NCBI GenBank assembly: GCA_027491935.1
Contig: JAOZGB010000009.1
Coordinates: 1-37,785, forward strand
DNA length: 37,785 bases
From: Thermoproteota archaeon
GTDB lineage: Archaea; Korarchaeota; Korarchaeia; Korarchaeales; JAOZGB01
Direction: 5' to 3'
This document shows, piece after piece, positions 1-37,785 of this stretch. Position numbers and translations under genes: made by a program. The notes beneath the pieces are model-generated. The model ran no database searches. It was not told the origin of the DNA and saw only the letters and a list, made by a program, of their open reading frames with translations. How positions within the stretch are numbered: position 1 is the stretch's first letter; the number at the start of each line of letters is the position of its first letter.

Positions 1-275
1 TATTCACTGCAGATTCTTATGTTCTCCATCTTGCCTCCTAGCTTATCGTTAATATATGCATGCCAGTTTGCAAGTAAAACCATTGTTTTAAACCCGGCAT
101 CTACGAGATCTACCAGTTTCCACGCCCATATAAGCCACCCTATGTGAAACATGCCTGATGGTTCAACACCTATATATGCCCTTGGTCGCTCCACTTCTTC
201 GAGTAGTTTCCTGAGATCTTCGATTGTTATAACCTCTACTGTATTTCTAGTTATTCTTTGGATTCTTTCATCCAA
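1..275 (-). CDS. tyrS: Tyrosyl-tRNA synthetase, N-terminal part (runs off the window start)
   Basis: Minus-strand reading from a TTG at 275: LDERIQRITRNTVEVITIEDLRKLLEEVERPRAYIGVEPSGMFHIGWLIWAWKLVDLVDAGFKTMVLLANWHAYINDKLGGKMENIRICSE, with the EPSGxxHIG class I synthetase motif. Confidence 0.8.
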   Translation of the reverse strand, partial: MDERIQRITRNTVEVITIEDLRKLLEEVERPRAYIGVEPSGMFHIGWLIWAWKLVDLVDAGFKTMVLLANWHAYINDKLGGKMENIRICSE

Positions 276-283
276 AGAACCAC

Positions 284-1153
284 CTATTTCTGCCCCATAG
301 ACTTTTCAGCGTATCCTATTAGAGGCTGTAGGAGCCTAGTAAACTCCATAGGTAGAATAATCTTCGTAGCAGGGCTTGAACCGATTGCTTCGAGGGTTTT
401 CAGATACTGCAGAGTCATCGTTTTTACATCTATCCTGTTAGCCACGTTATATATCTGCTCAAGTGCCCTAGCAAAGCCTTCAGCTCTAAGGATGGCTGCC
501 TGCCTGTCTCCCTCAGCTTCAAGTATCGTTGCCTGCTTCTTTCCTTCTGCAACTTTAATAGCCGATATCTTCTTTCCTTCTGCTTCGGTGACCATCGCCC
601 TTCTATTTCTTTCAGCAGCCATCTGCTTGATCATAGCCTCCTGGACGTCCCTGGGTGGGAGAATCTCCCTTATTTCCACGCTTGTAACCTTAACACCCCA
701 CCTCTCAGTAACCTCGTCAAGTTTCGTTCTAAGAATCTTATTTATCTCATCTCTCTTGGCTAGGACATCGTCCAAGACAATGTTGCCGATAACATCTCTT
801 AGCGTTGTTGTAGCTATTACGATCGCAGCCCCTTTAAAGTTCTGTACTGCAAGTACAGACTCTGCCGGCTTTACAACCTTGTAATAAACAACAAAGTCTA
901 TGTCTGTTGGTGCGTTATCCTTTGTGATACATGTCTGGTGCGGAACCTCAAAATAGGACTCTCTTAGATCGACCTTGATCGCTTTGTCGATGATTGGAAC
1001 GATAAGTGTAGGCCCTGGCCCCCTAACGTCAAGGAAGGCGCCGAGCCTGAGCACCACTAATCTCTCATATTCTCTCACTATTTTTATCGCAGAGAATAGA
1101 AGCCACACAATTACGAATGCTATTCCTGCAAGAATTATGGTTGATAAATCCAT
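284..1153 (-). CDS. SPFH/band 7 (stomatin-like) membrane protein
   Basis: N-terminal TM segment followed by VREYERLVVLRLGAF, GPTLIVPIIDKAIKVDLRE and AEGDRQAAILRAEG, typical of prokaryotic stomatins; adjacent to an NfeD gene. Confidence 0.93.
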   Translation of the reverse strand: MDLSTIILAGIAFVIVWLLFSAIKIVREYERLVVLRLGAFLDVRGPGPTLIVPIIDKAIKVDLRESYFEVPHQTCITKDNAPTDIDFVVYYKVVKPAESVLAVQNFKGAAIVIATTTLRDVIGNIVLDDVLAKRDEINKILRTKLDEVTERWGVKVTSVEIREILPPRDVQEAMIKQMAAERNRRAMVTEAEGKKISAIKVAEGKKQATILEAEGDRQAAILRAEGFARALEQIYNVANRIDVKTMTLQYLKTLEAIGSSPATKIILPMEFTRLLQPLIGYAEKSMGQK

Positions 1154-1159
1154 ACATGA

Positions 1160-2368
1160 CTACAAGGATCTTTCAACTTTTAAGGTTAGCCCTTCCACCC
1201 CAACCACTTTTACTTCTTCACCTTCTTTAATAGTCTGGGCGGAGACAGCCGTCCAAAGCTCTGATCCCACAAGCACAACACCGGGTTTGCCTGGTTTAAC
1301 CTCGGTCTTAACAACTCCTCTCCTTCCTACTAACTTCCTGGGGTCAATGAATTTCTCTTTCCTTCTAAGAACCTGCTTTACCTTATAAAGATAGAAGGAT
1401 AAAATTCCACCTAAAGCTAATCCTACACATATCGAAGCCGCGAACTTCCTGCCTGGAGACAGGAAAGGAGAGCCTTGGTATATCAGGAATAATCCTATAA
1501 GGGAAAGCATAACTCCACCTATGGCGAAAAATCCGTGTCCGGCCTTTATTTCTAAGAACATTACAGCCACTCCTAAAACCATTATAATCGTTGAAGACCA
1601 GCCTGCTTGCATTAAGCCCATCCCGTAGAGTGCTAGGATTATAAATGTTACTCCAAACCCCTCACCAATGAGTGTCGGCGTTTTGAGCCCCACCATAAGT
1701 AGGAATATACCTGATAACAAGAGGAAATAAGCCATTGCCGGGTCAGAGATCATATTGAGAAATTCAGCTTTAAGATCTGGTTCAACATTAATAATCGTCA
1801 TATCTCTCCACCCCATCTCCACCAGTAAGTCTGAGATGTTAGAACATAACAAGTCTACAACTCCCGCCTCAAACGCCTCTGTAGAGGTTAATACAAGGTT
1901 TTCAGTCACCATCCTTCTAGCGATATCGCCGGGTCTTCCATTCGACTCTGCAAGGCTTTGTATCCAGGAAGCCATAGCTTTGGCCTCCTTTTCACTATAT
2001 GGTACTGGAGAGCAGGCGCCGATGGCCGACCCATTAGCAGCTGCTACCACATCGGACGCCATTGCGATGTAGGCTCCTGCGGAGAATGCTCTTCCTCCGG
2101 GAGGTATGAATACGACAACTCTAGCTGGACAGGATGATATAGCATCTACTATCTCCTCTGTTGCCTTCAGCAAACCTCCATTAGTATTGATTATTATAAT
2201 GTAGCCTTCCGCATATCCCTGCCTGAGAGTTCTAGCTATGAGGTCTGACGTGCCATAGAAGATGGAGGTCTCAATTCTCAATACCACTATTTCCCCTCCA
2301 CTATGTCCAAATGCAAGAATAAACTGAGAAATACCAATTATAAATAGTAAAACTATTCTTCTCATCAT
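1160..2368 (-). CDS. NfeD-family membrane-bound ClpP-class serine protease
   Basis: INTNGGLLKATEEIVDAI, PPGGRAFSAGAYIAMASD (Ser motif), several TM segments and a C-terminal OB-like domain (LVGRRGVVKTEV...GSELWTA). Confidence 0.93.
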   Translation of the reverse strand: MMRRIVLLFIIGISQFILAFGHSGGEIVVLRIETSIFYGTSDLIARTLRQGYAEGYIIIINTNGGLLKATEEIVDAISSCPARVVVFIPPGGRAFSAGAYIAMASDVVAAANGSAIGACSPVPYSEKEAKAMASWIQSLAESNGRPGDIARRMVTENLVLTSTEAFEAGVVDLLCSNISDLLVEMGWRDMTIINVEPDLKAEFLNMISDPAMAYFLLLSGIFLLMVGLKTPTLIGEGFGVTFIILALYGMGLMQAGWSSTIIMVLGVAVMFLEIKAGHGFFAIGGVMLSLIGLFLIYQGSPFLSPGRKFAASICVGLALGGILSFYLYKVKQVLRRKEKFIDPRKLVGRRGVVKTEVKPGKPGVVLVGSELWTAVSAQTIKEGEEVKVVGVEGLTLKVERSL

Positions 2369-2399
2369 AATATTAGAGACGTTAAAGGAATAAATATTT

Positions 2400-4244
2400 T
2401 CACGTTTTCAGCCGTTCAACATGGAACTTTAAACTCCGGTAGTCTACTACTCTTACAGTTTCAAGCACGTAATCCGGCAATAACCTTGCGTATTCTCTTC
2501 TAAGATATCTCTCATCTCCAAGTATGAATATACCGCTGTCATCCTGAGACCTTAAAACTCTCCCTACTGCCTGAGAGGCTCTCCTGATCGCTGGGACAAC
2601 GTAGGCGTAGTATCTTCCCCTACCGCCATAAAGGTTAGTGTAATATTCTATGAGAAGCCGCGTTTTCAACGTCATCCTTTCGAATGGAATGCCAGCTAAA
2701 TACACAAGTTCAAGCTCCTCCCCAGGGAAGTCTGCTCCCTCGGCAAATCTGCCCATAGCCACTGCTAGGAGCACCGGCTTACGGCCTCTCTTAGCCATGT
2801 CTTTAAACTGGTCAAGTAAGAGTCTAGCTTTGTCCCCGCTCATCGCCTTTCTCTCCACCAGTACAGGCCGCCCAGCTTCTCTCAGCAGGTCAACAAGCCC
2901 CGCAGAGGCGAGTGAATCCTGAATCCTATAACTCGCTGAGAAGACCGCTGAACTCACGTCTACCGCAAGTATCGTTTCGACTATCGATTTTACATATCTA
3001 TTTGCCATATCAAAACTTAGTTCTTCACCCCTGGTGCTTACTCCTCTTAGTATGAAACTTCTAATCTTAGATCTGTCGAAGTAAGAGGGGAAAACCCTCT
3101 CTGCGTAGTCTTTAAGACCTATAACCTCTGCAAATCCAACTATAGGTTTCAATGTGCCAGAACAGAAGATGCACCGCCAAAATCTCCTCCAAATAGAGCC
3201 TAATATTTCCGAGAGCCTCATATCTACTAGCTCAATGTATAATCTGTCTTCTTCCCGGCTCCTAATGAGTCGGACACCCTCTGATTCAACATTATCCATT
3301 AACCGTTTCAAGAGTGAACATATCCTTCCAGTTGATGAGCGTGGAGGCCTACCCTCACCTAGCTTCTTTCTTCTTATAAAATCGGCTATTTTTTCAAGGT
3401 CTTCAACTATTCCATCTTCTCCTCCTAGGATAAACCTTAAGAATTCTTTCTTATCGATTTCAGCCTCCCCCTCCCCATTAAAATATTTGAGTATCTTGCT
3501 AACTGTCTGAAACGCAGTTTTACCCATCTCTGAAAGTTCTATCTCTTTCAAAGACGATTCTATCGTTCTCTCTGTGATTTTGATGTAGTTAAGATTTGAG
3601 ACTGCTGACTGTAGGTTATGGGCCTCATCTACAACTAGGATGCATTTACCAAAATCTAAGGTCCTAGAAATAGGTAGACCTATATTCTTATCAAGGATGT
3701 AGTTATAGCTTAACGATATGAGACTAGCATGCCTAAGCAAGGATCTTTCAACCATGTAGGGGCATATTCCCTGTTCCATTCCAAATGATAAGATTTCCGA
3801 GTAGATCAGCGGCTCATGTAGAACCATATCTGGTTTAAATTTTCTCTTGAAACCCCAGTAATATCTGCAATCCCTATGGTAAGCTCTGCAGATATAGGCA
3901 GCATCAGAATGCGATACATTCCTAAACTCTAAATCTCTCAATAAGATGCACATATCCTTTTTACCCCTAAAGGAGATGCCGAAAACCCCCTCTTTGAGTC
4001 TCTTGTTAATAACCTTGAGTTCTTCAACAGGCCTATCAGTCTCGTTACCCGTTCTAACAGCCCAGATAATTTTAAATCCCTTGGAACAATACGGAAGGAG
4101 AGCTGAGATTATGAGAGGAGTTTTACCGAATCCTGTTGGGGCTTCTACGCATATATTTCTTTCAGAAACGTATTTCTCGATGAACGAAAGGAAGGCTTTT
4201 TGCCCGATTCTAAATTCGTAGGGGAAATAATCCGAGCTTTCCAA
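2400..4244 (-). CDS. XPD/Rad3-like superfamily 2 DNA helicase with probable Fe-S cysteines
   Basis: EAPTGFGKTPL (Walker A), VVDEAHNL (DEAH box), Cys residues between motifs Ia and II (DMC, YIC, RDC, GICPY), QAVGRVLRS motif VI. Confidence 0.88.
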   Translation of the reverse strand: MESSDYFPYEFRIGQKAFLSFIEKYVSERNICVEAPTGFGKTPLIISALLPYCSKGFKIIWAVRTGNETDRPVEELKVINKRLKEGVFGISFRGKKDMCILLRDLEFRNVSHSDAAYICRAYHRDCRYYWGFKRKFKPDMVLHEPLIYSEILSFGMEQGICPYMVERSLLRHASLISLSYNYILDKNIGLPISRTLDFGKCILVVDEAHNLQSAVSNLNYIKITERTIESSLKEIELSEMGKTAFQTVSKILKYFNGEGEAEIDKKEFLRFILGGEDGIVEDLEKIADFIRRKKLGEGRPPRSSTGRICSLLKRLMDNVESEGVRLIRSREEDRLYIELVDMRLSEILGSIWRRFWRCIFCSGTLKPIVGFAEVIGLKDYAERVFPSYFDRSKIRSFILRGVSTRGEELSFDMANRYVKSIVETILAVDVSSAVFSASYRIQDSLASAGLVDLLREAGRPVLVERKAMSGDKARLLLDQFKDMAKRGRKPVLLAVAMGRFAEGADFPGEELELVYLAGIPFERMTLKTRLLIEYYTNLYGGRGRYYAYVVPAIRRASQAVGRVLRSQDDSGIFILGDERYLRREYARLLPDYVLETVRVVDYRSLKFHVERLKT

Positions 4245-4245
4245 C

Positions 4246-4920
4246 TTAACCTCCTACCATAGCCGCTATAGTGTCAACTATCTCATTTAGACTCCCATAC
4301 GCTCCTGGGTATTGGTTGCTTCTTGAAAGATGAAATGATCTAATTCCTACGCTCTCAGGGACTATATAATCCTGTATGAAGTCGTCCCCTATATGAAATA
4401 TTTCTGACGGTTCAGCTTTTAAACTCTCTAAAACTTTACGGTAGGCTTCGGAATCATATTTTGTAAGTTTAAAGTCGTCAACAACAGAGAAAACCTTGTG
4501 AAACATCTTTGGGTCGAAGGGGGTTAGCAAAAACTTTAGGAAGGCCCTCGTTGAGTTAGTGATTAAAACTATTCTCCCTAATCTAGATGCTCCTCTGATC
4601 GCGCCCATAGCGTCACTATAGGGTTTAACTTCTACTGCTCTTGCTGCGTTAAGTAGAAGCACCTCCGGATTAACTTCGAGTTTAAGCTTTTCAACCCAAT
4701 AGTCAAGCATATACCATTCAATCATCCTATCTCCTACCATCCTATACTTGTTTATGATGTATTTATAAGCCTCCTCAAAGCTCAATCCATTCTTCTCCAT
4801 GTATAGGGAAGGTAGAAGCTTCAGCCAAACATAATTGCTAAAATTTTTCGTGACAAGGGTGCCTTCCACGTCAAATGAGATGTACTTAACCCTTTCCAAG
4901 GACATCCTTCCTCCAAACAT
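4246..4920 (-). CDS. HAD-superfamily hydrolase
   Basis: SFDVEGTLV (HAD motif I variant), VLITNSTR (motif II), HIGDDFIQDY (motif IV). Confidence 0.85.
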   Translation of the reverse strand: MFGGRMSLERVKYISFDVEGTLVTKNFSNYVWLKLLPSLYMEKNGLSFEEAYKYIINKYRMVGDRMIEWYMLDYWVEKLKLEVNPEVLLLNAARAVEVKPYSDAMGAIRGASRLGRIVLITNSTRAFLKFLLTPFDPKMFHKVFSVVDDFKLTKYDSEAYRKVLESLKAEPSEIFHIGDDFIQDYIVPESVGIRSFHLSRSNQYPGAYGSLNEIVDTIAAMVGG

Positions 4921-4943
4921 TTATACATGGGCTGTGTGAAATA

Positions 4944-5924
4944 TTGATTACAATGCTCATTCTCCTAATTGCTTCCATAATGTTTTCAATGTACATAGCT
5001 ATAAGTATTGGTGCTAACGATGAAACAATGTCCACTGTTGCAGGTTCGAGGTTTATGACGGCTCTAAACGCCGCAATAATCGGAGGAATATTTAACCTCA
5101 TAGGCGCTTTACTTATAGGCTGGAAGGTCGAGGAAACCATAGGGAATGATATACTCACGTTTAGGGTCTCCAAATTTCATGCGCTAGCCATATTATCGTC
5201 AATGTCCATATGGTTGACTATAGCCTCTCTACTGGGGCTTCCGGTATCTGTAACTCATTCTGTAATAGGCTCGGCAATAGGCGTAGGAGTACTCTCGAAT
5301 GGGCTAGCAGGAGTTAACTGGGAGGTAATATTAACGATAGTTTTAGGAATGCTTGTTTCTCCCATCATAGGCTTTATCCTTTCATTTCTTCTATACGAAA
5401 TCGTTAAGTCATCCATCTTGAAAAGGGCTAAGGGAATTACCAGTAGAGAGTACGCGGAACTAAATTTCTCGCTGCTTCTACTCTCCAGCGCTATTCTAAC
5501 AGCATTTTCCAAGGGTGGCAACGATGTTGGGAATGCTACAGCGTTCCTGTCAAATATTCTAGGGAGCAGTATAATTGCAAGGATTATATGTGGGATTGGA
5601 ATGCTGGTAGGACTCTCCACACTGGGTAAAAAAGTTTTAATCAAGGTAGGCATGTCCGTTGTTAACCTAACACCAGCTATGGCTTTTTCAGCTCAATTCT
5701 CGACTGGAATCATCACTTTCCTAGCGACAGTAATGGGATTACCCCTTTCAAGCAGTCAGGTTCTCATCTCCTCCATAATAGGTGTGGGGTACGCGAGAGG
5801 CATGAAAATAAATTACAAACAGGTTGTTGGAATAATAGTTTCATGGATTCTTACATTACCTGTTTCAGGTATTCTTGCAGCTTTAATAGTTAAAAGTTTA
5901 CTACTTGCTACTCTAATGCTCTAA
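4944..5924 (+). CDS. PiT-family inorganic phosphate permease
   Basis: SIGANDETMSTVAGS..., SVTHSVIGSAIGVG, KGGNDVGNATAF, LPLSSSQVLISSIIGVG motifs; paired with a DUF47 gene. Confidence 0.9.
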   Translation: MITMLILLIASIMFSMYIAISIGANDETMSTVAGSRFMTALNAAIIGGIFNLIGALLIGWKVEETIGNDILTFRVSKFHALAILSSMSIWLTIASLLGLPVSVTHSVIGSAIGVGVLSNGLAGVNWEVILTIVLGMLVSPIIGFILSFLLYEIVKSSILKRAKGITSREYAELNFSLLLLSSAILTAFSKGGNDVGNATAFLSNILGSSIIARIICGIGMLVGLSTLGKKVLIKVGMSVVNLTPAMAFSAQFSTGIITFLATVMGLPLSSSQVLISSIIGVGYARGMKINYKQVVGIIVSWILTLPVSGILAALIVKSLLLATLML

Positions 5925-6564
5925 TAGAAATTATTCTCATTACATCAGAAGCATCCTCACACATATCTGAAACTTCCTCTAATGCCTTTAAGAAGGCGAA
6001 AAGGGCTATCATAACTCCTTCATCGCAGCATCTTCCCACGATTACCTGACCTAGTGTTTCAAGATATAGCCTGTCGCACTTTCTTTCCGAGTTTTCTATC
6101 TTATCGCATATCTCCCCTACCGACTTAAAGTCTGAACTCATAGTTTTTGTGGCCTCAAGCGTTAACTTTGCACAGTAAACTGTTTCGTTTATTAGCATCA
6201 ATATTTTCCTCTTAAGATTCTCATTAAGTTTTGAAAGGTTTAGGTAGGTCAAAAGTCTGCTTGCTTCATGTGCGTAGTCCGCTACCATGTCTATACGTCT
6301 AACCAGCCTCATTAAGTCCTGCCTGCTGAATGGAGGTAGGACGCCTTTTGTTAACTCGGTATTTATTCCTCTCCTTAAGGTGTCAGCCTCGCCTTCAAGA
6401 TTTTCAACCTCACCTATTTCCTTCATGCAATCAGCCAGTCTATCCTCTATATTACTCGTAACAGCTTGTCTGAGTTTTTCAACAACCATTAAACTGCATC
6501 GTGCGTGTTCAACTATTCTTTCGAATGAAACTATCCTCTTTTTGAACAAGTCTAGAAGGCCCAC
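5908..6564 (-). CDS. DUF47 / PhoU-like phosphate transport regulator
   Basis: All-helical protein (GEVENLEGEADTLRRGINTELTKGVLPPFSRQDLMRLVRRIDMVADYAHEASRLL) typical of DUF47; convergent with the PiT permease. Confidence 0.87.
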   Translation of the reverse strand: MGLLDLFKKRIVSFERIVEHARCSLMVVEKLRQAVTSNIEDRLADCMKEIGEVENLEGEADTLRRGINTELTKGVLPPFSRQDLMRLVRRIDMVADYAHEASRLLTYLNLSKLNENLKRKILMLINETVYCAKLTLEATKTMSSDFKSVGEICDKIENSERKCDRLYLETLGQVIVGRCCDEGVMIALFAFLKALEEVSDMCEDASDVMRIISIRALE

Positions 6565-6614
6565 AGTCTAATAGTTACTGTTGGAAATATTAAATTATTC
6601 TATTTTGAGAGCGT

Positions 6615-7388
6615 TTAACCTCTGTATGGTATTTCTTCTCTTCTTCTCGGTTTAATTTCCCCCCTAGCTCTTTGAATTATCCTGTTCATCTCCCTCCTTA
6701 ATGTTAGCGCCATCTCTATGTCCTTTATAGCTTTGTTAACAAGGCTATAGTCAACATTTATTCCGTACATGGCATCTATCACCTTAAGAAGGCGTCTTGC
6801 CGCTTTAGGGTCCGGATATGCCCCCCTGGTAGATGATAATAAGCAAAATGAATCCATCCCTCTAACAGGTGCGAGTCCAGCTAGCAAGCCACAGGCACCT
6901 GTTACTTCTCCCCCTTGTAGGGGGAGAACTTTATATTTTGAGAGCATTTTAAGAAGCTCCATGTTTGAGGCACAAGCATAAACTGTATTCTCGTATCTCT
7001 GTACCACGTTTCCACCCATAGTTACTACTGTTGACCCGCCAAGGCGTTTAAAGAAGTCTAGAACCTGATTTGCCATAGGATACTGCCCCCATGTCGTAGG
7101 TTGAACCTCTGCAGTTAGAAGAATGAGATCTGCGTTTTCGGCGTGGATATGATAGAAATCATATGAGTATACCTCTATGCTGTTCCCGCCCTTAAGAAGT
7201 ACACCAAGCGCACCACTGGGAAGCGTGAGGTACTCTGAGAAAATACTGGCAAACTTTTCCGGTTTGAACTGTTTAATTAGAAAGTCGGCGGTTAACTTGC
7301 CGACAAGCCCAACTCCTGGCAACCCTTGTAACAATACTGGGTTATCTACCTGTGGCCTGTAATATTCTACAAGTTTAATGTATCCCAT
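6615..7388 (-). CDS. PAC2 family (proteasome assembly chaperone-like) protein
   Basis: LLQGLPGVGLVGKLTADFLIKQF...GEVTGACGLLAG...; C-terminal helical segment. Confidence 0.85.
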   Translation of the reverse strand: MGYIKLVEYYRPQVDNPVLLQGLPGVGLVGKLTADFLIKQFKPEKFASIFSEYLTLPSGALGVLLKGGNSIEVYSYDFYHIHAENADLILLTAEVQPTTWGQYPMANQVLDFFKRLGGSTVVTMGGNVVQRYENTVYACASNMELLKMLSKYKVLPLQGGEVTGACGLLAGLAPVRGMDSFCLLSSTRGAYPDPKAARRLLKVIDAMYGINVDYSLVNKAIKDIEMALTLRREMNRIIQRARGEIKPRRREEIPYRG

Positions 7389-7423
7389 TGGTAGCTCTAA
7401 TAGTAGGAAAGTTGGGGGTAAAT

Positions 7424-7441
7424 TTAAATGGTACCATTTAA
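7424..7441. promoter_or_regulatory. 18-bp perfect palindrome TTAAATGGTACCATTTAA between divergent genes
   Basis: Self-reverse-complementary sequence in the 65-bp gap between the PAC2 gene (minus) and the FAD oxidoreductase (plus), 12 bp before the latter's ATG. Confidence 0.55.
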
Positions 7442-7453
7442 TGGTGTAAATCT

Positions 7454-8776
7454 ATGGAGAACATAGTAATCGTAGGATACGGGACATCAGGTAAAACTGC
7501 TGCTCTATTTGCGGCTAAATCAAAGGGTAAACCCAAGATAACAGTTATCGAAAAAAGAGATAGGATCTTTAATCATCCCTGCAGTCTTCCATATGTACTT
7601 GATGGGTCAGCGTCCACTGAAGTTTTAAAAAAAAGCGACCACATCCCGAGAAAATTTGAACTCGTGAAAGGTGACGCTAGGAAAATAAAGACCTCATCAA
7701 TGGAGGTTGTAGTCAAAACCAAGGAGGGTTATGTGTCGGTAAATTATGATAAACTTATCATCGCTACTGGATCCTTACCTATGATCCCCCCCGTTCCAGG
7801 AGTAGGCCACAAAGGAGTTTTCAAATTTAAAGATGCGAGCGATTTAGAGATGATTCTATCATGGATGAAAAGCTATTCAAGAGTTGCCGTAGTAGGAGCT
7901 TCAGCAACAGGCTTAGAAGTAGCTTTAGCTATGAGGGGAGCTGTCAAGTCTGTTTATCTTATAGAAATGTTCGACATGCCTTTGCATGGTAGGTTAGATA
8001 GGGATATGGCTGAAATACTTGTTGAAAAAATATCCGATAAAGTTCATCTCAAACTTGGGTCTCCGCTTAAACAAATTACAGGTATTGGAGGGAAGGTGTC
8101 AGAGATAACTGTAGGTAGAGAAACTATACCTGTAGATATGGTTATCCTAACCACAGGGGTAAAGCCCAATATATCGTTAGCAGAATCAGCAGGGCTCAGA
8201 ATCGGAGATCTTGGGGGAATAATAGTGGATAGAGAAATGAGAACCAGTAATAAACAAATATATGCCTGTGGGGACTGCGTTGAAACTTTCGATATTGTTT
8301 CCGGAAAGAGAACTCTAAGTATGCTTGCAACTTCGGCGATGAGGCAAGGTATGGTTGCAGGGATAAATGCCGCCGGAGGATCTATTGAATACAGGGGCTC
8401 CGCCTCACCATATGTAATAAAGGCTGGAGAAGTTGAAATCGGCGCAGTTGGGTTGACAGAGGAGAATGCTGTTAAGGCCGGCTTTAAAGTCTTTTCATGT
8501 AAATATACCTGTCGGAGTAAACCATGGTATATGAAAGATTCCGGTAAAATCACATTAAAATTGGTTTTCTCTGCGGACGAAGGTGTAATTCTCGGGGGGC
8601 AAGCCTTAGGACGGGATGTATATCCCCGAATCAGCGTTATCTCTCTGGCTGTAAACCGGAGATTAAAGTTTTCTGATCTAGAAAACCTCGAGATACCATA
8701 CAACCCAGCATTTTCTGACTATCTTGACCCTATAAACGTGGTATCAAACCTCGCCAGATCCAAACTTGCTGGATAG
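7454..8776 (+). CDS. FAD/NAD(P)-dependent pyridine nucleotide-disulfide oxidoreductase (CoA-disulfide reductase / NADH oxidase-like)
   Basis: IVGYGTSGKTAAL, VIEKRDRIFNHPCSLPYVLDG (single redox Cys), VVGASATGLEVA, IYACGDCVE. Confidence 0.88.
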   Translation: MENIVIVGYGTSGKTAALFAAKSKGKPKITVIEKRDRIFNHPCSLPYVLDGSASTEVLKKSDHIPRKFELVKGDARKIKTSSMEVVVKTKEGYVSVNYDKLIIATGSLPMIPPVPGVGHKGVFKFKDASDLEMILSWMKSYSRVAVVGASATGLEVALAMRGAVKSVYLIEMFDMPLHGRLDRDMAEILVEKISDKVHLKLGSPLKQITGIGGKVSEITVGRETIPVDMVILTTGVKPNISLAESAGLRIGDLGGIIVDREMRTSNKQIYACGDCVETFDIVSGKRTLSMLATSAMRQGMVAGINAAGGSIEYRGSASPYVIKAGEVEIGAVGLTEENAVKAGFKVFSCKYTCRSKPWYMKDSGKITLKLVFSADEGVILGGQALGRDVYPRISVISLAVNRRLKFSDLENLEIPYNPAFSDYLDPINVVSNLARSKLAG

Positions 8777-9097
8777 TGGCCTAGCTGAAAATAGCTTAGC
8801 CCATCCCCCACTACTGTGGTACGTTGTTATCTCCTTACCCATTATTCTAGCGATCATAACTAACCCCCCAAGAACCCAGTTTCCAGCGTCTCCAACAACA
8901 GTTACAAGATCAGCCTTATCGATGGCTTCAACCGACCTCTTAATATCTGTTCCATCTATTATGACGGGCTCATATCCTAGCTTGCGGAGAATCTCAGTGG
9001 CTTTTTCGATCACGGCTGTTTCCACGATACTTTTATCTACTATTATAGTAGCTCTCTTGCTCAATTTAATCCTCTTATTTAGGCTTGAACTTTCCAC
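8744..9097 (-). CDS. Conserved hypothetical protein, 117 aa
   Basis: GTG-start ORF; alternating beta/alpha pattern (ATIIVDKSIVETAVIEKATEILRKLGYEPVIIDGTDIK). No family recognised. Confidence 0.6.
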   Translation of the reverse strand: MESSSLNKRIKLSKRATIIVDKSIVETAVIEKATEILRKLGYEPVIIDGTDIKRSVEAIDKADLVTVVGDAGNWVLGGLVMIARIMGKEITTYHSSGGWAKLFSARPLSSKFGSGEV

Positions 9098-9200
9098 ATG
9101 TATGGTTTGGATTTACTTTCTGCTTTAAAAGCGAGCAGAACAAGCTCCCTCTTTTCTTTTTAACATGAGCACAGTTCTTACATATATTCCCTTCAGCCAA
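9075..9200 (-). CDS. Small Cys-rich putative zinc-binding protein, 41 aa (not in ORF track)
   Basis: TTG start at 9200: (M)AEGNICKNCAHVKKKRGSLFCSLLKQKVNPNHTCGKFKPK*. CxxC...C...C pattern; 3' end overlaps the start of the downstream 117-aa ORF by 23 bp. Confidence 0.6.
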   Translation of the reverse strand: MAEGNICKNCAHVKKKRGSLFCSLLKQKVNPNHTCGKFKPK

Positions 9201-9269
9201 TCCTACTCACCTTCTACTCATCGATTCGGAAAGGTTAAAAGGATTTATAGTTATATATAATGCTGCCAG

Positions 9270-10406
9270 GTGCATCTTCTAATGGTCCAACCTATGCTAG
9301 CCGTACTTCAAGATCAAGGGTCAAACTTGATTCAATGGCTCTTGTTCATTGTAATGCTTTTTCTAATACAAATTTTTGGTATGAAGATTCAAGCATTGAT
9401 GGGTCTCTCTGACATTGCTAGAGCTTTAGACAAGCTCTGGAATTTAAATCAGTCAGCCTCTAAAATGTTTATAGAGGAGGCTTCAAAGTATGGCAAGGGG
9501 AAGGAGGATGTAGATAGGATACTAAGCCGTTATAAAGGATTCGGAATAATAGAACCGGTCTATCTTGACCCCGTCGGCGCTATTAAAAAGCTAGAGCATC
9601 TTCTAAATACGGCTAAGTGGAGGATTGACGAGATTGTGTGGGAAATAGCGCCTAAAGCCCAGAAGCACATACATTCAAATTTGAAAGACATGTTCCTGTC
9701 ATGTTTAACCCTAGATTACATATACAGAATTGTAAGACACTACTTCATAATGGGGAGGAAAACGCAGAATTTCTACTACATATTTCAAGTCCAAATGGTT
9801 CTCCCGGAGATTATGAAAATAGCTAAAGCCTACCATACATCTGTTGACGCATTTAGAAGGGGAACCCCGATTGGGGACGGACTTGGACCATTAGTAGTGG
9901 CGAGGTTCGTAAGTGAATATGATCCTAAGCTTGAAGCCGAGGAGATAGCTGAAAACATATCTCTCTACAGGGTAACCTATGAAGGGAGGAATATCCTTTT
10001 AGTCAAGGCGAAAGGGCCCGGCGGGGAAGTGGGTAAGCCAGGCGATGCCATAAAAAGGCTTATAGAAATGAGAAGCGGCGCCGTCTCCAGAATAATAATG
10101 GTTGATGCAGGCGGAAAACTAGAAGGTGAGCCTACAGCTGAGATAACAGAATATGTAGGAGCAGCTATTGGAGATCCGGGTCCGGAGAAGTATAAGATTG
10201 AGGAAGTTGCGACAAAATATAAGATTCCTGTTGATTCGATAGTGGTTAAAATGGATCCGTTGGACGCTATTGCAATCATGAAGAAGGAAATAAGTTTAGC
10301 CGCCGATTCGGTTGTAGATAGGATAGAACATATTCTGAAGGAGAGGACGCATGAGGGTGACACCATTATCGTAGCCGGTATTGGAAATTCAATTGGGATA
10401 AGGTGA
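9270..10406 (+). CDS. DUF1512-like archaeal membrane-anchored protein
   Basis: N-terminal TM (LIQWLLFIVMLFLIQIFGMKIQALM) and long soluble domain (GPGGEVGKPGDAIKRLI..., IIMVDAGGKLEGEPTAEI). Matches my recollection of DUF1512. Confidence 0.7.
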   Translation: MHLLMVQPMLAVLQDQGSNLIQWLLFIVMLFLIQIFGMKIQALMGLSDIARALDKLWNLNQSASKMFIEEASKYGKGKEDVDRILSRYKGFGIIEPVYLDPVGAIKKLEHLLNTAKWRIDEIVWEIAPKAQKHIHSNLKDMFLSCLTLDYIYRIVRHYFIMGRKTQNFYYIFQVQMVLPEIMKIAKAYHTSVDAFRRGTPIGDGLGPLVVARFVSEYDPKLEAEEIAENISLYRVTYEGRNILLVKAKGPGGEVGKPGDAIKRLIEMRSGAVSRIIMVDAGGKLEGEPTAEITEYVGAAIGDPGPEKYKIEEVATKYKIPVDSIVVKMDPLDAIAIMKKEISLAADSVVDRIEHILKERTHEGDTIIVAGIGNSIGIR

Positions 10407-10412
10407 GCAGCC

Positions 10413-10826
10413 TTGGTGGGTAGCAAGGGGAAGGAAGGTAGAAGCTCCATCATTTTATTTGCTAATATAATCCTCTCACTTGCAGTTATACTTTTCGGTG
10501 TTACAATGATAATCTATGTCTATAGAGAGTACGGCGATGTGTCATCGCAGTCCCCCTATGCGATGTTCATGCTCATGATAGGATTTACACTTATATTCTT
10601 CGCTGGTCAAGCATTGTATAACATGGTAAGATTCGGGCTAGAGGTGGGAATACCACAACTGAGCATAATTACAGTAGTAAAATGTTATTCATGCGGGCTA
10701 ACCTCTGAAAGGAAATTCCAAAATGGAGATTATGTAAACAAAGTTGTGGGAAAATGTGAGAAATGCGCTGGGGTAAAGTACATAAGTAATATTTATGCTG
10801 AGGAGCCTAAAAAGAAGAGATTTTAA
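10413..10826 (+). CDS. Two-TM membrane protein with C-terminal zinc ribbon
   Basis: Two hydrophobic segments, then CYSCGLTSERKFQNGDYVNKVVGKCEKCAG; 6 bp downstream of the DUF1512-like gene. Confidence 0.65.
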   Translation: MVGSKGKEGRSSIILFANIILSLAVILFGVTMIIYVYREYGDVSSQSPYAMFMLMIGFTLIFFAGQALYNMVRFGLEVGIPQLSIITVVKCYSCGLTSERKFQNGDYVNKVVGKCEKCAGVKYISNIYAEEPKKKRF

Positions 10827-10828
10827 GT

Positions 10829-11620
10829 CTAGAACGGGTCTATTATAGGCGGGGGATTCCTTTTATGCCTGCTTCGGTGCAGGAGGCTAACAACCCTGTC
10901 TACTTCCCTATTTAACCCTAGGATATTTTTCACATCCTCTGGACTCCTACCCATGTCGTAGAGATAGTAGAGTATTAAATCTAGGGTTTCATAGGGTAAT
11001 CCAAGCTCGCCCTCATCGGTTTGGCCGGGCCAGAGGCCTGCTGAAGGTTTCTTCCGTATTATTCTGGCTGGGATTGAGAGATCCCTTGCAAGCATCCTAA
11101 CCTGTGTCTTGTAGAGTCCCCCGATTGGAAGAATGTCGACTCCGCCGTCCCCATACTTTGTAAAGTAGCCTGTCAATAGTTCAGACTTGTTCCCCGTCCC
11201 GATAACGAACCCGTCCATGTCGTTGGCAACTGAGTATAGCAAAACCATCCGAATCCTAGCCTGCCTATTCCCTACTGAAATCTTACCCCTGACAGGTATA
11301 GTTCTTTGAAACGCTTCCTCAATGAGGGATATATCTGCAATTTTAAATCTCACCCCTACCTTTCTGCAGATGTCCATAGCGTCGTCTATATCCTCTTTCC
11401 TTGTAAATCTAGAAGGCATTATGAGAGCGATAATATTTTCAGGCTCTAGGGCATGGGATGATATGAATAGTGTGACAGCTGAATCTATCCCACCGCTTAT
11501 CCCGATAACCCCCCTTTTAAGACCATGTTTATCGGCGTATTCCCTCAGTCTTTTCACGATTTTATCCATGACATGTGTTACATCTATTTCTAGCACTTCT
11601 GCGGCTTTCATCATTATCAC
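10829..11620 (-). CDS. nadE: NH3-dependent NAD+ synthetase
   Basis: GVIGISGGIDSAVTLFI (PP-loop), GTGNKSELLTGYFTKYGDGGVDILPIGGLYKTQV, PSAGLWPGQTDEGELGLPYETLD. Confidence 0.95.
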   Translation of the reverse strand: MIMMKAAEVLEIDVTHVMDKIVKRLREYADKHGLKRGVIGISGGIDSAVTLFISSHALEPENIIALIMPSRFTRKEDIDDAMDICRKVGVRFKIADISLIEEAFQRTIPVRGKISVGNRQARIRMVLLYSVANDMDGFVIGTGNKSELLTGYFTKYGDGGVDILPIGGLYKTQVRMLARDLSIPARIIRKKPSAGLWPGQTDEGELGLPYETLDLILYYLYDMGRSPEDVKNILGLNREVDRVVSLLHRSRHKRNPPPIIDPF

Positions 11621-11802
11621 TTTTTAAGAAGCGATACTAGGAGGACTATTAGAAACCCGGCTACAGAATATGCTGGGCTTCCAGTTACAACCCATATGAT
11701 GAACCCGATTATCACAGCGGGCAGCAATAGTAAGAAGACCTTTACTGCAATAACTATCATTACCAATAATAGGAGTACCCCGATTATGAGTGTTATGCTC
11801 AT
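11617..11802 (-). CDS. Small hydrophobic membrane protein, 61 aa
   Basis: Almost entirely TM-like; overlaps both neighbours by 4 bp in the nadE-trxB run. Confidence 0.6.
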   Translation of the reverse strand: MSITLIIGVLLLLVMIVIAVKVFLLLLPAVIIGFIIWVVTGSPAYSVAGFLIVLLVSLLKK

Positions 11803-12728
11803 CTACTTACCCCCTTCAACTTTCTCCTAATATACACGGATGCATTTATAGCTGCTACCGCTGCGTCTCCCGCAGCCGTAACAACCTGCAATCCCCTACA
11901 TGTGCAGTCGCCAGCTGCATAGACCCCTTCTACGCTGGTTTTTTGGTCTTTATCAACGATGATGCATCCTCTCGGGTCGGTTCTCACACCGGAGTTCTCC
12001 AGCAGCTTTGCGGTTGGGATCTTCTCGGTAGCTATGAATACAGCACTTACATCTAGTAACTCTTCTCTGCCGCTTACAGATATTTTTAGTCCTGTGACGT
12101 ACTCCTCTCCTAAAATCTCTATCGGCCTAGCCTTCTCAACCAATTCGATTTTCTCAGATATACCTGTTATTCTCTTATTTTCCACGGTTTCTGGTGGAAC
12201 CTGTATCACATATATCTTCCCTACAATTCCAGAGAGCCTTTCAGCTTCTTCTATTAAGGCTTCCCCGGAGCCTATCAGTGCAACCGTCTTACCTGCAAAC
12301 AGGGGGCCATCGCACACTGCACAGTAGCTTACTCCCCTCCCGGTTAGTTTCTGTTCGTTTTTTATTCTAAGGCTCTGTTGCTGTAGGCCGGTGGCTATTA
12401 CTACAGCGTCAGCTGAATATATTTTGTTCTCTCTTGTTGTCAACATTTTCGGGTGGCTAGAAAGTTGTGTGGAGATAACGTCGCTTTTAACGATCTTCGC
12501 ACCCATTTTTAAAGCTTGTTCTCTCATCCTACTAAGCAGTTGCACCCCTGAGATAGGCTCTACGAATCCTGGATAATTATTTATAACCTCTGCCAGGGCA
12601 AGCCTCGGTTTGGAGGTGCCTTCGATTATCAGTGTGTCGATTTTCATGCTGGCAGCATACATGCCGGCTGTGAGACCTGCAGGCCCACCCCCTACCACTA
12701 TGAGCTGGTGCTTTTCAAAACCGAACAT
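11799..12728 (-). CDS. trxB: Thioredoxin reductase
   Basis: VVGGGPAGLTAGMYAA, YCAVCDGPLFAGK (CxxC redox site), IGSGEALIEEAERL, GVYAAGDCT. Confidence 0.93.
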   Translation of the reverse strand: MFGFEKHQLIVVGGGPAGLTAGMYAASMKIDTLIIEGTSKPRLALAEVINNYPGFVEPISGVQLLSRMREQALKMGAKIVKSDVISTQLSSHPKMLTTRENKIYSADAVVIATGLQQQSLRIKNEQKLTGRGVSYCAVCDGPLFAGKTVALIGSGEALIEEAERLSGIVGKIYVIQVPPETVENKRITGISEKIELVEKARPIEILGEEYVTGLKISVSGREELLDVSAVFIATEKIPTAKLLENSGVRTDPRGCIIVDKDQKTSVEGVYAAGDCTCRGLQVVTAAGDAAVAAINASVYIRRKLKGVSR

Positions 12729-12734
12729 TTAAGA

Positions 12735-13379
12735 TCACTCTATTGCTTCAAGTATTTTCTGTGCGAAGAACATTTCTGGTACTGCGCCTTCAAACATTAC
12801 CTTATCATTTATAACTATTTTGGGGACCGCCATTACCATGTATTTTTGGGATAAATCTGGAAATTCTATAGCTTCTATCATATCCCCTAAAATGTTTCGG
12901 TTTAAAATTGCGAACTTGTGAGCAGTCCTAACAGCTATTGGGCAGTACGGGCATGTTGGGGTGACAAAAACTTGGATATGAACTTTCTTGCCTATGCTTT
13001 TCACTATCTCCTTTACATCCGGCGGTATTTCCGTGTCTCCACGGGAGGCGTCCACGATGGCCTCTACTAGGCTTCCAAGCTCATAGCCGGAAGGTATACC
13101 GAAGAATCTGATTCCATACTCCTCCTTTCCATGGACTACTATGGCTGGGTGTTTATCGATATTAAATCTTTTAGCCGTCTGGGAATCCGTGGTGCATTCG
13201 CATTCTTCGATCTTTATGAGGTGAGAAAACTCAGCTATTATTTTAGCGATCTCTAGGGTTTCATTGCAGTAGAGACAGTGGTTTTTAGTTGTAAACACGT
13301 GGAGTGTTACGGGGTTTACGAGTTTTGAGAACTTATCTTTTATATATCTTCTAACATCGGGGGGTAACTCTACAACCAT
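12735..13379 (-). CDS. Protein disulfide oxidoreductase (PDO; glutaredoxin-like, two thioredoxin folds)
   Basis: Two CxxC sites: KNHCLYCNETLE and TPTCPYCPIAVRTAH; 6 bp from trxB. Confidence 0.92.
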   Translation of the reverse strand: MVVELPPDVRRYIKDKFSKLVNPVTLHVFTTKNHCLYCNETLEIAKIIAEFSHLIKIEECECTTDSQTAKRFNIDKHPAIVVHGKEEYGIRFFGIPSGYELGSLVEAIVDASRGDTEIPPDVKEIVKSIGKKVHIQVFVTPTCPYCPIAVRTAHKFAILNRNILGDMIEAIEFPDLSQKYMVMAVPKIVINDKVMFEGAVPEMFFAQKILEAIE

Positions 13380-13429
13380 AGCATTTTATAATCATCACTT
13401 TACTTTATTTTAAAGCCTGGCGGAAAAAT

Positions 13430-13960
13430 ATGGTGAACGTTCTAAATCTATATATGCTTGGAGGAACCCCCCAAGGTTTCTGTGAATCCGTCAAGAACAT
13501 TATAAACTCGACATTTAAAGGTCTATTGCAAGTTCAGAGTAGGGGAATTGTGGATTTGGAGTATGAAAAAACCTTCAATAAGGGTAGGAGGCAGTATAAT
13601 GCCAGTGAAATAGTTCGTATAGCTTCTCCTTCAGTTTTAAAGCCCGCCTTAATCGTTGCAGACCTGGATCTTTATGTGGAAGACTTGAATTTTGTCTTCG
13701 GTTTGGTGTCAGATATGGTTGGACTTATATCTATAAAGCGGCTTTCCAACTCATTCTATGGTATCCCTGGTAATGGAAACTTACATAGAAGGAGGGTAAA
13801 CGTGGTTGCGCTTCATGAGGTTGGGCATTTACTAGGGCTTGGCCATTGCAGTGACAGAAGTTGCTGTATGAGCTTTCACAATTCTATATGGGAAGTAGAT
13901 AGGTCTAATCCCCGGTTTTGTACTGATTGCTGGGGTAAAATCCTATCTATCTTGAAGTAG
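13430..13960 (+). CDS. amzA: Archaemetzincin zinc metalloprotease
   Basis: HEVGHLLGLGHCSDRSCCMSFHNSIWEVDRSNPRFCTDCW matches the HExxHxxGxxHC...CxM...CxxC archaemetzincin signature. Confidence 0.93.
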   Translation: MVNVLNLYMLGGTPQGFCESVKNIINSTFKGLLQVQSRGIVDLEYEKTFNKGRRQYNASEIVRIASPSVLKPALIVADLDLYVEDLNFVFGLVSDMVGLISIKRLSNSFYGIPGNGNLHRRRVNVVALHEVGHLLGLGHCSDRSCCMSFHNSIWEVDRSNPRFCTDCWGKILSILK

Positions 13961-14434
13961 GTCCTCAACCATTTTAACCGCTTCTTCAGGGTTCTTCGCC
14001 GCGTAGACATACTTTCTCCCAAACTTTCTACCTGCCAGCAGGTCTGCAGCCTCTCCTGTTCCCTTAATGCATATAACCGGTTTTCCGTAGACTAGCGCCA
14101 TTGCAATCTCAGAGAGGGTTCCCTCCCTCCCCCCAACAGCTATAACAGCATCCCCGGAGCATGCATTAATAAAGTTTCTCGCGTATCCTATGCCAGTTGT
14201 TATTTTAACAGTTAGATATGGGTTAGCATCTTCGCCGTTTATTGATGGAAGTATTCCAACAGTTATTCCGCCATTCTCCCATGCCCCCCTGCAGGCTGCC
14301 TCCATTACTCCGTCTCTACCTCCGCAGATGAGTATATGCCCTCTTGATGCTATAATCTTGCCAAGTTCATATGCGGTTTGGTATAGCTGCTCGTCGATCT
14401 TCCCACTGGAACCAACTACGGATATCTGTACCAT
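13943..14434 (-). CDS. LOG-family / TIGR00725-like Rossmann protein
   Basis: ISVVGSSGKIDEQLYQTAYELGKIIASRGHILICGGRDGVMEAACRGA, AVGGREGTLSEIAMAL. Confidence 0.87.
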   Translation of the reverse strand: MVQISVVGSSGKIDEQLYQTAYELGKIIASRGHILICGGRDGVMEAACRGAWENGGITVGILPSINGEDANPYLTVKITTGIGYARNFINACSGDAVIAVGGREGTLSEIAMALVYGKPVICIKGTGEAADLLAGRKFGRKYVYAAKNPEEAVKMVEDLLQDR

Positions 14435-15223
14435 CTATGAAGGCTTTAGATACGATATTTTATAAATCATGTTCAACGGTTTAATCCCTACCTTACTTTG
14501 ATTTTCCATAACCCACCTGTCATAGGCTGCTTTAGCAATTATGCTTGCTGCAGCAACAGCAATATCCTTCTCTCCATTCTCTAGCTGGACTATACTTTTT
14601 ATTCCCATGTTTTCCATGGCTTTACGGGTTTTTTCCTCGTCAAACTTGTCAATTAGAACCGTTACATCTGCGCGTTGGATTTTTTCTATTAGACTCTTTA
14701 CAGCTTTAGCATGAAGTTCCGATAGGAGATGGTTCAGATTTTTCCCTTCACTCTTTATTTCATCCATTTTCATGTTAAACTCTTTAGGCTCGACAACTAA
14801 AAGTTCGCATCCAAGAGAGTTTCTCCTTATTTTAGTCTCTAAGGTTTGGATTTGCTTTTTCGATAGCATTTTACTATCCATAACCCCCTCAGCCCATAGT
14901 TCGATGTACTGGTCTGGGGTTAGAGCTACAGCTGAGACTACTAGGGGTCCTAGGGCTTCGCCCTTCCCAGCTTCATCGCATCCTATTCTAACAGACTCAG
15001 GTCTAAAATTCTTCCTGAAAAACTCTATGAATATAGATTTAACATTTTCGCTATAGATTACCTTTCCTGTTTTATATGCTATTACCGCTGTTTTTCCACC
15101 GCTTTTGTATCTAAAAGCTTCGTAAGGCGACTTCACATCCGTCCTTTCCAATCCTGAGGTTTCAAGTACTTCTACGAGCTTCCCTAACACATCTGTGTCG
15201 AAAAGTGTAACGATTTTCATCAT
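14435..15223 (-). CDS. rnhC: Ribonuclease HIII-like (type 2 RNase H with N-terminal TBP-like domain)
   Basis: N-terminal ~90 aa PYEAFRYKSGGKTAVIAYKTGKVIYSEN resembles the RNase HIII substrate-binding domain; catalytic RIGCDEAGKGEALGPLVVSAV, VLIDKFDEEKTR, DIAVAAASIIAKAAYDRW. Confidence 0.75.
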   Translation of the reverse strand: MMKIVTLFDTDVLGKLVEVLETSGLERTDVKSPYEAFRYKSGGKTAVIAYKTGKVIYSENVKSIFIEFFRKNFRPESVRIGCDEAGKGEALGPLVVSAVALTPDQYIELWAEGVMDSKMLSKKQIQTLETKIRRNSLGCELLVVEPKEFNMKMDEIKSEGKNLNHLLSELHAKAVKSLIEKIQRADVTVLIDKFDEEKTRKAMENMGIKSIVQLENGEKDIAVAAASIIAKAAYDRWVMENQSKVGIKPLNMIYKISYLKPS

Positions 15224-15270
15224 TATACATGACTCGGAAGATTTTTAAAAACCGGGTGTTCTTACTATGT

Positions 15271-15343
15271 GCCGGGGTGGCTGAGTGGTATAGGCGGCGG
15301 GCTGCAGACCCGTTTTACGCGGGTTCAAATCCCGCCCCCGGCT
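15271..15343 (+). tRNA. tRNA-Cys (GCA)
   Basis: Cloverleaf: acceptor gccgggg/ccccggc, anticodon arm gcggg-ctgcaga-cccgt (anticodon GCA), T-arm gcggg-ttcaaat-cccgc, discriminator T; no intron, no encoded CCA. Confidence 0.95.
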
Positions 15344-15344
15344 C

Positions 15345-15761
15345 TCACCTAATATACTTCCGTATCATCCTATCAAGGACATCATATCCTATAGCTCCAG
15401 TAAACCTCTCAACTATTTTGCCGTTTACTACGAGTATGTAGGTTGGTACAGCCATTATATGGAACTTCATAGCCAATTCTCTCTCTTTATCCACATTTAT
15501 TTTAACTACAGCCACTTTCCCCTTGTATTTCATAGCTACCTGGTGGATTGCGGGCTCCATCATCCTGCACGGGCCGCACCATTCTGCCCAGAAGTCTAAG
15601 AGCATCACATCTACAATCTTAGCTACTCGATCTATTATTTGCTCATCACCTTCTATCGGCTCTCCAGCCGCTATCTTTACATATAGAGGGTCTTCTCTTT
15701 TCTGAATGATTCTTTCAAGCATTTTCATCTTTAAAATCTCTAGTTCATGGTCTTCAGACAT
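15345..15761 (-). CDS. Thioredoxin
   Basis: LLDFWAEWCGPCRMMEPAIHQVAMKYKGKVAVVKINVDKERELAMKFHIMAVPTYILV. Confidence 0.95.
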   Translation of the reverse strand: MSEDHELEILKMKMLERIIQKREDPLYVKIAAGEPIEGDEQIIDRVAKIVDVMLLDFWAEWCGPCRMMEPAIHQVAMKYKGKVAVVKINVDKERELAMKFHIMAVPTYILVVNGKIVERFTGAIGYDVLDRMIRKYIR

Positions 15762-16719
15762 AGGTAAAGTCCCCCCGATCTTCTGATATTTTCAGTATTA
15801 CAGCTTCTACTACCCTTCCTACAATTTCTAAACTTTTCGGTGATACTTTATCGGGTGTATCGTTTAGGGTATGCCAGTATGGATAGTCAAAGTCTATAAT
15901 GTCCACGCCGGGTATTCCCTCTTGAATAAAAGGGTAGTGATCATCATATATAGTATATTTTACTCTTGGTACAAAATACTGTGTATAGTTTAACTCTTTA
16001 GCCGTGTTCCATATCAATTCTACGAGATCTCTGGCATGGCGGTAGGAGAAGCCTTCCATGTATATTTGTAGGTCCTTGTCTCCCACCATATCAAGGAGTA
16101 TTAATCCGATTATTTTCTTCTTTTCGTTAGACGGTAAATGTTTGACGTGGTATCTCGAGCCTATGAAGTAGTGGTCAAGTATTATACCCCAATCTTCGCC
16201 GTCGAAAAATATGAATCGTACTTCCATCTTTAAATCTCTATCTTTAAATATCCTAATCAACTCTAGGAGTACCGCTACTCCGCTTGCCCCGTCATTCGCA
16301 CCTAAAATAGGTTTTCCTCTGTTCTCGAAAGACTGTTCCATGTCCGCTCTCGGCCTGGTATCATAATGAGCCCCAACATACAGTATTTTGTCCCCGCTTC
16401 CGAGAGAGACAATTATGTTCACCATACTTATCGGTCCTGCCTCTGGATCGGAAAATGTGAAATTTTCTAAGTGGTACGTTAAGCCGTAGCTCTTTATTAC
16501 ATTTACGATATACCGGATGCATTTTTCATGTTCGATCGTCCCAGGAGGTCTTGGACCTATCTCGCATTGTCCCCGTACGTGCAGGTATGCCTTTGTCCCG
16601 TTAAATGTTAACCTATATTTATACTCTATTATCTCGCTCTCCTGTCTAAGCTTACCATAGTATAGGTATCCAGATATAATTGCTACGATAAATATTAGTG
16701 GTAATACCTTCTTTGCCAC
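15754..16719 (-). CDS. M28-family zinc aminopeptidase, membrane-anchored/secreted
   Basis: N-terminal hydrophobic signal (VLPLIFIVAIISGYLYY), VGAHYDTR, GANDGASGVAVLLEL, FFDGEDWG, YPYWHTLNDTPDK. Confidence 0.92.
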   Translation of the reverse strand: MAKKVLPLIFIVAIISGYLYYGKLRQESEIIEYKYRLTFNGTKAYLHVRGQCEIGPRPPGTIEHEKCIRYIVNVIKSYGLTYHLENFTFSDPEAGPISMVNIIVSLGSGDKILYVGAHYDTRPRADMEQSFENRGKPILGANDGASGVAVLLELIRIFKDRDLKMEVRFIFFDGEDWGIILDHYFIGSRYHVKHLPSNEKKKIIGLILLDMVGDKDLQIYMEGFSYRHARDLVELIWNTAKELNYTQYFVPRVKYTIYDDHYPFIQEGIPGVDIIDFDYPYWHTLNDTPDKVSPKSLEIVGRVVEAVILKISEDRGDFTYV

Positions 16720-16751
16720 GGTGTAAGTGCTATCCCATTAAACATTTAAAC

Positions 16752-16967
16752 CTATCCTGGCTCACCTGTTTGGTTTCCACCTTCATTGCCAAATATTTTG
16801 TCCAAGCCTGAATTAATCCAGTCAAGCAGATCCTGAATGTTAGTATGGTTTCTAGCTGGTTTATGTTCAATCCAGCCTAGTACATTAGCTATAGGTGGAA
16901 TAACCGCGGCTATGAATATCCCCACGGTAACAGCTAGCAACAAGCCTGCCCCCAAAACCTCATTCAC
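16752..16967 (-). CDS. Small membrane protein of unknown function, 71 aa
   Basis: One TM segment (VLGAGLLLAVTVGIFIAAVIPPIANVLGW) and a short Gly/Asn-rich tail. Confidence 0.55.
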   Translation of the reverse strand: MNEVLGAGLLLAVTVGIFIAAVIPPIANVLGWIEHKPARNHTNIQDLLDWINSGLDKIFGNEGGNQTGEPG

Positions 16968-17005
16968 TTTTAATCCCTAATGATAGTATGTTTGTTCAGA
17001 GTATT

Positions 17006-17251
17006 TCAGTGACTCGAATCCCAAACTTCTACTATTAGCCTTTTTGATAGGCGTAGATATTTCCTATAACCCTCTCTATATTCAATCACCAATCCAGCGT
17101 CCTTAAGCCTCGCTATATGATATGATAGATGGGCTATAGATATTCCAAGCCTTCTTGCGATCTCACCCTTAGTCAAGGGGCCGGCTTCAAGCATTTTATA
17201 AACCACATAGCGATGCTTATGTGCGAGAGCCCTAAATAATTCCACGGTCAT
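17006..17251 (-). CDS. ArsR-like winged-helix transcriptional regulator
   Basis: FRALAHKHRYVVYKMLEAGPLTKGEIARRLGISIAHLSYHIARLKDAGLVIEYREGYRKYLRLS. Confidence 0.85.
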   Translation of the reverse strand: MTVELFRALAHKHRYVVYKMLEAGPLTKGEIARRLGISIAHLSYHIARLKDAGLVIEYREGYRKYLRLSKRLIVEVWDSSH

Positions 17252-17340
17252 CTCAAAAGATGTATGGGATGTTTTAGATTATTAACCTCCTCTTCGAGCA
17301 TCCTAAATATTCTAATCCCGCCTTGTCTATTTGATGAAAA

Positions 17341-17529
17341 ATGGGTATTAATAGAGCCTTCAGCGAGTCCGGAGAGTCTAACCTGTTGAGGAAGGATAAC
17401 AGTCCTGCTAAGAGCATGGTTTCAGGACTAAAAACCCTCATTGAAAGGGTAAACACTCTTGAGAGAAGGGTGATGGAGATAGAGGATGCCCTTAAAGAGT
17501 TAGCTAACGTTCTTGGTGAGACCCCTTGA
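17341..17529 (+). CDS. Small coiled-coil protein, 62 aa, translationally coupled to the downstream ATPase
   Basis: C-terminal heptad-like helix LKTLIERVNTLERRVMEIEDALKELANVL; stop TGA (17527-17529) overlaps the TTG start (17526-17528) of the next ORF. Confidence 0.6.
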   Translation: MGINRAFSESGESNLLRKDNSPAKSMVSGLKTLIERVNTLERRVMEIEDALKELANVLGETP

Positions 17530-18971
17530 AAGTGGTAACTTTCGGTAAAATCGGGGGAGGATGCGTCGACGGAGATTCCACGATACTTACCAAAGAACAC
17601 GGAAATATAGTTTTTCAAAAACTCTTTGAAAAAATAGTAGGTATCTTTAGACATGAAGTTATAGTTGCAGTGCTTCCTCCGGGTAAGCTTAGGGTGAAAA
17701 GCGTTAATACGGAAAATGGTGAACCTTCGTGGAAAGAGGTTAGGTGTATATGGAGAATACCTGTTAAGGGAGAAGTGTGTAAGGTAGAACTGTCTAATGG
17801 CAACTCGCTATTAACCTCCCGCAGGCATCCCTTTCTGGTAATCAAAGATTCTAAACTTCTATATAAAAAAGCTTATAGATTGAGCAAGAAAGACAGGCTA
17901 TTAAACCCGCTTGAAGGAAAAGCTTCAGAAGTGACAAAAATATTCCGAACGACTGTAGATACATATTTTTACGACCTTACTGTTGACGGATACAACAACT
18001 ATGTTTCATCTGGAATAGTAATTCATAATACAGGATGCACCAGTGTAAGCTTTAACACTGCTGTTTGGCTTTCAAAGCTCTATAACAAAAGAATAGCCTT
18101 TATAGAGGCTGACTTTGGAAGAAATAGTTCCGAATTCCTCTGGGATCCGCTTTTTTTAAAGGCTAGAGAGGAGAGCCCAGGCGATTATCCAACTCTCAGA
18201 GAGTATTTGAATGGATCAGCAGAGCCATGGGAAATAGCGCATGTGAGTAGTAGGTATCCAGAATATAAGAACATAGCCTTTATCCCTGCATCCCAAATAT
18301 TTTCGTCTAAGAAAGACTTATACAAAAACTACCCGAGCTACGAGGAAAAGATGCGGAATCTGATCAAATTTCTCAAATCGAGGTGCGCAGTGATAATAAT
18401 AGATGGGCCAGGAGGAGGGGGGTTTACAGGTATGGCTGACTACTATCTTTTGCTTCCGGTATCAGATGCATTCATACCAGTTCTGGAACCCAATAAACCA
18501 ACAATAAACGCGACTCAGCCTTTAATAGATTTATCAACACTTCTCAAAATAGAATATCCAGCATACATTGTGAATAAAGTCAGGAGAAAGGATCTAAAGG
18601 ACATTAGAGAGATAACAAGGCCTATCAGAAAGTCGGAGGCTCAACCCTGCTTCATAGTTCCATACGACGAAAACATGGAGAAATCTTACAGGATGGGCAT
18701 ACCGATCGCCATACAATACCCCGATTCCAAGGCGTGTAGAGAGATTAGAAGAGTAGCTGAATTCTTGATGGAGGCTAAAACCGGAAGCGAAGCTAAGCGT
18801 AGAGTATCCCTCACACCCCTGATAAACGCGATACTATATGGAAATGCACAGATAAAAACTCTAATATATCAGCTCAAGGAAAAACTGGTCAGTAAAGGAA
18901 GAGTGGACGATGAAATATCTGAAGAGCTGAAGGAGATAGAAAAACTATTAAAGGCTATAGAAAGCCCCTAA
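17526..18971 (+). CDS. ParA/MinD-like P-loop ATPase interrupted by a mini-intein
   Basis: Exteins MKVVTFGKIGGG + TGCTSVSFNTAVWLSKLYNKRIAFIEADFG...AVIIIDGPGGGG...LLLPVSDAFIPVLEPNKPTI...AYIVNKVRR, with SIMIBI/ParA organisation. Confidence 0.8.
   Translation: MKVVTFGKIGGGCVDGDSTILTKEHGNIVFQKLFEKIVGIFRHEVIVAVLPPGKLRVKSVNTENGEPSWKEVRCIWRIPVKGEVCKVELSNGNSLLTSRRHPFLVIKDSKLLYKKAYRLSKKDRLLNPLEGKASEVTKIFRTTVDTYFYDLTVDGYNNYVSSGIVIHNTGCTSVSFNTAVWLSKLYNKRIAFIEADFGRNSSEFLWDPLFLKAREESPGDYPTLREYLNGSAEPWEIAHVSSRYPEYKNIAFIPASQIFSSKKDLYKNYPSYEEKMRNLIKFLKSRCAVIIIDGPGGGGFTGMADYYLLLPVSDAFIPVLEPNKPTINATQPLIDLSTLLKIEYPAYIVNKVRRKDLKDIREITRPIRKSEAQPCFIVPYDENMEKSYRMGIPIAIQYPDSKACREIRRVAEFLMEAKTGSEAKRRVSLTPLINAILYGNAQIKTLIYQLKEKLVSKGRVDDEISEELKEIEKLLKAIESP
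17562..18029 (+). other. Mini-intein (156 aa) inside the ParA-like ATPase
   Basis: Starts CVDGDSTIL (block A, Cys1), SRRHPFLV (block B), TYFYDLTVDGYNNYVSSGIVIHN (blocks F/G) followed by Thr+1; no LAGLIDADG or HNH region. Confidence 0.93.
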
Positions 18972-19008
18972 CAACTAAAATTAATAGTACCACTAAGGGA
19001 TAAATCTT

Positions 19009-19782
19009 GTGGAAGCGATAATCATAAACACGGGTAACGAGCTGTTGACAGGAGAAACCATAAACACCAACGCCTCATGGATAGCTTCAAAGCTGTACCA
19101 CATTGGTATAAAAACTAAAAGGATAATTGTCATCGGGGACAACTGCGAAGAACTTAAAAGAGCGATCGAATGGTCGATGCAGGAAAAACCGGACATATTA
19201 ATCATTACCGGAGGACTCGGCCCAACACACGATGACAGAACAGTAGAGTGCCTATCTAAAGCCCTGAAAACCCCTTTAAAGGTTGACAGGGAGGCTTACA
19301 AGATGATAGTAGAGAAATATAGAGACATAAACCTGCCTCTCACACCCGAAAGAGTAAAAATGGCGAGAATCCCAGTTAATGCAAAGCCGATAAAAAATCC
19401 CGTAGGAGTAGCGCCGGGAATCGAGCTAAAAATAGGTAAAACAACTATTTACGTCCTCCCAGGCGTGCCTAAAGAAATGATGGGGATGATGGAGAAACAC
19501 GTAATTCCCAAACTCGAATTGGAAACAAGAGATATAAGATCTATAACGAAGACAGTCACTATAGATGGAATTCCAGAATCCTCCATAGCCCCCATTCTAA
19601 AGAAAATTCAAGACACATATCGAGGATTAGAAGTAAAAAGCCATCCTATAGGAAGTGAACAAAAACCTAAACTCAAAATAGTTTTTAGACTAATAGGGAA
19701 ACAGTCTTTAAAACCGGAATCTATCGTAGATAACGCTATTAAAAAGTTATGGGAATTATTAGATGAAGCCTCTTCTTCTTAG
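19009..19782 (+). CDS. CinA N-terminal-like / molybdopterin-binding (MoaB/Mog-fold) protein
   Basis: IINTGNELLTGETINTNASWIASKLYHIGI, ITGGLGPTHDDRTVE, VLPGVPKEMMGMMEKHV. Confidence 0.9.
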   Translation: MEAIIINTGNELLTGETINTNASWIASKLYHIGIKTKRIIVIGDNCEELKRAIEWSMQEKPDILIITGGLGPTHDDRTVECLSKALKTPLKVDREAYKMIVEKYRDINLPLTPERVKMARIPVNAKPIKNPVGVAPGIELKIGKTTIYVLPGVPKEMMGMMEKHVIPKLELETRDIRSITKTVTIDGIPESSIAPILKKIQDTYRGLEVKSHPIGSEQKPKLKIVFRLIGKQSLKPESIVDNAIKKLWELLDEASSS

Positions 19783-21087
19783 AAACTCGCCTATGATCTC
19801 CTTAAAAGTGGGTCCTTCGGCCACCTTAACATCATATCTCACGTTATAAATGGGCTTATTTACCTTAACTATATTTGAAAGCTCGATCGGTGTGCCTGAA
19901 ACGACTGCGTCGCAGTCGATCAAGCTAAGCATCTCTTCAAGCATCTTAACCTGTTCATCACTGTACCCTACCGCTGGGATCACAGGGCCCAAGTGACTAT
20001 ACTCCTCATATATCTTTTTGTACTCTCCAACGGCAAATCTTTTAGGATCAACTATCCTAGCACCCCGGCTCTTAGCAAACAGGTAGCCGGCGCCATACGG
20101 CATACCTCCATGTGTCATGGTTGGACCATCCTCCACGACAACTACAGTCTTACCCCTCAGGTCAACATCGCAATCACAGCTTATCACTGACTCTGCTTTG
20201 ATAATTATGGCCTTAGGATTGTATTTTCGAGCATTGTAAATAACCTCTTCTACACCTGCCTGTGGCGCAGAGTTAACCTTGTTCACAACAATAACATCTG
20301 CCATCAGGAAATTAACCATTCCAGGATAATACGAAACCTCATGGCCGGCTCTAAAAGGATCAGCAACAACAAATAAAAGGTCCGGCCTAACGAATGGAAA
20401 GTCGTTATTCCCCCCATCCCATATTATAATATCAGCTATCTCCTCAGCTCTTTTTAAGACCCTCTCATAGTCAACCCCGGCTAGCACGGTAAACCCTGAT
20501 TTCAAAAGGTGCGTAAAATCCTCTCTCTCCTCAACCGTACATTTATACCTATCTAGATCTTCCAATTCCTTTAACTCCATGACAACCTGTTTTGACAAAT
20601 CACCATAAGGCATAGGATGCCTGATTACGGCAACCCTTAAACCTACCTCTTTGATTATACTACTTACTTTCCTCGTGGTCGGACTCTTCCCAGACCCTGT
20701 CCTGACAGCACAGATAGCTATGACGGGCTTTTCCGACTCTAACAAGGTGTCCTTAGGTCCAAGCATCATAAAACTTGCCCCATTAGCCATTGCTATAGAT
20801 GCCTTTTCCATGACGTATGAATGAGAAACATCGCTATAAGAGAAAACTACAAGGTCAACATCGTATTTCTTAATGAGCTTAGGCAACATAGACTCTGGAT
20901 ATATGGGGATGCCATCCGGGTATAGCCTGCCTGCAAGCACAGGCGGATAAATTCTCTTCACATTAAGGGGCAACTGCCCATGTGTAAAACATACTACCTC
21001 GTAACGTTCGTTATCTCTAAAGTAGACGTTAAAATTATGGAAATCTCTCCCAGCTGCTCCCATAATAATAGTCCTTACCCTCTTCAT
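19759..21087 (-). CDS. COG2403 predicted GTPase / cyclic 2,3-diphosphoglycerate synthetase-like
   Basis: IIMGAAGRDFHNFNVYFRDN, AVRTGSGKSPTTRKV (P-loop), VVEDGPTMTHGGMPYGAGY. Confidence 0.82.
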   Translation of the reverse strand: MKRVRTIIMGAAGRDFHNFNVYFRDNERYEVVCFTHGQLPLNVKRIYPPVLAGRLYPDGIPIYPESMLPKLIKKYDVDLVVFSYSDVSHSYVMEKASIAMANGASFMMLGPKDTLLESEKPVIAICAVRTGSGKSPTTRKVSSIIKEVGLRVAVIRHPMPYGDLSKQVVMELKELEDLDRYKCTVEEREDFTHLLKSGFTVLAGVDYERVLKRAEEIADIIIWDGGNNDFPFVRPDLLFVVADPFRAGHEVSYYPGMVNFLMADVIVVNKVNSAPQAGVEEVIYNARKYNPKAIIIKAESVISCDCDVDLRGKTVVVVEDGPTMTHGGMPYGAGYLFAKSRGARIVDPKRFAVGEYKKIYEEYSHLGPVIPAVGYSDEQVKMLEEMLSLIDCDAVVSGTPIELSNIVKVNKPIYNVRYDVKVAEGPTFKEIIGEFLRRRGFI

Positions 21088-21201
21088 CTTTTATCCCAGT
21101 CACATGAGAAATTTAAAATCTTAAACTTAACCCACGTTCCTAAACTAGCCAGGCCACGTTAATTTATTAAATTAAGACATTCCTGTAGCTCAACGATAGA
21201 T

Positions 21202-22650
21202 ATGACAATTAATCTCAAAATAACAAACCCAAAAGTTGAATTTCTACCTCGAAGGGAACTTGAAAAACTCCAGCTAAAAAAACTAAGATACATGCTAAAC
21301 CTAGCATATCATACATCCCCCTATTACCACAGAGTCTTCAAAAAACACGGCCTCAAACCATCAGACATTCAAGGTTTTAAAGACCTAACAAAAATTCCCA
21401 TAACCAAAAGAGAGGAACTAATGAACTCTCCGAAAGACTTCATACTTCAACCCAGAAAGGAACAGCTGACAAAGATACTTCCCAAAAAGAAACTTATCAG
21501 CCTGCTGGTAAAAAAAGCAGTAAACAAGAAAAAAGCGGAGGTTGAGGTTTTAAAGGAATTCTACCCGGTAAGAGTAACTTTCACATCGGGTAGATCAGGC
21601 AATCCAGTGCCGGTCTTTTACACCCACTATGACCTAGACCTATTCAGCGACATAGCTGGCCGTGGAGCCATCATCTCAGGCTCTAAAACAGGTATGGTAG
21701 GGCTAAACCTGTTCCCAAGAGTGATAGATCATTTAGCAGGGTTCCAAGCTGTATTCGCATTTCAAAGCATATTTGCCATACCTGTATCGATCTCGATGAT
21801 GACGGAAAGATCGATCAGAGCCGCTGAAGCATTAGAAGTCCAAGGAATAGCTGGAATACCCAGCTATATCATGTACTGGTTCAGAAGGGCTTTAGAGATG
21901 GGTGTGAAACTCCCCAAAATCCAGGTTCTATTCGTAGCAGGGGAAAGAGTGTCAAAAGGCTGGAGAGAAAAGCTTATGAAATATGCGGAGGAGCTTGGTG
22001 CAGAAGACCTTAAGATAAGAGAAGGATACGGATTAACGGAAGCCAAACATGCCATGCTAGAATGCGAGCTGGACTCCGGATTCCATACATTCCCGGATAT
22101 AGCGATATGGGAGGTGGTAGATGAAAAAACATTCGAACCAGTCGGTGAGGGGGAAAGAGGGGCGATACTATTCACCCATATAGATTATAGAGGAACGATA
22201 TTTCTTAGGTACCTGACAGGAGATATAGCGGAAGGCGGTATAACACATGAAAAATGTCCATACTGCGGTAGAACAGTACCGAGGATACACAGGCCAATCG
22301 GTAGAATGATGGACTACTTGAGAGAACTCCATATAACAAAGGTTAAAGGGACAACAGTGAATCTTAACGCTATTACTGATGTGATAGAAGAAAACGGAAA
22401 TGTAAAAGATTATCAAATTGTCATAGCTAAAGAGGATCCGTCAGACCCGTATTCAAGAGATGTTTTAATAGTAAGAATCGAATGCCACAGCCAAGACGAG
22501 TACGAAAAAACGGCGAGAGAAATCGTTGAAGCTGTTAGAAGCGTTTCCGAAGTTACGCCTATAGTAAAACATGTTGAGGGCCTCTCTGAAATGTTTGTCT
22601 CAGATATTAAAGCCCATAGGGTTGTTGATGAAAGGCCGGTAGAGGCGTAG
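21202..22650 (+). CDS. PaaK-like (phenylacetate-CoA ligase family) adenylate-forming enzyme
   Basis: LAYHTSPYYHRVFKKHGLKPSDIQGFKDLTKIPITKRE, VTFTSGRSGNPVPVFYT, REGYGLTE, YLTGDIAEGG...CPYCGRTVPRIHRPIGRMMDYL. Confidence 0.88.
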   Translation: MTINLKITNPKVEFLPRRELEKLQLKKLRYMLNLAYHTSPYYHRVFKKHGLKPSDIQGFKDLTKIPITKREELMNSPKDFILQPRKEQLTKILPKKKLISLLVKKAVNKKKAEVEVLKEFYPVRVTFTSGRSGNPVPVFYTHYDLDLFSDIAGRGAIISGSKTGMVGLNLFPRVIDHLAGFQAVFAFQSIFAIPVSISMMTERSIRAAEALEVQGIAGIPSYIMYWFRRALEMGVKLPKIQVLFVAGERVSKGWREKLMKYAEELGAEDLKIREGYGLTEAKHAMLECELDSGFHTFPDIAIWEVVDEKTFEPVGEGERGAILFTHIDYRGTIFLRYLTGDIAEGGITHEKCPYCGRTVPRIHRPIGRMMDYLRELHITKVKGTTVNLNAITDVIEENGNVKDYQIVIAKEDPSDPYSRDVLIVRIECHSQDEYEKTAREIVEAVRSVSEVTPIVKHVEGLSEMFVSDIKAHRVVDERPVEA

Positions 22651-22657
22651 AGATGAG

Positions 22658-24088
22658 ATGAAAGAGATAAAGGTGACAGACAAATATACTGGCGAAATAA
22701 TAGCAACATTACATGCGGACTCAAGGGGAGACCTAAAAGAAAAAATAAGAAAGGCGCACATATCATGGCCGAGAGTAAAGAAACTCGAAAGATCGGAGAA
22801 AATAGGCATAATAAGAGAAATAGGTAGAAAACTAAGAGTTAGAAGAAAAGAAATCATTGAAATGCTGATTAGGGAGGCAGGACAGCCTAGAAAATACGCT
22901 GAAAATTTCGAATACAAAAACTCGTACCTTGCAACCCAATTCTACGATTACATGCTAGACCTGGTAGAGGATAGAGAAATAGAGGCGATGACCGGAAGAA
23001 ATATCCTCGTCTTTGAACCGGTGGGTGTCGTAGCCACAATGACCCCCAGAAATGCACCACTAATACTGTCGCTTCATTCATTACTATCATCATTCGGCGC
23101 AGGAAACCCTACGATCCTTAAACCATCAACAGTAACCCCTCTCACAGCAAAAATACTATACGAAATAGCCGTGGAAACAATGCCTGAAGGAACGGTCCAG
23201 TACACCACCACACCTGGAGAACAAGCCGCTTGGGAGTTCATAGAGAATCCGTATGTAGCAGCACTAATAGTCTACAGTAGTAGTCACATAGGAAAGGACA
23301 ACATAATAAAATATGGCAAGTACTTGGAGAAGGAGAAAAAGAAGCTTCTTGGAGGATTTCTAATAGGCGGAAAGTTGATGAAATACATTCCGGAGCTCGC
23401 TGGAAACGACCCACTAATAGTAATGGAAAATGTTAACATCGAAAAAATAGCAAAGTGGACCACAACAATAGCATTTTCAAATTCCGGGCAAATGTGCATT
23501 TCAGCGAAAAGAATTCTCATCCAAAACTCAATATATAAAGAATTCGTGGATAGTATAGTGAAAGAAGTGTCAAAACTAAAAGTTGGAGACCCAAGGGATC
23601 CAGGTACAGATATAGGCCCTATAGGAACTAAGAGAACCCTTGACATCTCAGAGGCACAGCTCAAGGATGCACTCAGGAAAGGCGGAAAAATACTGTACGG
23701 TGGGGAGAGGAACGATCCATTTTACAACCCCACACTCGTAGAACTGGACGGAAAGATGATTTTAAAGCAGGAATGGAACGAAAAACCATTCCTATGGCGT
23801 GAAGAATGCTTCGCCCCAATAAGATCTATAGTGTCCTTTAGCAGCATCGAAGAAGCTGCGAGACTCGCAAACGACTCGAAATATGCACTAAGATGCGCAA
23901 TATATGGCCCGCAAGATGAGTGCATCAAACTTTCAAGAATGATAGATGCAGGAGTGGTAGTCATAAATGAAAACCCACTTTACGCGGACATATTCATGCC
24001 CTTTGGAGGCTACAAAGATTCCGGCATATCAGGAGCTAAATATCTAATCGAGGAGCTCGTAAACAGAAAAATAATACATTTGGGATAA
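22658..24088 (+). CDS. NAD(P)-dependent aldehyde dehydrogenase superfamily protein
   Basis: EPVGVVATMTPRNAP...GAGNPTILKPSTVTP, NSGQMCISAKRILI (catalytic Cys), EECFAPIRSIVSF, PFGGYKDSGI. Confidence 0.92.
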   Translation: MKEIKVTDKYTGEIIATLHADSRGDLKEKIRKAHISWPRVKKLERSEKIGIIREIGRKLRVRRKEIIEMLIREAGQPRKYAENFEYKNSYLATQFYDYMLDLVEDREIEAMTGRNILVFEPVGVVATMTPRNAPLILSLHSLLSSFGAGNPTILKPSTVTPLTAKILYEIAVETMPEGTVQYTTTPGEQAAWEFIENPYVAALIVYSSSHIGKDNIIKYGKYLEKEKKKLLGGFLIGGKLMKYIPELAGNDPLIVMENVNIEKIAKWTTTIAFSNSGQMCISAKRILIQNSIYKEFVDSIVKEVSKLKVGDPRDPGTDIGPIGTKRTLDISEAQLKDALRKGGKILYGGERNDPFYNPTLVELDGKMILKQEWNEKPFLWREECFAPIRSIVSFSSIEEAARLANDSKYALRCAIYGPQDECIKLSRMIDAGVVVINENPLYADIFMPFGGYKDSGISGAKYLIEELVNRKIIHLG

Positions 24089-24092
24089 GATT

Positions 24093-24485
24093 ATGAGTGC
24101 AGATAACCTTTTATCAAAGGCGATAGAACACTTTTCCAAGCATCCAGAGTTCTTTACCGGGATAAAACCTGGTGCCACGATGACTATAACCATAGAAAAT
24201 GTAGGAAGCTACACGGTCAAGGTAGTAGATAAAAACAAGGTGGAGGTAAGAAAAGGCTATGACGAATCATGTGATATAGAATTCATAGTCACGCCAGAAG
24301 CTGAGGAGGAACTCATAAGGCAAAACACGGTTGAAGCCTTCGGGAGACTTCTACTTAAATACTACATTAAACCAGAATACAAGAAGAAAGTAGAGATCAA
24401 GCCGAAAAAATCGATAATTGAGATCTCCAAGAAAGGTTATATTGCGTGGACAGCAAAAATAGGCTTCAAAAAACTCTTAGGATAA
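24093..24485 (+). CDS. SCP2 sterol-carrier-like lipid-binding domain protein
   Basis: 130 aa; TMTITIENVGSYTVKVVDKNKVEVRKGYDESCDIEFIVTPEAEEELIRQ pattern resembles SCP2-like domains; 4 bp after the ALDH. Confidence 0.55.
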   Translation: MSADNLLSKAIEHFSKHPEFFTGIKPGATMTITIENVGSYTVKVVDKNKVEVRKGYDESCDIEFIVTPEAEEELIRQNTVEAFGRLLLKYYIKPEYKKKVEIKPKKSIIEISKKGYIAWTAKIGFKKLLG

Positions 24486-25218
24486 GATAACGTCTAATAC
24501 CATCATCAATATAAAACCAGCCATTAAGCCAAAAGTTGCCCTGCTCTCTACCCCACACCTATGCGTCTCAGGAATCATCTCATCACTAACAACATATATC
24601 ATGGCACCGGCGGCGAATGATAGAGCATAGGGAAGAATGCTAGAGGACAAGCTAACAAGAAAGATCCCTAGAAGCCCTCCGACAGGCTCTACAAGTCCTG
24701 AAAGTGTGGAGTAAAAGAAGGCCTTCCATCTCCCATATCCCATTTTAAATAGGGGAAAAGCCACAGCTGAAACCCTCCGGAATATTCTGTAGGCCGATCC
24801 CTATAGCTAATGCAAGCGCAGCCTTTACGCTACCCAGGCCAAAGCCGACACCTACTGAAACCCCCTCCGGAAAATTGTGTATTGTAATAGCTATAATCAT
24901 AAGCCAGATCTTCCCGATTTTAGAACTTGGCCCCTCATACCCTATAAATCCATGGAAGTGTGGGATCGACTTGTCGGCAACGTTAAAAATAGCCCCTCCG
25001 AGGCTAAACCCGACAATTACAGGTGCAATTCCACCCATCTCTATGGCGGGCATAAGTAAACTGAAAAAACTGGCTGAAAGCATAATTCCGGCTGAAAAAC
25101 CCATAAGCATGTCTAAAACTTCCTGTTTAACATTTCCCATAAGGAGTACAGGTATTGCACCTATACCCGTTGATAGCCCTGCGATTAGACTGGCAAGGAA
25201 GCCGAGCAGTAGTCTCAT
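24477..25218 (-). pseudogene. ZIP-family metal transporter split by an apparent 1-nt frameshift
   Basis: Upstream ORF 24745-25218 ends ...GIGLQNIPEGFSCGFSPI*; downstream ORF 24477-24764 continues MAFPLFKMGYGRWKAFFYSTLSGLVEPVGGLLG. Removing one base near 24768 gives NIPEGFAVAFPLFKMGYGRWKAF, a continuous ZIP sequence. Confidence 0.85.
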
Positions 25219-25264
25219 CCGCTATCAAACTACAGCATAGTTGAATTAGACAGCACCGTTAGTC

Positions 25265-25507
25265 TCACAATACAAGCGCGGTTTCCGTCCTTGTTACGCC
25301 TTCTATAGCGTGGATTTCCCCGATTATCAGGTTCCTCAGGTTTCTTAGGCTGTCAGCCTCCGCGATCGCGATTATATCTATAGGACCTGAAACCTCATCA
25401 ACAGAAACAATACCAGGTATCCTCTTCAGCTTATCTCTAACCTCATCAACCATACCGATCTGGGTTCTGATAAGGATGTAGGCTTTAACCATGTAATCCC
25501 CATCCAT
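25265..25507 (-). CDS. Stand-alone Lrp/AsnC ligand-binding (RAM) domain protein
   Basis: AYILIRTQIGMVDEVRDKLKRIPGIVSVDEVSGPIDIIAIAEADSLRNLRNLI...; no HTH domain. Confidence 0.87.
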   Translation of the reverse strand: MDGDYMVKAYILIRTQIGMVDEVRDKLKRIPGIVSVDEVSGPIDIIAIAEADSLRNLRNLIIGEIHAIEGVTRTETALVL

Positions 25508-25524
25508 GATAGAACTTACTATTT

Positions 25525-27129
25525 TTAAGCTTTCCCCATAGCACCATCTTTAAAACCGTCGCTAACCCTCTTACGTATTATAAGTGCATTCTTTATATCT
25601 ATACCCCGCCACTTGAGGCTGAACCCCGCCGCCTCCAGTACGGGTACATGGTACTCCTCGGGAATACCCATGTCTAACAACGCCCTATAAGCCTCCCCAT
25701 ATGTTATGAACCCTCCCTCCTTAACTACGGCTGAAACCCTTGATGATAGACTTTTATGGATAGCAGTCCCGCCTATAACTAAGTACTCATCCATCTTTTC
25801 CGCCTCCTCCTCCAGTATTCTTAGATCTATATGGCTTCTCCTAGCAGCCATCTTTAAGTCTACTATTTCGCCTTTTAGAACTCTTTTAACGGTTTCCACG
25901 TCTACTTCCTCTGTTCTACTTTCTCTATATTTGGAGAGGGCTTTATAAACCTGTACTGGGGTTATTTTCCCATCATAGTATACAACTTCCATTGGAAGTT
26001 TCTGAAGGGAAGAACAAGCCAGTCTTTTGTCCGCAAAGACTATGATTCTACTCCTGAGCCTCCTTAACTTTTCAATTTTCCTTTTGAGATATTCAGCCGT
26101 CCAAAAACCAACTATTTCAACGTACAGCTCTATACCATTTATCGAAACTTTGAAATCGGGTATAACTATATCCTTTCCTGAAACCAACGGTTCCGGCTCT
26201 CTTTCCACTTTCCACCCCGCCTGTTGGGCGATTCTGTAAAAGTCCCTCTCAACAGCACTATCGAAAGATTCAACTCTAAATCTCCGCTCCGGGAAGAGTT
26301 TTCTCATAGAATCGTCGACGAAAAGTGTTAAGTATTTAGGCCTACCAGAAACTTTCTTCACTACCGAAGCCCTAATACACCAGTTGCTTAGGGAGACTAT
26401 GCTTGGTACAACTTTCGCCATCGCCGTCCCATATCTTGTTGTCATCTTAATTAGCGATGAAGGGCCGTCGAGAACAATCCTCACACTTTTATCTATCCTA
26501 TAAGCCGTATACATCAGCCCCCTATACTTGACATCCCTAAGTAGAGGCTTAATCTCCCACCCGGGTGCTGAGGTTTCAACCGTAAGAGAGGCTGCCTTAA
26601 AAAGTGCGGTCTGCAGGAGGGCCAGATTATACGTTTTGAGAAGTTCTGGGGCATTAATACCCCTAAACTCCCTGACAATTATAGCATCCTCGCTATCCGA
26701 ATACATGGATTCTTCTAGCTCCGATTCTCCCACACCAAGAATTCCGGCGGCCCTCCTCAGAACATCCCCCCTAAGCTTGTCTGACGGTAGAAATCCCCCG
26801 AATAAATTGTTAACAACACTGTAAACAGTCAGTCTAGCCTTTACAGGCTCAACTTTCGAACTTATCCTTTGTAGTCCGCACCTCCGCAGAAGTAGCACGC
26901 TCAACCCCCTGTAGAGCTTGTAATCAACACCTGCAGCTTCATATATCTTTTCTAGGTCCTCCACCCTGCTGCTGAGATCCGATAGGCTCTTTCCGACGCT
27001 GCTTTCAAAAAGGCTTATAAGCCCTTTTGCAACATTCAATTCCACTTTTCTGCCTCTTGCGAATAGTATTAATAGTCTGCCTCCACGCATCCTAGCCCTC
27101 AGTAGGGGGGACGGAAGCATGGCTTCCAC
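25525..27129 (-). CDS. Bax1-like nuclease (DUF790), XPB partner
   Basis: DUF790-type protein immediately downstream of XPB; C-terminal nuclease-like region VIPDFKVSINGIELYVEIVGFWTAEYLKRKIEKLRRLRSRIIVFADKRLAC. Confidence 0.88.
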   Translation of the reverse strand: MEAMLPSPLLRARMRGGRLLILFARGRKVELNVAKGLISLFESSVGKSLSDLSSRVEDLEKIYEAAGVDYKLYRGLSVLLLRRCGLQRISSKVEPVKARLTVYSVVNNLFGGFLPSDKLRGDVLRRAAGILGVGESELEESMYSDSEDAIIVREFRGINAPELLKTYNLALLQTALFKAASLTVETSAPGWEIKPLLRDVKYRGLMYTAYRIDKSVRIVLDGPSSLIKMTTRYGTAMAKVVPSIVSLSNWCIRASVVKKVSGRPKYLTLFVDDSMRKLFPERRFRVESFDSAVERDFYRIAQQAGWKVEREPEPLVSGKDIVIPDFKVSINGIELYVEIVGFWTAEYLKRKIEKLRRLRSRIIVFADKRLACSSLQKLPMEVVYYDGKITPVQVYKALSKYRESRTEEVDVETVKRVLKGEIVDLKMAARRSHIDLRILEEEAEKMDEYLVIGGTAIHKSLSSRVSAVVKEGGFITYGEAYRALLDMGIPEEYHVPVLEAAGFSLKWRGIDIKNALIIRKRVSDGFKDGAMGKA

Positions 27130-28510
27130 CTCTATGCGCTATGAATGGCCCTTCTCCTCCTCCATGAAATTCAATGGCCCTTCTCCTCCTCCATGAAATT
27201 CTGGTTTCAGCCGTTCCAGACGATACAACCTCGTAGAGAATAGCCTGCTTCCCCCGCTTTTTCCTTAGTATCCTCCCAAGCCTCTGTATAAACTCCCTCT
27301 TGCTACCTGTCCCTCCAAGGATTATAGCAACACTCGCATCCGGCACGTCTAAACCCTCATCTAAAACTTTAGACGTGACGATTTTCGTGAATTCGCCAGT
27401 TCTAAAGCCTTCCAGAATTGCTTTCCGCTCCGCTTTACCGGTCTTCTGTGTTATGAGTGGGATCAGGAAGCGCCTGCTCACCCTCTCAGCCATACTATTA
27501 AATTCGGTGAAAATGATAACTTTCTCATCCCTATGGGCCTCCAGCAGGCTCTTTAGAACGTCGATCTTCGACTCAGAGTTTATAGCTATCTTTCTAGCTT
27601 CATTCCATGCAAGCAGCGCCCTCCTAGCTGTTTTTGAAGCCCCGCTTCTTACTATAAGCCTCCTAAAATCATCGATAGACCTAATCGTTATCCCAGCCTC
27701 CTTAAGAAGTTTTTTATAAGTCCTAACAAGCTGCTCATACCTATCTTTCTCCTCCTCTGCGAGGCTAACAGGGATTCTAACAACCTTAAAGTCTGCAAGG
27801 TGTTGGCCCTTAAGATCCTCAGGCCCAAGACGGTAAACAACACCTCCTAGAACTCTGAAAAGATGGATATGCCTCCCATCCTCCCTTTCGAATGTTGCTG
27901 TTAAACCAAGCCTGTAAGGTGCTGCAAGCATCTCAGCTATCTGGATATAGCCCTCGGCAGCAACATGGTGCGCCTCATCAAAAACAACGAGTAGAAACTT
28001 ATTACCAAGCTCCTCAGCTCTAATATAGGCAGAATCATAAGTTGAAACTGTTATAGAACCTAAGACATGCTTGCCTCCACCGTAAACCCCAGGCTCAACA
28101 TTTAAGTATCGTTTAACCATCCCAAACCACTGCTCAACAAGAGGAAGAGTCGGAACAACAATCAAAGTTGGAGCCTGCAGCTCATAAATAGCTTTAAGGG
28201 CGATAAATGTCTTCCCAGACCCGGTAGGGAGAACCACCACCCCTCTCCTACCCGATTTAACCCATGACCGGTAGGCGTTAACCTGATAATCTCTGAGTGA
28301 GGCTTCAAAATGATAAATACCTGATGGAATCAAATCTAAAACCCTATCCCTAAAACTAATACCACTCCTCCTTAAATACCCCACAATATCCCTATATCTA
28401 AAAGCAGGAGATCTATAACATGAGGTCCTGTCGTCCCATATAGCAAATGGGATGCTAATATCCCCCCTTATAAGAATCGTGCCCCTATCATAGAAAAGCT
28501 CGACCTCCAA
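27092..28510 (-). CDS. XPB-like superfamily 2 DNA helicase
   Basis: FEASLRDYQVNAYRSWVKSGRRGVVVLPTGSGKTFIALKA, VVFDEAHHVAAEG, YRLGLTATFEREDGRH, IILGGTGSKREFIQRLGRILRKK. Confidence 0.93.
   Translation of the reverse strand: MEVELFYDRGTILIRGDISIPFAIWDDRTSCYRSPAFRYRDIVGYLRRSGISFRDRVLDLIPSGIYHFEASLRDYQVNAYRSWVKSGRRGVVVLPTGSGKTFIALKAIYELQAPTLIVVPTLPLVEQWFGMVKRYLNVEPGVYGGGKHVLGSITVSTYDSAYIRAEELGNKFLLVVFDEAHHVAAEGYIQIAEMLAAPYRLGLTATFEREDGRHIHLFRVLGGVVYRLGPEDLKGQHLADFKVVRIPVSLAEEEKDRYEQLVRTYKKLLKEAGITIRSIDDFRRLIVRSGASKTARRALLAWNEARKIAINSESKIDVLKSLLEAHRDEKVIIFTEFNSMAERVSRRFLIPLITQKTGKAERKAILEGFRTGEFTKIVTSKVLDEGLDVPDASVAIILGGTGSKREFIQRLGRILRKKRGKQAILYEVVSSGTAETRISWRRRRAIEFHGGGEGPFIAHRGGSHASVPPTEG
27144..27201. 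repeat. Perfect 29-bp tandem direct duplication in the XPB 3' end
   Basis: aatggcccttctcctcctccatgaaattc at 27144-27172 is repeated exactly at 27173-27201. Confidence 0.97.
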
Positions 28511-28567
28511 CCCGGAATCACAAGAATAGAGAACATACTACTTTAAAACATATCCTATAGGAAGATG

Positions 28568-29215
28568 CTAATCCATCTCCGCATCTAGAATCCTAATAAA
28601 TCTTGGAGGGATATATCTAGAAACGTAGATGTTTTTACCAGCCCTCCTTATATCTATACCCTCAGCCACAGCCCTTCTTGCATCTATAACCAGAACTACA
28701 GGATTTTTGTCCCTCCTTAGACCAACGAGGTAGGCGTCTCTAATGTTACTGGTTAGGTGAACCATGTTTCTCCTCATGGGCTTCAAGCCATCCTTTAAAA
28801 TCGAATCTAAGGCTGACCTCCCTGTTCCATGGTAGAGTACATCCGGAACCCTGCCACATTTATACTCTATTTGGACAGGGGCACTATGGCCATATAAAGC
28901 CCTAATTCTTCCGTTTCTAATTTCAAATCTGCCTTTCCCATCTGTTTCAACGATAGCGTAAACATGGACTGTTTTAACCCAGTTAAATCCTCTAAGACTT
29001 CTTATCCTCCTTACAAGCTCTTCTACCGTGCAGCTTAGGAAGCCCTCCCTATCTATGCTTGAATTGATGATCTCCGGTTTATGCCTAAGGATTAGGCTTA
29101 AAAGCTTGCTTAACCTTAGCCTCCTCTTTCCATCTATCAGTAAAATTGCCGGCAGTCCACAATGTTCCGCACTATGAGTGTATCTCCCACATTTAGCACA
29201 TTTGTAAATACTCAA
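28568..29215 (-). CDS. kptA: RNA 2'-phosphotransferase (Tpt1/KptA)
   Basis: RLSKLLSLILRHKPE, REGFLSCTVEELVR, RIRALYGHSAPV, LYHGTGRSALDSILKDGLKPMRRNMVHLT; N-terminal Cys-rich segment CAKCGRYTHSAEHCG. Confidence 0.93.
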   Translation of the reverse strand: MSIYKCAKCGRYTHSAEHCGLPAILLIDGKRRLRLSKLLSLILRHKPEIINSSIDREGFLSCTVEELVRRIRSLRGFNWVKTVHVYAIVETDGKGRFEIRNGRIRALYGHSAPVQIEYKCGRVPDVLYHGTGRSALDSILKDGLKPMRRNMVHLTSNIRDAYLVGLRRDKNPVVLVIDARRAVAEGIDIRRAGKNIYVSRYIPPRFIRILDAEMD

Positions 29216-29276
29216 GCCTTGAATTTAGCTCAACTATTAAAATATAAGCGTAATGTGTAGGTTTTAGTGGTTAAAG

Positions 29277-29912
29277 TTGGCTTTTACAGAGGAGGAGGTG
29301 AAGTCTGAGGTTATATGGGCGATGAAAGCCCTTTACAACAAGGGTTTAATGACAGGTGTTGGTGGAAATGCAAGCGCTAGGCTGCCGAACTCCGAGGAAA
29401 TCTGGATAACCCCCAGCGGATTATATAAGCCTAGACTTACCGAAGAAGATCTCGTAAAGATAGATCTCGAAGGAAATGTTATAGAAGGCGTTCTTAAGCC
29501 ATCCATGGAATGGCATTTTCATACAGAAATATATAAACGAAGGTCAGACGTAAACGCGGTAGTTCATGCCCACAGCCCATACTCGACAGGTCTAGCGATT
29601 GCCGGGGTAGAAATAAGGCCAATAACTCTCGAGGCAGCACTGATGCTTGCAAAGGTGCCCGTAGTACCATTTAAGTATCCGGGGACTAAGGAGCTTGCAG
29701 AAGAAGTCGGGGAAAGAATAATGGGAACAAGGCTATTAATCCTGCAGAACCATGGTGTAATAGGAGTAGGATATGAAATGATAGAAGCAGTCACAGCAGT
29801 GGAAATCCTAGAAGAGGTTTCAATGATGACGTTTATAGCGAAAATGATGGGCCGCCTAATAGAAATCCCTCCTGAAGAGATAGAAGTCATAAAAAAGCTA
29901 TACAGAATATAG
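29277..29912 (+). CDS. Class II aldolase (fuculose-phosphate aldolase family)
   Basis: GVGGNASARLPNSEEIWITPSGLYKPRLTEEDLVKID, EWHFHTEIYKRRSDVNAVVHAHSPYSTGLA, LILQNHGVIGVG. Confidence 0.9.
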   Translation: MAFTEEEVKSEVIWAMKALYNKGLMTGVGGNASARLPNSEEIWITPSGLYKPRLTEEDLVKIDLEGNVIEGVLKPSMEWHFHTEIYKRRSDVNAVVHAHSPYSTGLAIAGVEIRPITLEAALMLAKVPVVPFKYPGTKELAEEVGERIMGTRLLILQNHGVIGVGYEMIEAVTAVEILEEVSMMTFIAKMMGRLIEIPPEEIEVIKKLYRI

Positions 29913-29923
29913 GTGGACGCTAA

Positions 29924-31741
29924 ATGCCGTATGGCTATGTTGGCAGAGTACTCTGGATAAACCTAACCAGCAAGGAGATAAAAGAACTCACATTCGACGA
30001 TGAAGTCCTCAGAAGCTATGTAGGGGGAAGTGGACTTGCAGCAAAAATAATCTACGAAAACGTCCCGCCGGAAGCAGACCCCCTATCCCCTGAAAATCTT
30101 CTCGTATTTATGACAGGCCCATTAACAGGAACAATAATCCCGGGAAGCGGTAGACACACCGTGTCAGCTAAATCTCCACTAACGGGGATATGGGGGGAAG
30201 CTAACGTGGGGGGGTACTGGGGCGCGGAACTTAAGAAAGCTGGATACGACGGTTTAATATTCGAGGGAGCATCGGAAAAACCGGTGTACATGCTTATTGA
30301 AGATTCAAACGTTCAAATCATAGATGCCGGAGACGTGTGGGGGCTTGATGCGATTGAAACAGGTGAGAAGCTACGTGATAAGCATGGTAAGGTCAGAGTG
30401 TCAGCGATAGGCAGAGCCGGGGAGAAACAGGTTAAAATAGCCAATATAATAAGCGACGGCGGAAGAGCGGCGGGGAGAACAGGTCTAGGGGCAGTTATGG
30501 GCTCTAAGAAGCTTAAAGCTGTAGCAGTGAAGGGGACAGGCACAATTGAAATAGCTGAACCTCAAAAGCTGAGAAGGCTAATATCAAGAGTACTCGTTAC
30601 GATTAGGGCTGACCCGCATGTTCAAATACTAGCATCCTACGGTACAGACGGGATCATGCTCCCAATGCATACTTATGGAGACGTCCCAATCAAATACTTC
30701 ACGGTTGGAGAGTGGGAGGGGCTTGAAAAAATATGCGGTGAAGCAATTGTGCAAACAATACTGGTTAGGCAATATGCATGCCACGCATGCCCGATAGGTT
30801 GCGGTAGGATCGTAAAGGTGGATGAAGAACCGTACAAAATGGAAGGACACGGGCCAGAATACGAGACGGCAGCGGCGCTTGGCAGCCTACTGCTAATAGA
30901 TAATCTGAAAGCAATAGCGAAGATGAACGATCTATGCAACCGCTACGGGATAGACACGATCTCCACCGGGAGTGTAATAGCTTATGCAATAGAGTGCTAT
31001 GAGAAAGGCCTGCTAAAGACAGGTATGAAGCTTGAATGGGGAAATCCGGATCTTGCGATAAGACTGATAAAAATGATAGGTGAGAAGCGAGGCTTAGGAG
31101 AACTCTTATCACAGGGGGTTAAAAAGATGGGTGAGGAGTTGGGGGGAGAAGCTGAAAAGCTCGCACTACATGTTAAAGGCCTCGAAATACCCATGCATGA
31201 CCCAAGAGCATTCTATGGGATGGCCCTCCAATATGTAACATCTCATAGAGGGGCATGCCACCTGAGAGGGCTAATGTACCAGATAGAACAAGGCGTGAGA
31301 ATACCAGATCTAGGCATACATAAAAGATACCACAGAGACACCTTAATGGACAAGCCAGAGCCCCTAATAGCGATGCAAAACTGGCACGACCTCCTAGACA
31401 GCCTGGTTCTATGCAAGTTCGTTGCAATACCCCCGGCAACCGTGGCAGCAATGTACCAGCTCGCCACAGGCATAGATCTTAAACTCAAAGACCTCCTGAA
31501 AGCTGGCGAAAGGACATACAACCTGAAAAGGCTATACAGCATTAAATGCAGTCCCATAGGCTGTGAGGACAAGCTCCCACACAGGTTCATGGAAGAGCCG
31601 CTAGCGGAAGGCGGGGCCAGAGGGATGATACCTCGAGAATTACAGGGAGCCCTAAAGAAATACTACGAGCTAAGAGGATGGGATGAGAAGGGAATACCAA
31701 CAGAGGAAAAACTGAAAGAACTCGGAATAACACAAAGCTAA
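29924..31741 (+). CDS. Aldehyde:ferredoxin oxidoreductase family tungsten/molybdenum enzyme
   Basis: YVGGSGLAAKIIYENV, TGPLTGTIIPGSGRHTVSAKSPLTGIWGEANVGGYWGAELKKAGYDGL, YACHACPIGCGR, YETAAALGS. Confidence 0.95.
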   Translation: MPYGYVGRVLWINLTSKEIKELTFDDEVLRSYVGGSGLAAKIIYENVPPEADPLSPENLLVFMTGPLTGTIIPGSGRHTVSAKSPLTGIWGEANVGGYWGAELKKAGYDGLIFEGASEKPVYMLIEDSNVQIIDAGDVWGLDAIETGEKLRDKHGKVRVSAIGRAGEKQVKIANIISDGGRAAGRTGLGAVMGSKKLKAVAVKGTGTIEIAEPQKLRRLISRVLVTIRADPHVQILASYGTDGIMLPMHTYGDVPIKYFTVGEWEGLEKICGEAIVQTILVRQYACHACPIGCGRIVKVDEEPYKMEGHGPEYETAAALGSLLLIDNLKAIAKMNDLCNRYGIDTISTGSVIAYAIECYEKGLLKTGMKLEWGNPDLAIRLIKMIGEKRGLGELLSQGVKKMGEELGGEAEKLALHVKGLEIPMHDPRAFYGMALQYVTSHRGACHLRGLMYQIEQGVRIPDLGIHKRYHRDTLMDKPEPLIAMQNWHDLLDSLVLCKFVAIPPATVAAMYQLATGIDLKLKDLLKAGERTYNLKRLYSIKCSPIGCEDKLPHRFMEEPLAEGGARGMIPRELQGALKKYYELRGWDEKGIPTEEKLKELGITQS

Positions 31742-32328
31742 TCCTTCCTAGCTGCTTTGAAAGGTCCGCGGTAGCCCTCAACCGACGGACACCCAACACA
31801 TCCCCTACTATACTCTTCACATTCAACGCAGATTCTCCCACAAGGCGTAATCCTACCCCTCTTTTCAGAAACCATTTTTAGTCGGACCAGGAGGTCGACA
31901 TTTTCCCTTCCAAGTAGAATTAAACTACTCTTCCTAATCGCCCTGTGCGTCCTCATCGTGCATGAACCCATGAAAACCTCTATCATCCTCTCATCCTCCG
32001 CGACAACCATTCCCATAAGGTCGTATTCTCCCAGCATGCTTGCCGCAAATACTACACGAGGGCATCTTTCAAAGAGCTCAAGTATTTCCCTCCTATATCT
32101 CGTCCCCCTTGTTTCAAGGAAGAGCAACGCGACTTTTAAACCCATCCTCTCCGGATCTATAAGCAGTGAGACCCTAGCATAGCCATCTCTCACCATTGCA
32201 TTAAGCCTATTCATAACAGTCACATGGGATACCCCTATCCTTCTAGCAATCTCAGAGAGCTTAGCCCTGCCATCCATGCTAAGCATCCTTATAATCTCAA
32301 ATGATATATGGTCAAACCTCAAGACCAT
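31738..32328 (-). CDS. Lrp/AsnC-family transcriptional regulator with Cys-rich C-terminal tail
   Basis: FEIIRMLSMDGRAKLSEIARRIGVSHVTVMNRLNAMVRDGY (HTH), AsnC-like domain, tail TPCGRICVECEEYSRGCVGCPSVEGYRGPF. ATG at 32328 preferred over the track start at 32424, which would overlap the divergent gene. Confidence 0.8.
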   Translation of the reverse strand: MVLRFDHISFEIIRMLSMDGRAKLSEIARRIGVSHVTVMNRLNAMVRDGYARVSLLIDPERMGLKVALLFLETRGTRYRREILELFERCPRVVFAASMLGEYDLMGMVVAEDERMIEVFMGSCTMRTHRAIRKSSLILLGRENVDLLVRLKMVSEKRGRITPCGRICVECEEYSRGCVGCPSVEGYRGPFKAARKD

Positions 32329-32345
32329 ACTTACAAAGTGTAAGT
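32329..32345. promoter_or_regulatory. Putative operator: inverted repeat ACTTACA-AAG-TGTAAGT
   Basis: Perfect 7-bp arms with 3-nt spacer, directly upstream of the Lrp-family ATG and downstream of a TATA-like TTTTTATAAA on the minus strand. Confidence 0.6.
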
Positions 32346-32387
32346 TATGTTTATAAAAATCGTTAACCACTGAAAAACCGACCTCCC

Positions 32388-33329
32388 ATGAGAAGGCTAT
32401 ATCTATTTGCTTTATCCCTGTCATGGATGCTTACCCTGTTTTACCCGCCTCGCTACATCCTCATGAGCATAGCAGGCTTAGCCGTGGGGCTTGTAAGCTC
32501 ATACTTTGGGGTTGGTGCGTGTTTCATCATGGTTCCAGTAATGATATACTTTTTTGAAAACATGGGGACTCCCGCGAGTTTAGCCCCCCTAATAGCCTTC
32601 GGAACAAACATGGCCATAGTAGTTCCTACATCCCTCAGTGGTTCAATAAGACATATAAAGGAGCTGAAAAGGAAGGGTTTAAATATTACAATTAGGCGCT
32701 ACGTTTATTTCGCGATTCCAGTAGCAATAGGAAGCTTCGTGGGCGCGCTTCTAGCATACACGGTTTTCAAGACGTTTAGGATGGAGGCAGGAATATATCT
32801 TAAAGGAGCATTCGGCATTGCATGTATAATAGGCGCATACCGTTTCATGACGGCTAAACCGATACCAATTAAAGGTTTAAAACCGCCTAACCTGGCGAAA
32901 TACAGTATAACAGGATTCTTATCAGGACTTGTAGCTCACTTCATAGGTATAGGTGGCGGAATAGTCTATATGCCAGCACTAAACACCATCCTTAGGATTC
33001 CGGTCCACCTTGCGGTTCCACTATCCCTGGCTACGATGATTATAGGGTCCAGTGTAGGTTCCACATCTTTTGCCATCCTTGGGAGAATAGACCAGGCGCT
33101 TCACCCCACAGACTATCCTCCCTACTGCTACGGATGGTTCAACATCTTAGCCTTCCTCCTAATAGGGATACCAAGCGTGTTAGCAGCCCAGATAGGGCCT
33201 AGGATAGCCCACAGGACAACGCCTAAGAGGTACAAGATCCTTTTAGCAGCGGTCTATACGTACATCGGATTAAGACTATTGATAAGAGTTTACTACCAGC
33301 TTCAAGGCCTGAAGCCTCCCATACCTTAG
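32388..33329 (+). CDS. TauE/SafE-family membrane permease
   Basis: Multi-TM; AVGLVSSYFGVGACFIMVPVMIYFF and GFLSGLVAHFIGIGGGIVYMPALNTILRIPVHLAVPLSLATMIIGSSVGS repeats. Confidence 0.88.
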   Translation: MRRLYLFALSLSWMLTLFYPPRYILMSIAGLAVGLVSSYFGVGACFIMVPVMIYFFENMGTPASLAPLIAFGTNMAIVVPTSLSGSIRHIKELKRKGLNITIRRYVYFAIPVAIGSFVGALLAYTVFKTFRMEAGIYLKGAFGIACIIGAYRFMTAKPIPIKGLKPPNLAKYSITGFLSGLVAHFIGIGGGIVYMPALNTILRIPVHLAVPLSLATMIIGSSVGSTSFAILGRIDQALHPTDYPPYCYGWFNILAFLLIGIPSVLAAQIGPRIAHRTTPKRYKILLAAVYTYIGLRLLIRVYYQLQGLKPPIP

Positions 33330-34255
33330 GTACCACATGATTCAACTATGCTAACCCTGTATTTTCTGTCTATTCTACGCCTTCTAACCCCAACTTTTTC
33401 TTCTATTAGTGGAAGAAGGCTTCTGTCGATCTCGTATCCAATGGAGTTTCTCATAAGGTCTATGGCAGCCTTCATTGTCGTTCCTGTTCCGAGGAAGGGG
33501 TCTAACACCGTGTCTCCTATTATGGAGAACATCCTGATTAGTCTTCTCGGTATTTCTTCAGGGAAAGCTGCAACCCTCCTTTCTACCTCTGGCATCTGCT
33601 GTTTGGCTCCAGCTACGTCCCATATCTGGGTGAACCACTGGTCTCTCTCTTCCTTTGTATACTTGCTTGCGTATCTTAGGGGGTCGTGAGGCTTAAACCT
33701 CCGTGGCTCTCCCTTCCTAAATATTAGGATGTACTCGCAGTCAAGCGTTACATAGGCGTTCGGGGGCAGCATTCCAGAGCCTAGAAATGCCCCCTTCCCC
33801 TTATATCTTGGCTTAGTTGTAGGTTTTTTCCACAAAATATATGGTAGAGTTACAAAGCCTATCTTCTCAAAGATCTCAATCGTCCTTGCATGGTTTGGAA
33901 AAACCCTAAATACTTCCTTAAACGTCCTTGTGGCATCCCCAATGTTGACGCATGCGATCCCACCCGGGATTAGAACCCTGTAAACCTCCCTCCAAACCAT
34001 TTCAAGATTCTCATGCATGAGATCATAGATCTCACGCACATACTCGTCTCTACTGCTGGCCTCCATTTTTCTCCAAAGCCTATCAATCTTCTCATCAAGA
34101 TTTCTAAAGAGGCTATCCCATATCTCAATCATGGGGTACGGAGGCGATGTAACAACCAGATGGATGCTTTCATCCTCTATTTCACGCATACTCCTGGAGT
34201 CCCCGATTATAACGGTATGTTTAGTCTCTATTTCATGCATGCCCGAAGAAACCAC
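33326..34255 (-). CDS. Site-specific DNA methyltransferase (beta-class order, probable N4-cytosine or N6-adenine)
   Basis: LVVTSPPYPMIEIWD (motif IV) before DTVLDPFLGTGTTMKAAIDLMRNSIGYEID (motif I/X region). Confidence 0.9.
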   Translation of the reverse strand: MVSSGMHEIETKHTVIIGDSRSMREIEDESIHLVVTSPPYPMIEIWDSLFRNLDEKIDRLWRKMEASSRDEYVREIYDLMHENLEMVWREVYRVLIPGGIACVNIGDATRTFKEVFRVFPNHARTIEIFEKIGFVTLPYILWKKPTTKPRYKGKGAFLGSGMLPPNAYVTLDCEYILIFRKGEPRRFKPHDPLRYASKYTKEERDQWFTQIWDVAGAKQQMPEVERRVAAFPEEIPRRLIRMFSIIGDTVLDPFLGTGTTMKAAIDLMRNSIGYEIDRSLLPLIEEKVGVRRRRIDRKYRVSIVESCGT

Positions 34256-34278
34256 AGAAACCCCTATGAAGCATTATT

Positions 34279-34998
34279 CTAAACGAGTGTAAAATAGACT
34301 CTTTTCTTCCCCCGACCTTTATTCTCAACTTTAAGTAGTTTTATCTGTCCTATCTCAGCCGTATTTGAAACGTGAGGGCCGCCGTCTGCTTGTACGTCTA
34401 CCCCCGGTATCTCTACTATCCTCAATATCTTAATGTCAGGCGGCATTCTCCTATCCAGCTTAACTATGCCAGGGATTTTCAGAGCTTTTTCGCGTGGGAG
34501 GAAATAAATCTTAACGTCGATACCTTTTGCTATTATCCGGTTAACCTCTTCGATCGCTTGTTTAAAGAGTTCTTTTCCACCCTTTTCCAAGCTGAAGTCT
34601 GACTTAGCCTTTTCAGGATCTATGTGCCCCCCGGTCACCAGTGCTGAATATTCTCTGTAGAGGACAGCGGCTAATATGTGATCAGCAGTGTGCAACTTCA
34701 TTAGTCTATATCTCCTCTCCCAGTCTATTACACCTGTAACCTTACAACCAGCTTTAAAGCATGGATCTGGCTCAACGACATGAAATATTCTTCCATCTTC
34801 AGACTTTACCACGTTAACAACGCGGTACTCGGCATCCCCATGCCGTATAATTCCGGTATCGTTAGCAACCCCCCCAGATAGGGGGTGAAACGCTGTTCGG
34901 TCGAGGACGACGCCATCATCGGAGATCTCTATTGTTACAGCCTCAAATTCCCGGAGATACGAGTCTCTCTGGTAGAGAAGCTCGGTCAAGAGTTGCAC
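34279..34998 (-). CDS. AlaX-type alanyl-tRNA editing protein
   Basis: TAFHPLSGGVANDTGII, KLHTADHILAAVLYREY (HxxxH), VDVQADGGPHVSNTAEIGQIKLLKVENKGRGKKRVYF. Confidence 0.92.
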   Translation of the reverse strand: MQLLTELLYQRDSYLREFEAVTIEISDDGVVLDRTAFHPLSGGVANDTGIIRHGDAEYRVVNVVKSEDGRIFHVVEPDPCFKAGCKVTGVIDWERRYRLMKLHTADHILAAVLYREYSALVTGGHIDPEKAKSDFSLEKGGKELFKQAIEEVNRIIAKGIDVKIYFLPREKALKIPGIVKLDRRMPPDIKILRIVEIPGVDVQADGGPHVSNTAEIGQIKLLKVENKGRGKKRVYFTLV

Positions 34999-35122
34999 CC
35001 CCTACATATCAGTATCCCAACAGTTAAAATTGTTCTTAAGTTTTACCTGTTACCTCCGGAGAGTTATAAAGCGGTAATTTCACTTTGATTCTGTAGAATA
35101 GGAAGAAAGAGAGAAGAAGGTG

Positions 35123-35341
35123 CTAGCATGAGCTGTGGGTAATAGCATTCGTTGGGCATGCGTTAACACAGGCGCAGCATTGAATACACTGGTCGATGTT
35201 CGGAGCTGTAGACTTCCCCTCAACCATCTCGAACACGCCTACGGGGCAGACCTGAACACACTGTTCACAGCCTTCACATTTATCATGATCTATCTGTATC
35301 TCTATTCCAAGACTCTCGGATTTCCATGTCTTCACAGACAT
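35123..35341 (-). CDS. 2[4Fe-4S] ferredoxin
   Basis: DHDKCEGCEQCVQVCPVGVFEM...NIDQCIQCCACVNACPTNAIT. Confidence 0.93.
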   Translation of the reverse strand: MSVKTWKSESLGIEIQIDHDKCEGCEQCVQVCPVGVFEMVEGKSTAPNIDQCIQCCACVNACPTNAITHSSC

Positions 35342-35406
35342 CTTTACACCTCCTCTTCTTAGACGATACGGAAATAATAAAAATATTTAACCGCACTATC
35401 AGTGAT

Positions 35407-37785
35407 GTGGGTGCCAAGTGGTTAAGCATAATCGGACTGTCGTCCGCATTTCTACTTATCACGGCGAGTTTTAGTGTCAAAACAAGTTTTACCTCTAATG
35501 GGAAGGTTGCAGTCATTCTGGCGGTAAATCAGTATGATCCAAACGCCCTTCTATATTCAAGTATATATGCTCCGCTCTCTGTTCATGAAGGCTATACTCC
35601 TATCCTCCTAACCGGAGAAGACCGTCTTGACCGATCCATTAGAAACTTTCTGGAATACTATGACCCTGAACTTATAATTGCAGTCAACTGCCCATCAAAC
35701 ATCATCAATACACTTTCAAAAATCACGTCTGTCCAAGATGAAAAGTATAGTACTCCTGGGGAGGCCTCCGTATCATTAGCGCTGGAAGGCTGGAGCAAAC
35801 CTGAAACAGTGGTGATAACAATGCCGGAGGATGCCGTTGAAGCCTCGACGATAGCTTCAACATTAAACGCGCCTCTCATACTATACTCAGACGAGGCGAT
35901 ATCCCAAATTTCACAGTGGAATGCAACAGTCTACGCCTACAATTTTAAGCCCTCAGGAATCCCTTCCAAATACATCCCGGAAGATAGGTATCTAGATTTC
36001 TTTATAGGGGTTGACGGGATCGACTACATTGTAGTCGCCGATTTTGAAGACGCAAACTCCGCATACGGACGCCTATCCATAGTAAGCCCTCTTATAGCGG
36101 CAATCCACAATGCACCAATAGTATCTATAAACTCGGCGGAGAATTTAATCCTAAGCTACGATGTGGAGTACGTCGCAGTCTGCGGCGGTCTGGACACCTT
36201 CCCACTTGTCGAAAACGGGTATCACCTAGCGTGGCACGACTACCCATTCTATGAAAACGCACTACAGGAGCCACTCGAGATACTTGACTCTGACAAGTAC
36301 GTCGACGTCGCTGTGGGCAGAATCATAGGCGAAAACCCGTACGCCGCCTCAGCGCTTATAGGCAGGACCTGGACCTACCATGAAAAAGGCGTCATAAAAG
36401 ACTCTCTCGGGGTATACAGCATATACTCAGGCTTAGACGAGCTTGCCGACGGATATATCAACGCGCTTTCAGCAGCCGATATCTGGGCAGATGCCATGGG
36501 AGGCGAATCCCACCATAGTATCGGCGAATCAGCCTCCTCAATACTGGGTAAAATGCCCGGGAAAGGTTTAATAATGCTCGTCGGACACGGAGACTACGGC
36601 ACAATAACAACAGCATCCGGAGTCATAGATCCGCAGGCTATAAGTAATACCGTACTCACCTCGCCGATAATACTCTCCTCCTCATGCCATTTCATGGCAG
36701 ACCTAGCCACACCGTCAGGCTCTCTATCACTTTCCATGGTTTCATCCGGAGCTGTAGCAGTAATAGGTGCAGCAACTCTCCAGGAAAGCGAGGCAGCCTT
36801 CTTCCACTTTGTAAACCTTGTATCACTAATCGCCTATAACGGTCTAAGCATAGGAGAGGCGTCGAAGATGGTTAAAAACATGCTCTTACTCTCAACGAGA
36901 GGTCTACCCTACACATGGGTCGAAAACGTGGCAGGAGGCTCGAACACAGCGTCAACCTCCCTAGGGCAAATCCTGATCGGAGATCCAGCATTCACCCCCT
37001 GCCCCAAGCCCAAGTCTAAGATATACACATCCTTTAAATGGGGGAGAGCCGGATACGCAACCGTTGAAGACCTAACCATAGAAGGAGGAATCACCCTAGA
37101 CGTTTTAGGAGAATACACGAGGGATATACCTGAAAATGAGATAGACGAGTTCAACTTCAACACAATATTACATCTCAGCCTGGTGAGAGGGCTGGGCGTG
37201 TCACCAAGGCTCAACGAGCACGAGGGAATAGCTGATGTACCACCCCACCTCTACATCGAGCTCGAACTACCAAGGGGAGACCTCCACATTAAACATTGTA
37301 AAGATGCAGAACTACTCTACGACAAGTCCAAAAACAATGGGAAAACAATCCTACACATATCCCTAACAGTCAGAGGGCCGAACCCATCGTTCTCCGTAGA
37401 GTACAAGGTGAAACCCGTGAAAATATCAGACTCAATCCGGGAAGCTCAGTACTACCAGGTATATACATCCGCGTACGGGCCAGACATGGGATACGCAACT
37501 ATGCTCCTTGAATCTCTAGGCGTTAAATCCACATTAACAGCTGTAAACCCATACTACACTCTGATAGTAGGCGGCCCGCTGGCGAACCAAATGGCAGACG
37601 AATATAACAAGTGGATAGGGCTGTCCTTCACAATATCAGAAGGTAGGGTCACCCTAAACCTAGAAGGGCTAGGGAACTATACAGGAGTAAGCAGCTTCGG
37701 CTTTGTAGACTATGCAGCAATAATAAACCTTGTAGACGACGGCAGAAAAATCCTACTAATAGAAGGGTGCACAAGATATGGAACC
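35407..37785 (+). CDS. Secreted gingipain (C25)-like cysteine peptidase / surface protein, partial (open at window end)
   Basis: GTG start; signal-like KWLSIIGLSSAFLLITASFSV; 793 codons without stop; VAVGRIIGENPYAASALIGRTWTY, IMLVGHGDYGTI (His), ILSSSCHFMADLATPSGSLSLSMVSSGAVAVIGAA (Cys). Absent from the ORF track. Confidence 0.75.
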   Translation, partial: MGAKWLSIIGLSSAFLLITASFSVKTSFTSNGKVAVILAVNQYDPNALLYSSIYAPLSVHEGYTPILLTGEDRLDRSIRNFLEYYDPELIIAVNCPSNIINTLSKITSVQDEKYSTPGEASVSLALEGWSKPETVVITMPEDAVEASTIASTLNAPLILYSDEAISQISQWNATVYAYNFKPSGIPSKYIPEDRYLDFFIGVDGIDYIVVADFEDANSAYGRLSIVSPLIAAIHNAPIVSINSAENLILSYDVEYVAVCGGLDTFPLVENGYHLAWHDYPFYENALQEPLEILDSDKYVDVAVGRIIGENPYAASALIGRTWTYHEKGVIKDSLGVYSIYSGLDELADGYINALSAADIWADAMGGESHHSIGESASSILGKMPGKGLIMLVGHGDYGTITTASGVIDPQAISNTVLTSPIILSSSCHFMADLATPSGSLSLSMVSSGAVAVIGAATLQESEAAFFHFVNLVSLIAYNGLSIGEASKMVKNMLLLSTRGLPYTWVENVAGGSNTASTSLGQILIGDPAFTPCPKPKSKIYTSFKWGRAGYATVEDLTIEGGITLDVLGEYTRDIPENEIDEFNFNTILHLSLVRGLGVSPRLNEHEGIADVPPHLYIELELPRGDLHIKHCKDAELLYDKSKNNGKTILHISLTVRGPNPSFSVEYKVKPVKISDSIREAQYYQVYTSAYGPDMGYATMLLESLGVKSTLTAVNPYYTLIVGGPLANQMADEYNKWIGLSFTISEGRVTLNLEGLGNYTGVSSFGFVDYAAIINLVDDGRKILLIEGCTRYGT

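Follow-up and report, generated by a model that had tools for sequence, protein, structure and literature searches.

A class 1 mini-intein in the P-loop of a MinD/ParA-fold, probably pilus-associated archaeal protein

The stretch of DNA analyzed here (the window) comprises 37,785 nucleotides of contig JAOZGB010000009.1 from a Thermoproteota archaeon (assembly GCA_027491935.1). A host open-reading frame of 481 aa, with a TTG start and open throughout, occupies positions 17526-18971 of the + strand and is laid out as MKVVTFGKIGGG / CVDGDSTIL...SRRHPFLV...YNNYVSSGIVIHN / TGCTSVSFNTAVWL (N-extein / intein / C-extein). The N-extein (17526..17561, +), 12 aa from the TTG start, matches the first strand and the P-loop Gly pair of seven relatives described below. 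The insert (17562..18029, +) is 156 aa or 468 nt long and forms precursor residues 13-168, and the C-extein (18030..18971, +), 313 aa plus the stop codon, carries the predicted MinD/ParA-fold domain with a Walker-B-like IIIDGPGGGG motif. The predicted spliced product is thus 12 + 313 = 325 aa, the size given in a preliminary description of this DNA. Immediately upstream, a small coiled-coil-like ORF of 62 aa (17341..17529, +) ends in a stop codon that overlaps the TTG with which the host gene begins. An 86-aa coiled-coil-like ORF (1200-1460) lies immediately upstream of one relative, L005, and its 29% identity to the 62-aa ORF, in a poor alignment, is only suggestive of kinship. At the far end of the window, an 820-codon open frame (35326-37785, +) continues past the window end and so escapes any ORF list that excludes open-ended frames.

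The insert was matched by three intein profiles, each above its curated cut-off and well outside what chance would give: PF14890 (Pfam Intein_splicing; 65.4 bits, E 6.6e-18, cut-off 35.8), TIGR01445 (43 bits, E 6.6e-11, cut-off 24.5), and, at the VIHN^T end, TIGR01443 (26.7 bits, E 4.7e-6, cut-off 15.6), where the caret here and below marks a splice junction. An AlphaFold (AF2) model of the 156-aa intein, built with four related inteins and separately from a model of the precursor, showed the HINT fold with a mean pLDDT of 87.7. Foldseek with this model returned the PabCDC21-1 intein as the top PDB match (6rpp, E 6.7e-11, TMq 0.85), and all of the best 50 PDB matches were inteins or related HINT domains, while the nearest solved structures by sequence were the PI-PfuI, CDC21, and Pol-II inteins. 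The catalytic positions of class 1 inteins and their roles have been reviewed (PMC4031507), and the set present here consists of the first nucleophile, Cys1 (17562..17564, +), at position 1 of TIGR01445; the block B sequence SRRH at intein residues 86-89 (17817..17828, +), which aligns with the corresponding block in PI-PfuI and PabCDC21-1; block F Asp138 (F:4; 17973..17975, +), where YDLTV aligns with other inteins; the Asn cyclization site, His155-Asn156 (18024..18029, +), covered by TIGR01443; and the second nucleophile, Thr+1 (18030..18032, +), which corresponds to the variable x of GGxGKT in the alignment with the relatives. Two positions deviate from the usual residues, as block B has Ser for Thr (SxxH replacing TxxH, with the His kept) and block F has Asn at the position of its less conserved His. 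The splicing rate could therefore be low, although the LTSxxHPF form of block B is common to the window intein and PI-PfuI. No homing endonuclease was matched in the 156-aa insert with Pfam or NCBIfam, in agreement with the minimal splicing domain of the preliminary description.

By these profiles and its modeled fold, the insert is a class 1 mini-intein, and we infer from the conserved residues and the fold that it splices by the class 1 path. A weak PT-HINT match raises the alternative of another kind of HINT domain, whether bacterial intein-like or hedgehog-type, or of a structural insert of the ordinary sort. Such a reading is extremely improbable, given that the PT-HINT match lies below its own cut-off while three intein profiles lie above theirs, that both splice junctions are present (Cys1 and His-Asn-Thr+1), that a conserved loop is split, and that all seven relatives are free of the insert; both readings were rejected.

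These relatives came from a search with the C-extein of 29 genomes of the phylum, which found one clear relative in each of seven others (E 2e-60 to 8e-28). The insert is absent in all seven, and the junction (GG^xGKT) is gapless in a multiple alignment in which the insert opens precisely between the Gly pair and x, with no second gap nearby. The boundaries were also tested without intein profiles by scoring 238 trial excisions against a profile of the seven intein-less relatives. The best of these removed 156 residues after residue 12 (267.9 bits) or residue 13 (268.4 bits), compared to 248.6 bits for the unspliced sequence, the two excisions being indistinguishable because position x varies among the relatives (V, T, C). 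The preliminary description had placed a 156-aa mini-intein at 17562-18029, which the three profiles and the excision test bear out to the base. It had also looked to Hint/Pfam profiles and to an alignment with insert-free extein homologues, both of which support it as reported above, and had considered homologues carrying the segment as an ordinary domain, of which none appeared among the seven.

The same intein was found at the same site in none of the other genomes among the phylum's 29 and in no viral contig. A wider genome-contig collection likewise held no copy and yielded only an intein-less relative, that of G025 (QMWA01000095.1). A scan for inteins of another phylum, run without a positive control, gave none at E 1e-8. 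The GC3 of the intein is 0.33, compared to 0.42 for the C-extein and 0.36-0.49 for the neighboring genes, which is only a weak hint of a recent foreign origin.

Joining the exteins yields the loop GGGTGCTS, in full FGKIGGGTGCTSVSFN, where the relatives have GGxGKTT, with L006-L008 reading FGLQGGGTGKTT(I/V)SFN at the loop. The Walker-A Lys is kept in all seven relatives (L003-L009), and its position is occupied in the window protein by Cys+3 (18036..18038, +). The deviant Walker A pattern KGGxGK[ST] is not matched by the joined loop, from which both lysines are absent; its signature lysine is also missing in six of the seven relatives. A sequencing error behind the Lys to Cys replacement is unlikely, since the change from AAA or AAG to TGC takes three base changes. 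Given this replacement, splicing may leave hydrolysis switched off. Removal of the insert, which the preliminary description took to restore the P-loop, therefore does give a continuous chain, but the loop is not canonical, and the accompanying proposal that splicing switches on a working ATPase loop is not supported.

The host matched the cell-division MinD profile TIGR01969 at 37.1 bits (E 1.9e-9), below the curated cut-off of 201.75, and the profile of the host family matched archaeal MinD structures (1hyq, E 3e-13). In the precursor model the C-extein was well predicted and was matched by Foldseek to 1hyq (E 1.5e-12), while pLDDT was about 30 over the insert and the intein was left unfolded. 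By profile and model, the host has the MinD/ParA (SIMIBI) fold, and these matches and the alignment of relatives agree with the earlier placement of the intein in the P-loop of such a protein. The host is not a chromosome-partition ParA, as in several genomes the relatives adjoin type IV pilus-like genes. In G026 and G027, the relative belongs to or neighbors an operon that encodes a T2SSE/TadA-type ATPase (PF00437), platform-like membrane proteins, and pilin-like proteins; the G014 relative adjoins a TadA-type ATPase (PF00437) and pilin-like proteins; and the G017 and G019 relatives adjoin pilin-like proteins. Pilus-like genes are thus found next to relatives in five other genomes, with a TadA-type ATPase in three of these. 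The platform and pilin calls were made from size, position, and hydrophobic N-termini, and the platform- and pilin-like proteins tested gave no Pfam match.

The assembly of the window's own genome (455,944 bases, 67% complete) contains a type IV pilus-like operon on another contig, C13 (L050 3239-9014), encoding a TadA-type ATPase, a 448-aa membrane protein, and pilin-like proteins. The TadA proteins of C13 and G026 share 34% identity, and two more pilus proteins are common to both operons. No ATPase of the host's family adjoins the C13 operon, and no pilus genes adjoin the window gene or its closest relative (G025, L043). The window gene may accordingly be the missing partner of the C13 operon. 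The relatives beside pilus-like genes in five genomes and the similar operon in the window's genome make a TadZ-like pilus protein the probable identity of the host, and the mature protein would then probably be a localization factor for an archaeal type IV pilus. Overall, we put at roughly 0.85 the probability that the locus encodes a class 1 cis-splicing mini-intein lying between GG and x of GGxGKT in a pilus-associated, TadZ-like protein of the MinD/ParA fold.

A weak or absent ATPase activity, as the loss of the Walker-A lysine would predict, is compatible with such a localization role, by analogy with bacterial TadZ. A protein without this lysine, seen in one genome of the family, may also be decaying rather than specialized. 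In that case the ATPase lysine of the host, and perhaps the host's function, would be gone and the intein would persist in an unneeded gene, a history that fits the replacement of a residue invariant in the relatives, the presence of the host gene in only 8 of the 29 phylum genomes, and its location away from the pilus operon. We consider this unlikely, although it is the most credible of the alternatives, because all 481 codons are open and the remainder of the protein is well kept, with the IIIDGPGGGG motif retained and the C-extein 38-39% identical to L003. In addition, the lysine is dispensable in such proteins, judging by TadZ, which in E. rectale has lost both lysines (PMC10482377). Replacement of each lysine by Ala in a mycobacterial MinD homologue left ATPase activity unaltered (PMC10482377).

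In the preferred reading of a splicing intein within a pilus protein, the conserved residues predict that the 481-aa precursor would fold and that Cys1 would attack the Gly12-Cys1 bond. Thr+1 would then take the N-extein as a branched ester, Asn156 would cyclize with the assistance of His155, and an acyl shift would give the 325-aa protein, its loop now continuous. Lacking an endonuclease, the intein has no means of homing by itself and is presumably passed on together with the gene; it may persist because precise loss is rare and splicing is cheap for the host. Splicing could instead be conditional, with the precursor held unspliced until a signal such as heat, reduction of a Cys1-Cys+3 disulfide, or binding of a partner or membrane releases the pilus factor. 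Control by temperature, redox, or partner binding, as put forward in the preliminary description, is conjectural. Two P-loop mini-inteins are known to splice conditionally, RadA of Pyrococcus horikoshii (PMC5790916) and DnaBi1 of Mycobacterium smegmatis, in which the catalytic Cys forms a disulfide (PMC6195587). In the window protein, a Cys follows the junction at a distance of three residues, and the intein has Cys62 and Cys73 besides Cys1. No related intein at the same site was available to show these cysteines kept, however, and the precursor model, with the insert unfolded, yields no Cys1-Cys+3 distance. Were ATPase activity lost in any case, such a switch would have only folding or binding to act on. 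We regard conditional release as improbable, and a redox gate made up of the splice junction and the host's P-loop as more doubtful still. In such a gate, Cys+3 would have arisen along with the intein and would pair with Cys1, the precursor staying unspliced under oxidation and the mature pilus factor being set free on reduction.

Inteins are widespread in the phylum, with at least one intein N-terminal region per genome in all 29 genomes. A second intein of the window's genome, which has a long central region, interrupts an anaerobic ribonucleotide reductase-like protein encoded on contig C13; in its host region (L050 10838-13759) the end appears to be ITGN^S, where the residue preceding the last Asn is Gly and not His. 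P-loop insertions are common among the phylum junctions examined and include MCM-type GDPG(V/T)AK^, FtsY GFNGVGK^, SMC GPNGSGK^, and GMTRSGK^. In an SMC-like protein of G026, a 164-aa mini-intein (L039 1501-1992, -) splits the P-loop (GPNGSGK^C...HN^SNIIEA), and Ser1 inteins in the P-loop GMTRSGK^S occur in L066, L072-L076, L078, and L079, where the host appears to be a single protein found in many genomes of one genus. In the other P-loop inteins examined, the insertion follows the Walker Lys (GK^ or AK^) and the +1 residue is the next one, mostly Ser, whereas the intein of the window is placed two residues nearer the N-terminus and takes the variable x (Thr) as its +1. In G028, a 171-aa mini-intein (L033 1130-1642, -) interrupts an SRP receptor GTPase resembling FtsY at its P-loop (GFNGVGK^C...HN^SLSLAK). 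It is the nearest phylum intein to that of the window (31% identity, E 2.3e-9) and its host is likewise a SIMIBI protein, although it sits at the usual P-loop site after the Walker Lys (GFNGVGK^S) rather than before the x of GGxGK.

No report of an intein in a ParA/MinD-type protein was found in the literature searched, older intein catalogues lying outside its scope. The element belongs to a well-known kind, but its host and insertion site are new and its P-loop position is unusual. A host that possibly does not need the Walker lysine offers a clean way to ask whether regulation favors P-loop inteins or the loop is merely a conserved target, and a 156-aa class 1 intein with Thr+1 may serve as a splicing tool. 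Among known inteins, that of the window resembles PabCDC21-1 (6rpp), Pol-II (7oec, 2lcj), and PhoRadA (4e2t) in its HINT fold (TMq 0.83-0.88) and in having no endonuclease. Its identity to these archaeal class 1 mini-inteins is 18-22% by fold alignment, and it differs from them in its block-B SxxH, its Thr+1, and its MinD/ParA-fold host. The KlbA intein of Methanocaldococcus jannaschii is likewise archaeal and was matched by sequence at 4.8e-4; its host protein is not known to have the MinD fold. This intein is of class 2, its first residue being Ala1, its +1 residue Cys, and its penultimate residue, next to the last Asn, Ser (PMC4031507). Like the window intein, the RadA intein sits in a P-loop (PMC5790916).

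For the host, the closest parallel drawn here is with bacterial TadZ/CpaE, which has the same MinD/ParA fold. Some of the relatives are linked to tadA-type genes, and in the window's genome such a gene lies on another contig. TadZ structures have an extra N-terminal receiver-like domain and the host, with an N-extein of 12 aa, has none, so it is called TadZ-like and is not classed as TadZ. TadZ itself, a Tad pilus protein of the MinD/ParA family, combines an atypical Walker A and ATP binding with a low ATPase activity and resembles archaeal pilus components (PMC6668835). The likeness in an atypical, lysine-free Walker A holds for the window protein only, since its seven relatives keep the Lys, and unlike TadZ/CpaE the host is archaeal and carries an intein.
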